A stretch of 62,447 bases of DNA, taken from positions 1-62,447 of the IMG/VR virus record IMGVR_UViG_3300006919_000053, one strand, 5' to 3'. The stretch is from a virus. Both the position numbers and the translations under genes were made by a program. The notes below the pieces were generated by a model. It was given only the letters and a program-made list of their open reading frames with translations. It was not told where the DNA came from and ran no database searches. This document shows positions 1 to 62,447 of this stretch, one piece after another; within the stretch, counting starts at the first letter, position 1, and the number at the start of each line of letters is the position of its first letter.

Positions 1-123
1 CTCTGCTGCCGTCATTTCTGATGCGGTCTTTGGTGTCTTTGACGATACTCTTTTTTTAGGTCGACAGTAAGGTGTCCCTCTTTTTTCTCCCTTTTGTCTT
101 CCACATGGTTTTCCTGTGCGAAC
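1..123. repeat. Terminal direct repeat, left copy (contig closes into a circle)
   Basis: Bases 1-123 are identical to 62325-62447. The repeat lies wholly inside a minus-strand gene that is intact only when the ends are joined. This fits a circular or circularly permuted genome cut at an arbitrary place by assembly better than a true packaging terminus. Confidence 0.93.
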
Positions 124-189
124 GTCAATCCACTCTTCTTTAAACCATCTTTTAAGGGCTAATCCTTTTTTTGTCTTCCTAACCGCCAT
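1..189 (-). CDS. Small Lys/Arg-rich DUF5872-like protein, 5' part (gene split by contig ends)
   Basis: From the ATG at 189 the minus-strand frame is open for 63 codons to base 1. After joining the ends it continues from 62324 to a TAA at 62235, giving 92 aa. The N-terminal half has the pattern RWFKEEWIDVRTGKPCGR followed by a CRP motif, which I recall as the DUF5872-type domain shared by phages and large DNA viruses; its role is unknown. The C-terminal half is a basic tail ending in runs of Lys. The start overlaps the end of the preceding membrane-protein gene by 11 bases, so the two are probably translationally coupled in the late/lysis cassette. The family name is from memory; the reading frame is seen directly. 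Confidence 0.75.
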   Translation of the reverse strand, partial: MAVRKTKKGLALKRWFKEEWIDVRTGKPCGRQKGEKRGTPYCRPKKRVSSKTPKTASEMTAAE

Positions 190-409
190 TTTTTAATATA
201 TAATCTTCTAGTTTTTCTAATCGTCTGTCTTGTTCTGCTTTGTCACGCTCCCAATCAGAACGAAGGCCACCTACCTCATCTACAACCTTAGCATCGGTAT
301 CTATAACCTTCGTGTATAATACACCTAGAGAAAAAGCTATCATAGCCACCCAAACTAAAAAGCCTATACTTAATGGTGGTAGTTTTTTTGAAAACTCATC
401 TGGTGTCAT
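179..409 (-). CDS. Small membrane protein, one TM segment plus coiled coil (holin-like candidate)
   Basis: A 76-aa product with a short polar N-terminus, one strongly hydrophobic segment at about residues 13-33 (IGFLVWVAMIAFSLGVLY) and a charged C-terminal helix of about 40 residues that looks like a coiled coil. This layout resembles small phage membrane proteins near lysis genes, and the 93-aa protein two genes later has the same plan, so the two may be related or act together. It overlaps the upstream 46-aa gene by four bases (ATGA) and the downstream basic protein by 11. A holin or holin-partner role is inferred from topology and context only. Confidence 0.7.
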   Translation of the reverse strand: MTPDEFSKKLPPLSIGFLVWVAMIAFSLGVLYTKVIDTDAKVVDEVGGLRSDWERDKAEQDRRLEKLEDYILKNGG

Positions 410-546
410 TTTTTCTTTCTCGACTTATTGCCCCAGTTTTTTGCTCCTACCTTACGGCATTTAGCTATTGCTCCAGAGGCGTATGCTGAAGGGAATACTC
501 TATATCGTGCTTTTACTTTATGGTAACATGCGTCCTTCTTACTCAT
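406..546 (-). CDS. 46-aa conserved small protein (DUF6321-like)
   Basis: The ATG at 546 overlaps the stop of the giant virion gene, and the TGA at 406-408 overlaps the next start, so it is packed as a real gene. The product begins MSKKDACYHKVKARY and continues with FPSAYASGAIAKCRKVGAKN. The paired DACYxKVKARY and SAYASGAIxKCRKxG patterns are ones I recall from many phages and large eukaryotic viruses (DUF6321-type); function unknown. The two cysteines and the basic tail may bind nucleic acid or metal, which is speculative. Confidence 0.75.
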   Translation of the reverse strand: MSKKDACYHKVKARYRVFPSAYASGAIAKCRKVGAKNWGNKSRKKK

Positions 547-3500
547 CTTTTTTCTCTTTCTTTTTTTCGAGCCCTTCTTCTAGCCTCTTTTTGTCTTTCT
601 CTAGTAGCCTCAGCTCTTTTTCTTTTTGTGTTGATTTCCTTGGCTTTATCTATCTTTTCATTTGGCATACCTAAATTCCAAGTACTCCATCCTAATGCAA
701 GTGCAATTCTCTGCCAAGTTTCATTCTGTTGGTCAGCAGCTTCTTTAAGACCCCTCATCATTTGTATTACCTTGTCTGCTGGTAAGTTAACAGAAAAGTC
801 GGCTAACGACGCCACAACATCTATAGCTGGGTTGTCGATGTCGTAACCAAGGTCATCCATAATCTCTTTGTTGTAATTGTAGTTTTGATATGCACCTTGA
901 TAAAGTGTTCTTGCTTTAATACCAATCGGAGCTGAAAGGTTAAGAACCTCGATGGCTGTATAGACATGGTCTTTCTTAAATCCTTTTTCTTCTTGACGCA
1001 TATATTCTAAAGCAGCATTCTTAGCCGTAGCCATAATAACACCGTGATAACCTGTACCTTTTAGCATGGTGTCCAAAGTGTTGTTAATTGTCCTTATTAG
1101 TCTTTTTTCTTTTTCAGCATCAAACTCTTCTTTCTCATCTTCATCTGGAGCGTCTCCCAAAAACGCAAACAAGGCTTGTTGTAATCCAGAGAATATAAGA
1201 CCCTGTACAAATCCATAATAAGCTATTTTACTTATATTGGTCTTTAAATCACCCCTTCTATTTATTATATCAGAACTGGCTTTAGAGACAATTCTATAGT
1301 ACTGCATTGGTGTGTTTTGGAATGCTAAGAATACACGACCTACAGAGTTTGTTTGTTGCATAGAGAGTTTGTCTGGTCTTGCAGATTGCTGAGACGTTTC
1401 TGTTATCTCAATAAAATCTAACCACGCCTGGTCATGAGCTTCTTTCTCTGTCAACCCCTCTCTCATATAGGCATTCTTTCTATTTCTGTACATCGTAGCA
1501 CCTCCAATAGATATAGCCATACTATCCCCTATTTGTGTAAGTGTGAATCCGTATTGTAGAAGCTTGTCAATAAAACCTCTAACTCCATCTGCACCACCCT
1601 TTCTAAGTTCGTTCGCAAACACAGCAGCCTCTACTTCAGTCTTCAATCCCCCTCTTCTTTCTTTAAGATAATCGGAATTAAATATTCTAGCAAAGTCTTT
1701 AGAATATTGAGGTATATTAGCAAAAGCTTTTGCAGCCTGTATAGGATTGTTGTCTGTCCAGTTAAAATAGTTTGCAAAAGACAATAACTGCAATACAGCT
1801 GAACGTCTATTCAAGAACATCGTTACAGCAACAGAGCCAGTAAGCCATTTTTGGAACCCAGACATTTCCTTGCTTGTTTTTTCTGGAATAACCTTACCCT
1901 TTTTCATGCTGTATAGCATTTCTTCTAACGCATTTCTATAGTCAGTTCCGTAAGAAGCTTCTATCTTATTCAAGTTATTTTCGGAAAATATAGCGTCGAC
2001 ATTAGTCTGCCACTCCTCCAAGTATTCAGACCTCTTTACATTATCAATTATCCTTTCTACATCTCTAAATACAGAGCCTACAGTCCAGCTTGTTTGTGGT
2101 TCTACCCATTTGGTAGTGTCTCCAGTAAGCTCCATCAAGAAAGTCGCATAAGCAGTCATGTCCTTGTTAGCACGAACAATACTCGTCATGGTATTTACAT
2201 CAGCCTCAGACAACCCCATTGACTTAGGAGTTGCACCAGACATGGTGTACATATACACCCTTAAAGCTTGGTCGTTTGTAAAATCTTTATATCCAGACTT
2301 TTTACCTAAAGATTTTTTTACAACTTCAAACTCTTTGTTTAAGTCTTTGAAATCTCTAGATATTTTCTGTCTAGCTTGAACCAATCCTACATAAGCTCTG
2401 TTGAAAGGGTCTATAAGTGTTTTCTTAAAGAACTTCATTTGAGCGTCTCCTTCTTTCCCTTTACCTAAAAAAGAATACAAGAATCCGTTAAAATCATCTG
2501 CTGTCGGAGATAGAGATCTAAATGTCTTTTTTCTTCTAAAAGCTCTAACTTCAGCTTCTGATTTAGATAGTCTTTCTCTGACTGGTATACCTGTTTTACC
2601 TTTAAGTATACCACCCATCATATCCTCCATCATTTTGGCTTCTTGGTCTTTAGTCCTCATTTCTCCATCAACAATACTTGCCTGGGCAAAAGACTCTGTA
2701 TTATATTTTACTTTTAGTAACTCATATCTGCTTTTAGCTAAATCAAATCTTGGGCCCACGGCTGTAAATTTAGTAAAAAACTTTTTTCCCAAACTCAATA
2801 TAAAACCAGTCGTTTCATTGTCTATATACTTTGTTATATCTTCAGAAAAAAACGCTGTTCTATATGGTTTTAAATGAGAGATATTGTTTGTTATAGCAGC
2901 TCTTAAAATAGCCAAATCATAAACCATAGCTGGTATTATGTGCTCCCATCTAATTCCAGGCATTATAGTTGAAAGCAAACTTTGTCTTCTGGTTATAGAC
3001 CCGAGTCTTTTAAACCCTCCGCTGGTATCAACTAGTTTTTCTGAAGCGAAAGCAACTCTTCTTGCTTTTTCTTGCGCGCTTATTCCTTTTTGATTAACCC
3101 AATCTCCGTATGCACTTGCTGTTAATTTTATTAAATCAAGCCTTATGTCGTTTTTTACTTGTGTACCTTCAGATTTTATTAGATTTACTATTTCTTTCAG
3201 TTTTACTGTAGGACTTACCCCTTCTTTCTTCCATATATCTCTTAATTTTTTAGCTACCTGGTCCCCAGTCATAGGCATTTTACCGCCATTCTTTTTTATA
3301 TTTTTTACAAGGCGCTCGGCTATATTTTTAGTTCCCTTACTTGCAATAGAGTCTCCTTTTAATTCTTGTATTTTAAATTCTACTTCATTTATAGTTGGTA
3401 TATCATTAAGGTCGTCCAAACTTTCAGCTAAAGAGCTTCTATCATTTCTATCTTTTATAACTACTTCGCTTAACTCTCCAGATAAACTACGAGATCTAGT

Positions 3501-6500
3501 CTTATCACCGACTACAAAGGCAGTTTTTCTTGTTATTCCACCTAAATGCCTAAGAAGTACAGGTCCTGTTACTTCTCGTATGTATTCAGGGATTATGTTT
3601 ATTATTGCTAAACCATAATTAACATGCTTAGTAGCTGTTTCAATGTCTATTAATGTCTTTTCTCCTCTGTACTGCGGTTTTATTTTTTCGAGCTCTTCTG
3701 CAACCAACTTTACATCCACATATTTATCAAAAAGAGAAATGTATTGGGTTAATCTACTTCTTTTGTTTTCTAACTGTAACAGTTTACTTATTGCAAATCT
3801 CTTGCTTAAATCAATTATATCACCATTAGGTAAAAGAAGTTCATAATCTTTTTTCAACCGACCGAAAGAGGCTTGGGCTATATTCTTACCTACAGCGGCA
3901 TCGTTTATTGCCAATATAGACATACCCTTTTCCTCCATTTTAACCCTTGCCCTGGTGTTTGTGTTAAGTTTACCAAATAAGTCAAGCATAGCTCTTCTTG
4001 TTTGAGACTCTGGGCTTTTTGGCTTTATATCTGGGTTGTGTGTACCATCTGGGTTTATTCCTAAAGCACTTAAAAAATCGTCTTTTGTTAAGTTTTTCTT
4101 TAAAACAAACGGCTCTAATCCAGCTCCTTTTCTTCCAATACCCTCTTGCTTACTAACAAGTCTTTCACCCTTTTCATAGAAAGCATTTAGTATTTTTCTA
4201 GGAAGACCTGTTCCTGTACCTATAAGTTTTTCTGATATTACAAGCTCTTGGTTCCCCTCTAGTATTGCTCCAAACGGCATTATTTCGAGAATAGAGTCGG
4301 CCATCTCGTATAATACTGGAGCTGAAGAAATAAGCTCCGATGTGTTTAGATTTTGAGAAGCTTTTTCAATAACAGACTCCCTTACGTCAAATACTTTTGC
4401 AAGAGTAGACACCACTAAGTTTGGTGTATTTTTAAATAATAATCCTTCTAGACTTATATTTTCTATTTTTGAATCTATTTCAGATATAGCCTCTTGTCTG
4501 AACTGCTCTGGTATTATATCTACTGGGTCTATTAAATCAGACTCAACTTCCTCTTGTGCTTCTAGAGTATCAAACTCATCAAAAGAAACTTCCTCTGAAG
4601 CAATATCTACTCTTTCGTCGATGTTTTGGTTAAACTTCTGGCCAACAACTTCACCTTCTTTCAACACATTAATCATCCTGTTTTGGAGCTGTGCGTTGAC
4701 ATATCCGTAAAAGCTATCGTTTATTGAAGGGTCAAACAGTTTTAAATAACCGTCTGTTATAGTGCCATCTTTCTTTTTTCTACCAATAACCATGTTCATA
4801 AAAACTTGGCTTGTAAAATCTTCCATTGAAAACCCTGGTAAGCTTTCAAGATTCACTATGTCTCCAGATAAAGTTCTAAACCTTTTGGCTTTTATCTTTA
4901 TCATATTCTCAATAGTCTCCATAACTTCAAAAGGAGTTACTTCTGGGTTAAAAGTTTCTGGATTGCCAGCTTCGTCTAATATGGTTTTGAAGTCACTTTG
5001 AGATGCTTTCTTAATAAAAGGCTTCAAAGACTCCTCTTCTTTTGCGTTCAAAGTGTCTAACGAGTCTTCGTACTCAAAATCACTTAAATTACCATTGATG
5101 TATCTGTCGTAAAGAGCGTCTTTTTCAGACTGAATGCTTGACTGAACTACATTTGCCTTACTTTTATTTTTAGCGTTGACAAAATCATCCAATAGACTTG
5201 GGTCTATATTTCCTGTTGAAGCCTGTGTAGTTATTGAGTTTATTAAATCTAATAAGTCTTTAGGGGTTTTTATATTAATATCAAACTTAATGTCGTCCTT
5301 ATATTTTTCTTTTAATTTTTTATTGAATCTATTATTAAAGACCCCTTTCATTTTATCTACAAGGTTTCCTGTGTCTGACATATCTATAATGTTCTTTGAT
5401 ATAGCGTCAGAAAGCATTGAAAAACCTTCTCCTTTTATAAGTCTATCATTGTAGTTTTCTCCCCTTTTTGTTATGAAATCCCTTAAATTTTCTCTTTGTT
5501 TTTTAGGAAGAACTTTTATTACCTCATTAAAGAAATCATTTTGCGCATCAAAATTACCATCAGAAACACCAAACATCCTATTTATTATAGGGTGTATTAT
5601 TTCGTGAACCGCAACATTGAATTGCATTTCGGTTCCCCCTTCACCTTTCATTTTGGCCTTGTTTAAAAATATAACATTCTTATCAGTAACCTCATCAAAT
5701 AAGAGTACTCCACCAAGACCCTTTTTTAATTTTCTTTTATCTTTTGGCCCTTCAAAGTATTGGTCGTCTTGCTCTAAACCTTCCTCTATTAAGCGTTGAG
5801 CTAATTCAGCGTCATTATTTAATAATTCCGATTGAATACCTAAAAATTCAGATAATTTTGATACAGACTCAACGTTATTATCAGCAACTCTAGACATGCC
5901 AGACCTAAGTATTAATAATCTTTGAGCGAACAAAGACCTAGCTTCTTTTTCTTGAGCATCCGTTAGTTCTGAAGATTGAAATTTTAAATCTGAAATCTTT
6001 GTGTTAAGATCAACTAGGGCTCTTTTTTCTAAAACACTTAGAGAATCAATAACCATAGCTGATGTTCGGAAGCTATCTTCTAACCCCTTATAAGCATCTG
6101 TCATTTCTTGAGATGCTCTTTCAAAAGCAGCTTGCTGTTCTGGAGTTCTGTTTTCTTTTCCTATAGCACTCAGTCTATCAAACTCTCTTTTTGCTTTTTC
6201 GGCTTGTTGAGATAATCTTATATTTTCCCTACTTGTTTTATCTGTAGACATGAACCTACCAACTTCTGCCGCCAAAACAGGAGTTTGAAACATTGAACCT
6301 AATGCAGCTCCAGAAATAAAAGCCTCATCTACACCGTCAAAAATACCGACGTTTTTCTTATCTAAAATATATATATCTGTTAGGTTTTGACCTATCTGAG
6401 CTATTGACTCGGAAATACCCTCTTCGGTAATATCTGAAAACGCTTCTTTAAATTCTCTTTTTAAACTAGGGAGTTGTATTCGCATGAGATTTGACAACTC

Positions 6501-8204
6501 TTCTCCTTGAGGTAATCTTTTAGATACTTTCTCGGCTATTTTCCTAGTAGCTTTATTGAACTTATTCAGCTTTATTTTTTCTGAAAATGTTTCAAAACCT
6601 CCGTAAGCAACAGGGGACGCTATTTGTTCGAATATATTGTAATCAGCTCCCTCAGATATTTCCTCGTCTATCTCTTTTATTTTAGCTCCAGCTCCAGACA
6701 TTCCCATTAAATATATTCCCGTTTGAGGCATTGTTGCTGTTAGAGCTAAGTTTGCTGTTTGGCCACTGGCTAAATCAAACAAGAAAGTTCCTATATCTGA
6801 AAGAGACTTAACATCATCTATAGATTTATCTCTTCTTACAGTATCTTTTATATTTTCTGAAGCATCCGACAAGTAGTCTGAAGCTTGTAATATTTTTTTC
6901 CTAGCTTCCTTGTTTCCTTTTAAATATTGTTTTATAGGAAAAGGCATTGACTCTATAAACTCTTCATAATCTTCTTCGCCCATTATTCTCTCTGCCAAGC
7001 CAAACTTAGAGTATTCTGCTCCAAATCTACCTAAATTACCTACTATATCTACTGCTGAAGAGACTACATTTGCAGAGCCTTTATCAAAACTATCATAACT
7101 TTTTAAAGACTGCATTGCTATTTGCTTATAGTCTTCCATGTTTGATAATGATTCTGAATATTCTTCGTTTAAAGTTTTAAGTTGGTTTTCCTTAAACTTT
7201 ACTCCATCGTAAAGGGATTCATACCTTTCAATATCGACTTGCTCTAACCCTCCTTGAGCCTTTGCTTTATCTTGTAACTTTAAAATTTCTTTAATATCTT
7301 TTTCAGCGTCAGCTACAATTAAAGACGATTTCTTGTCGATGTCGTCAGCTTTTTTCTGTTGCTCCTCAGAATATGTGTCAAAAGAAGACGCAAGACTTGC
7401 TCTCTTAGCCTCGTAATCATATCTTTTTTTGCTTTTTTTGATATTAACTGGGGACCTAGCGATTGCTTTGGCATAAAAATCACTGATATTATCAAAAAAT
7501 CCAGGACCATATTCATCTTCAAACTCAGAAAGAATATCTTCTTGTAATTTTAATTTTTGATCAATAACCTTAGATTCTACATATAAGTCTTTAGCTTTTT
7601 GTGTTATGTTTTCTTCTGATAAATCTCCTTTTCTTTCTTTTATTATTTTTTTTGCGTCTTCAATAAAATCTTCGTATGGGTATTTTTGAACAGATACCTT
7701 TTTGCTTCCTGACCCTTGATAAAACTTAGCTTCTTCTGGAGGCATTAATCCAGACTCTCGGTACTCCTTAAAAGACATCGTTTCTGTCACCTCTATAGGG
7801 CCAGAGTTTGCTTCTTGCTTGAATAGTTCTCTTTGAGACTCAGCTTGATTTAAAGTAGATACAAGTCTATCTTGATAAGGTTTTAATTCCTCATCTAATT
7901 TAGAGTCTATTTTTGGTGATTCCAATAAAGTATCTTCCGAAGGAGATTCCATATCTGGAGTTTCGGGTGCTGCAACCTCCTCCACAGGCGCACCCGCTTC
8001 CTGTGGTGTTGTCTTTGCTGTTTGCGGAATTTCAAATTTAAATTGAGTTTTAAACTCTTCAAAAGATTTTGTATAATCTTCATTTTCATTTAAAGCACTG
8101 TAAAGAGCTTTTACTGACTCTTCACTATTGAATTGTTCCTTAAATTCCTCAAAAGATTTAGTATAATCCCCAGAAGAAAAAAGAGCGTTGTATAATTCCT
8201 CCAT
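543..8204 (-). CDS. Giant 2,553-aa internal/ejected virion protein with HExxH motif (polyvalent type)
   Basis: This is the largest gene of the phage and the last big gene of the structural block. The N-terminus holds two copies of a repeat of about 28 residues ending in DYTKSFEEFK. Long charged helical regions follow. Near residue 866 is a zinc-metallopeptidase motif, VAVHEIIHPIINRMF. Around residues 1150-1190 the stretch FYGYVNAQLQNRMINVL resembles sigma-factor region 2 helices. The C-terminus is highly basic (poly Arg/Lys/Glu). In podoviruses such giant proteins follow the internal virion genes and are ejected into the cell with the DNA; in crAss-like phages some carry a virion RNA polymerase, but I found no DxDxD polymerase motif here. 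It ends four bases inside the start of the 46-aa gene. Identification as a virion protein rests on size and position; the enzymatic domains are motif-level calls. Confidence 0.8.
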   Translation of the reverse strand: MEELYNALFSSGDYTKSFEEFKEQFNSEESVKALYSALNENEDYTKSFEEFKTQFKFEIPQTAKTTPQEAGAPVEEVAAPETPDMESPSEDTLLESPKIDSKLDEELKPYQDRLVSTLNQAESQRELFKQEANSGPIEVTETMSFKEYRESGLMPPEEAKFYQGSGSKKVSVQKYPYEDFIEDAKKIIKERKGDLSEENITQKAKDLYVESKVIDQKLKLQEDILSEFEDEYGPGFFDNISDFYAKAIARSPVNIKKSKKRYDYEAKRASLASSFDTYSEEQQKKADDIDKKSSLIVADAEKDIKEILKLQDKAKAQGGLEQVDIERYESLYDGVKFKENQLKTLNEEYSESLSNMEDYKQIAMQSLKSYDSFDKGSANVVSSAVDIVGNLGRFGAEYSKFGLAERIMGEEDYEEFIESMPFPIKQYLKGNKEARKKILQASDYLSDASENIKDTVRRDKSIDDVKSLSDIGTFLFDLASGQTANLALTATMPQTGIYLMGMSGAGAKIKEIDEEISEGADYNIFEQIASPVAYGGFETFSEKIKLNKFNKATRKIAEKVSKRLPQGEELSNLMRIQLPSLKREFKEAFSDITEEGISESIAQIGQNLTDIYILDKKNVGIFDGVDEAFISGAALGSMFQTPVLAAEVGRFMSTDKTSRENIRLSQQAEKAKREFDRLSAIGKENRTPEQQAAFERASQEMTDAYKGLEDSFRTSAMVIDSLSVLEKRALVDLNTKISDLKFQSSELTDAQEKEARSLFAQRLLILRSGMSRVADNNVESVSKLSEFLGIQSELLNNDAELAQRLIEEGLEQDDQYFEGPKDKRKLKKGLGGVLLFDEVTDKNVIFLNKAKMKGEGGTEMQFNVAVHEIIHPIINRMFGVSDGNFDAQNDFFNEVIKVLPKKQRENLRDFITKRGENYNDRLIKGEGFSMLSDAISKNIIDMSDTGNLVDKMKGVFNNRFNKKLKEKYKDDIKFDINIKTPKDLLDLINSITTQASTGNIDPSLLDDFVNAKNKSKANVVQSSIQSEKDALYDRYINGNLSDFEYEDSLDTLNAKEEESLKPFIKKASQSDFKTILDEAGNPETFNPEVTPFEVMETIENMIKIKAKRFRTLSGDIVNLESLPGFSMEDFTSQVFMNMVIGRKKKDGTITDGYLKLFDPSINDSFYGYVNAQLQNRMINVLKEGEVVGQKFNQNIDERVDIASEEVSFDEFDTLEAQEEVESDLIDPVDIIPEQFRQEAISEIDSKIENISLEGLLFKNTPNLVVSTLAKVFDVRESVIEKASQNLNTSELISSAPVLYEMADSILEIMPFGAILEGNQELVISEKLIGTGTGLPRKILNAFYEKGERLVSKQEGIGRKGAGLEPFVLKKNLTKDDFLSALGINPDGTHNPDIKPKSPESQTRRAMLDLFGKLNTNTRARVKMEEKGMSILAINDAAVGKNIAQASFGRLKKDYELLLPNGDIIDLSKRFAISKLLQLENKRSRLTQYISLFDKYVDVKLVAEELEKIKPQYRGEKTLIDIETATKHVNYGLAIINIIPEYIREVTGPVLLRHLGGITRKTAFVVGDKTRSRSLSGELSEVVIKDRNDRSSLAESLDDLNDIPTINEVEFKIQELKGDSIASKGTKNIAERLVKNIKKNGGKMPMTGDQVAKKLRDIWKKEGVSPTVKLKEIVNLIKSEGTQVKNDIRLDLIKLTASAYGDWVNQKGISAQEKARRVAFASEKLVDTSGGFKRLGSITRRQSLLSTIMPGIRWEHIIPAMVYDLAILRAAITNNISHLKPYRTAFFSEDITKYIDNETTGFILSLGKKFFTKFTAVGPRFDLAKSRYELLKVKYNTESFAQASIVDGEMRTKDQEAKMMEDMMGGILKGKTGIPVRERLSKSEAEVRAFRRKKTFRSLSPTADDFNGFLYSFLGKGKEGDAQMKFFKKTLIDPFNRAYVGLVQARQKISRDFKDLNKEFEVVKKSLGKKSGYKDFTNDQALRVYMYTMSGATPKSMGLSEADVNTMTSIVRANKDMTAYATFLMELTGDTTKWVEPQTSWTVGSVFRDVERIIDNVKRSEYLEEWQTNVDAIFSENNLNKIEASYGTDYRNALEEMLYSMKKGKVIPEKTSKEMSGFQKWLTGSVAVTMFLNRRSAVLQLLSFANYFNWTDNNPIQAAKAFANIPQYSKDFARIFNSDYLKERRGGLKTEVEAAVFANELRKGGADGVRGFIDKLLQYGFTLTQIGDSMAISIGGATMYRNRKNAYMREGLTEKEAHDQAWLDFIEITETSQQSARPDKLSMQQTNSVGRVFLAFQNTPMQYYRIVSKASSDIINRRGDLKTNISKIAYYGFVQGLIFSGLQQALFAFLGDAPDEDEKEEFDAEKEKRLIRTINNTLDTMLKGTGYHGVIMATAKNAALEYMRQEEKGFKKDHVYTAIEVLNLSAPIGIKARTLYQGAYQNYNYNKEIMDDLGYDIDNPAIDVVASLADFSVNLPADKVIQMMRGLKEAADQQNETWQRIALALGWSTWNLGMPNEKIDKAKEINTKRKRAEATRERQKEARRRARKKEREKR

Positions 8205-9527
8205 TTATTCTTTTGTTCCTGATTTTATATTATCGTATTTTCCTCCTTTATTACTTGCATAAGCTCCAGTACCTCTAACTCTGTTCATAAAATGCTCAAA
8301 AGCTATCCTTCTTTCAGACTTGCTATAGGTGGAAGTGTCGAAATAACTGTCGAATATGTCTTCATATAGACGTTCTCTTTTACCTTTATTAGTTACTAAA
8401 TTAATCATTTCTTTCTCTTGTGGCAAATATTCTCTTTCGCTTTTGATTTTTTTCTGGTCTCTTGCAAAGCCATAAGGTTCGATAGTTAATTGGCCAGTTT
8501 TGTTGTCATAAACAGCTTTTTTATTCAAAGAACGACTTAGTACTGTGCTGAAATCAGTTCTTGCGCTATCAAACAATTCATCTGCCTTTTTCTCTAACTC
8601 TTCTTTAGATAATTCTTTGCCAGTACCGTCACTTTTAGATGATTCTTGAGTATTTTTTCTTTGATAATAACCCCTTAACTCAGCGCTATCATATACAGAA
8701 CCTATAACTTTCTTGAATAAGTCATCTGACATTTCTGTAAACTGAATAGACTCAAAATCATCTCCGTAAACTTTTTTAGCTTCAGGGTCTCCATAAAACC
8801 TTCCTTTCATTGTGGAGTTTGTTTCATTGCTAAAAAGGTAACTCCAGAACTCTGGGTCACCTTCTTCTCTAATTGTGCTTGCAAAAATATTTCTTAACTT
8901 ATCTTCTTCTATTTCAGTTCCAGCTTTGGCAGCATTTTCCATATACTTAAAAGCCTCTTTCTTGAATGTAGACGTCATTTTATTGTACTCATCCCTAAAA
9001 TCTGTCTTGTTCATAAATCTAGCAGAGGCAAGTTCATCTAAAGTTATTTCTCCGAAATCACCCACAATCTTTAAGTCAAGGCCTTTTCCTACAATATTTA
9101 CACTTTTATCCCCTCTAGTTAAAGCTGATTTTAAGGCAGATAATTTGGCTGAGTTTCTGCTATCCCAGTCTTTTGGGTCGATACCAGCTAACTCTCCTAA
9201 TCTTGCTACAGTGTTTTTTACAGTTGAAACCTGTCTTATCATCTTAGCTTGCTCAGAAGCGCTTGCTGTTGCAAAACTACCATCATCTATAATAGAGTCT
9301 ATGGACTTTTGAAGCCCGTCCATTATTCTGGTATCTAAGTTAGCTATACCGCTTAGGTCAGAAGTGTTGTACGCTCCAGCTAAAGCCTCATCTTGCTCTT
9401 TGGCTATACGTTCTTTTTCTAATCGCTCCTTCTCAAATTTAGCTTGCATTGAGGAAAAGCCAGCATCAAAGCCTCTTTGTAAAGCGCTTGGGTCTGCGAA
9501 AAATATTTGTGGATTTCTATAACTCAT
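8205..9527 (-). CDS. Putative internal virion protein, 440 aa
   Basis: A 440-aa mostly helical, charged protein without membrane segments. Residues 20-50 form a Lys/Glu-rich helix, and a middle acidic-basic helix surrounds a Ser-rich linker. It directly abuts the giant virion gene (stop at 8205, next start at 8204) and follows the Ala/Gln-rich 302-aa protein. This is the usual order of ejection or cargo proteins in podoviruses, and I infer that role from position. I do not recognise a catalytic domain. A scaffold or chaperone for loading the giant protein is an alternative. Confidence 0.65.
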   Translation of the reverse strand: MSYRNPQIFFADPSALQRGFDAGFSSMQAKFEKERLEKERIAKEQDEALAGAYNTSDLSGIANLDTRIMDGLQKSIDSIIDDGSFATASASEQAKMIRQVSTVKNTVARLGELAGIDPKDWDSRNSAKLSALKSALTRGDKSVNIVGKGLDLKIVGDFGEITLDELASARFMNKTDFRDEYNKMTSTFKKEAFKYMENAAKAGTEIEEDKLRNIFASTIREEGDPEFWSYLFSNETNSTMKGRFYGDPEAKKVYGDDFESIQFTEMSDDLFKKVIGSVYDSAELRGYYQRKNTQESSKSDGTGKELSKEELEKKADELFDSARTDFSTVLSRSLNKKAVYDNKTGQLTIEPYGFARDQKKIKSEREYLPQEKEMINLVTNKGKRERLYEDIFDSYFDTSTYSKSERRIAFEHFMNRVRGTGAYASNKGGKYDNIKSGTKE

Positions 9528-9538
9528 TATATTCCTTT

Positions 9539-10447
9539 TTAATCACTACCAAAACTGTAGTTCGGATTTAAATATTTACTTCCTCCAATTGCCGAAAAAG
9601 GTCCTCCGTATTGACTGACGAAATTATCTATTCCTTGAGAAGTAAAACTTGAAAGACCAGAACCTAAATCAAAAGAACCCATGTTTTGCGGTTGTAGAGA
9701 AGCGGGAGTACTTACCACGCTCTTAGCTTGAGCAAAGTTACCCGCTAAGGCTTGAGCCCCGAAGCTTGCAGCCGTACCAATCACACTTCCTATTGCTTGA
9801 TTTTGAGCTTGCCTAGCTTGAGCTTCGGCTGCTCCGTACTGGCTAACCATTGCTTGTGTTCTATCTAATTGTCTCATCTCTCTTTGTTCTCTCTGTCCGT
9901 AGACAAATGCTTTTCCAGATACATCTGCCATTTGTTGTCTAATAGCTTCTCCCATTCTGGCTTGTTGTGCTTGTTGTTCTCCTTGGGCTCTAAGTTGCGC
10001 GTTTGCTACTTCTTGTTGTTCTATACGTGCAGATATACCCTGTTTACTTTCAGCCGCTGCTCTAGCAAGCGCAGTAGCCCCTCCAGCCGAACGTCCAGTA
10101 GCCCTTAGCGTGTCTAGTGTCGATGCTAAAGCCATATCTGTTTGTTCTGCTTGCATTTCTGCTGCTTGTGTTGCTACTTGTAGGTTTTCAAACGGATTTG
10201 TTATCATGCTACTTAAATCAGTGATACCCGCGTAAGGGTCTATGATAGCTTGTCTATTTGCTTCTAAATTTGCAAGTTTTCTTTCGGCTTGTATTTTTGC
10301 GTTTCTAGCTCTTCTTTTTTGTCTTCCAGCGCTAAAAGCACCAACAAGAGCAGAAACTCCCTGGGCTATACCAGCGATAGCCAGAGGCGGAATAGCTTGT
10401 TGATACTCTCCAGTGCCAAATAAGAACTCTAAAATAACTTCATTCAT
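9539..10447 (-). CDS. Putative internal virion protein (T7 gp14-like), Ala/Gln-rich
   Basis: A 302-aa protein. A hydrophobic stretch at residues 20-40 (AIAGIAQGVSALVGAF) is followed by a long Ala/Gln/Arg-rich helix to about residue 210, a second small Gly/Ala-rich segment, and a Gly/Ser-rich tail. This composition is typical of gp14-like podovirus core proteins that form part of the DNA-ejection channel. It lies between the tail-protein genes and the 440-aa and 2,553-aa genes, which supports that role. Similarity to a named family is judged by composition and order only. Confidence 0.65.
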   Translation of the reverse strand: MNEVILEFLFGTGEYQQAIPPLAIAGIAQGVSALVGAFSAGRQKRRARNAKIQAERKLANLEANRQAIIDPYAGITDLSSMITNPFENLQVATQAAEMQAEQTDMALASTLDTLRATGRSAGGATALARAAAESKQGISARIEQQEVANAQLRAQGEQQAQQARMGEAIRQQMADVSGKAFVYGQREQREMRQLDRTQAMVSQYGAAEAQARQAQNQAIGSVIGTAASFGAQALAGNFAQAKSVVSTPASLQPQNMGSFDLGSGLSSFTSQGIDNFVSQYGGPFSAIGGSKYLNPNYSFGSD

Positions 10448-10448
10448 A

Positions 10449-11660
10449 TTAATAGCTATTTATATTATAATTAGTTGAAACTGAAAACAATTCCTTGTAA
10501 TCAGTTGATGATGTTTGTATTTTCATTTTTGCAAAGAAACCTTTGATACCAGAAATATCATTTCCAAATACAACTTCCCCTGGATTTTCTCTAGAGGAGT
10601 TCATTATGTTTGAATAGAATTTATTGTTGTTTTTCTGGAATGCAGATATAAGTAAATCTTCATTTGCTAAATTGTATGAAGATATATTGTAAGCTTGGTC
10701 TGTATCTGTTTCTATATTAGATATATTCCACGTATCTGAGCCTTCATAATTTATAGTCAAAAAGTTTTTTGAAGCAGAAGGTTGTTCGTTAAATATAAAG
10801 TCTACACTTGAATCGTAAGATGTTCCATAGAATTCATTGTATTCATTTGTTGCATAATGCTCGTAAATATTGTTTGAGTTAAAAGTATAAAATTTTCCAG
10901 CTAAACTGCCAGAAAAACCTTGAGGGATAAAACTAAAAAATGAGGTCCATCCATTTACAGATTCGTCAAAAGTAACCGTAAAACTATCTGAAGGTCTTTT
11001 TGCTGTAAGTGTTAAGTTTTTATCATAAACGTCCCAAGCTAAATGTATTTCAGTAGCGTCTGAAAGATTATCTCTAAAATACGTTCTCATTCCATAATTA
11101 GATATTTCTGTCATTCCATCTCTGGACAATCTCAAAACAGCTCCCTTTGCTTTGTCAGTGAAATAAATTCTTCCTGCATATTCAGCAAAAGACTCTGGGT
11201 TATTAGAAATACCGTAATTTGACGAGTAAGGCACTATATCTCCTAAAAACACATTTGAAGATGTCGCTAAAGGGACTCCTTCTGAAGTGTATATTATATC
11301 TTTATTTACAGGAAAGTAAGAAACTTTTTCTTCTTGAAATATATTTAAAGATTTGTCTTTTGCGTATAGTTTTTGTATAGACCCTTTTTGTATATCTACA
11401 GCAGCAGTTATAGGCTTGTCAATAGGAAATTGATTCGTATTGTTTACACCTGTCCTACTATTGTAAATTCCAGAGTAAATCAGCGCGTTTTCTCTAGTTT
11501 CTTCTTCGTAAGATTCATCTGTTATATGAGCTCTAACGCCATAATCAACAGACTTTCCATTAAAATCACCTTTTATCCTTGATTCTTCTATGTGAAACTT
11601 ATTGTTATCGTCTTTTATTATAAAGGTATTGTAATAATCTACTTCTATTATGTATGCCAT
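10449..11660 (-). CDS. Putative tail (nozzle/muzzle-associated) protein, 403 aa
   Basis: A 403-aa beta-rich protein with many aromatic residues and Ser/Asn turns, no signal peptide and no TM. Short repeats such as GRIYFTDKAKGAVLRLSRDG resemble propeller-type blades and also occur in spirit in the adjacent 1,145-aa tail protein, whose stop lies one base upstream of this start. The pair probably forms the distal part of the short tail, with this gene as the C-terminal half of a split tail-nozzle system. No family was recognised with certainty. Confidence 0.55.
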   Translation of the reverse strand: MAYIIEVDYYNTFIIKDDNNKFHIEESRIKGDFNGKSVDYGVRAHITDESYEEETRENALIYSGIYNSRTGVNNTNQFPIDKPITAAVDIQKGSIQKLYAKDKSLNIFQEEKVSYFPVNKDIIYTSEGVPLATSSNVFLGDIVPYSSNYGISNNPESFAEYAGRIYFTDKAKGAVLRLSRDGMTEISNYGMRTYFRDNLSDATEIHLAWDVYDKNLTLTAKRPSDSFTVTFDESVNGWTSFFSFIPQGFSGSLAGKFYTFNSNNIYEHYATNEYNEFYGTSYDSSVDFIFNEQPSASKNFLTINYEGSDTWNISNIETDTDQAYNISSYNLANEDLLISAFQKNNNKFYSNIMNSSRENPGEVVFGNDISGIKGFFAKMKIQTSSTDYKELFSVSTNYNINSY

Positions 11661-11661
11661 A

Positions 11662-14600
11662 TTATGGAATGTTTTCGTCTGGTTTTGAGCCTAATCCGTA
11701 AGGGTTTTCGTCTTCAGGCTCTCCAAATACTAAATCATTTTCAGCTGGGGGGCTATAACTCCTTGCATTTTCTGCGTCTTCTTGTGTTAATGTATCACAA
11801 TAAGCTGGAGTATCAAACCACCACACAGCGCCTCCAGCTGGAGAGCCATCTGCATGATAATATCCTATAACCCTTGTGTCTGTTCTTTTATACCATCCGC
11901 TATTAGCTGCCGTTGTAAGTTCTCTTGTTTTATACATTCTTCCTGGTTCAACTGCTCCTTCTTCAACAACAAAAGGGTCATTTCCAGCATAAAATATACG
12001 AGCTAAACTCCATTCTGGACCACTAACTGGACTTTGACAAGCATCGTATGCATTAGAAAAGTTTTCTGGAGCAGAATAATATAGTTGAGCACTAAACTCA
12101 ATATCACTGTCTTTTACTCCATCTCCCGAACTGCCTAAATCAAAAGAAGTAAGCGTTACTGTAATCTCTTCACTGTCAAATGTTTCATTTATATTAATCT
12201 GGTTGTCATCTACTCCTGTTTTTAAATTTTTTTCGCTTGCTTTTATCTTTATTATTATTTCATCTCCGTGTTCATGTCCTCCATCGTCGTCTCCAGGAGC
12301 GTCATTTAGGTTTGAAAAAGCATTTTCGTATGTAATTATACCAGCTCCAGCATCGTCTCCAGTTCCATCGACTATCTTAAATACCTCGCTAGCGTTTAAT
12401 GTAGTGGAAGCGTCTGTAAATTTAGTATAATCTTCTACAATAGGATTATTTTCTAAAGCTGTATCTACATAGGTTACAGGTTTCAAATCTGTGTAAGTAT
12501 GACCACTTCCGTCTTCATTTACGTGTTTATGTTTTATAGAAACAAAAGAAAAAGTAAATCCGTCTTTTGCAAATTCAGCTGAATCAACAGAACCTCTTTT
12601 AGCCGTACCGTTATTCCCGAAAACTCTAAAAACTTGGTCGTTGTTTGTAAAAGTTCCGTCTGAGTCATAGGTACCGTTATTTGTAAGGGTTTTTCCATCA
12701 AAAGAAGCTGATATAGGCCCTATACATATAGGTGCAGAATTTTCTTCTATAACAACTACCTTGGTGGTTTCTGCTGTTGAGTCTCCTACAAACTTGTAAT
12801 CAATATATATTGGTCTTGAAGAAAAGTGATAAGGGTTAGGAATAGCTTCAAAACCACTTGGAAAAACATAAGTGTATTTAAATGCTTCATTCAAATAAAT
12901 AGCCCACCTAGAAGAGTTTCTATCAAACACAACTTTGTATCTAGAACTAACTGTGCTGTCATCTTGAGAAGATGTAAGTGATAATTCAACAAATCCACCA
13001 GGGACTTCTTTTCCATTAGAGTCTCTTATATATAAATCTGCTATTTTAGTATTTGCAAAAGAAGACTCAGAAACTTTTATTAGAGGAAAAGTTCTAGTGC
13101 CGTCATGAGGAGGGTGGTTTTGTGCCTCTGCGTAACTTCCGAACTCAAGGCTAAAACATATTGGAGCGTTTGAATTGAAATCATACTCATTAATACCTGT
13201 ATTTATGTCTGTTATCAGACCTGTTGTTGGTGTTTCGTAATATATGTCTAAAGAAGACTGAAATGGTTCTGTTTCAAAAACAGCGAAATCTCCATCATTT
13301 CTAAATGAGGAATATCTAGTGCCCATTTCCACATTAACTTTACCAATTAAAGGGTTTTGAAGGTCTTCATATATTTTTGCGCTTTGCTTAAACTCATAAT
13401 CTTTTAAATTGGCTACGTCTACAACCTCAAGTAAATCAAAAGAGGAATTTCTGTAAGTTCTCTCAAAAGTTTGCCCTACGCCTGTAGATATGTTAACTAC
13501 CTTAGGATAAACTCTTACCGTTGAGTTTGCAAACAAGTCATCTTGGTCTTTAGCTCCAGACTCTCTAGGTAGTTTGTTCACGTTGTCAGCGTGAATTACA
13601 AAATGGCTTCTTTCTCTTCCGTAATTCCAAACACCAGGAGTATAAACATTGTAATATTCTTGTTCAGTTTGTTTTACAACAATTCTATAAGAATACCATC
13701 CAGTAACATTTGTCGATGCGTTGTAGAGCGTATCTGTAGCTATAGAAGAATTAAATAAAACTTTTAATGAATCTCCATCAAAATCAAGATTATCAAAATC
13801 TTTTCCTTTTGCTTCTACGGTTATTGTAGAGCTATCACTTAGTATAACAGGAGAGGTTCTACCGAATATATCAGAAAGAACAATTCCCACTTCATAAGTT
13901 CTTCTTTGTTTTATACTTTGATTTCCTAAAATATAATTAGAGCTTGACTCTGTTGAAACTCCTCCAGATTCAGAATACGTTTCTCCTCTTTTTGAATAAG
14001 AAACAGAATAATCTATACTTGGTAAGTCTTGCTTTGTAGTTATATTACCATAAACGACTCTATTGCCAACAATTTCTTGCGCTTTTGCTTTTATAGGTAT
14101 ATTGTCAAAAACTCTTGTAATCTGATCTTCTGGAAGAGTGGATTTAAAGTTTGAAGATTTGTAGGTGTATGATTTTGATGTGCCATCAGAATCTGAAACA
14201 TCTAAAGACTCTATTATTCTTACTGCATTGCTATCAGACTCTTTGTAAAGTATTTCTATTTTTTCTATCTCATAATCACTTGTAGGATTAGTAGGTAGAG
14301 GTATGGTCATAGGAACTTTATTAATCTTATTGACCATATTGCTTATTGTGGTTTTAGAAGCAAGCTCATACAAGTCGCTTGTTCTAAATGCACTATCACT
14401 ATTGTATCTTTTTGTTGTGTTTATAACATTACTGTCCATTCTAAAAACAATAGGTGTGAATGGAGATAATATAGAATACTCATTGTCTTTAAACTTGTAT
14501 CTATAAGCGAATCTAACAAACTCTTCTTTTATTCTTTCTGAACGTATGTCAGCGTCATAAAAATCACTAGCTGTTGTTGATGTTATTTGAGGAGGTAAAT

Positions 14601-15099
14601 ATGGAGCGTACCTAGCTACAGATACTTTTATGTCTGAATCATAGTAGCTGTTATCCGATACAGCTCTAGGTACATTTATTCTTCTTGGCTGATTTCTATT
14701 GTCTGTCCAGAAAAATAAATCTTCAAGAATGTTTACTCCAGTTATCTTGTTTGATTTATTAAAATTTAACCAAGTCCCAGAAACTATAGCTGAAGCAGTA
14801 GAATCTCCGACGTTCCATAAATAAATGTAGTTGTTTGTGTTGTTGGTTACAAACCAAAAAATCCTATCGTTTTTTTCGTCAAAAAAAGAACCAATAGTCT
14901 CATGGCCTTCTCCAACAGGAGCTAAAGCTGTATGAGCTATTTTATTTCCTTTTATATTATGTATAACACCTACATTAGAACCTTCTGATTTTGTAACTTG
15001 AACGTTCAATGCGTCTCTGTATTCGCCTTTAGGAACAATTCTGTCATCAAGACTCTTGTTCATCTTTCCAGCAAGAAACGTGTTTTTAATTTCTGGCAT
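11662..15099 (-). CDS. Tail tubular/nozzle protein (T7 gp12 / muzzle type), 1,145 aa
   Basis: The N-terminus has FLAGKMNKSLDDRIVPKGEY followed by RDALNVQV and a VIHNIKGN turn. I recognise this opening from the large tail (stabilisation/nozzle) proteins of marine podoviruses. The first 300 residues alternate strand motifs such as IFWFVTNNTNNYIYLW and LEDLFFWTDNRNQPRRINVP, typical of a beta-propeller. The rest is beta-rich, with an acidic Gly/Asp-rich stretch near residues 950-1000. In podovirus tails this protein forms the nozzle below the connector rings, and it follows two connector-like genes here. Tail location is well supported; the exact subunit name is inferred. Confidence 0.7.
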   Translation of the reverse strand: MPEIKNTFLAGKMNKSLDDRIVPKGEYRDALNVQVTKSEGSNVGVIHNIKGNKIAHTALAPVGEGHETIGSFFDEKNDRIFWFVTNNTNNYIYLWNVGDSTASAIVSGTWLNFNKSNKITGVNILEDLFFWTDNRNQPRRINVPRAVSDNSYYDSDIKVSVARYAPYLPPQITSTTASDFYDADIRSERIKEEFVRFAYRYKFKDNEYSILSPFTPIVFRMDSNVINTTKRYNSDSAFRTSDLYELASKTTISNMVNKINKVPMTIPLPTNPTSDYEIEKIEILYKESDSNAVRIIESLDVSDSDGTSKSYTYKSSNFKSTLPEDQITRVFDNIPIKAKAQEIVGNRVVYGNITTKQDLPSIDYSVSYSKRGETYSESGGVSTESSSNYILGNQSIKQRRTYEVGIVLSDIFGRTSPVILSDSSTITVEAKGKDFDNLDFDGDSLKVLFNSSIATDTLYNASTNVTGWYSYRIVVKQTEQEYYNVYTPGVWNYGRERSHFVIHADNVNKLPRESGAKDQDDLFANSTVRVYPKVVNISTGVGQTFERTYRNSSFDLLEVVDVANLKDYEFKQSAKIYEDLQNPLIGKVNVEMGTRYSSFRNDGDFAVFETEPFQSSLDIYYETPTTGLITDINTGINEYDFNSNAPICFSLEFGSYAEAQNHPPHDGTRTFPLIKVSESSFANTKIADLYIRDSNGKEVPGGFVELSLTSSQDDSTVSSRYKVVFDRNSSRWAIYLNEAFKYTYVFPSGFEAIPNPYHFSSRPIYIDYKFVGDSTAETTKVVVIEENSAPICIGPISASFDGKTLTNNGTYDSDGTFTNNDQVFRVFGNNGTAKRGSVDSAEFAKDGFTFSFVSIKHKHVNEDGSGHTYTDLKPVTYVDTALENNPIVEDYTKFTDASTTLNASEVFKIVDGTGDDAGAGIITYENAFSNLNDAPGDDDGGHEHGDEIIIKIKASEKNLKTGVDDNQININETFDSEEITVTLTSFDLGSSGDGVKDSDIEFSAQLYYSAPENFSNAYDACQSPVSGPEWSLARIFYAGNDPFVVEEGAVEPGRMYKTRELTTAANSGWYKRTDTRVIGYYHADGSPAGGAVWWFDTPAYCDTLTQEDAENARSYSPPAENDLVFGEPEDENPYGLGSKPDENIP

Positions 15100-15103
15100 T
15101 TAA

Positions 15104-16003
15104 TTAGTGTTTAATATGTTTGGACTTGCCCCGCATCACATTTGTCATTTCTGACATTTTTAAATCGTATAGTCTTAACTTAGCGCTTCTCATAGCTCCT
15201 CTACGCTCTCTTTTAAAGCGGTTTACTATATACTCTGGAACATTAGCCATAGAAGACAAAATACCGTGCGCTACGTGCTTGTAAATAGCTTCTTCTGCAA
15301 ACTTATGAACCTTCATTTCATCATCAGTACCTAATCCGTCTGAAATATATTTCAACGTTATCACGGTTTCTACCAGATTACTGCTAAAATTAATTTTTCC
15401 GTTAGCCTCGTCAATAATAAACATGCCGTTTGTGTTAGCAAGTTCTGGTTCTGCTCCATATCTTTTTCCAGACTCTAAAAATCTTTCAGCTGGAAAATCA
15501 GAATTGTAAAAATAGTCATTATTAGAACCTCCTCCAGATAATTCATTAGCGTTTAAATCGTTAAATCTTTGTACTGTATCTGATGTAGTTTCTGTCGCTA
15601 AGTTTCCGTTAGAAAAAGTATAATCTCCATCACTGTCTTGCACGATAGCCTCTGATGGAGAAGATGTTATTCTACCCTTTGGTATTGGGTGCTCTACACC
15701 AGCTTTATCAACCCAAGATATAGCTACGTAGTTAACATAATCTTGAGGCATCGGTATAGATAATGTAGAAGGTATTTCTACTTCTTGTATTTTTTCTACT
15801 CTTGTAATATCATAAGAGAACTCTTGGATAGCTCTTTTTGTATGAAAAACAACATCTCTTCTGTTTGCTCTGCCAATAATTTTACCCTCTCCTACGTAAG
15901 AAAACATAAAGTTATTGACGATGTCTGAAAGAGAAGTGTATCTGTATCCACCAAAATCAGAGCCCTCGTAGTATGTTTGATTGTTATCTGTTATTAGTCC
16001 CAT
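15104..16003 (-). CDS. Head-tail connector / ring protein, 299 aa
   Basis: A 299-aa protein with an N-terminal segment rich in Tyr/Phe, a central beta region and a C-terminal basic helix (FKRERRGAMRSAKLRLYD). It is encoded between the 231-aa adaptor and the large tail nozzle gene, the place of tail tubular protein A or ring proteins in podoviruses. The segment IQEFSYDITRVEKIQEVEI with the following LSIPMPQDYVNYVAISW is a pattern I recall from such connector proteins in flavobacterial phages. Start and upstream stop share one base at 16003, suggesting coupled translation. Confidence 0.6.
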   Translation of the reverse strand: MGLITDNNQTYYEGSDFGGYRYTSLSDIVNNFMFSYVGEGKIIGRANRRDVVFHTKRAIQEFSYDITRVEKIQEVEIPSTLSIPMPQDYVNYVAISWVDKAGVEHPIPKGRITSSPSEAIVQDSDGDYTFSNGNLATETTSDTVQRFNDLNANELSGGGSNNDYFYNSDFPAERFLESGKRYGAEPELANTNGMFIIDEANGKINFSSNLVETVITLKYISDGLGTDDEMKVHKFAEEAIYKHVAHGILSSMANVPEYIVNRFKRERRGAMRSAKLRLYDLKMSEMTNVMRGKSKHIKH

Positions 16004-16698
16004 TATAAGTTGTCTTGATTAAAATCGTTAGCTTCTTTTTGCGCTGCAATTTGTATCACAGTTGGGTCTTTTATTATTACACCAGAATAAGCTAAAATTT
16101 TTGTTACTAAATCTGTTTCATCAGACTGGTGTATTGAAAAATCAGTTGACTCATCCGCATCATAAGTATATGCGTTTGCACCACCACCAGAATAACCCCA
16201 TATAGGGTCAGAAGGCAATGTTAAGTAGTCAACAAGAACACTTATAGTGTCTGAAGGGATTATTTTTATTGAACTACCTTCTTGGTAAAAAACAGGATAT
16301 GTTGAAGTGGGTTGATTTAATTTTGAGCCTTTAAGATAAGGTATTTCTTCTTTTCGTACTTCCTCAAACTCTTTGTCTCTTGTTGTAGAAAAAACACCAA
16401 TAAGTCTATGCAAATCTGTAGGTTGAGAGCCTACCCCACTTGAGCAAGAAACAGTAGCTTCTTTTGCGAATATGTCTATTTTTTCTTTTATATTTGAAGC
16501 TATGTCGCTGTATTCTCTAAAATCTCCTACAACTTGCTTCCTAACAGCCCTATTGTAATCGTAGAATGTTTTTTCATACACATCAAGCTGTGCTTGCCTT
16601 GCAATACGATTAAACTGGTCTGGGGTTAAGTATCCTCTTTGTTCTTTGTTTAAAATGGATAACACTACCCTGTAAACTTTATTTACGTTAATAGCCAT
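16003..16698 (-). CDS. Head-tail adaptor / connector protein, 231 aa
   Basis: A 231-aa protein starting with an all-helical N-terminus (KVYRVVLSILNKEQRGYLTP) followed by mixed alpha/beta segments. An acidic loop near residues 175-195 precedes a terminal helix. It is the first gene after a strong intrinsic terminator and lies immediately before the 299-aa connector gene. Similar proteins with the LNKEQRGYLTPxQFN opening follow the capsid genes in marine Bacteroidota podoviruses and are taken as ring or adaptor proteins. Evidence is positional plus a remembered motif. Confidence 0.55.
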   Translation of the reverse strand: MAINVNKVYRVVLSILNKEQRGYLTPDQFNRIARQAQLDVYEKTFYDYNRAVRKQVVGDFREYSDIASNIKEKIDIFAKEATVSCSSGVGSQPTDLHRLIGVFSTTRDKEFEEVRKEEIPYLKGSKLNQPTSTYPVFYQEGSSIKIIPSDTISVLVDYLTLPSDPIWGYSGGGANAYTYDADESTDFSIHQSDETDLVTKILAYSGVIIKDPTVIQIAAQKEANDFNQDNL

Positions 16699-16703
16699 AT
16701 TCT

Positions 16704-16730
16704 ATAAATAAAATGGGGCCGAAGCCCCAT
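16704..16730 (-). terminator. Intrinsic terminator after the 244-aa head gene
   Basis: Read on the minus strand, ATGGGGC-TTCG-GCCCCAT forms a perfect 7-bp stem closed by a UUCG tetraloop and is followed by TTTATTTAT. It begins 3 bases after the stop of the 244-aa gene and before the connector genes, so it should trim or attenuate late transcription between head and tail genes. Confidence 0.8.
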
Positions 16731-16733
16731 CGG

Positions 16734-17468
16734 TTATTTCAATTTCTTTTCAATTGCCCCATAAACTTCAACACCTTCATCTGTTTTAAACCAGGCTGCA
16801 AGTGCAGAGTATGGATTTTCATCAAAAGGAACTGTCATTAGTTTCCTTCCGTTCGACGCCCACTTAAAAGTACGTTGGTCGTCTGATAGTTTTATTACAT
16901 TAGCTTCTACAGCTTTTATCCCTACGTTTCGAATTGCTACGTTTTCATCGTTAGCAAGTTCTAAAAACTCTTTAGGATTATTTCTTGCAAAAACTAGTAA
17001 ATCTCTTTTAAGTTCTTTAGATGTCATCTTAGATACAGAAGAACCTATTTCTACACGCATAATTGCTTCGGCTTGATCTACATCCATTTGCCTTGCTGCA
17101 ATTAACGCATCTACCTCATATTCAATTATTTCTAATTCATCTTCTGCCTCTGCAACAGCGTCAAATTCATAATAAACCTTGTTCAGACCAGGATGATATA
17201 GAGATAGTAGTTTTTGTAGTATTTGCTTTTCTTTAGGTACGTTCAATACCCCGTCTTCAAAAACAATGTGTTCGAGTCTTTGGACTCCTTGCATTTCATC
17301 TACAAAAACTGTTTTTTGATTTCTTGTGTTTTTTAATTCTCTTTCATAACCTTTTTCTTCATCAAACCAGAATATATTTCTTGATTTTAAAGTAAAAGTT
17401 AAAGGAGACATCCCTTTTTTCAAAATGTACGCGCGGTCTTTAATCTCCCAATTTTGTTTTTTTGCCAT
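16734..17468 (-). CDS. Putative head completion / neck protein, 244 aa
   Basis: The start is set at the ATG at 17468 (MAKKQNWEIKD); a longer frame to 17522 runs back through the terminator hairpin and is unlikely. The N-terminal segment DRAYILKKGMSPLTFTL and the FWFDEEKGYERELKNTRNQK stretch match a protein I recall next to the major capsid gene of many marine phages, where it is called head completion or coil-containing protein. A long acidic helix at about residues 105-150 precedes a helical domain. It is flanked by a hairpin on each side, which suggests separate control of dosage. Confidence 0.6.
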   Translation of the reverse strand: MAKKQNWEIKDRAYILKKGMSPLTFTLKSRNIFWFDEEKGYERELKNTRNQKTVFVDEMQGVQRLEHIVFEDGVLNVPKEKQILQKLLSLYHPGLNKVYYEFDAVAEAEDELEIIEYEVDALIAARQMDVDQAEAIMRVEIGSSVSKMTSKELKRDLLVFARNNPKEFLELANDENVAIRNVGIKAVEANVIKLSDDQRTFKWASNGRKLMTVPFDENPYSALAAWFKTDEGVEVYGAIEKKLK

Positions 17469-17504
17469 GATATAATAATATAAAAATGAATAATATAAGT
17501 AAAG

Positions 17505-17531
17505 CCCGAGGCCGATAATCACGGCCCCAGG
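17505..17531 (-). terminator. Hairpin after the major capsid gene (terminator or attenuator)
   Basis: On the minus strand CCTGGGGCCG and CGGCCTCGGG can form a 10-bp stem with two G-U pairs and a 7-base loop, followed by GCTTTACTTATATT. It lies 23 bases after the capsid stop codon. The U tract is interrupted, so partial termination or 3'-end protection of an abundant capsid mRNA is more likely than a full stop. Confidence 0.65.
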
Positions 17532-17553
17532 TATTACTTAATTGTTATTATGA

Positions 17554-18933
17554 TTATTCGAAGTTTCCGAATAATACAAAGTTGTTCGCTCCTTGTACTA
17601 CCAAACATCTTTCAGATAAGTAGTGTACATCCATTACATCGTCTCCAGTAGTTGAAGCACCACCTACAGAACCAGTAATCCAAGTCTTCATTCTTCTATC
17701 GTCAGCTTCAGAAGCTCTATAACGAACGTGCAAGAATGGACGTTTTAGGTTTTTACCTAAGATTTGGTCGTATACTGAAGAAGTACCAGCTGGTACAAGA
17801 AGTCCAGTTACGTCAGAAGCGATAGCTCCTCTAGTAGCTGCATCATTTAAGTATTTCCAGTCACTTTTGTAGAAGTCATAAGAACCTCTTCTGAATCCAG
17901 AGAAACCTAAGTTAAGAGCCATATCCTCAGAGTTGTTAAATACTCCAAAAGAAACCCCTCCACTTGTATGAGGATTTAATCCAGCTAACATATCGTCGAA
18001 GTTCAAAGAAAGTGTTCTGTTTAAGAAAAGAACGTTTTCTTCGATAGCTCCTTGAGCGTCTAGCTTCTGTAACATGTTGTCAAAATCAGTTAAGTCGTCA
18101 GCAGCAGAAGAACCGTCTAATCCGTCTTCGAATACGTGACCTCTGGCTGTAACAGCAGCGAATAAACCTTCAGTACCTTTAAGGTCAAAGCTTGTGTTGT
18201 CGTTTTTCTCTGCCTCAACCAAAGACATTTCTAAGTAATCCTCGAAACGGCTTCTTGTCTCTCCTTCAGCTTTAAGATACCATAAGTATCCAGTTTCTCC
18301 AGCCTCTCCAGTTACTTCAACCCATCCAATTTGAGACGCATCAGAACCGTTGATTCCGTAGTGGTCTTTGATGATAATAGGTCTGTTAGTGAAAGTAGTG
18401 AATTTAGGCTCAACAGATTCGCTCATAGAAGCAGAACCTTTAGCGAATTCTGAACCATAAACAAATAGTTTAATTGCACTCGCTGTTGTTGCAATACCAG
18501 CTGCCACACACCCAGTGTCACTAGTGTAACACCTTACAGTAATACTGCTAGTACTTGGAACTGCGCTTACATAAGCCTTAACAGTGTCAGTTCCATCTGA
18601 AATAACAACTGTTTGTCCAACTCTAATAGCGTGGTTGGTTAAACCTGTAATTGTGTTAGCTTTGTTTGTGTCAGCTCCCATAGTACCTCCACTGTATGAT
18701 AAGTGCAAACGACCTTGCTCTGACCAAATAACTTGGTCTGAAGCCATAGGCATTTCAGCCCCTACCATTCTTAAAAACCCTCCTACAGAGCGGTCTCCAT
18801 AAATTTCACTTTCCTGTTCGTATAGCTCAGGAAGATATTGTTGCGCCCATCCGTTATTTTGAATATCTAAATAATTAGCGGATGTAGCTTGTTTTATAGG
18901 GGACACAGCTGTCCCGTTAAAATTAATTGCCAT
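17554..18933 (-). CDS. Major capsid protein (HK97-fold candidate), 459 aa
   Basis: A 459-aa protein located directly after the scaffold-like and portal genes and before a hairpin. It has no signal peptide. N-terminal residues 1-60 form an arm, followed by segments such as SDQVIWSEQGRLHLSY and a long helix with FEDYLEMSLVEAEKND, typical of the spine helix of capsid proteins of marine podoviruses. An inserted beta domain of about 70 residues (LTNHAIRVGQTVVISDGTDT region) sits near residues 95-165 and looks Ig-like or a barrel. Codons are more C-rich than in neighbouring genes, as expected for a highly expressed gene. No protease gene was found, so maturation cleavage is uncertain. Confidence 0.8.
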   Translation of the reverse strand: MAINFNGTAVSPIKQATSANYLDIQNNGWAQQYLPELYEQESEIYGDRSVGGFLRMVGAEMPMASDQVIWSEQGRLHLSYSGGTMGADTNKANTITGLTNHAIRVGQTVVISDGTDTVKAYVSAVPSTSSITVRCYTSDTGCVAAGIATTASAIKLFVYGSEFAKGSASMSESVEPKFTTFTNRPIIIKDHYGINGSDASQIGWVEVTGEAGETGYLWYLKAEGETRSRFEDYLEMSLVEAEKNDNTSFDLKGTEGLFAAVTARGHVFEDGLDGSSAADDLTDFDNMLQKLDAQGAIEENVLFLNRTLSLNFDDMLAGLNPHTSGGVSFGVFNNSEDMALNLGFSGFRRGSYDFYKSDWKYLNDAATRGAIASDVTGLLVPAGTSSVYDQILGKNLKRPFLHVRYRASEADDRRMKTWITGSVGGASTTGDDVMDVHYLSERCLVVQGANNFVLFGNFE

Positions 18934-18950
18934 CTTTTAAATTTTAGCGT

Positions 18951-20165
18951 TTATTTTTTCATTTTAATTCTCAGTCGTGAACTATCTTCGCCAGATATAG
19001 CTCTCACTTTTACTCCAGAAGTTTCGATGACTCCAGTTGAGGTTTTTCTTGGGTCCATGTTTATGTTTTTGGACTCCGCCTCTAGCTGTCTTAATGCATC
19101 TGCCTTTCCTTGTTCGTAAAAATGATTTGCAATAGTATCGGCATTTCTAGCAGCAAACAAAGCCTTGTGGTAACCTTTAGCATCTTTAAGCATGTTATTG
19201 TCATCTAAGAACGTCCTAAATGATTCTACTATGTCGCTTTGAGCTTGCTTGGTTTGTTGAACATCGTTCACCTTAAACCTATACTTGTTGTCTCCTACTT
19301 TGAAATCAAAACCTTTGAACTCTTCGCTGAAAACTTGATTGGTTAAGTTGGTAAACTGCTCAGACTGTTTTTGCTGCACAGCACTTAGTTCTTCTTGCTG
19401 TTTATTGTATGTATTATAAAATTCAATAGCTTGTTGTTGATCTGTTGTCAGATTTGAGCTCAACTTGACCTCATCATAATACCTATCTTTCAAGCTATTT
19501 AAGAACTTTCTAGCTTCATTAACCTCTTCTTTGTAGGCTAATTTTTTTCTTTTTATATCTCTAGCATCATCTATTTCTTCATCATACGAAAACTTATCTT
19601 CTAAAAGAAAGTTTATCTCATCGTTATCGAGATGTGATTTTGTTTGTTTGTAATATTCTTTAAGTAATGTTTCTTCGTCAATGTTAGAGTAATCTGCATT
19701 GAGTCGGACATAATCTTCAAGACTGCCTCCTGTTTCTTTCATAAAGTCTACTACCTTTTGAATATTCTCTGGTAGTACTACTTCTTCTTTTTCCTCTTGA
19801 ACGACAGGGGCTTCTTCTTGTACAACATCCTTTTTCTGGATGTCTTGTGTTTGCATCCGCAACTCATCCTCTTCTTCTTTTACTAATTCTAATACTGATT
19901 CTTCTTCTTGTTTGGAAGGTTCTTCGGAACTCCGTACTTCTTCTTCCACTTTTGGGCTAGTTTCGGGTTCGTCGCGAACAGGTACCTCATCTGCACTTTG
20001 CTCTTGAATGGCATCTTTTTCTTCTGTTTTAGGTGGTTGCCTTAAATCTACTTTGAAAGTTTTTTCTCCTTCAATCTTAACGCCACTGACTTTCAAGACA
20101 TCGGCTTCTTTTTGTTGAATAGAACCTTCTTTTTCTTGTTCTAATTGTTCTTGTACTTCTGACAT
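18951..20165 (-). CDS. Putative prohead scaffolding protein, 404 aa
   Basis: An extremely acidic and Gln-rich protein: residues 1-150 are dominated by Glu, Gln, Lys and Val, followed by coiled-coil regions (EEVNEARKFLNSLKDRYYDE and a Gln-rich helix) and a short basic C-terminus ending in RLRIKMKK. Position between portal and major capsid protein, helical composition and the basic tail are the hallmarks of phage scaffolding proteins, which bind the capsid protein through the C-terminus. No protease motif was seen, so it is probably not a protease-scaffold fusion. Confidence 0.75.
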   Translation of the reverse strand: MSEVQEQLEQEKEGSIQQKEADVLKVSGVKIEGEKTFKVDLRQPPKTEEKDAIQEQSADEVPVRDEPETSPKVEEEVRSSEEPSKQEEESVLELVKEEEDELRMQTQDIQKKDVVQEEAPVVQEEKEEVVLPENIQKVVDFMKETGGSLEDYVRLNADYSNIDEETLLKEYYKQTKSHLDNDEINFLLEDKFSYDEEIDDARDIKRKKLAYKEEVNEARKFLNSLKDRYYDEVKLSSNLTTDQQQAIEFYNTYNKQQEELSAVQQKQSEQFTNLTNQVFSEEFKGFDFKVGDNKYRFKVNDVQQTKQAQSDIVESFRTFLDDNNMLKDAKGYHKALFAARNADTIANHFYEQGKADALRQLEAESKNINMDPRKTSTGVIETSGVKVRAISGEDSSRLRIKMKK

Positions 20166-20178
20166 AATAATATATAAT

Positions 20179-22596
20179 TTATCTTGGCTCGAACTGCTCT
20201 AGTCCGAATCCTCCTAAAGTATCAAATCCAGCGGACTCAAAATCTTTTGGAATTTTATTGTTTTTTCTTTGGTCTATAAGTTCAGACTGCTGTGATGCTT
20301 GAATTTTAGTTCGTTTATCTTTACGGTCTTCTTTATACCTATCTCTTTCATTAATTACTTGCATTTCAGCTTGTTTAAGCTGCATGTTTAGCTCAAACTC
20401 TCTTTGCATAAGGTCCATTTTGATTTGAGCCTCTCTCTCAAGTTTCTGCATTTCAAGCTGTGCTTTTACTTGCTCTATCTGAGCTTCTGTCTGCGCTAAA
20501 GCTTGTTGTTTTTGCATGTCTGCTTCAGCTGACGCTTGAGCCGACTGAGCATTTGCTTGGCTTTGAGCTTGAATGTTTTGCATTTGCGCCTGTCTATCTT
20601 CTTGAGCTTTGTTCTTCCTTCTAAGCTTCAAGAGTTGATTTGCAAGTTTCAAGTTTTTTACTTCTCGTACATCAATAGCGTCTTCCAAATGTATTTGGTC
20701 TCTTTGTAAAGCTACTTGTATGTTTGCTTCAAGGCGTTGTTTTTCCTCTTCATCTGGAGCTAATTCTAAGAATATTCCAAAATCGTGTAAATGAAGATTT
20801 TGTATCTCTTTTAATGTTCCTACATTAAGTTTACCTATCCCAGATAAGAACGAAGCTGTAGTGTTTCCAAACTCTAAAACATCTGATATTCTTAATGATA
20901 TTGACTCTGCTGCTTTTAAAGCCAAATACAACACGGACTGCACAATGTGTCTTGTAGCTGTATTTGAGTTAGCCGCTGCCATTTTCTGTATACCAACAAG
21001 AGCGTCTTTGTCTGGCATTGACCCATCTCTAGCTTCATTTAGACCAGTTACATCCCTTATCATATTCAAATAATAGTTGTATGAATTAATAAGAGATGAT
21101 ATTTTACCTCCAGCATTCGACGTCTGAAGTTCTTGAATTGGTACTCTAGAGTGGTTAAACTCTCCGTCCTGGGTCATTGACCTACCAATAACAGAACCTG
21201 TCTGGAAGTACATATTAAGTGCCTCTTGTGGGCTATAGTATGTTCCGTTTCCAAGGTCTATTTCCGCAATACCGTCAGCGTCCAAATAAACCCCATCTGG
21301 AACCATTCTAGATAATACTTGTTGTATTTTAAGGTGTGTAAGCTGAATCATATCAGCAAACGTAGTCATCCTTGAAACAAGAGACTCTATCTGGCCTTTA
21401 TACATTCTTGGCGCTACAATATTGTAAGACATCTGAACTTTTGTGGTATCAGACTTAGGTCTTGTCATATTCTCTGCCATTTTCCATTCCAATAACGTAT
21501 CAAGACCAATTACTTTAGCACCTGTATATAGTACCTCGATTGACCTTTGAACCTTTTCAAATCTGGCTCTTTTGTCTTTTGGAGGATTGAATGTGTCGTC
21601 TTTCTTTATAATTTTATCAGCTCCAGTAGATGTCTCCTTAACTTTGTATACTTGGTTTTTGAATGTCTTGTATTCAAAATAAAGAACGTATATATGGTTT
21701 GTGTCTTCTGCATCAGAGTAAGAGTAAGACCTATGGTAATTTACAGCGTTTGAGCCTGTACCTTCAATCTTTTCTATATCTTCTGGAGTTAGATTTGGAT
21801 ATTGTTTTTTAAGTTCTGTAACACTAACTCTTCTTATTTCTCCTACATAATATAGGTCATCAAAGTACGGTGACTCTGTGTAGGAATAAACTAAATCAGC
21901 TGGGTCAACATATTCCAGTTTAATTCCTTCCGATGTATTGAATGAGTTTTTGTGAGCTCCAATACCAAGAGTTACTATATCATAAGCTACCCTGTTTTGT
22001 AGTAAATCATATTTATTGTGGTCTAAAACATTAGAGATAGCTTCTTCTGAAGCAACTTCAATAGATTGTTTGTAATCTAATTGCATGTGAAGTTGTAATT
22101 CTTCTGTTGTCTCTGGAAGTTCTTCTTGATTTGTTTTAAACATATTAACTCCGAACTCTTGCTGAACAGCTTGTAATAACTGTTTATTCTGCATGTCCGA
22201 AACTAATTTCCCTAAATACTCTGTTTTTTCCTTTATAGATGCTGGGTCTTGAGAGTAAGCCTTTATTTCGTAAGGTCTGTCATTAATACCGTTAACAACA
22301 ATGTCAACAAACTTAGGGATAATAGCAACTGGCTTCCAGTCTAAATTTAAATAAGACAAATCACCATTAATTGACAACTCATCTTTATACTTTTGTATAG
22401 ACTGCTCACCACGAGCATATAATCTTAATCTATGAAAATTATCTCTGTTAGCGTAATACCTGGTTGCTCCACTATCTCTTCTAAACCATTCGCCCTCAAT
22501 AGCTCTAGCTACTTCCATTCCATACTGGCTGGATGCTTTCTCTGCGTCACTTACTGCTTGTGAAGGGAATATACCTTTTGGTGGTGTCTTTTGCAT
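20179..22596 (-). CDS. Portal protein, 805 aa
   Basis: Encoded immediately after the large terminase (stop at 22597, start at 22596). The first 600 residues hold segments typical of podovirus and crAss-like portals: FHRLRLYARGEQSIQKYKDE, LDWKPVAIIPKFVDIVVNGI, YDIVTLGIGAHKNSFN and MIRDVTGLNEARDGSMPDKD. Residues from about 640 onward are a Gln/Ala-rich helix, matching the extended portal barrel seen in podoviruses. The protein forms the dodecameric DNA gate at one capsid vertex. Size fits crAss-like portals, which are larger than T7 portals. Confidence 0.88.
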   Translation of the reverse strand: MQKTPPKGIFPSQAVSDAEKASSQYGMEVARAIEGEWFRRDSGATRYYANRDNFHRLRLYARGEQSIQKYKDELSINGDLSYLNLDWKPVAIIPKFVDIVVNGINDRPYEIKAYSQDPASIKEKTEYLGKLVSDMQNKQLLQAVQQEFGVNMFKTNQEELPETTEELQLHMQLDYKQSIEVASEEAISNVLDHNKYDLLQNRVAYDIVTLGIGAHKNSFNTSEGIKLEYVDPADLVYSYTESPYFDDLYYVGEIRRVSVTELKKQYPNLTPEDIEKIEGTGSNAVNYHRSYSYSDAEDTNHIYVLYFEYKTFKNQVYKVKETSTGADKIIKKDDTFNPPKDKRARFEKVQRSIEVLYTGAKVIGLDTLLEWKMAENMTRPKSDTTKVQMSYNIVAPRMYKGQIESLVSRMTTFADMIQLTHLKIQQVLSRMVPDGVYLDADGIAEIDLGNGTYYSPQEALNMYFQTGSVIGRSMTQDGEFNHSRVPIQELQTSNAGGKISSLINSYNYYLNMIRDVTGLNEARDGSMPDKDALVGIQKMAAANSNTATRHIVQSVLYLALKAAESISLRISDVLEFGNTTASFLSGIGKLNVGTLKEIQNLHLHDFGIFLELAPDEEEKQRLEANIQVALQRDQIHLEDAIDVREVKNLKLANQLLKLRRKNKAQEDRQAQMQNIQAQSQANAQSAQASAEADMQKQQALAQTEAQIEQVKAQLEMQKLEREAQIKMDLMQREFELNMQLKQAEMQVINERDRYKEDRKDKRTKIQASQQSELIDQRKNNKIPKDFESAGFDTLGGFGLEQFEPR

Positions 22597-24807
22597 TTAT
22601 TCTATTATTTTTGAAAAGGCTCCTGAGTTATTATATTTCTTGAAACCAAAATCTAATCGTTTTGTTGTTTTCTCCTGTACTGGTTTATATAAGTTTCTGT
22701 TACAGGCCATAATCGCTAATCCAGAGCTAATTGCTGCATCATACTTTGTTCTATTGTTTATATCAAATCCAGCCCAATCCTGTAGTGTTCTGTTAAAGTA
22801 AACCGTACCATAATTACCATCTCCAAGATGACCTACGTGGTTTTCAATATAACTTTCAATAGCTGCTGCGTGAGCTTGCTTTATATCTTCTCCAGAGTTA
22901 GGAATACCACCTATCTCTTTTTCCGATGCTGATAATCGTGTATAGGTTTTGTCTGGTCTATTCATCGAAAACCCACGATACCCTCTTCGTTTAATATAAT
23001 ATAATAATCTTGGCTTGTTGTTCTCCGCTAATATTGGCATTCCATAAAAAATAAGTGCCATAAGCACGTCTTCAAAAAATATCTCTGCCGTTTGCGGTCT
23101 TGCAATATATTCTAGAAAAAAAGTATTTGATGGAGCTTCATCCATAGAAAACTTAGTTAGTCCGTGCAATGCACCTTTTGAACCTCTCTTATCTACTGTA
23201 CCAGATATATCGTAACTATCGCAACCAAATGCACCTAGATGTTCATTACCTGGCATTTTAACTCCATTTCTTTCTATTACACGATTTTGTAGATTTATAC
23301 TTGGTATCCATGACACCTTAAACCTACCATTACTGTCAGGCACAAATATAACTCTTGTATCCCTTATTCCGTTCTCCCATTGAAAGTTGCCCTTGTTTAT
23401 CACATTGGAGTAACCTATACCCTCGTTGTAGTCTATTTGTTCGTATATCTTAACTAAGTTAAATATACTGTTTTTAGTTTCATCTCTAAAAGCGTGCTGC
23501 TCTGTTCTTGGGAACTGACGGTAAAATTCATTTAATCCGTCTTGGTCATCTTTCAGACCCTCTGCTTCATTTTCCCAATGCTCTATTACTCCAGTATCAA
23601 TAACCTCTCCCAGCGGTCCTTCAACTTCTTGTTCTGGTGTATCGAAGAGAGGTAGTCCAAAAGAGTCAATGTATCCCTCGTAGTTCCATTCCATAGGTAT
23701 GAACAAACTATATAATCCACTGCGAGTTTGTCCATTGCGGTTTCGTTTTGTAACGTCTGAATCTTCATAAAGCTTTTTAAAGTTATTACCACCTTTGTCA
23801 AGTGCGTTGGATGTTGAACCCATCATACACTTTCCTGTTATTCTACTACCTAGTCTTAGAGTTGTTTTTGTTACCCTCCAGTTATTTAATATATTGTCTG
23901 GCTTTAACCATTTACCAGCTTCATCATGAACTAGTAACGCAAGTTTTTCACCGTCATACGAGTTGTCCCCTGTGTTCTTCCAGTCGATTGTTGTATCAAG
24001 ACCTTCGAGAACTTCTCTCTCCTTGTTTTGTATTGATTTTCTTGTAAGCTTCGAGGCTGGAACCCTATATGCGAGTTCTGTTTTTGGTCTGTCCATACCG
24101 TCTTGTATCGGTTTGAAGAAGAACGGGTAGTTAACCGATATTGGTACAACCTTATCTGTGAACATCTTTTTAGCATCAGACCCAGATTTGGACAATATCC
24201 CAAATCGTGAATCAGATGAAATCGTGGCAAGGTTGACAGTTTCAGCCGAGGACATAAACGAGAATCCAGATCGACGATTTTTAAGGTAACACATTCCATA
24301 AGACCTTGAGTCGGCTTTGCAAGCCTCCCAGAAAATGAAAAATAATCTATTTGCTTCACGGAAGTCTGGTTTGCCAACATCAATCTTGGTCCACTGCAAG
24401 TACATGTAATGACTGCCAGTAATGTAAGTATAAGTACCATTATTGGAAAACCAATGGCCTTTTTCGCGTCTTTCAAATTCTTCATTAATGTAATCCTCCC
24501 ATTTTTCTTTGAACTCTTCTGGATATTCCTTCCAATCAAAGATACTTTTTATTTGCTTCAGCTCTCTTGGATACTCTTCAGCAACCCACTTGTTTGCGCC
24601 TTTAGGAACTTTTACTGGAGATTTAGGTAGAGCTATTCTTAGATTTTGTATTTCGTATATCTCCCCTATTTGTCCTGTCTTGCTTATAACTACAATGTCA
24701 TGTTCTTTATCGTAGCCATACTTCCAAGCTTTCTTTTTATTGAGCCTAGTTAATGTATTTATTCTTATAGGCTCAACAACTTTATATAATGTTTGTTGGT
24801 AAGCCAT
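22597..24807 (-). CDS. terL: Terminase large subunit (ATPase-nuclease), 736 aa
   Basis: DNA-packaging motor. Walker B and catalytic Glu are visible as LALLVHDEAGKW near residue 290. The ATP-binding loop near residue 175 is the degenerate form LKNRRSGFSFMSSAET, common in crAss-like terminases. The nuclease half contains GAFGCDSYDISGT (first metal-binding Asp) and the FYGMPILAENNKPRLL region. The N-terminal 120 residues carry a domain seen in long terminases (GTYTYITGSHYMYLQWTKID). It shares its start base with the end of the preceding small gene, and the portal follows with no gap. Confidence 0.9.
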   Translation of the reverse strand: MAYQQTLYKVVEPIRINTLTRLNKKKAWKYGYDKEHDIVVISKTGQIGEIYEIQNLRIALPKSPVKVPKGANKWVAEEYPRELKQIKSIFDWKEYPEEFKEKWEDYINEEFERREKGHWFSNNGTYTYITGSHYMYLQWTKIDVGKPDFREANRLFFIFWEACKADSRSYGMCYLKNRRSGFSFMSSAETVNLATISSDSRFGILSKSGSDAKKMFTDKVVPISVNYPFFFKPIQDGMDRPKTELAYRVPASKLTRKSIQNKEREVLEGLDTTIDWKNTGDNSYDGEKLALLVHDEAGKWLKPDNILNNWRVTKTTLRLGSRITGKCMMGSTSNALDKGGNNFKKLYEDSDVTKRNRNGQTRSGLYSLFIPMEWNYEGYIDSFGLPLFDTPEQEVEGPLGEVIDTGVIEHWENEAEGLKDDQDGLNEFYRQFPRTEQHAFRDETKNSIFNLVKIYEQIDYNEGIGYSNVINKGNFQWENGIRDTRVIFVPDSNGRFKVSWIPSINLQNRVIERNGVKMPGNEHLGAFGCDSYDISGTVDKRGSKGALHGLTKFSMDEAPSNTFFLEYIARPQTAEIFFEDVLMALIFYGMPILAENNKPRLLYYIKRRGYRGFSMNRPDKTYTRLSASEKEIGGIPNSGEDIKQAHAAAIESYIENHVGHLGDGNYGTVYFNRTLQDWAGFDINNRTKYDAAISSGLAIMACNRNLYKPVQEKTTKRLDFGFKKYNNSGAFSKIIE

Positions 24808-25085
24808 TATTTAGACCTCCTTTCCGCAAACCCTTTAAATACTTTTTTGTCTTCCGTATCCTTAGGCTTGTTTTCAAGGATGTTTTTTTCTTCCTCTATT
24901 CTATTGAGTATTTCAAAAGCATCAAAAATTGCAAGCTTCTTTGTTGCCGCTGCATTCTTTAATCTATCAGCAGATACATCATCCTCTGTATTGGTTATAA
25001 TTTTTTCTTCAGCTACTTTGATTAGTTCTTCTACCGCCTTATAACCAGCTTGGACTATACTCTTTTTTGTCTCCTTTATGTTCAT
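24807..25085 (-). CDS. Putative terminase small subunit, 92 aa
   Basis: A small helical protein directly upstream of the large terminase, overlapping its start by one base. The core TEDDVSADRLKNAAATKKLA followed by IFDAFEILNRIEEEKN is a pattern I recall from short proteins preceding the large terminase in flavobacterial phages. A DNA-binding small terminase is the natural candidate by position and size. The 47-base overlap with the upstream tandem GroES-like gene is longer than elsewhere; an internal start is possible but no ATG lies close by. Confidence 0.5.
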   Translation of the reverse strand: MNIKETKKSIVQAGYKAVEELIKVAEEKIITNTEDDVSADRLKNAAATKKLAIFDAFEILNRIEEEKNILENKPKDTEDKKVFKGFAERRSK

Positions 25086-25638
25086 ATTTTATACACATCG
25101 AACTCGCTTTCACCCTATACAGTATCTCATTGTCTATCTCAAACTCAAACTCACTGTAGGGCGTGAACCCGACTAAATCATTTAATTTTATACCATTTTT
25201 TTGAAGAGAATTGTCGATATATTTTACAACACCTATGTTTCTCTCTTTTTTAGCCAAGCTCAAGTTATCTGAATTTTGTATTGGTTTTACAAAACAATAA
25301 CCCTCTAATGGCTTCCAAGAGTCTTTTCTCCTGTACATATATATTTGGTCTTCTTCTGCAAAAAACTGATTTTCATCAAAATAAGACCTGCTATTTTTTT
25401 CCTTACCACTTATGTCGTAAAACCTTCTAAATACATTGTGATGTAAAAGAACATCATCTCCTTTTTTTATTCCAGTAGTACCATTTATGGGTGTTTCAAC
25501 AACCTCACCTATTCTATTTACAAAATTATGATTTGACATTTCTGTATTTAAAATAAGGTTTACGTCTTGTATTTTTTTAGTGTTTTGGTATCTTAGGTCG
25601 TATTTTGGTTTTACAATAAAGCTGTATAAACTTCTCAT
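25039..25638 (-). CDS. Tandem GroES-like co-chaperonin-fold protein, 199 aa
   Basis: The protein contains two copies of a GroES-like pattern. Unit 1: YSFIVKP (5-11), GEVVETP (44-50), IKKGDDVLLHH (57-67), EDQIYMYR (96-103). Unit 2: GYCFVKP (113-119), IGVVKYI (135-141), IKLNDLVGFTP (150-160), ILYRVKASSMCI (172-183). These correspond to the RV-VK, RGEVLAVG, VKVGDxVLF and DILA segments of GroES. This is separate from the single-unit GroES at 27289. It sits next to the terminase genes, so a role in capsid or terminase assembly is plausible. The duplication is visible in the sequence; co-chaperonin function is inferred. Confidence 0.6.
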   Translation of the reverse strand: MRSLYSFIVKPKYDLRYQNTKKIQDVNLILNTEMSNHNFVNRIGEVVETPINGTTGIKKGDDVLLHHNVFRRFYDISGKEKNSRSYFDENQFFAEEDQIYMYRRKDSWKPLEGYCFVKPIQNSDNLSLAKKERNIGVVKYIDNSLQKNGIKLNDLVGFTPYSEFEFEIDNEILYRVKASSMCIKYEHKGDKKEYSPSWL

Positions 25639-25856
25639 TAATATTCTAAATTAAATTCAACACTTATTGCCATGTTTTTATTAAAGTCCTTCCATGGTAG
25701 AACCTCGTTGTTTTTTGATATGTAGATTCTGTATTTGTCATCTTCTTCTAAGATGTCGCAAATCTTATGACCTCCATATACTTCTTGTCCAACCGCATAA
25801 TGCATAGCAGAGTCTTTGTAGTCTCTACCAATACTTATTTTTCTAATTAAATTCAT
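25638..25856 (-). CDS. Hypothetical protein, 72 aa
   Basis: A 72-aa protein with a basic N-terminus and an acidic, aromatic C-terminus; it shares its last base with the start of the tandem GroES-like gene, indicating coupled translation. The segment YAVGQEVYGGHKICDILEED suggests a small beta-barrel fold. No family recognised. Confidence 0.65.
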   Translation of the reverse strand: MNLIRKISIGRDYKDSAMHYAVGQEVYGGHKICDILEEDDKYRIYISKNNEVLPWKDFNKNMAISVEFNLEY

Positions 25857-25857
25857 A

Positions 25858-26307
25858 TTATTTTCCTTTTATCTGAGCGTATTTTTCAACTCCTCTTGAT
25901 CCAAAATACGCAACATAAACTGTAACAAGCAGAGTTTCAATGAGTTTTACCCATTGGTCATCTACAGAAAAAACGCCTATAGAGTCAAGCACAATGTACA
26001 CACTCATTATAAACGTTAAATACAATACAATTACAGGTCTTGCAATCTTAGTTATTTTGTTGTCAGATTTAGCATCAGCCTCCCATCTCCTAGTCACTGC
26101 CTCTGCCTCTTCTTCATCCATCTTAATAAGGTGCATCGCCATTGCTTTTTGTTGCTCTGACATTTCCTTATCATCTGTAACTAAGTTTTTTACAAGCCCT
26201 AAAAGACCTTTATCTGGGATTGAATCTCCAAGAGCGTCTATAATAACAGAACCACTCTTAGAGAGAAAGCCACCGACTTTTGTGTCTTTAAACTTCTTTT
26301 TTGGCAT
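25858..26307 (-). CDS. Holin, 3TM family, 149 aa
   Basis: An N-terminal amphipathic region is followed by EAVTRRWEADAKSDNKITKI, then ARPVIVLYLTFIMSVYIVLDSI as the first clear membrane segment, a short loop, and IETLLVTVYVAYFGSRGVEK. The RWEAD...RP...YFGxRGxEK signature is that of the 3-TM holin family (GTA_holin_3TM, PF11351). Holins permeabilise the inner membrane at lysis. The endolysin is far away at 61.3 kb but on the same transcribed strand. Confidence 0.75.
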   Translation of the reverse strand: MPKKKFKDTKVGGFLSKSGSVIIDALGDSIPDKGLLGLVKNLVTDDKEMSEQQKAMAMHLIKMDEEEAEAVTRRWEADAKSDNKITKIARPVIVLYLTFIMSVYIVLDSIGVFSVDDQWVKLIETLLVTVYVAYFGSRGVEKYAQIKGK

Positions 26308-26417
26308 TATTTTTTTCTTGTTCTTTTCATGGCCTTGAAGTCGGCTCCTGTGATTTTATTTTTTGGAGTTGCCATTCTAGCAATAGACCTTTGCTTTGGT
26401 GTAAGTTTCTTTTTCAT
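26307..26417 (-). CDS. 36-aa basic conserved small protein
   Basis: The ATG at 26417 overlaps the stop of the 99-aa gene and the TAA at 26307 overlaps the holin start. The product is MKKKLTPKQRSIARMATPKN followed by a GADFKAMKRTRKK tail. I have seen this LTPKQxxIARMA...KITGADFKAMK pattern as a small protein in many marine phages; function unknown. Basic composition suggests a nucleic-acid or structural role in the virion. Confidence 0.72.
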   Translation of the reverse strand: MKKKLTPKQRSIARMATPKNKITGADFKAMKRTRKK

Positions 26418-26716
26418 TAGTATTTGCCTTGTCTTGATTTAGGGCTAGATTTAGTTGAACCACCTTTTCCAGCCCAAAGGTTTTTACAGGCCCAATATCT
26501 AGCTGTTAATTTACTCTTAGCTGTGCTACATTTATGTCTAGCTCTGAAGCTTTTTCTTGCTGCTGCTGAATAATTGTGTCCGTATCCTGTAGCCCCGAAG
26601 TGAATAATTTTTTCTCTTCCTCCCTCACAACCTTTAACCACTTTTTTCTTCCCAGCCTTTGGGCTTTTTCGTGGCTTGTTGCAAGGCATTTTTGATTTGT
26701 CTAGTCGTTTGGCCAT
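26417..26716 (-). CDS. 99-aa Lys/Cys-rich conserved phage protein
   Basis: A basic protein with a Lys/Ser-rich N-terminus and a conserved core: REKIIHFGATGYGHNYS, then ARKSFRARHKCSTAKSK and LTARYWACKNLW. The core FRARHKCxTAKxKxTARYWxCKxLW is recurrent in marine phage genomes, often in late operons; I know of no proven function. The two conserved Cys and one His could bind zinc. Both ends overlap neighbouring genes, which supports the chosen start. Confidence 0.75.
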   Translation of the reverse strand: MAKRLDKSKMPCNKPRKSPKAGKKKVVKGCEGGREKIIHFGATGYGHNYSAAARKSFRARHKCSTAKSKLTARYWACKNLWAGKGGSTKSSPKSRQGKY

Positions 26717-26829
26717 TATTTTTTCTTTTTAGCCTTTTCAGCTGCTGTCATTTTTTTCTTTGCTTTAGCTTTTGCTGCTTTTGATGGTCTTCCTCTTTGT
26801 GAGCCATAAGTTCCTTTTCCGCTTGGCAT
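26716..26829 (-). CDS. 37-aa Lys/Ala-rich small protein
   Basis: The ATG at 26829 opens a frame MPSGKGTYGSQRGRPSKAAK followed by a Lys/Ala tail with KKKMTAAEKAKKKK, ending in a TAA that overlaps the next start. MTAAEK...K also occurs near the C-terminus of the 92-aa protein split by the contig ends, so the two basic proteins share a tail motif. Conserved small basic phage protein; function unknown. Confidence 0.68.
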   Translation of the reverse strand: MPSGKGTYGSQRGRPSKAAKAKAKKKMTAAEKAKKKK

Positions 26830-26851
26830 AATTTTAAAATTTAAGGGTTAG

Positions 26852-27292
26852 TTATCTATCTTTATCTTTTATCATATCATCAGTAGCTTTGTTAAAAACT
26901 TTATCTGTGTATGATTTGTTTTTGTAAAACACACTCACCTTTGATGTTGGTAAGTCTTCGTATCCTAAAAGTATCTTATACATCCTTGTTATAAGAGACC
27001 TTGTCTTAAATGAAACTTTGAATATACTGTATCCTCCTGTTTGTTTAGACTTGTTTCTCCAAGCATCAATCCATCCTTCTTTACGAAGTCTATTCCATCT
27101 GTGTTTGTCCCAAGAATATATATACTCTCCGTTTTTAAAATCTTTTAAAGTAAACCTATCTAGACAATCTAAGTATATAAGAAGTTCAAGGTCGCCATCT
27201 GTGAGCCCGTTGGTTTTACAGGCCCACTTGCGAACCAGTCTGTAGTATTTAAAAAGTTTTATTTCTCTTAAATCACTAGCATCTATCCTCAT
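26852..27292 (-). CDS. Putative winged-helix DNA-binding protein, 146 aa
   Basis: The core LTDGDLELLIYLDCLDRFTL followed by RWNRLRKEGWIDAWR and a GGYSIFKVSFKTRSLITRMY segment reads as helix-turn-helix plus wing, in the manner of MarR-type proteins. The N-terminal LFKYYRLVRKWACK is a basic helix. It overlaps the GroES stop by four bases. Context within the late operon suggests a late regulator or a DNA-packaging cofactor; neither can be decided from sequence. Confidence 0.55.
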   Translation of the reverse strand: MRIDASDLREIKLFKYYRLVRKWACKTNGLTDGDLELLIYLDCLDRFTLKDFKNGEYIYSWDKHRWNRLRKEGWIDAWRNKSKQTGGYSIFKVSFKTRSLITRMYKILLGYEDLPTSKVSVFYKNKSYTDKVFNKATDDMIKDKDR

Positions 27293-27546
27293 CCTATCAA
27301 AACTATGTCCCTTTGTCTGATAACACGATATTGGTTATTATCAAACAAAATAGAATGCCCAGCGTGACGGTCATAGTAGATAGTATCAGATTCATTGATT
27401 CCTTGAGTTAGATTACCACAACTTATTATTACACCTTTTAGGTATCTTATATCTTCTGTGGTTGTATCTGTTACAATAAAACCGCCAACGTTTTTAGGCT
27501 CCTCTTTAACTTCCTGTATTACAACATAATCATTAATTGCTTGCAT
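27289..27546 (-). CDS. groES: Phage GroES co-chaperonin, 85 aa
   Basis: The heptameric lid of the GroEL chamber. Visible elements are the N-terminal strand AINDYVVIQE, a mobile loop with the GroEL-binding triplet (KNVGGFIVTD, equivalent to GGIVLT in E. coli), GVIISCGN, SDTIYYDRHAG and a C-terminal YRVIRQRDIVLIG matching the final strand of GroES. At 85 aa it is slightly shorter than bacterial GroES (about 94-97) because the roof loop is short. Its start lies 14 bases inside the end of groEL, so the order is groEL-groES, the reverse of bacterial operons. It probably alters the chamber for phage proteins, as T4 gp31 does. Confidence 0.85.
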   Translation of the reverse strand: MQAINDYVVIQEVKEEPKNVGGFIVTDTTTEDIRYLKGVIISCGNLTQGINESDTIYYDRHAGHSILFDNNQYRVIRQRDIVLIG

Positions 27547-29098
27547 TCTCTATTCTTTTATTAGAAATTACACAATCTGCTGATATTATTGTAAGGGCAA
27601 CACTAACTGCATTTTTCAAAGCTGTCTTTGTTACAAGAGCTGGGTCAATAATTCCAGACTCAATCATATCGACAACTTCCCCTGTTATTACATTTATCCC
27701 TTTTCCTTCTTTTTCTAAATCAACGTTGGGATACATTCCAGCGTTTTCAAGTATCATCTCAAAAGGTCTTCTGATTGCTTTTAGTAATATACCTTGAGTT
27801 TCATTCTCTGGCCTTAATTTACTTGAAGCGTTCAAAAGAGCTATTCCTCCCCCTGGAACTATACCTTCTTGAAGTGCCGCTTTAACAGCATATATCGCAT
27901 CTTCAACCCTGTCTTTTTTCTCTTTTAACTCAACTTGACTGTGAGCTCCTACTTTTATAACAGCAACAGAGCCGTTAAGCATTGAGAGTCTTTGTTCAAG
28001 TTTCTTTTTTAAAAACGGATTATCCTCGTTTTTAATTTTATCTTCTACGGATTTTATTCTTTCTTCAAGCTCTGGTATATCTTCAGAAACCTTTAAGACA
28101 GTATTTTTATCATCTGTAGTGGATTTTAATACCTCTCCGAGTATAGAAGCATCCATAAGTTCTAAATCATCTCCAAGAGATTCGTCTATTAGTTTTGCTC
28201 CTGTAAGCAAACAAAGGTCTTGTAAAGTGTCCATCTTAGTTGGACCAAAACCTGGCAAATCAACAACGTTTACCTTTATGTTTCCTTTCACTTTATTCAT
28301 TAGTAGCGCAGACATTGGTTGCTGTTCCACCTCTCCAACAATAAGCAAAGACCTTTTTTCTTTAATAACATACTCTAATATTCCTTGTATCTTTCGTATA
28401 CTCTCTATTGGAGTTTTACATACAAGAACAAGAGGATTATCAAGTTCTGCTTTGTCTTTTTCTTCGTTTGTAGCTAAGTGTTGTGCTTTTAGTCCAGAAT
28501 CAAAATGAACTCCTTTTTCAAACTCAAGGTGTGTTTTTTCAGAGTCAGACTCTTCCATTGTTACAACACCGTTTTTACCAACAAGGTTATAAGCCTCGGC
28601 TATTAAATCTCCAAGCTCTTTATCATTGTTTGTTGATATAGTAGCTACGTGTGATAGGTTATCTCCTTTTACATCTTTCTTTATTTTGTCGATGTACATA
28701 ATAACCTTTTGTTGCATTAGTACTACTGCATCTTTTAGTTCTCTTGGATTTACATCCGTAGCGGCTTTTAATTCTTTTAGAAGTGCGTTTGCAAGTACAG
28801 TTGCTGTTGTTGTTCCATCTCCAGCTTGTCTTACTGTGTTTCTTGCAGCTTCTTTTATTAATGTAGCACCCATGTTTTCTACAGGGTCGATAAGTATTAC
28901 GCTTTCAGCTACAGTTACTCCGTCCTTTGTTATAACGGGTTTGCCAAGTGCATCCTCATAGATTACGCATCGTCCAGAAGCACCGAGAGTGGAGCTGACC
29001 GCATTGGCCAGCTTCTCGACTCCCTTCATTATTTTACTACTTGCTTCCTTACCGAAAGTCAAGTCTTTTACAATCTCACTAGGGTTGTTGTATTCCAT
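27533..29098 (-). CDS. groEL: Phage GroEL chaperonin, 521 aa
   Basis: A full-length group I chaperonin. The ATPase site motif AGDGTTTAT is at residues 92-100, and VEDAIYAVKAALQEGIVPGG near 395-415 carries the Asp needed for hydrolysis. N-terminal TLGASGRCV replaces the usual TLGPKGRNV. Apical and intermediate segments are recognisable (GKNGVVTMEES, LLIVGEVEQQPMSALLMNK). The C-terminus stops after ISADCVISNKRIENASN and lacks the GGM repeat tail of bacterial GroEL, which may enlarge the cavity. It overlaps groES by 14 bases and likely folds capsid or tail proteins. Phage GroEL proteins are known but uncommon. Confidence 0.93.
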   Translation of the reverse strand: MEYNNPSEIVKDLTFGKEASSKIMKGVEKLANAVSSTLGASGRCVIYEDALGKPVITKDGVTVAESVILIDPVENMGATLIKEAARNTVRQAGDGTTTATVLANALLKELKAATDVNPRELKDAVVLMQQKVIMYIDKIKKDVKGDNLSHVATISTNNDKELGDLIAEAYNLVGKNGVVTMEESDSEKTHLEFEKGVHFDSGLKAQHLATNEEKDKAELDNPLVLVCKTPIESIRKIQGILEYVIKEKRSLLIVGEVEQQPMSALLMNKVKGNIKVNVVDLPGFGPTKMDTLQDLCLLTGAKLIDESLGDDLELMDASILGEVLKSTTDDKNTVLKVSEDIPELEERIKSVEDKIKNEDNPFLKKKLEQRLSMLNGSVAVIKVGAHSQVELKEKKDRVEDAIYAVKAALQEGIVPGGGIALLNASSKLRPENETQGILLKAIRRPFEMILENAGMYPNVDLEKEGKGINVITGEVVDMIESGIIDPALVTKTALKNAVSVALTIISADCVISNKRIENASN

Positions 29099-29126
29099 TT
29101 AATTAAATTTAATTTTTTCTTAGTGG

Positions 29127-29411
29127 TTATTCAAAGGTTTTAACGACTACGGGTCCTTTTAGGAAATCTAATCGTTTTTGATAGTGTGCGATTGAGGCGT
29201 CTATTGCCCTTTCACATGATTTAACAGTTTCTCGACGCGTTACGTCTGTCCACTTGTTATCCCATTGGTATTCGGCTTGGAAATATCCGTTGGGTAGTTC
29301 AGTAATTCTCCAGTTCTTTTTCTGCACAATGTGCTCCCAAAGCTTCCTGGTCTCTTCGGGTATACTAGCATCTCCTTGAGAACTAGTAATGGTTGAGTAA
29401 AAATAGGTCAT
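29127..29411 (-). CDS. Hypothetical protein, 94 aa
   Basis: A soluble 94-aa protein with several Trp residues (IVQKKNWRITELPNGYFQAE, YQWDNKWTDV) and a C-terminal helix. The strand pattern WRITELPNGYFQAEYQ with DVTRRETVKSCERAIDAS resembles small alpha/beta phage proteins of unknown function. It lies 28 bases upstream of groEL. Confidence 0.65.
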   Translation of the reverse strand: MTYFYSTITSSQGDASIPEETRKLWEHIVQKKNWRITELPNGYFQAEYQWDNKWTDVTRRETVKSCERAIDASIAHYQKRLDFLKGPVVVKTFE

Positions 29412-29427
29412 TTGGTTTATAGAGGTT

Positions 29428-29670
29428 TTATTCCTCTTCTTTGTTTTCTTTGTACTCTCCAGTCTCCATATCTACTGTGATGTTTCCATATTTTTCCCTA
29501 AGATCTTTTTGAGACAACTGAAGGTCTGATTGGATTGTAGATAATTCATGCAACGCTTCATGCTTTACAGATTCTAAAGAACCTATCCTCATCTGGAGTT
29601 CTCTTGCAGAGCTTACTAATGACTTTAGGTTTTCGTACTCTTTTTTTTGAAGTTTTTTGTTTTTTTCCAT
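29428..29670 (-). CDS. Small coiled-coil protein, 80 aa
   Basis: Almost entirely helical and charged, with heptad-like spacing of Leu/Ile from residue 5 to 60 and an acidic C-terminus (MDMETGEYKENKEEE-type tail). No family recognised. Its place between tail fibre genes and groEL suggests an assembly or chaperone accessory role. Confidence 0.6.
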   Translation of the reverse strand: MEKNKKLQKKEYENLKSLVSSARELQMRIGSLESVKHEALHELSTIQSDLQLSQKDLREKYGNITVDMETGEYKENKEEE

Positions 29671-29732
29671 TTTAAATGTTTGTTATGTAATTAAATAAAA
29701 TTTTCATTAATCTTTGCCATATTTTATATTTT

Positions 29733-30425
29733 TTATGCAGGTTTAAGTGCAATTCGAAAACTAACATTTGGGTCAGGCGTTGGCACAAAAAAACTACCAC
29801 CACTTTCAGTTCCCGCAGTAGTTTGAGTTTTATAAACTTTTACATTTGAACTACTTCCTCCTGTTGTGTTATATACTCCTTCTAAAAACGTATAGCCTGA
29901 TGGTATTGTCATACCTGAAAAATTATCATCATCTAAAGCAAAACCTGCTATTATAACACAACCATCAACTGTTGTCGTTACAGAGGGTAAAGGAATTGTT
30001 GTACTTGTTGATGATGTTTGGCTTGAAGTTGCAAAATCTTCAATAGGGTTATTAGTGTCACAGCCTCTCCAAACTGAATAAACCACATTTTCCATTTCAA
30101 AAAATTCATCTCCATCAGCAACTGTAGAAAAAGTTTCGCTTGTGCCTGTTGCAACATAATAACCTGCAATAGATGTAACTGATTGGTCTACTGACCAAAT
30201 ACTAGTTCCTTTGTCAAAAGATTCAGACCAAACATCATTACCTGTATCTGAAGCCATGTGAATAATTATAACATCATTCGCTTGAATGCCTGTAATTGTA
30301 AAACTGTCTTGCGTTGTACCGTCTCCATCTCCATTGTAAGACCCAGATGTAACCAAAGTTATTTCCGAAGCAACTGCACTACCCGATTGAAATTTTCGTA
30401 AATGGTTCCAATGAACAAGTATCAT
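29733..30425 (-). CDS. Putative tail adhesin / virion surface protein, 230 aa
   Basis: A Ser/Thr/Gly-rich, beta-sandwich-like protein. Segments GTTQDSFTITGIQANDVIII and DGCVIIAGFALDDDNF, with terminal FRIALKPA, match a family of phage and bacterial surface proteins I recall only by pattern. It overlaps the upstream C1q-like gene by four bases, and both may form one fibre tip. Candidate receptor-binding or virion-decorating protein. Confidence 0.55.
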   Translation of the reverse strand: MILVHWNHLRKFQSGSAVASEITLVTSGSYNGDGDGTTQDSFTITGIQANDVIIIHMASDTGNDVWSESFDKGTSIWSVDQSVTSIAGYYVATGTSETFSTVADGDEFFEMENVVYSVWRGCDTNNPIEDFATSSQTSSTSTTIPLPSVTTTVDGCVIIAGFALDDDNFSGMTIPSGYTFLEGVYNTTGGSSSNVKVYKTQTTAGTESGGSFFVPTPDPNVSFRIALKPA

Positions 30426-31279
30426 ATCTCTAAAAGGAAATAATAATTAGCAGTTCCATCTCTATAAACAATCAACTTCATATCTGTATTGGCAGTAAAA
30501 TCAGCCCCCATCATTTTAGTTGCATTTGTAAAAGAAGGTTCTGAAGCAGCGTTAATACAAATATGAGCAAACCCTCCTGTAACTGCTCCATTTGCAACAG
30601 TGTAACTTGTGGTGTTATTTGCATCTGTGTAATAAGTTCCCGCTACATTTGAGAGGTCTATAGTACTTGGGTCTGCAGTTGAGTTTGTTGCTGAAGAAAC
30701 ACCTGTCGCTGCAGTAGAACCCGCTATTTGAGTTATTGAAAAAACACTATCTCCACTTATCATTGTTATAGAACCTGTGTTACCTTGAGTAATACTTCTA
30801 ATATCTACAATTTCTCCTGCGCTTAAATCAAGTAAAGCCGTTATGCTTGAAGAACCAACTGTCAAAGAACCTGAAGAACGCAAATACATATCTGAACCTC
30901 TATATCCTGTAGATGTGGCATCTACAAAAACTTCAAGACCAATCCTACCCCTTTGCATAGCACCTGTTGCGTTTACAATAGCTGAAACTAAATATTTTCC
31001 TGCGTTAGTAACTGTTACTCTGCCACTTGAAAGTGAATAATTTGTAGTATCAGTTATGGAATCAGTAACATTAAAAGGAACAATAGTAAAACTTGCAGTA
31101 TTTAAATCTGTCGTTGTGTTTGTTGAGCCATATTGAGCCACACTCACAGTAGAACTTCCACCACCTCCACTATAATTAGCATCAGCGTATGCCTTTGTAA
31201 TTAACGCATCATTCCCCTGCGAAGTAATTTGAGTATTACTTGCAGAAGAAGATACTACTGTATTAAAATTTGTTGCCAT
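30422..31279 (-). CDS. Tail fibre / adhesin with C1q-TNF-like domain, 285 aa
   Basis: The N-terminus ITKAYADANYSGGGGSS is a typical fibre attachment linker. A C1q/TNF-like beta-sandwich follows at about residues 45-185 (segments GKYLVSAIVNATGAMQRGRI, YLRSSGSLTVGSSSITALLD and LSAGEIVDIRS). The rest, with ANGAVTGGFAHICINAAS, is a second beta domain. These domains trimerise and bind receptors in phage fibres. A host-type promoter ends only 5 bases before the ATG, so the mRNA may be leaderless and the gene pair 31279-29733 may be separately transcribed. Confidence 0.65.
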   Translation of the reverse strand: MATNFNTVVSSSASNTQITSQGNDALITKAYADANYSGGGGSSTVSVAQYGSTNTTTDLNTASFTIVPFNVTDSITDTTNYSLSSGRVTVTNAGKYLVSAIVNATGAMQRGRIGLEVFVDATSTGYRGSDMYLRSSGSLTVGSSSITALLDLSAGEIVDIRSITQGNTGSITMISGDSVFSITQIAGSTAATGVSSATNSTADPSTIDLSNVAGTYYTDANNTTSYTVANGAVTGGFAHICINAASEPSFTNATKMMGADFTANTDMKLIVYRDGTANYYFLLEI

Positions 31280-31283
31280 TCGA

Positions 31284-31313
31284 CAAAGATATGAATTTAA
31301 TTTTTATTTACAA
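31284..31313 (-). promoter_or_regulatory. Bacteroidota-type promoter before the C1q-like fibre gene
   Basis: On the minus strand TTG (31313-31311), exactly 19 bases, then TATCTTTG (31291-31284) matches the flavobacterial -33/-7 consensus TTG-N19-TAnnTTTG. The predicted start site falls at or one base before the ATG at 31279. Confidence 0.7.
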
Positions 31314-31317
31314 AATA

Positions 31318-33489
31318 TTAGGTGTATGCTACTGAACCAGCAGTCGCTCCTTTCACAGAGGTTATTACAACCCTAAGGTCGTTTGAAGGTACGGCAGCAA
31401 AAACAATTTTTATTTTACTAGTGCTTGCCGAATCAGACTTATCTGTTCTGAATACATCTGCAAAAACAGTGGCTTCTGTGGTTTTATCATAAATTTGAAC
31501 TACAATGTCAGCTGTTCCTAAGTTGTGAGTTACCTCTGCATATAAGTTTGAGGAGTTTACACTTGCTGCCGCTATGTCAGCTACAACGCTTTTAGCTGCT
31601 AATGTGTCTGGAGTAACTACTTTGGTACCTAAGGTTCCTGTCTGGACTTCCGCGGCACTTGCGTAAGCAACACCTAAATTTGTTCTTGCTGTTGAAGCGC
31701 TTGAGGCTCCAGTACCTCCATCTGCGACAGGTAAATCTCCCGTAACATCTGTAGTTAGATTTATGGCGTTTCTAGTAATCTCTTGACCACTAATAGTAAT
31801 ATAATCTAACGAACCAATTAAAGTAACATCTGTTGAGTTATCAGTACCCGCTTGATCTACATCTAAGTTTGCTCTTGCGTCAGTTGCATTTGTAGCTCCA
31901 GTACCCCCATCAGATATAGCTAAAGTTCCTGTAATACTACTTGCACTTAAATCAACAGCGAGCTCTGTGCTTTCAAAAACAAGACCTCCATTTGCTTTAA
32001 TATCTGCGCTAATAGTACTTGATGTTATATCTATACCATTACCATCTGTAAAGTTTGTAATGTCAGATGTCAACGCTACTGTACCAGAGGCATTTGGCAA
32101 GTTAATTGTTCTGTCAGCAGTTGGATTGACAACATCTAATGTTGTTTCAAAATCATTTGCTGTTGCCCCTTCAAAAATAATACCACTTGAAGTGTTAATG
32201 ACTTCAACATTATTAACTGTTTGCGTTCCAGCTACAGTTATGTTTTGTACACTCAAGGTTTGTGTACTTGGATTGTAGTGGAAATTTGCTGCATCAGCCT
32301 CGTCTAATAATCCATTACTTCCGTTGTGATAAACAATGTTGAAATCAGAATTTGAAGCAGAATCTTCTGTTACACTCACAGTAGATGCAAGAGAAGGCAT
32401 TGTAACTGTTTTAGTGTTTACCGCTGTTACGTGTCCTTGTGTCGATGTTGTAATGCTGTCTATAGCTGTAAAGGTTGCTCCAGCGGCTGGAGTTGCAGTA
32501 GACGTATTGTTTGTTCTTGATACAGAGTCGTGGGTTATTGAGATTGTAGGTGACGTTGCTGAGTTAGCAGTAAATGTCCCGCTTCCTCCTAACACACCAG
32601 TACCTTGAACTGTTAAAGTCCCATTGTTTACAGTTGGCAAATCTCCCGTTGTTATAAAGCCACTAGTAGTGTTGTCGTAGTTCGCCAAATCATTATCCAC
32701 CACAAAATCCATGTTATTGTTCGCATCATCATACGTAACTGTGATTAATGTTTTCGTACCTCCTGTAGCGATAAAAGGACCAACAATGTCTTGAACTTGC
32801 TCAGTAGATAATTGTGTGTTAGTGTTAGTGTCTGTCCATGGCACGTTAACAACCATTTGGTCGTCACTATTAAGTTGAACACCATAAGTTCTGCCAGCTG
32901 TTGTTGTAACACTATTTGCAGCTACTGTCTGGTCTGTATTGCTAAAAAGCTGAACACCACCTGTTACTGTAGATGTAGCTAAAGGAAGCGTATAAACCGT
33001 ATCGGTATCTGTCCATGGCACGTTAACAACGGCTTGACCACTTGAGTTTAGTTGGATACCATAGGTTCTCCCACTTGTTGATGAAACAGCATTTGCAGCT
33101 ACAGATTGGTCTGTATCACTAAATAGTTCTATACCACCTCTAACACTACTTGTCGCTTCATTTAAGTTTATTTGAACCGTGTCTGTAGCTTGAACAACTG
33201 TTGAAATACCAGTTCCTCCAGCAATATCAAGATTAGCTGCGTCGTCAATAGTCTGGTTTGTTCCACTATCTGCTGTTAGAGTAAAACTACTCATTGTTCC
33301 AGAAGAAGTACCTACTGTCTGCCAACTGCTTCCATCATAAAACTTTAAAGAAGTCCCATCAATAATAATAAGACCTTTGTTTCCAGTACCTAGTCCTGTG
33401 AAACTTGTTTCAGCCGCGTTGTGTACACGCGTATTTTTAATCTCTGCTACTTTTTGTAGATCTAAGTGATTTAAAATTGGTATTGCCAT
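31318..33489 (-). CDS. Tail fibre protein with internal repeats, 723 aa
   Basis: A Thr/Ser/Gly/Asn-rich fibre protein. Residues about 110-240 contain two tandem units of about 55 aa, each running from GGxxLFSxTDQxVAANxV through SGRTYG or AGRTYG to VVNVPWTDT. ISDGGTGATNATDARANLDV and VADGGTGASSASTARTNLGV are the classic fibre-shaft motif. The C-terminus (VQIYDKTTEATVFADVFRTD) is a small beta domain. No signal peptide or chaperone domain. The repeats could drive length variation by recombination. Confidence 0.75.
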   Translation of the reverse strand: MAIPILNHLDLQKVAEIKNTRVHNAAETSFTGLGTGNKGLIIIDGTSLKFYDGSSWQTVGTSSGTMSSFTLTADSGTNQTIDDAANLDIAGGTGISTVVQATDTVQINLNEATSSVRGGIELFSDTDQSVAANAVSSTSGRTYGIQLNSSGQAVVNVPWTDTDTVYTLPLATSTVTGGVQLFSNTDQTVAANSVTTTAGRTYGVQLNSDDQMVVNVPWTDTNTNTQLSTEQVQDIVGPFIATGGTKTLITVTYDDANNNMDFVVDNDLANYDNTTSGFITTGDLPTVNNGTLTVQGTGVLGGSGTFTANSATSPTISITHDSVSRTNNTSTATPAAGATFTAIDSITTSTQGHVTAVNTKTVTMPSLASTVSVTEDSASNSDFNIVYHNGSNGLLDEADAANFHYNPSTQTLSVQNITVAGTQTVNNVEVINTSSGIIFEGATANDFETTLDVVNPTADRTINLPNASGTVALTSDITNFTDGNGIDITSSTISADIKANGGLVFESTELAVDLSASSITGTLAISDGGTGATNATDARANLDVDQAGTDNSTDVTLIGSLDYITISGQEITRNAINLTTDVTGDLPVADGGTGASSASTARTNLGVAYASAAEVQTGTLGTKVVTPDTLAAKSVVADIAAASVNSSNLYAEVTHNLGTADIVVQIYDKTTEATVFADVFRTDKSDSASTSKIKIVFAAVPSNDLRVVITSVKGATAGSVAYT

Positions 33490-33492
33490 AAT

Positions 33493-34122
33493 CTATTTTT
33501 TTATATACGCGTATCCGCTTTGTGATTGTAAAAAATTTATTGTTAATCGATTTTCGTTTATATAAGTAACAATGCCCATTGCTTGAACATCGTTGTATAC
33601 AGCCCCTTCCGTTAACTTTACAGTTATCGTCGGAAGATAATTTTGCAACCCTAAATTATGGGTTATATCCCAAGTTTCTGAAGAGTTGTTTTGAAAATGT
33701 TTATGCGTTACTTTTTTGTTCTGCCAAGCTGAAGATGTTGAACTGTATTCTAATATATCTCCATCAGATACGTTAGAAACGATAACATCACTTGCTGTAT
33801 CTATAGTCCCTACAGAACCAGTAGCTCCAGTTTCACCTTGAGGTCCAGTTAAATCTGGAGTTGTAAAAGTAGTGGAATCTGTAAAGTTAAATGTAAATGT
33901 TCCATCTTGATTGTCTGTAACAGAATCAATACCGTTTCCGTCATTACCATCAGCTCCAGCGGCTCCTTGGGCATAGTTTATAATACCGCCAGAAACCACA
34001 ACGTCAACACTAACAGGAGATGTTTTATCTACAAGTTCTACCGTTATTGAATTTGTTTTTTCAATAACATTGACAGTAGTTGCGCTAGTTTTTTCTATTA
34101 AATTAACTGTACTTACCGCCAC
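33493..34122 (-). CDS. Tail fibre protein with collagen-like repeats, 209 aa
   Basis: The N-terminus has four related segments NLIEKTSATTVNVIEKTNS-like of about 10 aa. Two short collagen-like Gly-X-Y stretches follow (GAAGADGNDGNG and GPQGETGATGSVG) around an FTFNFTDSTTFTTP strand. The C-terminal domain (KHFQNNSSETWDITHNLG, then QAMGIVTYINENRLTINF) is found at the tip of short fibres in marine phages. Trimeric fibre protein by composition. Confidence 0.65.
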   Translation of the reverse strand: MAVSTVNLIEKTSATTVNVIEKTNSITVELVDKTSPVSVDVVVSGGIINYAQGAAGADGNDGNGIDSVTDNQDGTFTFNFTDSTTFTTPDLTGPQGETGATGSVGTIDTASDVIVSNVSDGDILEYSSTSSAWQNKKVTHKHFQNNSSETWDITHNLGLQNYLPTITVKLTEGAVYNDVQAMGIVTYINENRLTINFLQSQSGYAYIKK

Positions 34123-34126
34123 TTTA

Positions 34127-34495
34127 TTATGTTGTTATTTCGCTTAATACTTTTATTTCTCCTTTAACGTATGTTTTTACCTTAGTAGGATTAGTTGTTG
34201 TTATCTGCAAGTCATATACAAAAGTACCAGCACCCCAGTCGATAGCATCTGTCATTGATATTTTCAATATTCCAGAATCTCCATCTTGAGTATCAGTATC
34301 AACCCATTCAAGTCCGCTACCAATAGTCAATGTTTCGACTGCTGTTGATAAATCTTTTTTGTTTTTTATCTGTAATCTGGGAGTAGAGCCCGATAAATCA
34401 TTTACAGTATTAGTGTCGTTTATAAAAAAATTAAACGTTACTTCCTCAAAACTATCTCCGTTATATTGGTCAGGTATGTTAAAAATAGCTGCCAT
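34127..34495 (-). CDS. Putative baseplate/fibre adaptor with Ig-like fold, 122 aa
   Basis: A 122-aa all-beta protein. The pattern DSFEEVTFNFFIN, GSTPRLQIKNK and TFVYDLQITTTNPTKVKTYV with KGEIKVLSEITT resembles the BppU N-terminal type domain, which links fibres to the tail. It sits between fibre genes. Family assignment by pattern only. Confidence 0.55.
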   Translation of the reverse strand: MAAIFNIPDQYNGDSFEEVTFNFFINDTNTVNDLSGSTPRLQIKNKKDLSTAVETLTIGSGLEWVDTDTQDGDSGILKISMTDAIDWGAGTFVYDLQITTTNPTKVKTYVKGEIKVLSEITT

Positions 34496-34564
34496 GTTCT
34501 ATATTTTATTACTTCTTTTTATCTTATTTTATATTACGTAATTTGTTTGTATGTTAATTTGTTA

Positions 34565-35125
34565 TTATGGTTGGTTTGGGTCGTAATCTCTACCAGCGGC
34601 TTGATAATATTCATAATCTCTAGGGCTGTTTGTAACGCCCGCACTACCAGAACTAATTCTTATTTTTATGGCCCTTGGAGCTCCATCAATAGCATTCCCA
34701 GCTATAGTGACCTGGAAAGTATCCCCATCAGAAACACCTGTGTTCCCGCCATTTGGAAAACTAGCCCATGAGGTTCCGTCTCCAAAGTTAACAAAAGAAC
34801 AACTACCCACAACTGAATTTGGGTCTGGAGAAACGTTAAAGGTAATCGTAAAGGTTTCGCCTATTGCTGCCCTTGGAGAAGATGATGAAGATGCTGGTAT
34901 TCCAGAAAGCCCTATACTGTACGTTACAGCAACAGCATCATGGTTATAGTTTTGAAACTCGCTCATATTATCAGTTCCAGCTACATTGTATGTTACGTCA
35001 AATCCATCTGAGTTTGCATACTGAAAAGCCTCTGATAAAGACTGAATATTTTGCACATCACCATCATCTATAGCAACTTTTATGTCATCTTTTAAAGAAA
35101 GATTGTTAGTTGGTAAATTAGGCAT
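34565..35125 (-). CDS. Putative virion/fibre-associated protein, 186 aa
   Basis: An N-terminal helical segment (LKDDIKVAIDDGDVQNIQSL) precedes a Pro/Ser-rich linker and an all-beta domain (GETFTITFNVSPDP, SDGDTFQVTIAGNAIDGAPR) of Ig-like appearance, with a polar C-terminus. It overlaps the stop of the large fibre gene by eight bases and likely belongs to the same fibre assembly. No specific family recognised. Confidence 0.55.
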   Translation of the reverse strand: MPNLPTNNLSLKDDIKVAIDDGDVQNIQSLSEAFQYANSDGFDVTYNVAGTDNMSEFQNYNHDAVAVTYSIGLSGIPASSSSSPRAAIGETFTITFNVSPDPNSVVGSCSFVNFGDGTSWASFPNGGNTGVSDGDTFQVTIAGNAIDGAPRAIKIRISSGSAGVTNSPRDYEYYQAAGRDYDPNQP

Positions 35126-38100
35126 TTTCTAACTGTTTTATTCTATCTTCAAGCTCTACAATTTTTGCAACAAGAAGGTCGATGTAAGAAACACTCTTAT
35201 ACCCGAGCTCTGTCTCTTTAATAAACTCTGGATGATGTTTTTCTAGCTCTTGGGCTACAACACCGAACCTTGTTTGTTTTTTATCTTTAAAGTTATATTC
35301 TTTAAAATCTACATTTATTCTTCTTGGCTTTAGATCTATTATATTTTCTTTTAACCTTTCATCTGAAGTTAATTGAAAGTCTGGGGCTATAAGAGTCGCA
35401 TCAAACTCTTGATTTGTTGCAGTATCTTTGTTAGCAAAACTACTTGGGTTCACCCCGTTTAAGTTATCAGTGAAAACATTAAGGAATCTTAGTCCACTAG
35501 TTCCTATGTTTATAGCTGAATCTGTACTTGGTGTAATATTTCCACTTAAAGAAATCGTACTTAAAGTTGAGTTGTTTGTAACTGTAAGGGAGTTTGCTGT
35601 AACCGCATCTTGAAAGTTACAGGTAGAGCTAACACTTAAAGTCCCTGTAATTGTAGTATTCCCAGAAGAAAGTGTCCCAGATGTAGATACATTACCGTCA
35701 GCATCTACAGTAAAATTATCTGTATCTACAGCAATACCTCCATTAAGATTAGCTACTCCTGTAGCTCTTAAAGTCCCAGATACTGATGTGTTACCGTCTA
35801 CGTTAAATTTATAGTTATTATCAATAGTTCCTATACCTACATTGTCACTCGAATCTATTAAAACACCGCCAGAGGTTGAACTTGCATTAGACAAGAATAA
35901 ATTGCCACTAGCGGACATTCCTAAATACCCATAAACTACAGTGTTGTCATTATTAGAGCCGTCACTACCTATACGGATATGACCAGAGCTACCAAAAGTG
36001 TCGAACGTAGCTATCAAGTTATTTCCAGTAGTATCATTTCTTCTGGCAAGAAGCATGCCGTTTGCACTTTCTGTTCCTACAAGATTTATTTCTGTACTAG
36101 AATCATTGTCTTGTGCGAGAACTTCACCAATTCCAGGAACTCCGATTTCTTCATCAAGAGCATCGTTAAGGGTTTCTAGCGTTATAACTTTATTGCTTGA
36201 AGCGTTGCTGGAAAGGTTTCGTGCCTCAGTCTCTGTTGCTAGCTGAACCACCCCTTCTGAAGTTGTAGTGGCAACTGGAGTAGATATTGTTAAAGCTGGG
36301 TAACTGTTTCCTCCAACAGAAAAACCTTCACTTTCATAAGAAAAAGTAGTATTGTCGCCTTGTATAAGATAAAAATAACCTGTAGAAGCTGTTCTAGTCA
36401 CTGCTGAACCATCCAAAGATACACCTATTAATGTTTCTGAATTACCCAAATCACTCTTTGTAGCAAGCCCGTTTGGGCTTGTTGTGTCTGCGGCTATTAT
36501 TGGATTTGCTGGGTCATCATCATCTTGTGTGATATTAATATACGCTCCAGCTTTCAAAACGGTTTGAGAACTTAAATCAGTCTCGGTAGGATTATTAATA
36601 ACCAATCTAATTTGTTCTGAATTTGAATCCTTTTCAAACTTTATACTCTCAACTACATTGTTTTTAATAGTACTAAGCTCACCTGAGGTTAAAGAGACTT
36701 GGTTCGGTCCCAGGGTAATCTGGTCTCCTGTAATTATAATGCTGTTAGCAAAAGTTGAAGTACTCGAAGTAAAAATATTACCTCCGCTAGAATCTTGTAA
36801 ATCTCCTCCTCTTAAATCACCTTTAAACCATTCGCTCTGTCTATTTAATATTTTAGTTCCGTCATTTTTAAAAAGGTCGGTTTTTGCTTTCCCCTCTATA
36901 TAAGAAGCTGAACCAGAAACTGTTAATGTTCCAGTCATTGTATCTCCAGTAACCTCTACATATCTAGCGTCATTAGTGTTATTCAATTCATCTATATCTA
37001 CAGATATTGAATAATAGTCGTTATCGGTATCAGCAGTTAAATCTATATACTTAGATCCATATATTCTATTTGAAAGCGTTCTGTCGTCATCTGTTGTTTC
37101 GCCTTTTAACTTTATGTCAATACTGTCTGCATTTACTAATGCACTATTTAGATCAGTGAAAGTGACTTCAGTACCATCTCCTGTAAAATACTCAATGTTT
37201 CTAACCCAACTTCCGTATGCAGATTTGAAATTGTTTACATCTACTTTACTAATTGAAGTTTGATTAGCACCTCTATCAAAAACTATAGTTGAAGATTGAG
37301 CTAAATCCAAATCCCCTCCAACATCAAGGTCGGTTGTAATATCAAGACCTCTTTGAAACACAGGGCCGTTAGAATTGTCTCCTATACTAAGCTCTAAGGC
37401 TCCGTCTTGATGATACAGGTCTCCTCTAAACCAAGAATCTTTTTGATAATTTGACCCGTTTGTAGTTCCGTTATTTAAAAGCCTAGTTGATAGGTTATCT
37501 GCATATATATCACCAGCAACTCCATAGGGCCCAGAAAACTGAAGCATTCCTGTCATTGTATCTCCATCAATGTTCACATAAAGTAAATCTAGAGCACTAG
37601 TGTTTACATCTAAAGTTATTGGGTCGTTTGAATCTGGTCCATCGGTTTCTCCATCGCCTTCTGTAAATGATATGTCTATATATGTGCCACCTGTTATGTT
37701 ATTTGAGGTAGTAACATAATTACTGGACTCATTGTCTTTAACCAGCCTTAACTGAATATCTCCTGTTTGTGTATTAGTATCGTAGTTTACAAGGTCGTAA
37801 TACAATGTGGTTATTACATTTGAATCCCAAGTAGATATTTTACTTGCATCAATATATTCTTCTTGAGAAACTCCGTTCCCGTCTTCAATATGTCTTCCAA
37901 AATAAATCTGTGAAGTTACTCCAAGGTCAATATCAAAATTTGTTGTAATAACATCTTGGCCTAATCCGCTATCAAAAACAGGTGTTCCAATATTTAAATC
38001 CGTTGTAAAAGCAACTTCGCTTGAATCGAAAATAGTGGTTCCAGCGGTTAATACTTTAGAAAGTCCACTCCCAGACTGTGTGGCTGTTATAATATCCCCA

Positions 38101-39329
38101 GAAATGTTACCTTGTAAAATAGGGGTTGCACTACTACCACTAGCAGTATATAAAGCCAGAACAGAGCCGTCTGGATTAAAGACTTGCCCTTTTAAATTAC
38201 CCTGGAAAGTCCCAACAAACTCTGGGGTACTACCCGCAAAGCCTGTATATGTCGATGCTGAAATTGTTACTGTGTCGCTCTCTCCATCTGAAGACTCGTT
38301 AAAAAGAACAACATTTGTTGTTGTACCTGCGTTAACTCTGTTAGCAACAACACCTTCAGTATCTGAAATAATCAAATCTCCTTCTACATCTCCTTCTAGA
38401 TTTCCGATAAACCTGGCGTCTGTTATGTTACCACCGTTTTGTGTTTTTACATTTCCTGTAACAACAAGCATGGCGTAGTCAGACCCATAATCTGTATACC
38501 AATCTGTTGTGTCGCTAGGTGCAAGAGAGACCCCTCCATTACCAATAAGGGTCCATCCTCTTGTGATTTCATCACCACCAATATCAAAGGTAACTTCTGA
38601 GAAATCAAAAAATGAAACTGGCAAGCTCCCAATCTCCACAAGACCATATCCGTCTGAATTGTCTTTTAATATAATTTTATCTGTAGTACCTATAACGATT
38701 TCCGAAGAATGGTCTGTTAGGTTTGAAAGACCGTCAATATCATCTAATATTTCCAGTGCTTTTTGTACATGATTGTCATTATTATCACCCAATGCAGATA
38801 AGTTGCCTGTAAAATTTGAGTTTGCTGTTACAACTGTAATTGTACTTGCTGCTTTTTTGAAATTAGATAAGCTTAACCCAATGTCGTCTTGATTACTAAC
38901 AGTAAAAGTAACTTGAGCCGTAGAATCATTAATATTAACTCCTGTTAGAAAATCATTATTATCTGTATTTGTTGTTGGGGCCCACTGAGAGTTAGCATTG
39001 TCCCATGCCAAAACTTGCCCATCTGTTGGTGCTGTCGATGCTACATTATTAATATCAGCAAGATTATACACAAACCCCGTTATATCTACACCATCAGTAA
39101 GGCCATTTAAAGTCAGTGTTAAAGTGCCTTCAGATAACGAACCTGAGGTTACATAATAATTTGTGTCAGTTACACCCTCGATTAAAATAGATTCACCGTT
39201 TTGTTGGTTTAAACTAATAGTCTTGTTTGTGTCCCCAGACACAGTAGTTGATTTAATACTTCTACTGTAAGCCGTGTCCCAAGTTCTTTTAGTAAAACCT
39301 TTTACACTATCAGCTTTTATTCTAGCCAT
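35118..39329 (-). CDS. Large tail fibre with S74 intramolecular chaperone, 1,403 aa
   Basis: The longest fibre gene, repetitive and Thr/Ser/Asn/Gly-rich. It has repeated units around DGDTMTGMLQFSG and TGDTMTGTLTVSG, each followed by a WFRGDL or WFKGDL segment. The C-terminal 80 residues are an S74-type chaperone/peptidase: TSDERLKENIIDLKPRRI near residue 1320 carries the Ser-Lys dyad, then FGVVAQELEKHHPEF and a terminal coiled coil. In this family the chaperone trimerises the fibre and then cuts itself off before the Ser. Probably the main receptor-binding fibre. Confidence 0.85.
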   Translation of the reverse strand: MARIKADSVKGFTKRTWDTAYSRSIKSTTVSGDTNKTISLNQQNGESILIEGVTDTNYYVTSGSLSEGTLTLTLNGLTDGVDITGFVYNLADINNVASTAPTDGQVLAWDNANSQWAPTTNTDNNDFLTGVNINDSTAQVTFTVSNQDDIGLSLSNFKKAASTITVVTANSNFTGNLSALGDNNDNHVQKALEILDDIDGLSNLTDHSSEIVIGTTDKIILKDNSDGYGLVEIGSLPVSFFDFSEVTFDIGGDEITRGWTLIGNGGVSLAPSDTTDWYTDYGSDYAMLVVTGNVKTQNGGNITDARFIGNLEGDVEGDLIISDTEGVVANRVNAGTTTNVVLFNESSDGESDTVTISASTYTGFAGSTPEFVGTFQGNLKGQVFNPDGSVLALYTASGSSATPILQGNISGDIITATQSGSGLSKVLTAGTTIFDSSEVAFTTDLNIGTPVFDSGLGQDVITTNFDIDLGVTSQIYFGRHIEDGNGVSQEEYIDASKISTWDSNVITTLYYDLVNYDTNTQTGDIQLRLVKDNESSNYVTTSNNITGGTYIDISFTEGDGETDGPDSNDPITLDVNTSALDLLYVNIDGDTMTGMLQFSGPYGVAGDIYADNLSTRLLNNGTTNGSNYQKDSWFRGDLYHQDGALELSIGDNSNGPVFQRGLDITTDLDVGGDLDLAQSSTIVFDRGANQTSISKVDVNNFKSAYGSWVRNIEYFTGDGTEVTFTDLNSALVNADSIDIKLKGETTDDDRTLSNRIYGSKYIDLTADTDNDYYSISVDIDELNNTNDARYVEVTGDTMTGTLTVSGSASYIEGKAKTDLFKNDGTKILNRQSEWFKGDLRGGDLQDSSGGNIFTSSTSTFANSIIITGDQITLGPNQVSLTSGELSTIKNNVVESIKFEKDSNSEQIRLVINNPTETDLSSQTVLKAGAYINITQDDDDPANPIIAADTTSPNGLATKSDLGNSETLIGVSLDGSAVTRTASTGYFYLIQGDNTTFSYESEGFSVGGNSYPALTISTPVATTTSEGVVQLATETEARNLSSNASSNKVITLETLNDALDEEIGVPGIGEVLAQDNDSSTEINLVGTESANGMLLARRNDTTGNNLIATFDTFGSSGHIRIGSDGSNNDNTVVYGYLGMSASGNLFLSNASSTSGGVLIDSSDNVGIGTIDNNYKFNVDGNTSVSGTLRATGVANLNGGIAVDTDNFTVDADGNVSTSGTLSSGNTTITGTLSVSSTCNFQDAVTANSLTVTNNSTLSTISLSGNITPSTDSAINIGTSGLRFLNVFTDNLNGVNPSSFANKDTATNQEFDATLIAPDFQLTSDERLKENIIDLKPRRINVDFKEYNFKDKKQTRFGVVAQELEKHHPEFIKETELGYKSVSYIDLLVAKIVELEDRIKQLENA

Positions 39330-39334
39330 GTCAA

Positions 39335-39589
39335 TTAAGCGTTTCTTTTCGTATTGTACTTTTTAGTCCCTCTACCGTGTCCACTTCTGTTTTTATTGAC
39401 AGATACAAAAGACATGGTGTTATGGTCAAAATCCTTACCATTTAAGTTCATGCCACGCTTTTTGGCAGCACGACGCTTTCTTTGATTCTCTGCCTTCATC
39501 CTTCTTCTTCTTGGCGTCATTGCGATTGCTTTGTCTCTAATAGCCTTTGCTCTAGCAGCCTCTGGACTTAATTTTTGTTTTCTACTCAT
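39335..39589 (-). CDS. Small basic protein, first gene of the late operon, 84 aa
   Basis: I place the start at the ATG at 39589 (MSRKQKLSPEAARAKAIRDK); the longer open frame to 39742 runs through a 43-bp palindromic element and is improbable. The product is highly basic (TPRRRRMKAENQRKRRAAKK), with a C-terminal GKDFDHNTMSFVSVNKNR motif followed by a Gly-rich end. This C-terminal pattern recurs in small proteins of marine phages. Function unknown; possibly DNA- or RNA-binding. Confidence 0.7.
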   Translation of the reverse strand: MSRKQKLSPEAARAKAIRDKAIAMTPRRRRMKAENQRKRRAAKKRGMNLNGKDFDHNTMSFVSVNKNRSGHGRGTKKYNTKRNA

Positions 39590-39876
39590 AGTATATAATA
39601 TTACACGGGGCATCGAAAAATAAAAAGTATGACAATAGCCCCTTATATATATAATATATAACCCTAATGTCATGTTTTTTTGTAAAAAAAGTTGTGAGAT
39701 ATATGGAAGTTGGGGGTTATACCATAACTTACTGATACTCAAGCTGTTACGGAAAACGTTTCTTTTTACCCCAGGGGGGTCTGATTTATGTAAATTTAGT
39801 GTAAACTTTCAGCTTTTTGTCTTAACCTTTACTTAACACTGCCCTATGCTACAACTAATCTAGATATTGCTTAGAA
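39590..39876. other. Divergent intergenic region between late (-) and early (+) arms
   Basis: A 287-bp gene-free stretch. It contains the 43-bp element at 39630-39672, A- and T-tracts beside it, and the near-palindrome ACCCCAGGGGGGT at 39768-39780. It should hold the start signals of the late operon on the minus strand. No convincing host-type TAnnTTTG promoter was seen on either strand. Confidence 0.7.
39630..39672 (-). promoter_or_regulatory. 43-bp palindrome-ended regulatory element, copy A
   Basis: On the minus strand it begins TGACATTAGGGT and ends GGCTATTGTCA with an AT-rich core, 41 bases upstream of the first late gene. It matches copies B (42096-42138) and C (48249-48291) in length and both ends. 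A TGACA box followed 17-18 bases later by TATA-like sequence would fit a promoter overlapped by an inverted-repeat operator. A-tract and T-tract flanks also allow a bidirectional terminator reading. Confidence 0.6.
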
Positions 39877-39905
39877 GCAAATCCACTACGAGACGTTTTT
39901 GATAA
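39877..39905 (+). promoter_or_regulatory. Early promoter-like repeat P1
   Basis: GCAAATCCACTACGA, eight bases, TGATAA: first of six copies sharing this exact spacing. It is followed 55 bases later by P2 with no gene between, so the two form a tandem start for the early arm, or P1 makes a short leader RNA. Confidence 0.75.
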
Positions 39906-39960
39906 TTAAGGTGTAGTAAGGGAAGCAACAGAGCAACCGACACAAGAGAAGAGGAGCCAA

Positions 39961-39989
39961 GCAAACTCACTACGAGATGGAACTGATAA
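39961..39989 (+). promoter_or_regulatory. Early promoter-like repeat P2
   Basis: GCAAACTCACTACGA, eight bases, TGATAA, 20 bases before the ATG of the nucleotidase gene. Same spacing as the other five copies. Confidence 0.75.
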
Positions 39990-40009
39990 CTTAATAAAAT
40001 AGTAAAGAT

Positions 40010-40483
40010 ATGAACTACAAGATTTACTGCGATATGGACGGAGTCCTCGCAAACTTCAACTACCAATTCGAGCGGGCTACCCGCCAAACTCCTAAGGAGT
40101 TCCTCAAGTCCAATAGCATGGAGGACTTCTGGAAAGTAACTGACGAGAACCTTAGCTTCTGGAGTAGAATGCCGATGATGCGTAACGCTCACATACTTTG
40201 GAACTACCTCGCTGACAAGAATGTAACACTCTTGACCACTCCATCTCCCAACGAGATTTCAAGAATTGGAAAGCGTATATGGAAGTCAAGGTATCTCAAA
40301 GGCAAACCTCAGATTATCTTCTCTGACTCAAAGCATGACTTTGCAAACTCGAGGACTATCCTAATCGATGACTTCAAGGTCAACCTCAACAAGTTCCGAA
40401 AGGCTGGCGGTATCGGTATCCGATGCTACAACGGGAACGCTACCGAAGTCGTAGAGCAACTCAAAGCGATACTCAATGACTAG
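40010..40483 (+). CDS. 5'(3')-deoxyribonucleotidase (NT5C-type, HAD superfamily), 157 aa
   Basis: Motif I is CDMDGVLA (residues 7-14) with the nucleophile Asp and acid/base Asp; motif II is the Thr-rich LLTTPS near residue 75; motif IV is ILIDDF near residue 122. This order and the 157-aa length match the NT5C family (PF06941), which dephosphorylates deoxynucleoside monophosphates and may balance or salvage dNTP pools. It is the first gene of the early arm, 20 bases after repeat promoter P2. Codons are strongly C-ending (CTC, ATC, AAC), unlike later small genes, suggesting high expression or separate origin. Its stop overlaps the next membrane-protein gene. Confidence 0.82.
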   Translation: MNYKIYCDMDGVLANFNYQFERATRQTPKEFLKSNSMEDFWKVTDENLSFWSRMPMMRNAHILWNYLADKNVTLLTTPSPNEISRIGKRIWKSRYLKGKPQIIFSDSKHDFANSRTILIDDFKVNLNKFRKAGGIGIRCYNGNATEVVEQLKAILND

Positions 40484-40625
40484 GGAAGTAAGACGACAAC
40501 TCGAGGGTCTAGCAGTATTATCCTACTACGTAATCAAAGCTGGAGTAATCATAGGAGCGGCAGTAACAGCTATCCTCCTCGCTGAAGCCTTAATGGTCTG
40601 GCTCACCATAAAGATATTCGGATAA
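40476..40625 (+). CDS. 49-aa single-TM membrane protein
   Basis: The ATG at 40476 overlaps the nucleotidase end by eight bases. A basic N-terminus (MTREVRRQLEG) is followed by one long hydrophobic segment (IKAGVIIGAAVTAILLAEAL) and a short C-terminus. It ends one base before promoter repeat P3. Small early membrane proteins of this type often act on host envelope functions; no function assigned. Confidence 0.65.
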   Translation: MTREVRRQLEGLAVLSYYVIKAGVIIGAAVTAILLAEALMVWLTIKIFG

Positions 40626-40654
40626 GCAAATCCACTACGAGCCCAAATTGATAA
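40626..40654 (+). promoter_or_regulatory. Early promoter-like repeat P3
   Basis: GCAAATCCACTACGA, eight bases, TGATAA, 29 bases before the ATG of the first 79-aa paralogue. Confidence 0.78.
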
Positions 40655-40683
40655 GTAAAGTGTAACAATTAAATTCAAATACT

Positions 40684-40923
40684 ATGCAAGTTTTAAAATC
40701 AAAGCGTTTCGTTATTCGCAAGTCCCTAATCGGGAAAGGTACAATCATCGAGTTCAAAGACTACGATGGCAAAGTGTGGAAGTATGACCACGACAAGGTC
40801 TACGAACTTAACAAGGAGCGGTTCGACAACATGCCGTCCTTCAACAAGTACAAGTCTTACACACAGACTTACAACATGCCCAAGTTCATACGGGCGCAAG
40901 CTGACGAGGTGCTGGTCGAATAG
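40684..40923 (+). CDS. 79-aa early protein, paralogue 1
   Basis: A basic, aromatic-rich 79-aa protein (FVIRKSLIGKGTIIEFKDYD, KSYTQTYNMPKF). It is 67/79 identical to the protein at 41689-41928, and both genes follow a GCAAAT promoter repeat. Many third codon positions differ between the two, so the duplication is not recent and the protein is under selection. The strand pattern suggests a small SH3-like or OB-like barrel binding nucleic acid or a host protein. Function unknown. Confidence 0.75.
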   Translation: MQVLKSKRFVIRKSLIGKGTIIEFKDYDGKVWKYDHDKVYELNKERFDNMPSFNKYKSYTQTYNMPKFIRAQADEVLVE

Positions 40924-40969
40924 ACCGCCCTCAAACCTCAGCCCACTTGTTCAACTCTAATTAAACTAT

Positions 40970-41470
40970 ATGTATACTGTTATTGACTTGGAGACCACAG
41001 GACTCAACACAAAAACCTGTCGAATTATTGAGATTGCCATCTTTCACGTTGATGGCGACAAGGTAGAGAAAAAGCTTTCTACACTTGTCAACCCTAAGGT
41101 CTTCATCTCACCACTAATCCAACGCATCACGGGTATCAAGTACTACGATGCAATGAAAGCTCCAACGTTTAAGGAGATAGCTAACGATGTAAAGAAGTTG
41201 TTCAGAGGCAAAGTGTTTGTGGCTCACAACTCTAAGTATGACTACGAGGTCCTACGCAACGAGTTCTACCGCAATGGAATACCTTTCAGAAGAAAGCACT
41301 TGTGCACTCTCGAACTCTCTCGGGTAGCCTTTCCTAACCTTGGCTCTTACAAGTTGGGTAACCTTTGCGAGCAGTTAGGCATTGACCTAACCAACGCTCA
41401 CAGAGCAGAAGACGACGCCCACGCTACGGCTGTGTTACTACAACGCACCTTAGCGGAGGCTCCCTTCTAG
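40970..41470 (+). CDS. DnaQ-like 3'-5' exonuclease (DEDDh), 166 aa
   Basis: Exo I is VIDLETTGLN (Asp6, Glu8), Exo II is VAHNSKYDYEVL with the catalytic Asp, and Exo III is AHRAEDDAHAT with His and Asp, giving the DEDDh active site of DnaQ, RNase T and related enzymes. Length matches a stand-alone proofreading domain. No phage DNA polymerase is encoded, so it may act with the host polymerase, as a repair nuclease or on RNA. Codon use is C-rich like the nucleotidase. No repeat promoter lies directly before it; it probably shares P3. A hairpin at 41475-41490 follows the stop. Confidence 0.88.
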   Translation: MYTVIDLETTGLNTKTCRIIEIAIFHVDGDKVEKKLSTLVNPKVFISPLIQRITGIKYYDAMKAPTFKEIANDVKKLFRGKVFVAHNSKYDYEVLRNEFYRNGIPFRRKHLCTLELSRVAFPNLGSYKLGNLCEQLGIDLTNAHRAEDDAHATAVLLQRTLAEAPF

Positions 41471-41474
41471 TCCT

Positions 41475-41601
41475 CACACCCTTCGGGTGTATAGCAACAT
41501 AAAACTGTATAGCATATCAAGTAAAGTAAAGTATAGCGCAGCGTGTATAGCATATTATCAAACAGTAAAGTATAGGGCCGCGAAGCGGCGCGTGTATAGC
41601 A
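41475..41601 (+). repeat. Hairpin-plus-TGTATAGCA repeat cluster 1 (four copies)
   Basis: TGTATAGCA occurs at 41488, 41506, 41544 and 41593. Two copies directly follow hairpins: ACACCC-TTC-GGGTGT at 41476-41490 and GCCGC-GAA-GCGGC at 41577-41589. Copies are separated by GTAAAG-rich stretches with TATAG. No ORF is convincing here; the region also carries promoter P4. Confidence 0.75.
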
Positions 41602-41628
41602 TACTACACTTTTCTACACTACCCTAGA

Positions 41629-41657
41629 GCAAATCCGCTACGAACTATTTTTGATAA
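41629..41657 (+). promoter_or_regulatory. Early promoter-like repeat P4
   Basis: GCAAATCCGCTACGA, eight bases, TGATAA, 31 bases before the ATG of the second 79-aa paralogue. Confidence 0.78.
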
Positions 41658-41688
41658 TTATGGCGTAACCCAAATAAAGCAACACACT

Positions 41689-41928
41689 ATGGAAAACTTA
41701 AAAAGTAAAAGATTCGTAATTCGCAAATCACTAATTGGCAAAGGAGTAGTAATTGAGTTCAAGGACTATGATGGGAAGCTATGGAAATATGACCATGACA
41801 AAGTTTACGAGGCATGTAAAGAACGTTTCGATAACCTACCATCGTTCAACAAGTATAAATCCTATACTCAAACTTACAATATGCCAAAGTTTGTAAGAGC
41901 GTTAGGGGATGAAGTCCTAGTACCGTAA
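41689..41928 (+). CDS. 79-aa early protein, paralogue 2
   Basis: About 85% identical in protein to the copy at 40684-40923, differing mainly at residues 2-3, 20-21, 42-43 and 71-72. Its codons are more AT-rich, as in the following small genes, whereas copy 1 is C-rich. It has its own repeat promoter (P4) and is followed by the second repeat cluster. Function unknown; keeping two dosage copies or two slightly different binding surfaces are the options. Confidence 0.75.
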   Translation: MENLKSKRFVIRKSLIGKGVVIEFKDYDGKLWKYDHDKVYEACKERFDNLPSFNKYKSYTQTYNMPKFVRALGDEVLVP

Positions 41929-41949
41929 GGTACAGGGCTCTCCTCTCCC

Positions 41950-42051
41950 CCGAGGGGGTGTATAGCAACTGTATAGCATAGTAAAGTAAAGAAGAGTGTA
42001 ACAACCAAAAGTAACATAATTTCAGACAGCCGACGTAAAACGTGTATAGCA
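41950..42051 (+). repeat. Hairpin-plus-TGTATAGCA repeat cluster 2 (three copies)
   Basis: TGTATAGCA occurs at 41959, 41970 and 42043. The first directly follows a CCCCC-GA-GGGGG palindrome and the last follows ACG-TAAAA-CGT. GTAAAGTAAAG links two copies as in cluster 1. Part of a 409-bp gene-free stretch (41929-42337). Confidence 0.72.
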
Positions 42052-42095
42052 TATCCCAGAATAGTAAACCATAGTGTAAGTAACCGCAAAAAACA

Positions 42096-42138
42096 TGACA
42101 ATAGCCCTATATAATATATATATAACACCCTAATGTCA
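42096..42138 (-). promoter_or_regulatory. 43-bp palindrome-ended regulatory element, copy B
   Basis: Minus-strand reading starts TGACATTAGGGTGTTATA and ends GGGCTATTGTCA. On the plus strand it is preceded by AAAAAACA and followed by GGTTTTT, so a long imperfect hairpin with A and T arms could form. No minus-strand gene follows in its orientation. Confidence 0.6.
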
Positions 42139-42278
42139 GGTTTTTATTCGATGTCTTTGATGTGTAGAGATGGGGTAACACCCCTCTTCTTTCTAAAAAC
42201 TATAAACAAACCATACCTTTTTTCAACATACTGTTAGGAATATAACAAGCTGTTTAACTGCTAACAATATTTATCCAG

Positions 42279-42307
42279 GCAAATTCGGTACGAGCTGATT
42301 TTGATAA
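42279..42307 (+). promoter_or_regulatory. Early promoter-like repeat P5
   Basis: GCAAATTCGGTACGA, eight bases, TGATAA, 30 bases before the ATG at 42338, heading a run of ten short genes. Confidence 0.78.
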
Positions 42308-42337
42308 ATACTCTGAACGCAATAATTAACACATAGT

Positions 42338-42589
42338 ATGAATAACCCGATAGTAGATGAACCGATGTATAGAGCTAAGATGCGAGTTGACACGTATCAT
42401 AACCTACCAACCTTACGAATTGGTCGTAACAAGTTTTATGGCTTTCGCATAGGGAGAGTACCGCGTAAGTTTCATGATACCACTCGTAAACTCCATTATA
42501 CTTGGTTCACCTACAAGGGTTATATCTTTATCGACTCTTATGCGGTCAGTAAAACAGATATTAACTTAGCCTTAGATAGAAAATATTAG
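42338..42589 (+). CDS. Hypothetical early protein, 83 aa
   Basis: A basic 83-aa protein rich in Arg, Tyr and Phe (NLPTLRIGRNKFYGFRIGRV, YKGYIFIDSYAVSKTDINLA). First gene after promoter P5. Compact alpha/beta appearance; no family recognised. Basic charge fits a nucleic-acid or host-protein binder. Confidence 0.65.
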   Translation: MNNPIVDEPMYRAKMRVDTYHNLPTLRIGRNKFYGFRIGRVPRKFHDTTRKLHYTWFTYKGYIFIDSYAVSKTDINLALDRKY

Positions 42590-42590
42590 T

Positions 42591-42821
42591 ATGAGTAGAC
42601 AATTTTTAACAGTACTTTGCGAAAAGATTGGAACAGTACACCAGTATGAATTACCAGAGTTAGAAGATGGTAAGCGATATGAGCAGTTATGCGATGAGAT
42701 ATTTGATTTTATGTACCTTCGCGGTTTTAAGTCTGGGAGCACCGTATGGATGGTTCATGACAAAGAGGGTATGTTTTTCCACAGGGACAATAGAGTTAAC
42801 TTTTTAAAAGAAGGATTATAA
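42591..42821 (+). CDS. Hypothetical protein, 76 aa
   Basis: A 76-aa soluble protein with an N-terminal strand (QFLTVLCEKIGTVHQYELPE), a helix (QLCDEIFDFMYLRG) and a C-terminal strand. It starts one base after the preceding stop and its own stop overlaps the next ATG (TAATG). No family recognised. Confidence 0.65.
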   Translation: MSRQFLTVLCEKIGTVHQYELPELEDGKRYEQLCDEIFDFMYLRGFKSGSTVWMVHDKEGMFFHRDNRVNFLKEGL

Positions 42822-43072
42822 TGGCAAAGTATGTTGACAATCCCGCAGTTCAATGGAGTGGCTTAGACATAGAGGCATTCATTGACCCAATCCTTGAGCC
42901 GACTAAGGAGCAATCCGAAAAACTACAAGATTATTTTGACAACCAAATGGAGAATGTTGTTGAGTCTTATAGAGATGACATTATTGAGTTTATCAATCTC
43001 AAGATTCAAGACTACATCTATTACAACAAGAAGCAAATCACACAAGAAATTAACTCAATCCTTAACACCTAA
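42821..43072 (+). CDS. Hypothetical acidic helical protein, 83 aa
   Basis: Mostly helical and acidic (EPTKEQSEKLQDYFDNQMEN, YRDDIIEFINLKIQDYIYYN). Translationally coupled to the preceding gene. No catalytic motif or family recognised. Confidence 0.65.
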   Translation: MAKYVDNPAVQWSGLDIEAFIDPILEPTKEQSEKLQDYFDNQMENVVESYRDDIIEFINLKIQDYIYYNKKQITQEINSILNT

Positions 43073-43078
43073 ATTATT

Positions 43079-43282
43079 ATGAGAGTAAGAGAGTTATTAA
43101 TGAGAATATATGGACCAGACTACGACCCAGACATGAAGGTTACGTTTTACAGAAGAGCTGATGATGATAGCCATCAAGATGGAGTAGTCAGTATGACAAA
43201 AGTAGATGACCAAGATGTTCATGTACGATACTTTGAAGGGTCAGAAAAATTAGAAAAAACTTTAGAAATAATATTAACATGA
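43079..43282 (+). CDS. Hypothetical protein, 67 aa
   Basis: A small protein with an N-terminal helix (RVRELLMRIYGPDYDPDMKV) and a two-strand region (DGVVSMTKVDDQDVHVRYFE). Its stop overlaps the next ATG by four bases. The opening resembles small phage proteins with an RELLxxL...DPDxxV pattern of unknown role. Confidence 0.63.
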   Translation: MRVRELLMRIYGPDYDPDMKVTFYRRADDDSHQDGVVSMTKVDDQDVHVRYFEGSEKLEKTLEIILT

Positions 43283-43554
43283 AACTAGTAAAAGAATCAA
43301 TAGAAGCCACAATAGTGGATTACTGTATCCACATTGAACACAATGGTAATATTTACCAAGTAGTTTTCGAGTACTACCTCCATTCAGACGACTACGATAA
43401 TATGGAAGTCATAATTAATGACCCCCCTTTACATGAGTTACCTGAAAAAGAGGTTGATGAAGTAAAAAAGTATGCACTACAAGTTTGGAAAAATACAGAC
43501 TTATTCATATACATGAACCCCGAGTTAATTAAAAGAAAATATTTTAACCAATGA
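43279..43554 (+). CDS. Hypothetical acidic protein, 91 aa
   Basis: A 91-aa protein with strands ATIVDYCIHIEHNGNIYQVV and FEYYLHSDDYDNMEVIIN, then a helix. Acidic, no TM, no known motif. It overlaps neighbours by four bases at both ends, forming a tight operon. Confidence 0.63.
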   Translation: MKLVKESIEATIVDYCIHIEHNGNIYQVVFEYYLHSDDYDNMEVIINDPPLHELPEKEVDEVKKYALQVWKNTDLFIYMNPELIKRKYFNQ

Positions 43555-43805
43555 CAGTATACACCCTACATTTACCAGAGGACAAGTCTGTTGAGATAAA
43601 TCAGCTTAATAGAGATGGCAACCTAAGATATTGCACATACTACGTAGTATCTCACGATGGAACACAAGTTGAGTTAGAGTACGCTCCTTATGTTGCTGTC
43701 GAAGAAGATGCAGACCAGATTCAAGACCTTGAACTACTTGGCTCTTTGCTCGGGTATAGGGAGTATGAGTATACCATAACTCAGCGTGAGGTATGCTTAA
43801 ATTAA
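43551..43805 (+). CDS. Hypothetical protein, 84 aa
   Basis: Beta-rich start (MTVYTLHLPEDKSVEINQLN), an acidic centre and a C-terminal YTITQREVCLN strand. It overlaps the preceding gene by four bases and the following membrane protein by 13. No family recognised. Confidence 0.63.
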   Translation: MTVYTLHLPEDKSVEINQLNRDGNLRYCTYYVVSHDGTQVELEYAPYVAVEEDADQIQDLELLGSLLGYREYEYTITQREVCLN

Positions 43806-43945
43806 TAAAGGCTTTTATTTACGGGGAGATGAAAATACGCGTGAAGGGCTACAACATAGAGGTTTTTCGCATCGTCGCTATCCTCTTATATTTGTGGTGT
43901 TGTTACCACGTATGGACTAACTATATGATAATAACTAAAAACTAA
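43793..43945 (+). CDS. 50-aa single-TM membrane protein
   Basis: The ATG at 43793 lies inside the end of the 84-aa gene. After a basic N-terminus (MLKLIKAFIYGEMKIRVKGY) comes a hydrophobic segment (VFRIVAILLYLWCCYHVW) and a short polar tail. Two adjacent Cys lie at the membrane edge. Size and overlap fit a real early gene; function unknown. Confidence 0.55.
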   Translation: MLKLIKAFIYGEMKIRVKGYNIEVFRIVAILLYLWCCYHVWTNYMIITKN

Positions 43946-43955
43946 AGTAAAAACT

Positions 43956-44216
43956 ATGAACATCATTGAAGAATTAGGCATCGCTCCTTATGACGAAGGA
44001 GGATTAGTAGCAAACGCATACACAGGAAGTACTTGTATGCTAACAGCAGAGGAACTTGCAGTCTATGATTTTATTATAGGTGCAGAACAGACCCTTATGT
44101 ACGACTCAAAAGATATGGACGAGAACACAGTCTATAAACTAAGAACAGACTTTCACAGAGGATTAAACTGGTTTAAGCAGACTAACGCCAGAGTTTACAT
44201 GGAATTATTAGATTGA
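43956..44216 (+). CDS. Conserved hypothetical protein, 86 aa
   Basis: A soluble helical protein (MNIIEELGIAPYDEGGLVAN, CMLTAEELAVYDFIIGAEQT, LRTDFHRGLNWFKQTNARVY). The LTxEELAVYDFIxGAE pattern recurs in small phage proteins of unknown role. Spacing of 10 bases from the preceding stop. Confidence 0.65.
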   Translation: MNIIEELGIAPYDEGGLVANAYTGSTCMLTAEELAVYDFIIGAEQTLMYDSKDMDENTVYKLRTDFHRGLNWFKQTNARVYMELLD

Positions 44217-44217
44217 T

Positions 44218-44466
44218 ATGATAGAGATAAAAGTAAATAAATCAGCAAGACAACAGCAAGTTAGGAACTTCTTGGGCAACACTATTATTATGGCTCAAGA
44301 TGTAGCCGACAGAGGAAGGGATAGGTTTCGTATGAGATACCCTCGTAACATTGGAATAGGACCTCGAGAACTTGTAGAGATGGTTGAGAAAGAAACAAAC
44401 AGCACAGTCTACGGAGGATACAAGTGTATCAACGATGGATTTATAACTTTCAACATCAGAAGCTAA
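44218..44466 (+). CDS. Hypothetical basic protein, 82 aa
   Basis: A basic protein with RQQQVRNFLGNTIIMAQDVA, RDRFRMRYPRNIGIGPRELV and a final strand. It starts one base after the previous stop, and its stop overlaps the next ATG. No family recognised. Confidence 0.63.
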   Translation: MIEIKVNKSARQQQVRNFLGNTIIMAQDVADRGRDRFRMRYPRNIGIGPRELVEMVEKETNSTVYGGYKCINDGFITFNIRS

Positions 44467-44585
44467 TGAGAAGGTTGGTAATCCAAGTAGACATGGAAGG
44501 GCAAGATAAACCCACTAATGTAGATATAAAAGAATTTTTAGCAAATCTACCTAAGTATATTAACAACGACAAGACGCTATCCTAA
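44466..44585 (+). CDS. 39-aa small protein
   Basis: The ATG at 44466 shares a base with the preceding stop (TAATG). The product is MRRLVIQVDMEGQDKPTNVD plus IKEFLANLPKYINNDKTLS. It ends exactly one base before promoter repeat P6. The strand followed by an amphipathic helix resembles part of a larger fold; function unknown. Confidence 0.55.
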   Translation: MRRLVIQVDMEGQDKPTNVDIKEFLANLPKYINNDKTLS

Positions 44586-44614
44586 GCAAATTCGGTACGA
44601 CTGAATTTTGATAA
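44586..44614 (+). promoter_or_regulatory. Early promoter-like repeat P6
   Basis: GCAAATTCGGTACGA, eight bases, TGATAA, 27 bases before the ATG at 44642. Last copy found; P5 and P6 share the variant TTCGG core. Confidence 0.78.
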
Positions 44615-44641
44615 TTATGTAAATATGAAATTCAGCCAACG

Positions 44642-44764
44642 ATGAAACGCATTATAGTAACACTTGAAGAGAGAAAGATGGCAACGAGAGTTCCGCCACC
44701 TTTTAGAAATAAAAAAAAGTATAACAGAAAAACTAAACATAAAAAGAATGATAGCAGTATTTAA
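44642..44764 (+). CDS. 40-aa basic small protein
   Basis: First gene after P6. The product MKRIIVTLEERKMATRVPPP continues FRNKKKYNRKTKHKKNDSSI. The MATRVPPPFRNKKKYxRKxKHK pattern is one I recall from many phages as a stand-alone small basic protein. Translation could also begin at the internal MATRVPPP Met. It overlaps the next gene by 17 bases in another frame. Confidence 0.65.
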   Translation: MKRIIVTLEERKMATRVPPPFRNKKKYNRKTKHKKNDSSI

Positions 44765-45110
44765 ATCTCCAAACGAGCAAGAACTTATGGAAAAACTTGA
44801 GGTAGGTAGCCACAGGGTTAACACTTTTATCGATGTAGATTACTTCGACTTGGTTAAAGCCTTCGGTCAGCCTTCTTTACCCAAAGAGTCTCCAGATGGT
44901 AAGGTCCAAAAAGAATGGATACTTGAGCATAATGGGAACATATACACCATCTATGATTGGAAGACTGGTTCCGAGGAGTTCACCACACAAGAGCTTACCG
45001 CTTGGAATGTAGGTGGTACAAATGCGTCTTTAAATTTCTTTGTAGAACTAAAGTCGTATTTACCACCATCTGCTTCATTCGTATTTAATTGGGACAAAGA
45101 TGATAAGTAA
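44748..45110 (+). CDS. Conserved hypothetical protein, 120 aa
   Basis: I choose the ATG at 44748 (MIAVFKSPNEQELMEKLE); the open frame extends upstream to 44664 but that part overlaps the 40-aa gene. Core: FIDVDYFDLVKAFGQPSLP, then KEWILEHNGNIYTIYDWKT and a Trp-rich end. The GxPxxxxPDGKVQKEWILEHNGxIYTIYDWK region is recurrent in phage early proteins. Function unknown. Confidence 0.7.
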   Translation: MIAVFKSPNEQELMEKLEVGSHRVNTFIDVDYFDLVKAFGQPSLPKESPDGKVQKEWILEHNGNIYTIYDWKTGSEEFTTQELTAWNVGGTNASLNFFVELKSYLPPSASFVFNWDKDDK

Positions 45111-45324
45111 AAACACAGAGCCAAGAGAACCAGGAGAGTTTCTCTGGGCAGATAAAATGCTTGTTCGCTCTACCTTTATGGAGATATACACAGAGATGGA
45201 CAAGTTTTATTACAAACTAATACAAGAAGGCAGACAAGACAAAGAAGTTTATTTAATGCTTGACGACATAGCTAATAAATTGGCAGTAACATTACACGAA
45301 ATAGATAAAAAAGATTATATATGA
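45100..45324 (+). CDS. Hypothetical protein, 74 aa
   Basis: Acidic, helical (FMEIYTEMDKFYYKLIQEGR, LMLDDIANKLAVTLHEIDKK). It overlaps the preceding gene by 11 bases and the next by four. No family recognised. Confidence 0.63.
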   Translation: MISKNTEPREPGEFLWADKMLVRSTFMEIYTEMDKFYYKLIQEGRQDKEVYLMLDDIANKLAVTLHEIDKKDYI

Positions 45325-45542
45325 CAACACCAAACTTTAACGTAGAAGACACTACACAACTTGAACAAGACTTTAAAAAACTAGACACTTTTGTTACAAA
45401 GAAAGATTGTATGGAAGCTATTGACTATCTACACGGAATGGGTATGATTGAGAATATGAGAAGTGACGAAGCACACTATACAATGATTCTAATAAAGAAA
45501 GTAGCAAGAATATACAAAACTAATTTATGGGTACCAAAGTAA
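45321..45542 (+). CDS. Hypothetical protein, 73 aa
   Basis: A helical 73-aa protein (TTQLEQDFKKLDTFVTKKDC, AHYTMILIKKVARIYKTNLW). Coupled to both neighbours by overlapping start and stop codons. No family recognised. Confidence 0.63.
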   Translation: MTTPNFNVEDTTQLEQDFKKLDTFVTKKDCMEAIDYLHGMGMIENMRSDEAHYTMILIKKVARIYKTNLWVPK

Positions 45543-46006
45543 TGACAACAGCAGAAAAAGTAGATGCAATACAGAAACTATGGGATTGCAAGTTTGAGAT
45601 TGGAGACTTAAATGACCACTACGTAGACCCTTTCTACAGAAGAAGACCAGACTACTTTGTATGGAGAACAGAAACGGCAGATGGATACTACTGCTATGTG
45701 CTGAAAGATGGGTACAACGATGACATAAATCCAACAACAGAGCTTTATACTGAAGATGGTGCAGAGGACTTGAAAGATGAAATCAGACAATGTCTTGAGA
45801 GTGGTAACATGGTTAAGATGGATGATTCTATTGCATCAGACCTTGAGATGGAAACAAACGATGAGTCAGAGTGGACTAGCGATGAGTTCTGGGTAGACCT
45901 ATACGATGAGTTAGTTGACAATGGAGACATCGAAGAGGAAGATGAGGATGAAGATGAATACTTGTTTTTCGAAGAAGCTAAAATAAAAAAAGAAGATAAC
46001 CAATGA
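45542..46006 (+). CDS. Hypothetical protein with very acidic C-terminus, 154 aa
   Basis: The start is placed at the ATG at 45542 in a TAATG overlap with the previous stop; an in-frame ATG at 45527 is possible. Residues 1-60 contain EKVDAIQKLWDCKFEIGDLN and VWRTETADGYYCYVLKDGYN. Residues 80-145 are dominated by Asp and Glu, with a run of alternating Glu/Asp near 130-140. Such charge suggests a DNA-mimic or histone-like-protein binder, which is speculation. Confidence 0.65.
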   Translation: MTTAEKVDAIQKLWDCKFEIGDLNDHYVDPFYRRRPDYFVWRTETADGYYCYVLKDGYNDDINPTTELYTEDGAEDLKDEIRQCLESGNMVKMDDSIASDLEMETNDESEWTSDEFWVDLYDELVDNGDIEEEDEDEDEYLFFEEAKIKKEDNQ

Positions 46007-46314
46007 TAGTAAGACCAGTTTACAAATACGACTTTGTTGACTCTCCAGCGTTGCGTGATAGCTTCACTTATGCTGGTAGAAATGCTCTTTATGATATGTT
46101 CGAGGCTATGTCAGAAGACTGGGGTCAAGATTATCATTTTGACCCTATCGCTATTCGCTGTTCTTACAGTGAGTATGAAGACCTTGAGGAAATACAAGCA
46201 GACTATCCTCAAATCAAGGATATGGAAGACCTAAAAAGCCATACAGACGTGTGGGAGTATAAGATGGAGTTTATAGATAGAACAGAAAAAGGTATAATAA
46301 TACAACAATTTTAA
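46003..46314 (+). CDS. Hypothetical protein, 103 aa
   Basis: An acidic protein with FVDSPALRDSFTYAGRNALY, DWGQDYHFDPIAIRCSYSEY and a final strand (KMEFIDRTEKGIIIQQF). The SEYEDLEEIQADYP segment is recurrent in phage early proteins of unknown role. It overlaps the previous gene by four bases. Confidence 0.65.
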   Translation: MIVRPVYKYDFVDSPALRDSFTYAGRNALYDMFEAMSEDWGQDYHFDPIAIRCSYSEYEDLEEIQADYPQIKDMEDLKSHTDVWEYKMEFIDRTEKGIIIQQF

Positions 46315-46316
46315 GT

Positions 46317-46634
46317 ATGGGATATAGATCACAAGTATGGGTTGGTATACACGATAACTACCGACAAGATTTTAAAATATTAGAGAAAGAATACGGAGAG
46401 ATTTTTTACAGAAAAGGTAGATGTAAAACAAACAAGGTTACTATCTACAAAACAAGATGGGACACTAAATGGTACAGCGAATGTGAGCCAGTATCTTCTT
46501 ACGAGGATATTATCAAGGCAGACACAAACAGGAACTGGATACTCGCCATAGGTGAGGATAATGCAGTCCACACTGACCTTGGAGATTGGTGGGATTACAT
46601 TGAAATGGAAATGAAAGTAAGTTTAATAGATTAA
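46317..46634 (+). CDS. MGYRSQV-type conserved phage protein, 105 aa
   Basis: It begins MGYRSQVWVGIHDNY, an opening shared by many small phage proteins (MGYRSxV). It is rich in Trp and Tyr (WDTKWYSECEPVSSYEDIIK, GDWWDYIEMEMKVSLID). Soluble, mildly acidic. Function unknown. Confidence 0.68.
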   Translation: MGYRSQVWVGIHDNYRQDFKILEKEYGEIFYRKGRCKTNKVTIYKTRWDTKWYSECEPVSSYEDIIKADTNRNWILAIGEDNAVHTDLGDWWDYIEMEMKVSLID

Positions 46635-46635
46635 C

Positions 46636-47220
46636 ATGGCAAATCACTGTTGGAATACAATGTCAATCACTCAGTATAAAGAGGATGACAAACAAAAAAT
46701 AATAGACTTTTTCAAGTCTTATGAGAACTATGACTACCTAACTCACTGGGGCGACTCTTTGCTTAAACCAGAAGACAGAACAGTTGGAGAAATTACATAC
46801 GATAACTGCTACAAGTGGGGTTCAAGATGGTGGGATTTTAAATTAGATGTAGGAGATAATTACATTGAAATCGATGGGGACTCAGCTTGGTCACCTATGT
46901 GTGAGCTTGCCTCTCTAATATCAGAGGTTTTTGACTGCCATGTAAACCTTGACTACAATGAACCTGGAATGGACTTTGCTGGTATCGAGGACTACAAAAG
47001 TGGAAATACATTAGAAATACAAGAGTTTACATACAGAGAGTATGAGTATAAGTTTATGGACTCACACTACCATGTTCAGAAAATTATCGAAGACCTAAGA
47101 GATGGTTATTATGAAGGCGAAACCCTTGAGGATTTCCTTCAATCAGTATCATACCTTAACAAATCTGACAAAGATGAGGTGCAGAAAGAGTTTGCAAAAC
47201 AATTAAAAATAAATACATAA
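46636..47220 (+). CDS. Api92-like (DUF1281-type) protein, 194 aa
   Basis: It opens MANHCWNTMSITQY and contains CYKWGSRWWDF, DGDSAWSPMCELASLISEVF and NEPGMDFAGIED. The sequence NxCxNxL/MxI...KWG...W...SAWSP...DFAG is the signature of the ferredoxin-like domain in Api92-like proteins, common in phages and plasmids; no activity is established. The C-terminal third is helical. Confidence 0.68.
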   Translation: MANHCWNTMSITQYKEDDKQKIIDFFKSYENYDYLTHWGDSLLKPEDRTVGEITYDNCYKWGSRWWDFKLDVGDNYIEIDGDSAWSPMCELASLISEVFDCHVNLDYNEPGMDFAGIEDYKSGNTLEIQEFTYREYEYKFMDSHYHVQKIIEDLRDGYYEGETLEDFLQSVSYLNKSDKDEVQKEFAKQLKINT

Positions 47221-47248
47221 TCAATTAACTTTTATTAACTTTACAACT

Positions 47249-47911
47249 ATGAGACAAAAATCAGACAGAATGAATTTCAAATTACACTTTGCATGTTCAA
47301 AAGATGACCTAAGACCATCTATGACACAAGTGTACGTAACCAAAGAGAACATTGTAGCTACCGATGCTAACATCTTAGCTGTTGTTCCAACAAAAGACGT
47401 ATTCGATGACCCATCTATCGAGTTATTACCAGAAGAGGGATTGTACATCGACTCAAACGACTGGAAAAAATTAGTAGGAGCGTATCAAGTGATTTACAAC
47501 GGAGAGTTTGTTGTAGCATTCTTCCCCCGCAAGAGTGAGGCACACGTTAGACCTCGCACCATTGAGGACGTAGGTAACTACCCACAGTGGGAGCAAATCG
47601 TACCTGACACATCTAAGTTCGACTCTGTTGGTCGAATCGGATTGAACCCCAAGATGTTATACAACTTGCACCAAGCTCTCGACGTTCCTACATTCAAATT
47701 AGAGTTCTCTGGTGATAACAAGCCAGTAGCCGTAGCTATGCCAGATGACACCTACGCCACTTCTGGTAACCAGTACGGTATCATCATGCCCTTACTCATC
47801 CAAGATAACAATGAGGAGGATTTAGAGGGCAACGGTGATGAGGACCAAGATGTATCTTACTCTTCAGAAGAAGTAGAAGTTACAGACGAGGTTCAAGCAG
47901 TAATCAACTAA
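47249..47911 (+). CDS. Sliding-clamp-like protein (DNA polymerase III beta-like), 220 aa
   Basis: The N-terminal DDLRPSMTQVYVTKENIVATD followed by ANILAVVP resembles the beta-clamp segment LxPAMxxVYVxxGxIVATDxHxL. Residues about 165-185 include YGIIMPLLI, like the conserved MPM-type C-terminal strand of clamps. An acidic tail follows. At 220 aa it would hold two clamp domains, so a trimer is possible. It probably tethers a polymerase; the genome encodes none, so a host polymerase is the likely partner. The start could also be the Met at 47270; TAACTTTA at 47236-47243 is a weak promoter candidate. Confidence 0.6.
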   Translation: MRQKSDRMNFKLHFACSKDDLRPSMTQVYVTKENIVATDANILAVVPTKDVFDDPSIELLPEEGLYIDSNDWKKLVGAYQVIYNGEFVVAFFPRKSEAHVRPRTIEDVGNYPQWEQIVPDTSKFDSVGRIGLNPKMLYNLHQALDVPTFKLEFSGDNKPVAVAMPDDTYATSGNQYGIIMPLLIQDNNEEDLEGNGDEDQDVSYSSEEVEVTDEVQAVIN

Positions 47912-47918
47912 TTAATAT

Positions 47919-48173
47919 ATGACCCAAGAAGAAATGGAAAACATTGCCAATCTCATAGCCGACAAGCTATGGGAGAGGCAAATGGAAATCGAAACAGAAG
48001 CCGAAGAGACTGAAAACAAAATAGGTGAGATGTCTAAGCTGGAAACAATGCTCAGTATATACGAACAAAGTGAGCAATACAAGAAAGCTTACGAGGTCAA
48101 GATGCGTCTTGATAAAATAAAAAGAGAGCTCACCGAAGCTGGAGTATTAAAAGATAATAGTAATCAACTGTAG
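47919..48173 (+). CDS. Small coiled-coil protein, 84 aa
   Basis: Entirely helical and charged with heptad-like Leu/Ile/Met (ENIANLIADKLWERQMEIET, YKKAYEVKMRLDKIKRELTE). It follows the clamp-like gene by seven bases and may be a clamp or polymerase accessory; that is inferred from position only. Confidence 0.62.
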   Translation: MTQEEMENIANLIADKLWERQMEIETEAEETENKIGEMSKLETMLSIYEQSEQYKKAYEVKMRLDKIKRELTEAGVLKDNSNQL

Positions 48174-48204
48174 TTCATAGTTGTTTTAGTTTGGTTGTTT
48201 AGTT

Positions 48205-48229
48205 CCCCGATGCTGTGATAGTGTCGGGG
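48205..48229 (+). terminator. Hairpin after the clamp/coiled-coil genes
   Basis: CCCCGATGCT and AGTGTCGGGG pair as a 10-bp stem with two G-U pairs and the loop GTGAT. It lies 31 bases after a stop codon and 20 bases before element C. No U tract follows, so termination is uncertain. Confidence 0.5.
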
Positions 48230-48248
48230 TAAACTAACAAAAAAAACC

Positions 48249-48291
48249 TGACAATAGGGTGTTATAATTGTAATATATGGAGCTAATGTCA
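48249..48291 (+). promoter_or_regulatory. 43-bp palindrome-ended regulatory element, copy C
   Basis: Plus-strand TGACAATAGGGTGTTATA to GAGCTAATGTCA. CTGACA, 17 bases, TAATAT (48271-48276) would make a sigma70-like promoter; the inverted ends TGACAATAG and CTAATGTCA would overlap its -35 box and start site. It covers the annotated start of the HTH gene, as expected for autoregulation. Confidence 0.6.
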
Positions 48292-48927
48292 TACCGAAAC
48301 TTAGATTATCTGCATCGAAACAGAATAATCTATAAGAGAATGCCTGTAAGGGATGTCCCTTCAGAGACGTATGATTGGGGCTGGTATTATGAGAACGGAA
48401 CCTCTGAGTTTTACTCGCTGTTCAATACAAAGGTTAGGATTAACTCTTACAAGAGTTTGAAGTGGCATATCATTGTGTTGCGTTACCTTAACATGGACCT
48501 CGAGCCTCAGAAGTTCTATGCACTCTGTGAACATATAATAGACCAGAACAATGGATTTATCACTTTTGGCGTCTCTATTAGCACTCTGCACAATATTCTT
48601 GCAGAGGTATTAGAGATTGAGTTTCACACCCCTCCTAACACAAGAGTTAGGAAGATTATATTTAAAGACGGAATAGGTCTCTCTGCCGTGGACAAGCTAA
48701 AAATAGTTGGTTCTGTTATTGGTAGAAAGAAAAATGCTACAAACTTTGATATTTACGAAAGTATGTTGTATCTTCACCACCAAAGACAAAAAATAACTAT
48801 GCAAAAAATAGCTAGGTATCTCAACGTATCGGAGAGAACCTTATATCGAAACATGGACAATGACCTCAAGGTCGAAAAGAAGATTTTAAATGAAGCATTA
48901 CAACAGGGAGAACTATTCGCGTTATAA
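48277..48927 (+). CDS. HTH protein, possible regulator, 216 aa
   Basis: A C-terminal helix-turn-helix reads QKIARYLNVSERTLYRNM at about residues 180-197. The N-terminal part (YDWGWYYENGTSEFYSLFNT, SYKSLKWHIIVLRYL) is of unknown fold, with a middle IGLSAVDKLKIVGSVIGRK. The gene start lies inside element C; alternative ATGs at 48286 and 48340 would allow a leader if that element is the promoter. It precedes and overlaps the sigma factor gene by 38 bases, so the two likely act in one switch. Confidence 0.65.
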   Translation: MELMSYRNLDYLHRNRIIYKRMPVRDVPSETYDWGWYYENGTSEFYSLFNTKVRINSYKSLKWHIIVLRYLNMDLEPQKFYALCEHIIDQNNGFITFGVSISTLHNILAEVLEIEFHTPPNTRVRKIIFKDGIGLSAVDKLKIVGSVIGRKKNATNFDIYESMLYLHHQRQKITMQKIARYLNVSERTLYRNMDNDLKVEKKILNEALQQGELFAL

Positions 48928-49651
48928 AAAAGATTTAGATACCTCTACAAGATTAATAGAGGGGAAGTTTTGGGATGAGTATACCAGAGAGGAGCTCATC
49001 ATTAAATTCATGCCGTATGCTGAAGACATAGCTAGAAGCTTTTCAGTGGCAGAAAAAGTCTGCGGTATATTAAGTATCGAAGATTTAATACAGGAGGCAA
49101 ACAAGAGTTTGGTCTTAGCCATTGACCGACTTGACTTTGACTTCATGAACCCTAATGATGATTATGAAAAACAAATCAAAGGGTTTATATCAAAGCGTAT
49201 TAGAGGGGGTGTTAGACGTGCGATTGATGCTAATCGTGGGGACATTAGAATCCCAGAGTACAAACTAACCGAGATACGCAAAGACGACGGCAAGGACAGG
49301 AAGTTGGTGCAGATGTTTTTCAACTCCATCTTTCTATCTATCGATGACAAGATTGACCAGTCAACCGACAAAAGCTTTGAGATAGAAGACAAACCAGATG
49401 GATATAACATTGTGTTACTCAACAAGTACATACTGTCTTTAATGCAGAAGCATTTGAATGATAGAGAGTACGATGTCCTTCGCCTTAGTTTTGGTCTGGA
49501 TTGCGATAAGTTACCCGCAAAACAGATAGCAAAGCTATTGAATATTCAAGGCAGTGCTGATTTTGTTCGGGTCTCTCAGATTAAAAGGGAGGCCTTGGAC
49601 AAGCTCATTGATAGCGTTGAGCCAGAAGACGTATTGGATTTTATAAACTAG
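48890..49651 (+). CDS. Sigma-70 family RNA polymerase sigma factor, 253 aa
   Basis: Region 2: FMPYAEDIARSFSV, then SIEDLIQEANKSLVLAIDRL and FISKRIRGGVRRAIDANRGD, matching the core-binding and -10 recognition helices. Region 4: LMQKHLNDREYDVLRLSFGL followed by AKQIAKLLN and VSQIKREALDKL, the -35-binding HTH. The region 3 linker is short. It would redirect host RNA polymerase, probably to phage promoters. Candidate targets are the six GCAAAY...TGATAA repeats or the late promoter at 39.6 kb; the sequence cannot decide which. Confidence 0.87.
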   Translation: MKHYNRENYSRYKKDLDTSTRLIEGKFWDEYTREELIIKFMPYAEDIARSFSVAEKVCGILSIEDLIQEANKSLVLAIDRLDFDFMNPNDDYEKQIKGFISKRIRGGVRRAIDANRGDIRIPEYKLTEIRKDDGKDRKLVQMFFNSIFLSIDDKIDQSTDKSFEIEDKPDGYNIVLLNKYILSLMQKHLNDREYDVLRLSFGLDCDKLPAKQIAKLLNIQGSADFVRVSQIKREALDKLIDSVEPEDVLDFIN

Positions 49652-49668
49652 AAAAAATTAAATTATAT

Positions 49669-50085
49669 ATGAGCACAACACTAAGTAAAAACGAAATGTT
49701 ACGTGAGCTATTCGTTAAGTATGGTCTTCACAAAGAAGACACGTTCAAGTCTCCACAAGGCTGGACTATTATCACGCGTTCGGGTATTGACAAGATACAA
49801 GCAGAAGCTGACATCGACATTGACTATGAGATGTTAGAACTTACACAAGGTAAGTCTGCTGCGGTAAAGGCTACTGCAACTTGGAATGACCGTAAACTAA
49901 CTACCTTTGGCGAGGCAAACGAGAAGAACTGCCGTCAGTCTTATGTGCTGGCTATGGCAGAAAAACGTGCAATGTCACGTATTGTACTGAAACTCACAGG
50001 GTTCTATGCTCTTGGTGTATTCGGTCAAGATGAGTCTGACGATTTTGTCGATGCTAACAAATACCAACTAAAGAAATCTATCTAA
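49669..50085 (+). CDS. Putative single-strand annealing protein, 138 aa
   Basis: Core motifs are WTIITRSGIDKIQAEADIDI and AMAEKRAMSRIVLKLTGFYA, then VFGQDESDDF. I recall this protein from many Bacteroidota phages, where it is linked to Rad52/ERF-like annealing proteins. It is immediately followed (stop and start share a base) by a RecE-like exonuclease, the classic partner of an annealing protein. So the family call is moderate and the context strong. Confidence 0.55.
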   Translation: MSTTLSKNEMLRELFVKYGLHKEDTFKSPQGWTIITRSGIDKIQAEADIDIDYEMLELTQGKSAAVKATATWNDRKLTTFGEANEKNCRQSYVLAMAEKRAMSRIVLKLTGFYALGVFGQDESDDFVDANKYQLKKSI

Positions 50086-50828
50086 TGACACATGAAGAAA
50101 TTATCGAAAAGCTCAAAGAGGATGAGAACTATTATGGTGACTTTGGCAAGCAGTTCCTTAGCAACTCTGATATTGGCACACTATTTACCAATCCCCTCGA
50201 GTTTCAGAGACAATCTGTCAATAGCGTCAATCTTGTTATTGGTAGTTACTTGCATACTTGCGTCTTGGAACCTCATAAACTCGATTCCTTCAGAATAATT
50301 GACGCCTCTAACCGTAACGTTAAACGCTACAAGGAGGAGTCTGAAGGTGAGATATGCTTATTAAAGCATGAGGCTGACCGTGTCTACCAGATGAGAGATG
50401 CCCTTATGAAGAATACAATCATAAGGGACCTCATCATAGGTTCTCGTAAAGAAACTGAAGTGCTGTATGAGATGCCAGGTATTGCAGAAATCAACGGGCA
50501 CATGTGGAAAGGTAAGGCTGATGTTATCAACAAAGATGAAAGGTTAGTTATAGATCTCAAGTCTACGTCTGACATTGACAACTTTCGTTATTCAGCTAAA
50601 AAATACAACTATGATAGTCAAGCATACATATACAATCAGATATTTGGTGTGCCATTAATTTTCGTAGTAATTGATAAAAAGTCATTAAAAATTAATATCT
50701 TTGAAGTATCAGATGAGACATTACAACGGGGTGAAGAGAAAGTTGAAAAGGCTTGTGGCATCTTCGACTTGTATTACAACACTAATGGATTTAACCCGAA
50801 CGAGTACATCGAGACGAAAATATTATAA
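50085..50828 (+). CDS. PD-(D/E)XK exonuclease (RecE/DUF3799-like), 247 aa
   Basis: The N-terminal GSYLHTCVLEPHKLDSF segment is typical of the RecE-like C-terminal nuclease (PDDEXK_12/DUF3799). Catalytic residues are WKGKADVI (Asp) and LVIDLKSTSD (Asp-x-Lys), followed by a QAYIYNQIFGVP helix with the conserved Gln. These enzymes resect dsDNA 5'-3' to feed an annealing protein. It starts at the end of the annealing-protein gene, forming a two-gene recombination module. Confidence 0.8.
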   Translation: MTHEEIIEKLKEDENYYGDFGKQFLSNSDIGTLFTNPLEFQRQSVNSVNLVIGSYLHTCVLEPHKLDSFRIIDASNRNVKRYKEESEGEICLLKHEADRVYQMRDALMKNTIIRDLIIGSRKETEVLYEMPGIAEINGHMWKGKADVINKDERLVIDLKSTSDIDNFRYSAKKYNYDSQAYIYNQIFGVPLIFVVIDKKSLKINIFEVSDETLQRGEEKVEKACGIFDLYYNTNGFNPNEYIETKIL

Positions 50829-50829
50829 T

Positions 50830-51174
50830 ATGTATAACTACAAGATAAAAGAAATATTAAAAGTAATTGATGGGGATACTGTTGAGGTCGTAGTAGACCT
50901 TGGATTCTCTATCTATCACAAGACCAGAGTTCGACTTATTGGCATCGATACTCCAGAGATAAGAACAAAAGACCAGGAGGAAAAAGAGCGTGGCATTGAA
51001 GCCATGGACTTTGTTGTTGACTTCTTTAGACAAATGGAGCACGAAGAGAAAGTGCTTTATTCTGAAAAGTTAGATAGCTTTGGTCGTAGTCTTGGTAGAA
51101 TTATTGTAGGCGGAATTGATATAGGAGAAGAACTATTAGAAAGCGGATATGCAAGACCTTATAAAAAAGATTAA
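50830..51174 (+). CDS. Thermonuclease/SNase-family nuclease, 114 aa
   Basis: The start is the ATG at 50830 (MYNYKIKEILKVIDGDTVEV), one base after the preceding stop; a longer frame would overlap the exonuclease. Motifs: VIDGDTVEVVVDLGF, TRVRLIGIDTPEIRTKD (catalytic Arg, Asp) and SFGRSLGRIIVGG. This is the staphylococcal-nuclease fold. There is no signal peptide, so it acts in the cytoplasm, perhaps in host DNA degradation or recombination. Confidence 0.85.
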   Translation: MYNYKIKEILKVIDGDTVEVVVDLGFSIYHKTRVRLIGIDTPEIRTKDQEEKERGIEAMDFVVDFFRQMEHEEKVLYSEKLDSFGRSLGRIIVGGIDIGEELLESGYARPYKKD

Positions 51175-51376
51175 AAACCCTCAAGAAGATGAGAGCAAGA
51201 TAATAAAAGGCCTTAGAGCTGATTATTATGCAAAGAAAATTAAAATGATGAGAGACATAAATAGAGACATTGAACTTGAGTCTAAGAAGATAAGACAGGA
51301 AATATTCGTATGGGTTGTTCTTGTTGTGTCTTTTAGTGCAATGCTTTATTCAATTTTAAATTTTTTAACTAATTAA
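51149..51376 (+). CDS. Small C-terminally anchored membrane protein, 75 aa
   Basis: A charged helical N-terminal half (IKGLRADYYAKKIKMMRDIN) is followed by a C-terminal hydrophobic segment (IFVWVVLVVSFSAMLYSIL). It overlaps the SNase gene by 26 bases. A tail-anchored protein whose helical domain faces the cytoplasm; function unknown. Confidence 0.62.
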   Translation: MQDLIKKIKNPQEDESKIIKGLRADYYAKKIKMMRDINRDIELESKKIRQEIFVWVVLVVSFSAMLYSILNFLTN

Positions 51377-51386
51377 ATTATATACC

Positions 51387-51698
51387 ATGGCTTTAATTTT
51401 AAGTGGCGGTATTTGTCTTACCGATGTTCCAAAAGACAAGATTATCAGTGGTAAAAAGGGTAAGTATGCAAACCTTACCATTACCATTAACGACGAACCA
51501 GACAAGTTCGGTAACAATGCAAGTATTACCATTGCTCAAACAAAAGAGGAAAGGGAGTCTAAAGCTCCGAAGGTTTACTTGGGTAACTGCAAGCTAGTCT
51601 GGACCAACGACGTAATGCCAAAAGTACCACCACGAGATGGTGCTCCTATGCAGAACTCTGCTCCACAAAGTAGTTCTAATGATGATTTGCCGTTCTAA
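51387..51698 (+). CDS. Single-stranded DNA-binding protein (SSB-like), 103 aa
   Basis: A short OB-fold-like region (ICLTDVPKDKI, GKYANLTITINDEPDKFGNN, ASITIAQTKEE) is followed by a Pro/Gln/Ser linker and the acidic-hydrophobic tip SSNDDLPF. This end is equivalent to the DDDIPF tip of bacterial SSB, which recruits replication and repair proteins. At 103 aa it is shorter than bacterial SSB. It stands just before the primase-helicase gene. Confidence 0.75.
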   Translation: MALILSGGICLTDVPKDKIISGKKGKYANLTITINDEPDKFGNNASITIAQTKEERESKAPKVYLGNCKLVWTNDVMPKVPPRDGAPMQNSAPQSSSNDDLPF

Positions 51699-51766
51699 TG
51701 TTTGACGACAATTACATTAGTATTACAACAGATGAAAACGGAAACGTAACTTCCGTAGAAGATTAA
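51698..51766 (+). CDS. Possible 22-aa peptide
   Basis: The ATG at 51698 shares a base with the SSB stop (TAATG) and opens MFDDNYISITTDENGNVTSV plus ED. Acidic, very short. The coupling arrangement matches real genes of this operon, but the length makes it uncertain. Confidence 0.35.
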   Translation: MFDDNYISITTDENGNVTSVED

Positions 51767-51783
51767 CAATTAAATTTTTACCA

Positions 51784-53493
51784 ATGCAAGTTGAGACTTA
51801 CGAGATTAATGGTTTTGAGATAGATGAATTTAACATTCATAAATTAGAAGAAGGCAAGACGCAAGGAATCTGCCCACTATGTTCTCATGACAGAAAACCT
51901 TCAAACAAGAAGCTTAAATGTGCTTCGTATGACTGGAAGCGTGGTCTCGGTACTTGTCACAACTGCAATCAAACCTTTCAGATGCATACCTACAAACGTA
52001 AAGGAGATGCTCAGAAAGAGTATACCAAACCAGAGCCTACTGATGAAATCAACATTAGTCAGAAGGCCGAGGATTGGTTCAGTAGTAGGGGTATATCTTC
52101 ACAGACTCTCTTTGACTTAGGTGTCTCAGAGGGTATGGAGTATATGCCACAGACTGGCAAGGTTGAGAACACAATTCAATTCAACTACTACATTGGTGGT
52201 GAACTTGTTAATATCAAATACAGAGATGGCAGAAAGAACTTCAAACTCTACAAGGGCGCTGAAAAAGTATTCTACAATATTGATGCAACTAATGGTTATG
52301 ACCATGTTTATATCGTTGAGGGAGAGATGGATGTGCTTTCTTTCCATGAAGCTGGAATTAAAAATTGCATTAGTGTCCCTAATGGGGCTACTCTTAACAG
52401 TAATAATCTCGAGTATCTTGACAACTGCATAGATTACTTTGCAGATAAGGAGAAAATAATTATTGCTGTTGACTCTGACGAGGCTGGACAAGCTCTACAA
52501 TCTGAGCTGGTTCGCAGGTTAGGTGCAGAGTTATGCTATACACTAGACTTTAAAGACTGCAAAGATGCGAATGAATACTTACAAAAATACGGACAAGAAG
52601 AGCTGGCGAAGCGTGTACATTCCGCCAAATCAATACCGCTCGAAAACGTACTTACCTATCGAGAGATTGAAGCGGATGTGGAGGACTTTGTCTTCAACGG
52701 TTTCAAGCCTGGTTATCAGATTGGGATTGACAATTTTGACGACATTTTCTCAACCTACACTGGGCAGTTTATTACAGTTACTGGTATTCCTAGTAGTGGT
52801 AAATCTGATTTTGTTGACCAGATGGCTGTTGGCTATAATCTAAATTATGGTTGGAAGACTGCATTTGCATCTCCAGAGAACAAGCCAACATACCTACACG
52901 CCCATAAACTTATTCGTAAGTTTTGGCAAGGTATGCCAGATAAGTCCGATGTAGGTTCTGACAAATGGAATAACATATCGTCTCACATCAACGACAACTT
53001 TTTCTTCATTGAGATGGACAGATACTCTTTAGATTCTGTCTTACGCAAAGGAGCAGAACTTGTAAAGCGCAAAGGTATCAAGTGCCTTGTTATAGACCCT
53101 TATAATAAGGTACGTGATACTGATGCTAAGACTGAGGATGTTAATAAATACACCTTAGAATACTTACAAAAGATTGAAACTTTCTGTAAGAAGTTCGATG
53201 TGTTGGTGATAATAGTAGCCCACCCAACTAAGATGTACAAAAATGCTGAAGGCAAGATTGAAGAACCGACAATGTACAACATAAAAGGCGGTGGTGAGTG
53301 GTATGATGCTTCGTATCATGGCATTCTGGTCCACAGAGATTATGACGCTAAGACTGTGAAAGCCAAGGTGTTAAAGGTTAAGTTTCAGAACCTTGGAGAG
53401 AATGGAGCTGAGGCTCACTTCAAGTGGGAGCCAAAGTCTGGTAGTTTTATACCGATTGAACTTCCAGATGAAAAAGCATTACCTTGGGAATGA
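51784..53493 (+). CDS. DNA primase-helicase (T7 gp4-like), 569 aa
   Basis: An N-terminal zinc-binding domain has Cys30, Cys33, Cys58 and Cys61. A TOPRIM primase domain follows, with YIVEGEMDVLSF and IIIAVDSDEAGQAL. The C-terminal DnaB-type helicase has Walker A GIPSSGKSDF, Walker B CLVIDPYNKV and a His-containing IVAHPTKMYK motif. Thus both priming and unwinding functions appear intact. It overlaps the next ATG by four bases. Central replisome gene; the polymerase partner must come from the host. Confidence 0.92.
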   Translation: MQVETYEINGFEIDEFNIHKLEEGKTQGICPLCSHDRKPSNKKLKCASYDWKRGLGTCHNCNQTFQMHTYKRKGDAQKEYTKPEPTDEINISQKAEDWFSSRGISSQTLFDLGVSEGMEYMPQTGKVENTIQFNYYIGGELVNIKYRDGRKNFKLYKGAEKVFYNIDATNGYDHVYIVEGEMDVLSFHEAGIKNCISVPNGATLNSNNLEYLDNCIDYFADKEKIIIAVDSDEAGQALQSELVRRLGAELCYTLDFKDCKDANEYLQKYGQEELAKRVHSAKSIPLENVLTYREIEADVEDFVFNGFKPGYQIGIDNFDDIFSTYTGQFITVTGIPSSGKSDFVDQMAVGYNLNYGWKTAFASPENKPTYLHAHKLIRKFWQGMPDKSDVGSDKWNNISSHINDNFFFIEMDRYSLDSVLRKGAELVKRKGIKCLVIDPYNKVRDTDAKTEDVNKYTLEYLQKIETFCKKFDVLVIIVAHPTKMYKNAEGKIEEPTMYNIKGGGEWYDASYHGILVHRDYDAKTVKAKVLKVKFQNLGENGAEAHFKWEPKSGSFIPIELPDEKALPWE

Positions 53494-53759
53494 GTTGGAG
53501 AAAGAAGTTAGACCCAAACGGAAGACTCGACTGGGGACAGTACGAGATGACTAAAGAAGACCGAGAGGCTATGTATTGGTGTCATGCAAATGGCATTGTA
53601 ATACACGAGGAGATTAAAAAAGATGGACCTTGGCATATCTTTATTAAGAAAGGCAGAAATGTTCATCGCTCTCCAAAGATGTATGGCACAGACGAAGTCA
53701 TTGAAAAAGTATTTGAATTTTATAAATATTATTATAACAAAGAAGTTGGAAGAAAGTAA
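53490..53759 (+). CDS. Hypothetical protein, 89 aa
   Basis: The ATG at 53490 overlaps the primase-helicase stop (ATGA); an upstream TTG at 53484 is less likely. Core: LDWGQYEMTKEDREAMYWCH, KKDGPWHIFIKKGRNVHRSP. The pattern GPWxIxIKxGxxxHxSPxxY is recurrent in phage early proteins near replication genes; function unknown. Confidence 0.65.
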   Translation: MSWRKKLDPNGRLDWGQYEMTKEDREAMYWCHANGIVIHEEIKKDGPWHIFIKKGRNVHRSPKMYGTDEVIEKVFEFYKYYYNKEVGRK

Positions 53760-53988
53760 AAAAGATATTACCTTTATCGACCCTATCGTTGAGCAAGTAG
53801 CTAGGAAACTGGCTTTGCGCTCTTTGGTAGGATACACAAAATACGGTACGAGTCTTGACAAAAACGACAACCCTTTAGACTACTGGCTTGCAAATCTGCA
53901 AGAAGAACTATTGGATGCCGCTAATTATATTGAAAAGACTCGATCTGTACTAAAACAAATCGATAATGGCAAAACAGAGAAGGAGTAA
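53746..53988 (+). CDS. Putative MazG-like nucleotide pyrophosphohydrolase, TTG start, 80 aa
   Basis: I place the start at TTG 53746, 14 bases inside the end of the previous gene; an ATG at 53623 exists but would overlap it by 137 bases. Core: RSLVGYTKYGTSLDKNDNPL followed by DYWLANLQEELLDAANYIEK. The EExxDAxxY helix is the metal-binding signature of all-alpha NTP pyrophosphohydrolases, and this compact form is common in phages. Only one of the two usual metal-binding helices is clear. Confidence 0.6.
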   Translation: MEESKKDITFIDPIVEQVARKLALRSLVGYTKYGTSLDKNDNPLDYWLANLQEELLDAANYIEKTRSVLKQIDNGKTEKE

Positions 53989-54415
53989 AAGAGGGCCTGT
54001 ACAGGCTAAAAAAATTAAGTATGATGGTATTAATTTTGCGTCGGGCCTTGAGAGATACATGTACATGGCTCTCAAAAAGGCAAAAATCAAAGCACGATAT
54101 GAAGGTGAATGTTTCACTCTCCTGGAGGGATTTGAGTTCACTTCACCCGCATACGAACGCCAATCAAACGGGAAAGGGGAGTTTGTAAACAGAGGTAATC
54201 GAAAGATACTGCCGATAAAGTATACACCCGATTTCGTTGGCGAAGGCTTTATTATAGAGTGTAAGGGAAGGGCTAACGAGTCTTTCCCTATGCGCTATAA
54301 GTTATTTAAAAAGTATGTAGAGACTAACCTAAAAGGGGTTACGCTCTATAAACCACAAAACCAATCCGAATGCGACAAAGTAGTACAAATGATTCTGGAA
54401 AAAACAAAAGATTAG
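53966..54415 (+). CDS. PD-(D/E)XK endonuclease, resolvase-like (DUF1064/endonuclease I type), 149 aa
   Basis: A basic N-terminus, then the active-site region: ASGLERYMYMALKKAKIKAR (Glu), YTPDFVGEGFIIECKGRANE (Asp, Glu-x-Lys) and FPMRYKLFKKYV. The E...PDF...ECKG arrangement is that of T7 endonuclease I-like and DUF1064 nucleases, which cut branched DNA. It probably resolves recombination intermediates before packaging. Overlaps the previous gene by 23 bases. Confidence 0.72.
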   Translation: MAKQRRSKRGPVQAKKIKYDGINFASGLERYMYMALKKAKIKARYEGECFTLLEGFEFTSPAYERQSNGKGEFVNRGNRKILPIKYTPDFVGEGFIIECKGRANESFPMRYKLFKKYVETNLKGVTLYKPQNQSECDKVVQMILEKTKD

Positions 54416-54540
54416 CCAGAGCGCAATACACTAAAAGACAGATAGATAAGTTTATCAAATGGTCTTTGAAACAAAAAGGTTGTTTAAGATATAAAGATTT
54501 ATTATCTTTGTATGAGCAATACGATATTAAAGTATATTAA
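54370..54540 (+). CDS. 56-aa basic small protein
   Basis: The ATG at 54370 lies inside the end of the nuclease gene in another frame. Product: MRQSSTNDSGKNKRLARAQY continuing with a basic helix (TKRQIDKFIKWSLKQKGCLR) and a KDLLSLYEQYDIKVY end, a helix-turn-helix-like composition. The stop abuts the next ATG. Its 3' end contains a host-type promoter. Confidence 0.5.
   Translation: MRQSSTNDSGKNKRLARAQYTKRQIDKFIKWSLKQKGCLRYKDLLSLYEQYDIKVY
54480..54510 (+). promoter_or_regulatory. Bacteroidota-type promoter
   Basis: TTG at 54480-54482, then 20 bases, then TATCTTTG at 54503-54510: a near-perfect match to TTG-N19-TAnnTTTG. It would give a leader of about 25 bases for the 44-aa gene and drive the holin-like gene up to the terminator at 54982. 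Confidence 0.7.
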
Positions 54541-54675
54541 ATGAAAAATTGGGAATTATCATTAGGCTTCTATCACGGAATATTATTCGGTGTTAGAACC
54601 TATTATTCAGAAAACTACACGACATACGTGTTTTATTTACCGTTTATCGATGTAGCGTTAAATATAGACAATTAA
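54541..54675 (+). CDS. 44-aa small protein
   Basis: MKNWELSLGFYHGILFGVRT followed by YYSENYTTYVFYLPFIDVAL and NIDN. The MKNWELSLGFYxGxLFGxRxY pattern is one I recall in small proteins of Bacteroidota phages. Aromatic-rich, possibly membrane-associated. First gene after the host-type promoter. Confidence 0.65.
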   Translation: MKNWELSLGFYHGILFGVRTYYSENYTTYVFYLPFIDVALNIDN

Positions 54676-54693
54676 CCCTTAAAACGTTAACAA

Positions 54694-54960
54694 ATGGGAA
54701 AAGTTTCAGACAAAGTATCGGAGTTTAAAGCTTGGTACAAATCAAAAACAATTATTGGATTAGTAATTTCTTCTGTCTCTGGAGTTGTGTATGCACTAAC
54801 TAACGGAAGTGTAGACGTGGCTGGAGCGGTAGATACTGCTATGACAGGAGCCGATGAATTAGCTACTGGAGCAGACGAGGTTGTCTCGACTGTTATGTTC
54901 TTTGTAGGACAAGCTGTGGCTGTTTACGGACGATTAAAAGCGAAAGTTGGCTTGAAATAA
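54694..54960 (+). CDS. Two-TM holin-like membrane protein, 88 aa
   Basis: Basic N-terminus, first membrane segment TIIGLVISSVSGVVYAL, an acidic loop, second segment VVSTVMFFVGQAVAVYGRLK and a basic tail. The final VAVYGRxKAK pattern is typical of small phage holins. It lies between a host-type promoter and an intrinsic terminator, so it is transcribed as a short unit in the middle of the early arm, away from the endolysin. Holin or another membrane effector. Confidence 0.6.
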   Translation: MGKVSDKVSEFKAWYKSKTIIGLVISSVSGVVYALTNGSVDVAGAVDTAMTGADELATGADEVVSTVMFFVGQAVAVYGRLKAKVGLK

Positions 54961-54981
54961 GCTGATTATCAATTAATTAAC

Positions 54982-55013
54982 ACCCGTGTAGCTTCGGTTG
55001 CACGGGTATTTTT
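54982..55013 (+). terminator. Strong intrinsic terminator with UUCG tetraloop
   Basis: ACCCGTGTAGC-TTCG-GTTGCACGGGT forms an 11-bp stem with two G-U pairs and a UUCG loop, followed by ATTTTTAT. It ends 16 bases before the nrdB ATG, so the nucleotide-metabolism genes must rely on read-through or a promoter I cannot see. Confidence 0.88.
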
Positions 55014-55028
55014 ATCTAAACATATTAT

Positions 55029-55997
55029 ATGGGATTATTTGACAAAAGGATACCTTACAAACCATTCGAGTATCCAGATTATTATACAGAAGGATGGTTA
55101 AAGCAAGCACAGGCATTTTGGCTTCACACAGAAATCCCAATGTCTGGAGATGTTAAGGACTGGAACGAGAAGCTGACAGATGCTGAAAAGAACTTAGTAG
55201 GTAACATCCTACTTGGTTTTGCTCAAACTGAGTGCGCAGTTTCTGATTACTGGACGCAAAAAGTTGTGTCTTGGTTCCCAAAACATGAAATACAACAGAT
55301 GGCAATGATGTTCGGTTCTCAAGAGACTATTCATGCGGTAGCTTATAGTTATCTTAATGAAACTCTTGGACTTGAGGACTTTGATGCTTTCTTACACGAA
55401 CCAGCTACTGCGGATAGATTCGACAATCTTGTAAGTTACGAGGGCAATGACCCAGTAGGTATTGCAAGGTCGTTGGCTTTGTTTTCAGCCTTTGCTGAGG
55501 GTGTATCATTGTATTCTGCTTTTGCAGTGCTTTATTCGTTTCAGCTCCGTAACTTACTCAAAGGCATCGGACAACAGATGAAATGGAGTGTTAGAGATGA
55601 GTCTTTACATTCTAAGATGGGTTGTCAGTTGTTTAGACACATGTGTGAAGAAATGCCTGAATTAAAAAACCAGGTGAAGCAAGATGTTTTGGATGCGGCA
55701 TCTATCATGCTTGACTTAGAAGAACGATACATCGATAAGATGTTCGAGCAAGGTGACATTGAGAACCTTAAAGCAGAAGATTTAAAGAACTTTATTAGAA
55801 AACGTATCAATGAGAAGATTGCAGAACTTGGTTATGCGGACCATAGTAATCAGTTTGCTTATGACAGCGCTAGCGCTTCTAATCTTGAATGGTTCTACCA
55901 CTTAACTGGTGGAGTAACTCATACAGATTTTTTCGCTATTCGCCCAACAGACTACTCAAAAGCAAATGAGAAAGAGGATTTCGAAGATATATGGTAA
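55029..55997 (+). CDS. nrdB: Ribonucleotide reductase class I small subunit, 322 aa
   Basis: Provides the metal cofactor for NrdA. Predicted ligands: Glu68 (FAQTECAVSDYW), Glu99 and His102 (SQETIHAVAYSYL), Glu157 (FAEGVSLYS), Glu191 and His194 (VRDESLHSK). Tyr106 is in the place of the E. coli radical Tyr122. The first ligand is Glu rather than the Asp of class Ia/Ib; Glu there is known from class Ic and, I believe, Id proteins, some of which use Mn and no tyrosyl radical. No N-terminal ATP-cone. It overlaps thyX by seven bases. Confidence 0.93.
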   Translation: MGLFDKRIPYKPFEYPDYYTEGWLKQAQAFWLHTEIPMSGDVKDWNEKLTDAEKNLVGNILLGFAQTECAVSDYWTQKVVSWFPKHEIQQMAMMFGSQETIHAVAYSYLNETLGLEDFDAFLHEPATADRFDNLVSYEGNDPVGIARSLALFSAFAEGVSLYSAFAVLYSFQLRNLLKGIGQQMKWSVRDESLHSKMGCQLFRHMCEEMPELKNQVKQDVLDAASIMLDLEERYIDKMFEQGDIENLKAEDLKNFIRKRINEKIAELGYADHSNQFAYDSASASNLEWFYHLTGGVTHTDFFAIRPTDYSKANEKEDFEDIW

Positions 55998-56629
55998 AAG
56001 CAAATTCAGTTAAATTATTAGGACACTACGGCAGTGACGAGGTCATTGCTTGTAGTGCTTGGACATCTACGTCGAGAGAGCTTACCGACGAAAAAAGAGC
56101 ACGTATACCTAAGCTTATTAATACCCTTTGGAGAGATGGCCATGAGACGCCATTTGAAAAGGGTATCGTGCACTTTCTGGTGGATTGTGATATAGCTAGT
56201 CACATACACTTATTAAAGCACCGCATATCGTCTCTAAATGCAGAGTCGGCTAGATACAAAGAACTTAAAGAAGATAAGGTCTATGTACCTGTTGACTTTC
56301 CCGACAAGTGGAAGCGTAAATTGTTTTTGCATACGCAAACTTCAGACTCGCTATACCACGAATGTTTGGCTGACATACAAGAGGAGCTTGGAAGAAAAAG
56401 AGCAAAAGAGGCTGCAAGGTTTTTTAAGACCTACAACTCTCAAATACAAGCAGATGTATCTTTCAACATGAGAAGTTTTCACAACTTCTTAGCGCTTAGA
56501 AATAGCGAACACGCTCAACTTGAGATAAGGGATATTGCACAACAGATGTTAGAGCTGGTGCAGAACATTGAAGGAAACCCATTCGAGCACACGTTGCTTG
56601 CTTGGTATAGAAAACAAAAAGGATTATGA
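55991..56629 (+). CDS. thyX: FAD-dependent thymidylate synthase ThyX, 212 aa
   Basis: The signature motif appears as HRISSLNAESARY at residues 77-89, with Arg78 and Ser86 in the RHR-x7-S spacing (the first Arg is Lys76). The upstream GHETPFE (50-56) and downstream SFNMRSFHNFLALRNSEHAQ helix, with the substrate-binding Arg, are also present. It makes dTMP from dUMP using methylene-folate and FAD. Placed between nrdB and nrdA and overlapping both, so the three are made in a fixed ratio. Confidence 0.93.
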   Translation: MVKANSVKLLGHYGSDEVIACSAWTSTSRELTDEKRARIPKLINTLWRDGHETPFEKGIVHFLVDCDIASHIHLLKHRISSLNAESARYKELKEDKVYVPVDFPDKWKRKLFLHTQTSDSLYHECLADIQEELGRKRAKEAARFFKTYNSQIQADVSFNMRSFHNFLALRNSEHAQLEIRDIAQQMLELVQNIEGNPFEHTLLAWYRKQKGL

Positions 56630-58389
56630 TGGAATGGAACAACAAATGGATAGCTGGAGTAGACTATCCGCAGTGGGGAGATACAGAGGTTTATAAGAAG
56701 ACAATCGTTGGCGGTTATCTTCAGCCTTGGGAGTCTCCAAGAGATGCTTACATGAGGGTTGCCTCCACGGTAGCAAGAAGACTTTATAAGCCAGAACTTA
56801 CAGATACGTTTTTTGAATATATCTGGAATGGTTGGCTTAATCTAGCCTCTCCAGTACTATCAAACACAGGTACGGACAAAGGATTACCTATCAGTTGTTT
56901 TGGTATCGATGTTGGAGATAGTATACAGGAGATTGGTTCTAAGAACTTAGAGATGATGCTACTAGCTAAACACGGTGGGGGAGTTGGTATTGGTGTCAAC
57001 ATGATTCGTCCCGCTGGTTCTAAAATTACAGGAAATGGAACATCTGATGGCGTGGTACCGTTTTGCAAAATCTACGACTCAACAATTCTTGCCACTAATC
57101 AAGGAGCAGTCAGACGAGGAGCTGCATCTGTCAATCTCAACATTGAACACGATGACTTTGAGCATTGGCTCGAAATTAGGGAACCAAAAGGTGATGTCAA
57201 CAGGCAATCTCTTAACCTTCATCAATGCGCTGTCGTTGGTGATAAGTTCATGCGAAGACTCATTGAAGGAGATGAATCTGCAAGACAAAGATGGTCTAAG
57301 CTCATCCAAAAGCGTAAAGCTACTGGAGAGCCTTACATCTTATTTAAAGGAAATACAAACAAAGCGAATCCTACAGCTTACAAAGCAAATGGACTCAAAG
57401 TCCACATGACTAACATTTGTTCAGAGATTACTCTGCATACCGATGAGTCGCACAGTTTTGTTTGTTGTCTTTCGTCTGTAAATTTAGCAAAATATCATGA
57501 ATGGAAAAATACCAATCTTATTTACCACGCCATTTGGTTTTTGGATGGTGTCTTGGAAGAATTTATTCAAAAAGCAAAGGGACTACGAGGATTTGAGAAT
57601 AGTGTTCGTTCCGCGGAAAAAGGACGTGCTTTGGGCCTTGGAGTGCTCGGATGGCATACGTACCTTCAACAAAATGGTATTCCATTTGAAGGATTACGAG
57701 CTCAGTTCGAAACGCGCAGAATTTTTAGTCAAATCAAGATTGAGTCCGAGAGAGCTTCGAGAGACCTTGCAGATGTATATGGAGAACCGCTCTGGTGCAG
57801 AGATACGGGTTTTCGGAATACACACCTCAGAGCAATAGCCCCAACTGTCTCAAACTCAAAGCTTTCTGGCAACGTTTCCCCTGGTATTGAACCTTGGGCT
57901 GCTAACCTTTTCACAGAGCAATCCGCTAAGGGTACGTTTATCAGAAGAAACGCAGAACTTGAAAAAGTACTTGATGCTATCGGCATAAACACTCCAGAAA
58001 CTTGGGAGACAATACTTTCTGACAAAGGTTCTGTACAAGGCATTAATGAGTTAGATAATTGGTGTTTTGTTGACGGGCAACTTAACAGGGCAGATGACAT
58101 AGGGGATGCTCCCTGTGATAAAGTCAAAGACGTATTCAAGACTTTTAAAGAGATAAATCAACTTGAATTGGTTAACCAAGCTGGTATACGACAGCAGTAT
58201 GTAGACCAGTCGGTATCTCTTAATTTAGCCTTCCCTTCAGAGGCTTCTCCTAAATGGATAAACCAAGTGCATTTAGATGCTTGGAAGAAGGGGATAAAAA
58301 CTTTGTATTATATGAGAACAGAGTCTGTCCTTAGAGGAGACATTGCAGCAAAAGCAATGGACCCAGACTGTGTTTCTTGTGATGGTTAA
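56626..58389 (+). CDS. nrdA: Ribonucleotide reductase class I large subunit, 587 aa, no ATP-cone
   Basis: Active-site Cys91 (LPISCFG), the NICSEI motif with Asn263, radical Cys265 and Glu267, the second disulfide Cys in FVCCLSSVNL (280/281), the Tyr pair 561-562 (LYYMRTES) of the radical path and the C-terminal Cys582/Cys585 (CVSC) for re-reduction are all visible. At 587 aa it lacks the N-terminal ATP-cone, so dATP shut-off through that site is absent, an advantage for a phage. It overlaps thyX by four bases and is followed by a thioredoxin that could reduce its C-terminal cysteines. Confidence 0.93.
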   Translation: MMEWNNKWIAGVDYPQWGDTEVYKKTIVGGYLQPWESPRDAYMRVASTVARRLYKPELTDTFFEYIWNGWLNLASPVLSNTGTDKGLPISCFGIDVGDSIQEIGSKNLEMMLLAKHGGGVGIGVNMIRPAGSKITGNGTSDGVVPFCKIYDSTILATNQGAVRRGAASVNLNIEHDDFEHWLEIREPKGDVNRQSLNLHQCAVVGDKFMRRLIEGDESARQRWSKLIQKRKATGEPYILFKGNTNKANPTAYKANGLKVHMTNICSEITLHTDESHSFVCCLSSVNLAKYHEWKNTNLIYHAIWFLDGVLEEFIQKAKGLRGFENSVRSAEKGRALGLGVLGWHTYLQQNGIPFEGLRAQFETRRIFSQIKIESERASRDLADVYGEPLWCRDTGFRNTHLRAIAPTVSNSKLSGNVSPGIEPWAANLFTEQSAKGTFIRRNAELEKVLDAIGINTPETWETILSDKGSVQGINELDNWCFVDGQLNRADDIGDAPCDKVKDVFKTFKEINQLELVNQAGIRQQYVDQSVSLNLAFPSEASPKWINQVHLDAWKKGIKTLYYMRTESVLRGDIAAKAMDPDCVSCDG

Positions 58390-58398
58390 AAATTATTT

Positions 58399-58662
58399 AT
58401 GATTGAACTAAAAAAGTTTTATCTGCCTAATTGCAAACCTTGTCAGAATTTACAACCTGTATTAGAAGAAACTGTGTCGGATTACCCCGATGCAGTTTCC
58501 TTACAGGAGTTAAATGTCGAAGAGGAATACGAAGAGGCAATGAAGTATTCAGTAAAAACAGTACCCACCGTAATCTTTATAAAGGATGAGGAGGAGATCG
58601 GAAGAATACGTGGCGTTGGAGCAAAAGAACGCTACGCTAAAATTATAGATAAATATTTATAG
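58399..58662 (+). CDS. Thioredoxin-like protein, 87 aa
   Basis: Redox site CKPC at residues 12-15 (FYLPNCKPC) and the cis-Pro loop KTVPTVIF near 54. At 87 aa it is a minimal thioredoxin/glutaredoxin-type fold similar to phage NrdC proteins. It directly follows nrdA (9 bases) and is the natural electron donor for the ribonucleotide reductase. Confidence 0.85.
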   Translation: MIELKKFYLPNCKPCQNLQPVLEETVSDYPDAVSLQELNVEEEYEEAMKYSVKTVPTVIFIKDEEEIGRIRGVGAKERYAKIIDKYL

Positions 58663-58691
58663 TATAATTTTAATACTTCCTTAACATTCAG

Positions 58692-58699
58692 TAACTTTG
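58692..58699 (+). promoter_or_regulatory. Bacteroidota-type -7 element before the receptor gene
   Basis: TAACTTTG matches TAnnTTTG and lies 26 bases before the receptor ATG, giving a leader of about 23 bases. The -33 position holds TTA rather than TTG, so the match is partial. The receptor may thus be transcribed by unmodified host polymerase. Confidence 0.55.
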
Positions 58700-58725
58700 T
58701 ATATTATTAACCTTTATAATTTCTC

Positions 58726-61236
58726 ATGAGAAAACTATTTACTTTTTCGTTAGTGGTACTAACAATGGGGCTTTTTGCCCAAGAAGTTGAGCAAGATTCT
58801 ATCTTAACTCAACAATTAGACGAGGTCGTTGTAACGTCTCGTGTTATTGACATCGCTAAAGAGCGGGTGACACCTGTTGCTGTGTCCTCAATCTCTGCTA
58901 GTGATATTTCTTTGAAAGTAGGGAACCAAGAGTTTCCCGAAATCATGAACAACACTCCTGGCGTTTACGCTACTAAACAAGGGGGTGGTTATGGAGATTC
59001 TCGTATCTCTTTACGTGGATTTGACCAACGTAACACATCGTTCCTTATCAACGGACAACCTGTCAATGATATGGAAAACGGATGGGTGTATTGGTCGAAT
59101 TGGCAAGGATTAACAGATGTTGCTTCTGGTATTCAAATCCAGAGAGGTCTTGGAGCGTCAAGACTTGCAGTCCCTTCTGTCGGTGGTACAGTATCTATCT
59201 TCACAAAGACTGCTGAGGTCGCTGAAGGTGGTTCTATCACTCAAATGGTTGGTAATGATGGCTACAGAAAAACTGCTGCTATCTACAACACAGGGAAGAA
59301 CGACAATGGATTTGCAGCATCTATCCTTTTATCTAAGTGGCAAGGAGATGGTTATGTTAACTTTACAGGTGGAGAAGGGTTAACCTACTTCTTTGCTCTT
59401 GGTTACGACCCCGATGACTCTGCTCACGCATTCAACTTATCTGTACTTGGTGCGGGTCAATGGCATCACCAAAGAGATGTTTGGGTATCTATTCGAGACT
59501 ATCAGAACTTCGGCTCTGAGGGTATTGACAGAAGATGGAACACCAATGGTGGTTACTTGAATGGTGAGGAGTACAGTATGAGGCGTAACTTTTACAACAA
59601 ACCACTTGCTACCTTTAACTGGGATTGGGACATTTCTTCCAATGTTCAGTTGAACACGTCTCTTTACGCTTCCGCTGGACGTGGTGGTGGAACAGGACCT
59701 AGAGGTAACAACTTCAGAAATCCTAACATTGACATTTACCCATTCAGACAAGACTTAACTGAGCAGTTTGAAGAGGGCAAAGGGATTGCATCAAGAGATT
59801 CCAATGGATTCATTAACTTTGACCACATTGTTGGAGTTAACAGAATTACAACTGAGGGATATGATGGTCCTATTAGTGGCTTTGCTGGACAGAAAATTGG
59901 AGGCAACAGAAATCCTGGTGGTAATGTAAACCGAGCTGTTCTTGTGCGTCGTGCATCAATGAACTCACACGACTGGGTTGGCGGTATTTCCTCTTTAGAT
60001 ATTACTTCTGGTAAGATGAAGTATTCTATTGGAGTTGACTTACGGAATTATAAAGGGTATCACTACCGAGTCTTAAATGACCTTTTAGGACTTGATGGGT
60101 ATTATTCTGGAGGAAACCAGAACAGCGCGGGACAGATTATCAACACTACTGTTGAGGCTAATCCGTTCAAGAACACAGGGATTAGAGGTCCAAAGATTGA
60201 CTACTACAACATCGGAAACGTAGGTTGGAGAGGATTAAATGGTATGGCTGAATATACTGATGATGATTTCACTGCGGTGTTACAATTCGGTACTTCAACT
60301 CAGAGTTATCAACGAGAAGATTACTTTGACCAACCAGAAAATCCTATCTCTGATAAAAAGAATGTTGCGGGAGGTTACTTAAAAGGTGGTTTTAACTACA
60401 ATATAAGTGATGTCAGTAACGTCTTTGTTAATGGTGGACTTATTTCACGTCAGCCATTGTTTGACGCAGTTTTCCCTAACTACGCAAACGCAATCAATCC
60501 TAACCTTCAGAATGAGAAAATAAACTCTTTAGAAGTTGGATATGGATTTAACAACGGAAAGTTCAAAGCAGACGTCAACGCTTACTCTACGGTATGGGGT
60601 AACCGATTTGTTTCTCGTTCTTTAACGAACCAACAAGGTGTTGATGGATTCGCTCAGTTTAACGATGTAGACGTTGTGCACAATGGTATTGAGTTTGAAG
60701 GTAGATATTTTTATTCTCCTAAAACATCTTTCAGAGGGATGTTATCCATGGGAGATTGGAGATATACTAAGAACTTTGAGGCAGAGTTATTTGACGATAA
60801 TCAAAACCTTATCGGTACTGGTACTCTTTATACTAAAGGTGCTAAGGTAGGGGATGCCGCTCAGTTTACTATGAGCCTTCAAGCCGACCACAGAATTGGT
60901 AGCTTTGCTAAGGTAGATTTAAACTACCGATTTGTAGATGGATTGTATGCTGATTATTCTATTACAGATTCAGACTTTACAAATCCCGATAACAAGGGAG
61001 CACTTAAACTTCCATCTTATGGATTGTTTGATTTAGGTGCTACTGTTTATTTTAGTCCAAGCTTTACGCTTCGTGCTAATATGAACAACGTGTTTGACAC
61101 TACTTACATTGCAGAGTCTAACTCTAATATTCACGCCACACAAGGCTCTAGTACTTGGAATGGTGTCGATGTTAGAAATTCAGTATGGTTCGGATTCGGA
61201 CGTACTTGGAATGCTTCTTTGAAGTATCGATTCTAA
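58726..61236 (+). CDS. TonB-dependent outer-membrane receptor, 836 aa
   Basis: A complete receptor: signal peptide (MRKLFTFSLVVLTMGLFAQ), TonB-box/plug start QLDEVVVTSRV, plug segments (IMNNTPGVYATKQGGG, ISLRGFDQRNTSFLINGQPV, IQRGLGASRLAVPSVGGTVS) to about residue 160, then a 22-strand-type barrel with aromatic girdles and a C-terminal ASLKYRF ending in Phe, as BAM recognition requires. No SusD partner or carboxypeptidase-like N-terminal extension. It has its own -7 element and a strong terminator, so it is an independent unit at the end of the early arm, next to RNR and thioredoxin genes. Receptors of this kind import iron complexes, vitamins or glycans. In a phage it could block superinfection, change the cell surface or feed metal to RNR. 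Frame is intact throughout, so it is probably expressed. Confidence 0.93.
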   Translation: MRKLFTFSLVVLTMGLFAQEVEQDSILTQQLDEVVVTSRVIDIAKERVTPVAVSSISASDISLKVGNQEFPEIMNNTPGVYATKQGGGYGDSRISLRGFDQRNTSFLINGQPVNDMENGWVYWSNWQGLTDVASGIQIQRGLGASRLAVPSVGGTVSIFTKTAEVAEGGSITQMVGNDGYRKTAAIYNTGKNDNGFAASILLSKWQGDGYVNFTGGEGLTYFFALGYDPDDSAHAFNLSVLGAGQWHHQRDVWVSIRDYQNFGSEGIDRRWNTNGGYLNGEEYSMRRNFYNKPLATFNWDWDISSNVQLNTSLYASAGRGGGTGPRGNNFRNPNIDIYPFRQDLTEQFEEGKGIASRDSNGFINFDHIVGVNRITTEGYDGPISGFAGQKIGGNRNPGGNVNRAVLVRRASMNSHDWVGGISSLDITSGKMKYSIGVDLRNYKGYHYRVLNDLLGLDGYYSGGNQNSAGQIINTTVEANPFKNTGIRGPKIDYYNIGNVGWRGLNGMAEYTDDDFTAVLQFGTSTQSYQREDYFDQPENPISDKKNVAGGYLKGGFNYNISDVSNVFVNGGLISRQPLFDAVFPNYANAINPNLQNEKINSLEVGYGFNNGKFKADVNAYSTVWGNRFVSRSLTNQQGVDGFAQFNDVDVVHNGIEFEGRYFYSPKTSFRGMLSMGDWRYTKNFEAELFDDNQNLIGTGTLYTKGAKVGDAAQFTMSLQADHRIGSFAKVDLNYRFVDGLYADYSITDSDFTNPDNKGALKLPSYGLFDLGATVYFSPSFTLRANMNNVFDTTYIAESNSNIHATQGSSTWNGVDVRNSVWFGFGRTWNASLKYRF

Positions 61237-61245
61237 AAACAGAAA

Positions 61246-61274
61246 GGGGAGCTTTAATCGGCTCCCTTTTTTTT
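61246..61274. terminator. Bidirectional terminator where the two arms converge
   Basis: GGGAGC and GCTCCC with flanking AAA/TTT and a loop of about 8 bases form the stem, followed by TTTTTTTT on the plus strand; the A-rich 5' side gives a U tract on the minus strand. It ends the receptor gene on the plus strand and the late operon on the minus strand (the endolysin stop is within the T run). Confidence 0.85.
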
Positions 61275-61635
61275 AATATAACCACATTACTTCTTGTGGC
61301 TTATCTGGGTCTACATCTACATGTATAAATGTTTTCGCTACCCCTACTCTCCGAAAGTTGTATTTCATAAACAACCACATCAAGTGAAAACGGTCCACAC
61401 TATTTTTTACAGATATATCTGCCGCGTATCCGCGAAGATGACTCGAGTCTTTTGTCCCGCCAGCCTTTGCATTATGAGCCTCCGAGCGATAGCCAGAGTT
61501 TATTCTCATAGGTTTTCCGTATTCTTTCCTTACCTCATCAAGCATTTGTATAAGGGTTTCACACATATATTTCTCTCCGCTTCCAGGCTCATCTGGAGAG
61601 TCGAACTCTGAATACTTAAAATACTTAAAACTCAT
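61273..61635 (-). CDS. Peptidase M15 endolysin (D-Ala-D-Ala carboxypeptidase/L-Ala-D-Glu type), 120 aa
   Basis: Zinc ligands are visible in INSGYRSEAHNAKAGGTKDS followed by SHLRGYAADI (His and Asp) and FIHVDVD (His). No signal peptide or TM, so it needs a holin or spanin to reach the wall. It cleaves peptide stems of peptidoglycan. Last gene of the late operon, four bases after the thioredoxin-fold gene, directly before the bidirectional terminator. Confidence 0.88.
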   Translation of the reverse strand: MSFKYFKYSEFDSPDEPGSGEKYMCETLIQMLDEVRKEYGKPMRINSGYRSEAHNAKAGGTKDSSHLRGYAADISVKNSVDRFHLMWLFMKYNFRRVGVAKTFIHVDVDPDKPQEVMWLY

Positions 61636-61638
61636 TTA

Positions 61639-61953
61639 TTATTGTACTGCTCTTACTGCTGCTATAATGTCTTCTTCTTTTACTTCAATCTTAAAGCTTA
61701 GGTTTGCGTTCCATTGTTTTACAGGCTCACTTCCTTTATATAGAATAATAACAGGAACTGCTTGGATTTGAGATTTAATCTCATTGTTTTGGTCTTCTAA
61801 ATAAGCAAACTTATACTTCACACTTGGCGGCAAGTCTGTTATTTTAAAATCATTAACCTTATTCCATTTTGCGTTTATCTGCACGACAGTTAAGTTTTGA
61901 GCCGTAAGCCCAAAAGAAACTAACAATAAAAGTGATGTAACTAAATTTCTCAT
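61639..61953 (-). CDS. Exported thioredoxin-fold protein lacking cysteines, 104 aa
   Basis: A signal peptide (MRNLVTSLLLLVSFGLTAQ) is followed by a thioredoxin-like core: VVQINAKWNKVNDF in place of the usual FxAxWCxxC, a cis-Pro strand VPVIILYKG and a C-terminal helix. There is no Cys in the mature part, so it cannot be a redox enzyme. It lies between a membrane coiled-coil protein and the endolysin, overlapping the former by four bases. A periplasmic lysis factor or spanin substitute is the best guess. Confidence 0.65.
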   Translation of the reverse strand: MRNLVTSLLLLVSFGLTAQNLTVVQINAKWNKVNDFKITDLPPSVKYKFAYLEDQNNEIKSQIQAVPVIILYKGSEPVKQWNANLSFKIEVKEEDIIAAVRAVQ

Positions 61954-62231
61954 TCTCTTTCGATTATTTCAAATAATTTGCTTTCTATACGATCTAGCTT
62001 TGCGCTGTTTTCGTCCACCTTTTGCTTAGTATTCATGATAGTCTCACGAATAAGTTGGTCTTTTAAATCATATTCGGCTCTGGTAATTGTAGGCTCTGGT
62101 AAGTCCTTAGCCGCTTCAATCTCTTTTTGCAATGCAAAATACATTGTAACAAGAGATATTACTCCTCCGACAACCATAATAATGGTCTTCAAATCTAGAG
62201 TTACTTCTGTATTCTCATTTATCTTTGACAT
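61950..62231 (-). CDS. Small membrane protein with coiled-coil tail, 93 aa
   Basis: A polar N-terminus, one TM segment (IIMVVGGVISLVTMYFALQK) and a helical C-terminal part with heptads (IMNTKQKVDENSAKLDRIES). Same layout as the 76-aa protein at 179-409, two genes upstream on the circle. Probably part of the lysis cassette (holin, antiholin or spanin-like). The start is 3 bases after the stop of the split basic gene. Confidence 0.68.
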   Translation of the reverse strand: MSKINENTEVTLDLKTIIMVVGGVISLVTMYFALQKEIEAAKDLPEPTITRAEYDLKDQLIRETIMNTKQKVDENSAKLDRIESKLFEIIERE

Positions 62232-62234
62232 GAT

Positions 62235-62447
62235 TTATTTCTTTTTTCTTTTTAGTGATTTAACTCTCCTTGGCTTGCCCGCTGGCTGTCCAATTCGTTT
62301 CTTTTGTGCAATTCGAGACTTCTTCTCTGCTGCCGTCATTTCTGATGCGGTCTTTGGTGTCTTTGACGATACTCTTTTTTTAGGTCGACAGTAAGGTGTC
62401 CCTCTTTTTTCTCCCTTTTGTCTTCCACATGGTTTTCCTGTGCGAAC
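62235..62447 (-). CDS. Small Lys/Arg-rich DUF5872-like protein, 3' part (split by contig end)
   Basis: The frame continues from the right end of the contig to the TAA at 62235-62237, coding for AEKKSRIAQKKRIGQPAGKP and a basic KKK tail. Joined across the junction with bases 1-189 it gives the full 92-aa protein described there. The first 123 bases of this segment (62325-62447) duplicate the left end. Confidence 0.75.
   Translation of the reverse strand, partial: VRTGKPCGRQKGEKRGTPYCRPKKRVSSKTPKTASEMTAAEKKSRIAQKKRIGQPAGKPRRVKSLKRKKK
62325..62447. repeat. Terminal direct repeat, right copy
   Basis: Identical to bases 1-123. Removing one copy leaves a circle of 62,324 bp. Confidence 0.93.

Follow-up and report, generated by a model that had tools for sequence, protein, structure and literature searches.

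A Bacteroidota TonB-dependent receptor acquired repeatedly by unrelated phages and its possible role in the import of nucleic-acid breakdown products

Why a phage should carry a complete outer-membrane receptor, and what such a receptor would bring into the infected cell, are the questions raised by a gene in IMG/VR record IMGVR_UViG_3300006919_000053, a stretch of 62,447 nucleotides that was analysed as a whole and is called the window in the following. The window is a complete phage genome, and its description as circular in the first-pass annotation is confirmed by a 123-bp terminal direct repeat with exact match (Table 1) together with the hallmark TerL, portal and virion proteins. Its TerL is closest to those of podovirus-like phages (Podoviridae sp. 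ctfjg026, Flavobacterium elemo phages, Cellulophaga phages), and no integrase, TonB or ExbBD was found among the Pfam matches of the window proteins. One of 46 scanned window proteins matched the Crassvirus muzzle C-terminal domain PF25729, which hints at a crAss-like tail. The M15 peptidase to the right of the receptor is adjoined by a small protein (61639–61953, minus strand), judged by eye to be exported and thioredoxin-like, that is present in the sister phages as well.

Table 1. Coordinates of the receptor gene, its flanking signals and neighbouring features in the window.
Feature	Position	Strand	Basis
Terminal direct repeat, left copy	1–123		Exact match to 62325–62447
nrdB, class I RNR small subunit	55029–55997	+	Pfam PF00268
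thyX	55991–56629	+	Pfam PF02511
nrdA, RNR large subunit	56626–58389	+	Pfam PF02867
Thioredoxin	58399–58662	+	Pfam PF00085
Putative Bacteroidota-type −7 promoter element TAACTTTG	58692–58699	+	TAnnTTTG match, 34 nt 5' of ATG
TonB-dependent outer-membrane receptor (TBDR), 836 aa	58726–61236	+	Pfam Plug and b-barrel, AlphaFold2 model, PDB fold matches
Signal peptide MRKLFTFSLVVLTMGLFAQ of the TBDR	58726–58782	+	By eye; leader of low confidence in the AlphaFold2 model
TonB box EVVVT, residues 33–37	58822–58836	+	LxEVVV consensus, 81 aligned homologues
Plug domain, residues 47–154	58864–59187	+	Pfam PF07715
22-strand barrel, residues 168–836	59227–61233	+	DSSP on the AlphaFold2 model
Stem-loop and T-run, terminator between convergent genes	61247–61274	+	Sequence; conservation in sister phages and L054
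Peptidase M15, convergent right-hand neighbour	61273–61635	−	Pfam PF08291; syntenic in L002, L003, L082 and L054
Terminal direct repeat, right copy	62325–62447		Exact match to 1–123

The receptor gene is intact, without internal stop, and its product ends in Phe. Both of its Pfam domains score above the cut-off (Plug, E 3.9e-12; TonB_dep_Rec_b-barrel, E 1.8e-10), and the AlphaFold2 model (pLDDT 85, pTM 0.84) contains 22 strands joined by long extracellular loops and short periplasmic turns. A plug inside a 22-strand barrel, preceded by a signal peptide recognised by eye and a TonB box, places the protein among the TBDRs, and the complete receptor originally reported is thus borne out. The fold matches in the PDB are full-length TBDRs (Fiu, FecA, BtuB and FyuA; Z 37–39), and the 50 best entries (Z 31–39) align across the length of the model. 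With E. coli FecA, Fiu, BtuB and FhuA the protein shares the plug and 22-strand barrel fold (Z 33–39), but these are chromosomally encoded, 14–18% identical and have metal or vitamin ligands. Structure prediction, which had been proposed as a check, therefore secured the full TBDR fold, with FecA and BtuB among the matches, but not the ligand, since the Z-scores are tied; the fold ranking was discarded as a clue for the same reason. PqqU, the importer of PQQ, was considered because of its Foldseek rank and received no specific support, and sequence relatives in the PDB gave no clue to the ligand. Against NCBIfam equivalogs for BtuB, siderophore or heme receptors, the window TBDR scores 66 bits where the curated cut-off is 324, 65 where it is 224 and 46 where it is 600. 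No SusD was found among the Pfam matches of the window proteins, in agreement with the first-pass annotation, and the protein is not classed as a glycan importer of the SusC/RagA (SusCD) type.

Such a gene could also have entered a phage contig through chimeric assembly, through packaging of host DNA or as a passenger in decay; indeed, the gene stems from a host family, and a TBDR is mostly absent in the window's lineage. Two contigs from other metagenomes (L002 and L003), however, share with the window the gene order nrdB-thyX-nrdA-trx-TBDR-M15 on both flanks, and a third (L082) shares the right flank, where TBDR-M15 is followed by more phage genes. The same junctions in three other contigs exclude chimerism. 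Their receptors are each 94% identical to that of the window, with a dN/dS of 0.08 in the phage clade, and viral and host loci have hardly any neighbour clusters in common. These findings make an artefact or passenger so improbable as to be negligible, and they uphold the view that the receptor is a genuine phage unit. A further phage with the same TerL type (L054) carries a 69% identical receptor at the same genomic place. Contig L082 (NZGF01000066.1) is filed under the Crocinitomicaceae MAG MED692 and represents a sister-phage fragment, i.e. a viral contig in a bacterial bin; the 94% match in this MAG was therefore rejected as a host copy. Being host-derived, genuinely phage-encoded and under purifying selection, the window TBDR is a phage auxiliary metabolic gene, and it is close to certain that it is a genuine phage-carried receptor of the importer type.

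The flanking signals ascribed to the gene from the outset, a host-type −7 element and a terminator, both recur in sister phages. The −7 element is kept in L002 and L003 as TATTTTTG, and the stem-loop with its T-run is conserved in L002, L003 and L082 and has changed bases in L054; a terminator scan gave no excess over shuffled sequences. Another motif, TATGTTTAA, is located 5' of many T4-like receptor copies. It was considered as a phage promoter motif and set aside, being seen almost solely before the receptor; almost no other gene in T4-like phages has it.

A pattern scan of IMG/VR identified 423 stretches encoding relatives of the window TBDR. Eight TBDR phages were confirmed by hallmark genes, namely the window, L003 and L054 (TerL phrog_6681) and L014, L027, L056, L070 and L078 (T4-type Gp23), the first three representing the podovirus-like lineage of the window and the other five the T4-like phages, two groups that are unrelated. 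The descent of all viral copies from one origin is rejected (dlnL 1069, AU p 0.0004), as it is in the eight confirmed phages alone (dlnL 531, AU p<0.001), where well-supported branches force at least five phage/host changes. The same Bacteroidota host TBDR has been acquired repeatedly by unrelated phages. Two separate captures within the window's lineage (window vs. L054) are not supported (AU p 0.28). Host genomes contain 7–29 TBDRs each and a single copy of the window-type orthologue; as the search was built on this orthologue, the tally of viral copies alone cannot show that phages prefer it. The question of preference is answered in part by a search for the Plug domain in T4-like records, the majority of which had been selected through their kinase gene. 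Most matches there are the window-type orthologue; a second TBDR type of 658 aa is present in two records, and three records have a third one (905–935 aa). A TBDR lies upstream of the kinase in 27 of the 30 T4-like kinase loci with sufficient upstream sequence, and two other TBDR types share this slot. In the related phages L305, L307 and L308, it is the third type (~30–40% identity) that precedes this kinase gene, and a 252-kb T4-like phage record (L014/L290, IMGVR_UViG_3300020810_001156) holds two different TBDRs.

In the window's own lineage the TBDR is a rare cargo. A scan with NrdA gave at least 80 loci, and 50 NrdA-selected records, mostly of the window's lineage with a few T4-like ones, have no Plug domain. 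Since L002, L003 and L054 are not among the matches listed for NrdA, the true TBDR frequency in this lineage is low, not zero. The arrangement of receptor next to nrdA, for which a search of viral contigs had been suggested, does recur in other phages, but the lineage of the window also has nrdA where the receptor is lacking, and the association was rejected as a rule. In relatives of the window phage (L162–L241), an insertion hotspot separates nrdA from the M15/tail genes (g543); it may be empty or hold up to 6 kb of unrelated genes. The NrdA records also bear on the view that the receptor imports iron, heme or another metal complex, in the manner of FecA or Fiu, to supply the iron-dependent RNR of the phage. 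NrdB requires a metal, nrdA adjoins the receptor here and in other phages, several His residues of the TBDR are invariant or nearly so, and the fold matches are mostly siderophore receptors; such folds, however, match all TBDRs, and the NCBIfam scores fall well short of the curated cut-offs. Moreover, neither the phage nor the host receptors were seen to have genes for metal uptake as neighbours, and the 50 phages with a related NrdA do without a TBDR. We regard metal import as unlikely.

The host Bacteroidota orthologue, found beside pgi in many Flavobacteriaceae, is up to 74% identical to the phage protein and shows the same domains and per-site constraint, but it is chromosomal and has an unrelated gene context; no ligand has been published for it as far as the literature was searched. 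Comparing phage with close host copies, per-site entropies agree (r=0.905) and there are almost no fixed differences. The strongest constraint falls on the plug, whereas the extracellular loops are constrained like the strands and far more than the periplasmic turns, and slightly more in phage than in host copies. This same per-site constraint, loops included, favours a working importer over a decoy. At the level of sequence conservation, the pattern is what would be expected of a transporter that kept its ligand, and the phage TBDR likely carries the ligand of the host orthologue. On the other hand, superinfection exclusion or receptor replacement had been proposed earlier, by which a host-like TBDR would titrate TonB, replace the host's phage receptor or alter surface recognition. 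TBDRs are known phage receptors, and phage genes acting on them exist, as Llp of T5 and SIP-1 of IsaakIselin block or are proposed to block TBDRs (PMC12124388). These known exclusion factors are nevertheless small blockers and not transporters, unlike the 836-aa protein, and more receptor copies should increase adsorption rather than decrease it. With shared constraint, no phage-specific divergence of the loops and the recurrence of one orthologue in unrelated phages beside salvage genes, exclusion is disfavoured and appears very unlikely.

Neighbouring genes were examined for clues to the ligand. Most host orthologues adjoin pgi or recA, which does not indicate a ligand, and pgi was judged to be background synteny; no riboswitch was found upstream of 11 host orthologues using Rfam. 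In Arcticimaribacter (L087 and L089) an S1/P1 nuclease gene lies 45–49 bp downstream of the TBDR, and the order in L089 is TBDR, S1/P1 nuclease, CNT nucleoside transporter, LOG and Endonuclease_NS. More distant host homologues are followed 49–56 bp downstream by a gene for a purine nucleoside phosphorylase (L130) or a nucleotide pyrophosphatase (L155), or adjoin one for a PhoD-like phosphatase (L160). In T4-like phages, the TBDR belongs to gene clusters for nucleotide synthesis, where its neighbours are often exported nucleases (PF01223, PF02265), a kinase, a phosphoribosyltransferase or NrdAB. Considering the 55 flanked viral loci, a predicted exported S1/P1 nuclease (PF02265) is found 3' of the receptor in 17, a predicted exported Endonuclease_NS (PF01223) 5' of it in 8, and either of the two in 20, export being judged by eye from the leader sequences. 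All nine expected metal ligands of the S1/P1 nuclease, at the positions generally known for such enzymes, are intact in 21 of 21 aligned sequences; a strict regular expression for the site missed 13 sequences, with variants such as WPD and HQPMH. The operon of L056 reads NrdB-NrdA-EndoNS-TBDR-S1P1-x-AAA_28 kinase, and other viral loci add a phosphoribosyltransferase (downstream), a GMP reductase/IMP dehydrogenase or Trx. The two records in which the 658-aa TBDR takes the slot likewise have an exported nuclease close by. Within the kinase loci the co-occurrence of TBDR and nuclease is not significant (Fisher p 0.23) because nearly every kinase locus has a TBDR, and the nuclease neighbours cluster in a single T4-like group, where a small number of events may account for them. 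Linked genes for exported nucleases and nucleoside handling, as would be expected around a putative nucleic-acid-scavenging importer, are present in these 20 viral loci and in host L089, and not in the window.

Judged from this gene context, mainly that of relatives, the ligand is best read as a nucleic-acid product. An earlier uptake hypothesis is retained in part: uptake is favoured by the shared constraint, but the iron, manganese or vitamin ligands then suggested have no support in any context found, the neighbours in other phages and some hosts being nucleases, a nucleoside transporter, a purine nucleoside phosphorylase and a nucleotide pyrophosphatase. Import of another organic nutrient (organic phosphate, vitamin or oligosaccharide) that generally eases infection would agree with the diversity of TBDR ligands and with a slot that takes other TBDR types, and the ENPP, PhoD-like and S1/P1 neighbours could equally mean phosphate scavenging. 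Nucleoside transporter, nucleoside phosphorylase, phosphoribosyltransferase and NrdAB, however, point to base and sugar and not to phosphate alone, which leaves this alternative rather unlikely. Our preferred explanation, to which we give about even credence, is that phages took over a functional TBDR from a Bacteroidota host and have kept it as an importer of nucleic-acid breakdown products that feed phage DNA synthesis. The receptor would be made during infection; host Sec/BAM would insert it into the outer membrane and host TonB-ExbBD would supply the energy, the phages being without TonB (no TonB_C domain was found in the eight confirmed phages). Exported nucleases of phage or host would release its ligands, i.e. 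nucleosides, nucleotides or short oligonucleotides, and these products would then pass the inner membrane through transporters of the host and supply salvage, kinase, RNR (NrdAB and thioredoxin) and ThyX. Because the window phage has no exported nuclease, the ligand is deduced from relatives at 65–77% identity, and this phage would depend on host nucleases. More tentatively, marine Bacteroidota phages could possibly encode, in part or in full, a nucleic-acid feeding pathway leading from outside to inside, from nucleases through TBDR, phosphoribosyltransferase, kinase and RNR to dNTPs. Nucleases would cut DNA or RNA at the cell surface or in the periplasm, and the phage TBDR would take the products across the outer membrane.

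In the literature searched, with subscription papers outside the search, the only phage TBDRs found are the 'SusC' TBDRs of the marine megaphages Mar_Mega_1 and LR745206, thought to raise nutrient uptake in infection (PMC9723777). They are phage-encoded like that of the window, but belong to genomes of 634–735 kb, and the sections of the source consulted mention the TBDR in passing and describe no nuclease module (PMC9723777). Those of LR745206 and its relatives are 26–33% identical to the window TBDR over about 27–38% of the protein. TBDRs and auxiliary metabolic genes are known kinds; new is one TBDR captured repeatedly together with exported nucleases. Phage auxiliary metabolic genes such as nrd, thyX and pstS increase the precursors for phage DNA, without the action at the outer membrane on extracellular nucleic acid proposed for the phage TBDR. 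Such genes are known for redirecting intracellular material, a picture that would be changed by the repeated acquisition, in unrelated phages, of an outer-membrane gene for probable active uptake. Should nucleic-acid debris be the ligand, lysis by viruses would directly feed the next viral DNA synthesis, with a bearing on the marine viral shunt and phosphorus cycling, and if the feeding pathway is true, infected cells would recycle nucleic acid from already lysed neighbours. In addition, a testable ligand is offered for a widespread, highly conserved and apparently uncharacterised TBDR of marine Bacteroidota. Finally, QueD- and QueE-like genes, in some loci with a FolE-like gene as well, were seen by eye near the receptor in L004, L027, L060, L063 and L071, which suggests 7-deazaguanine DNA modification.
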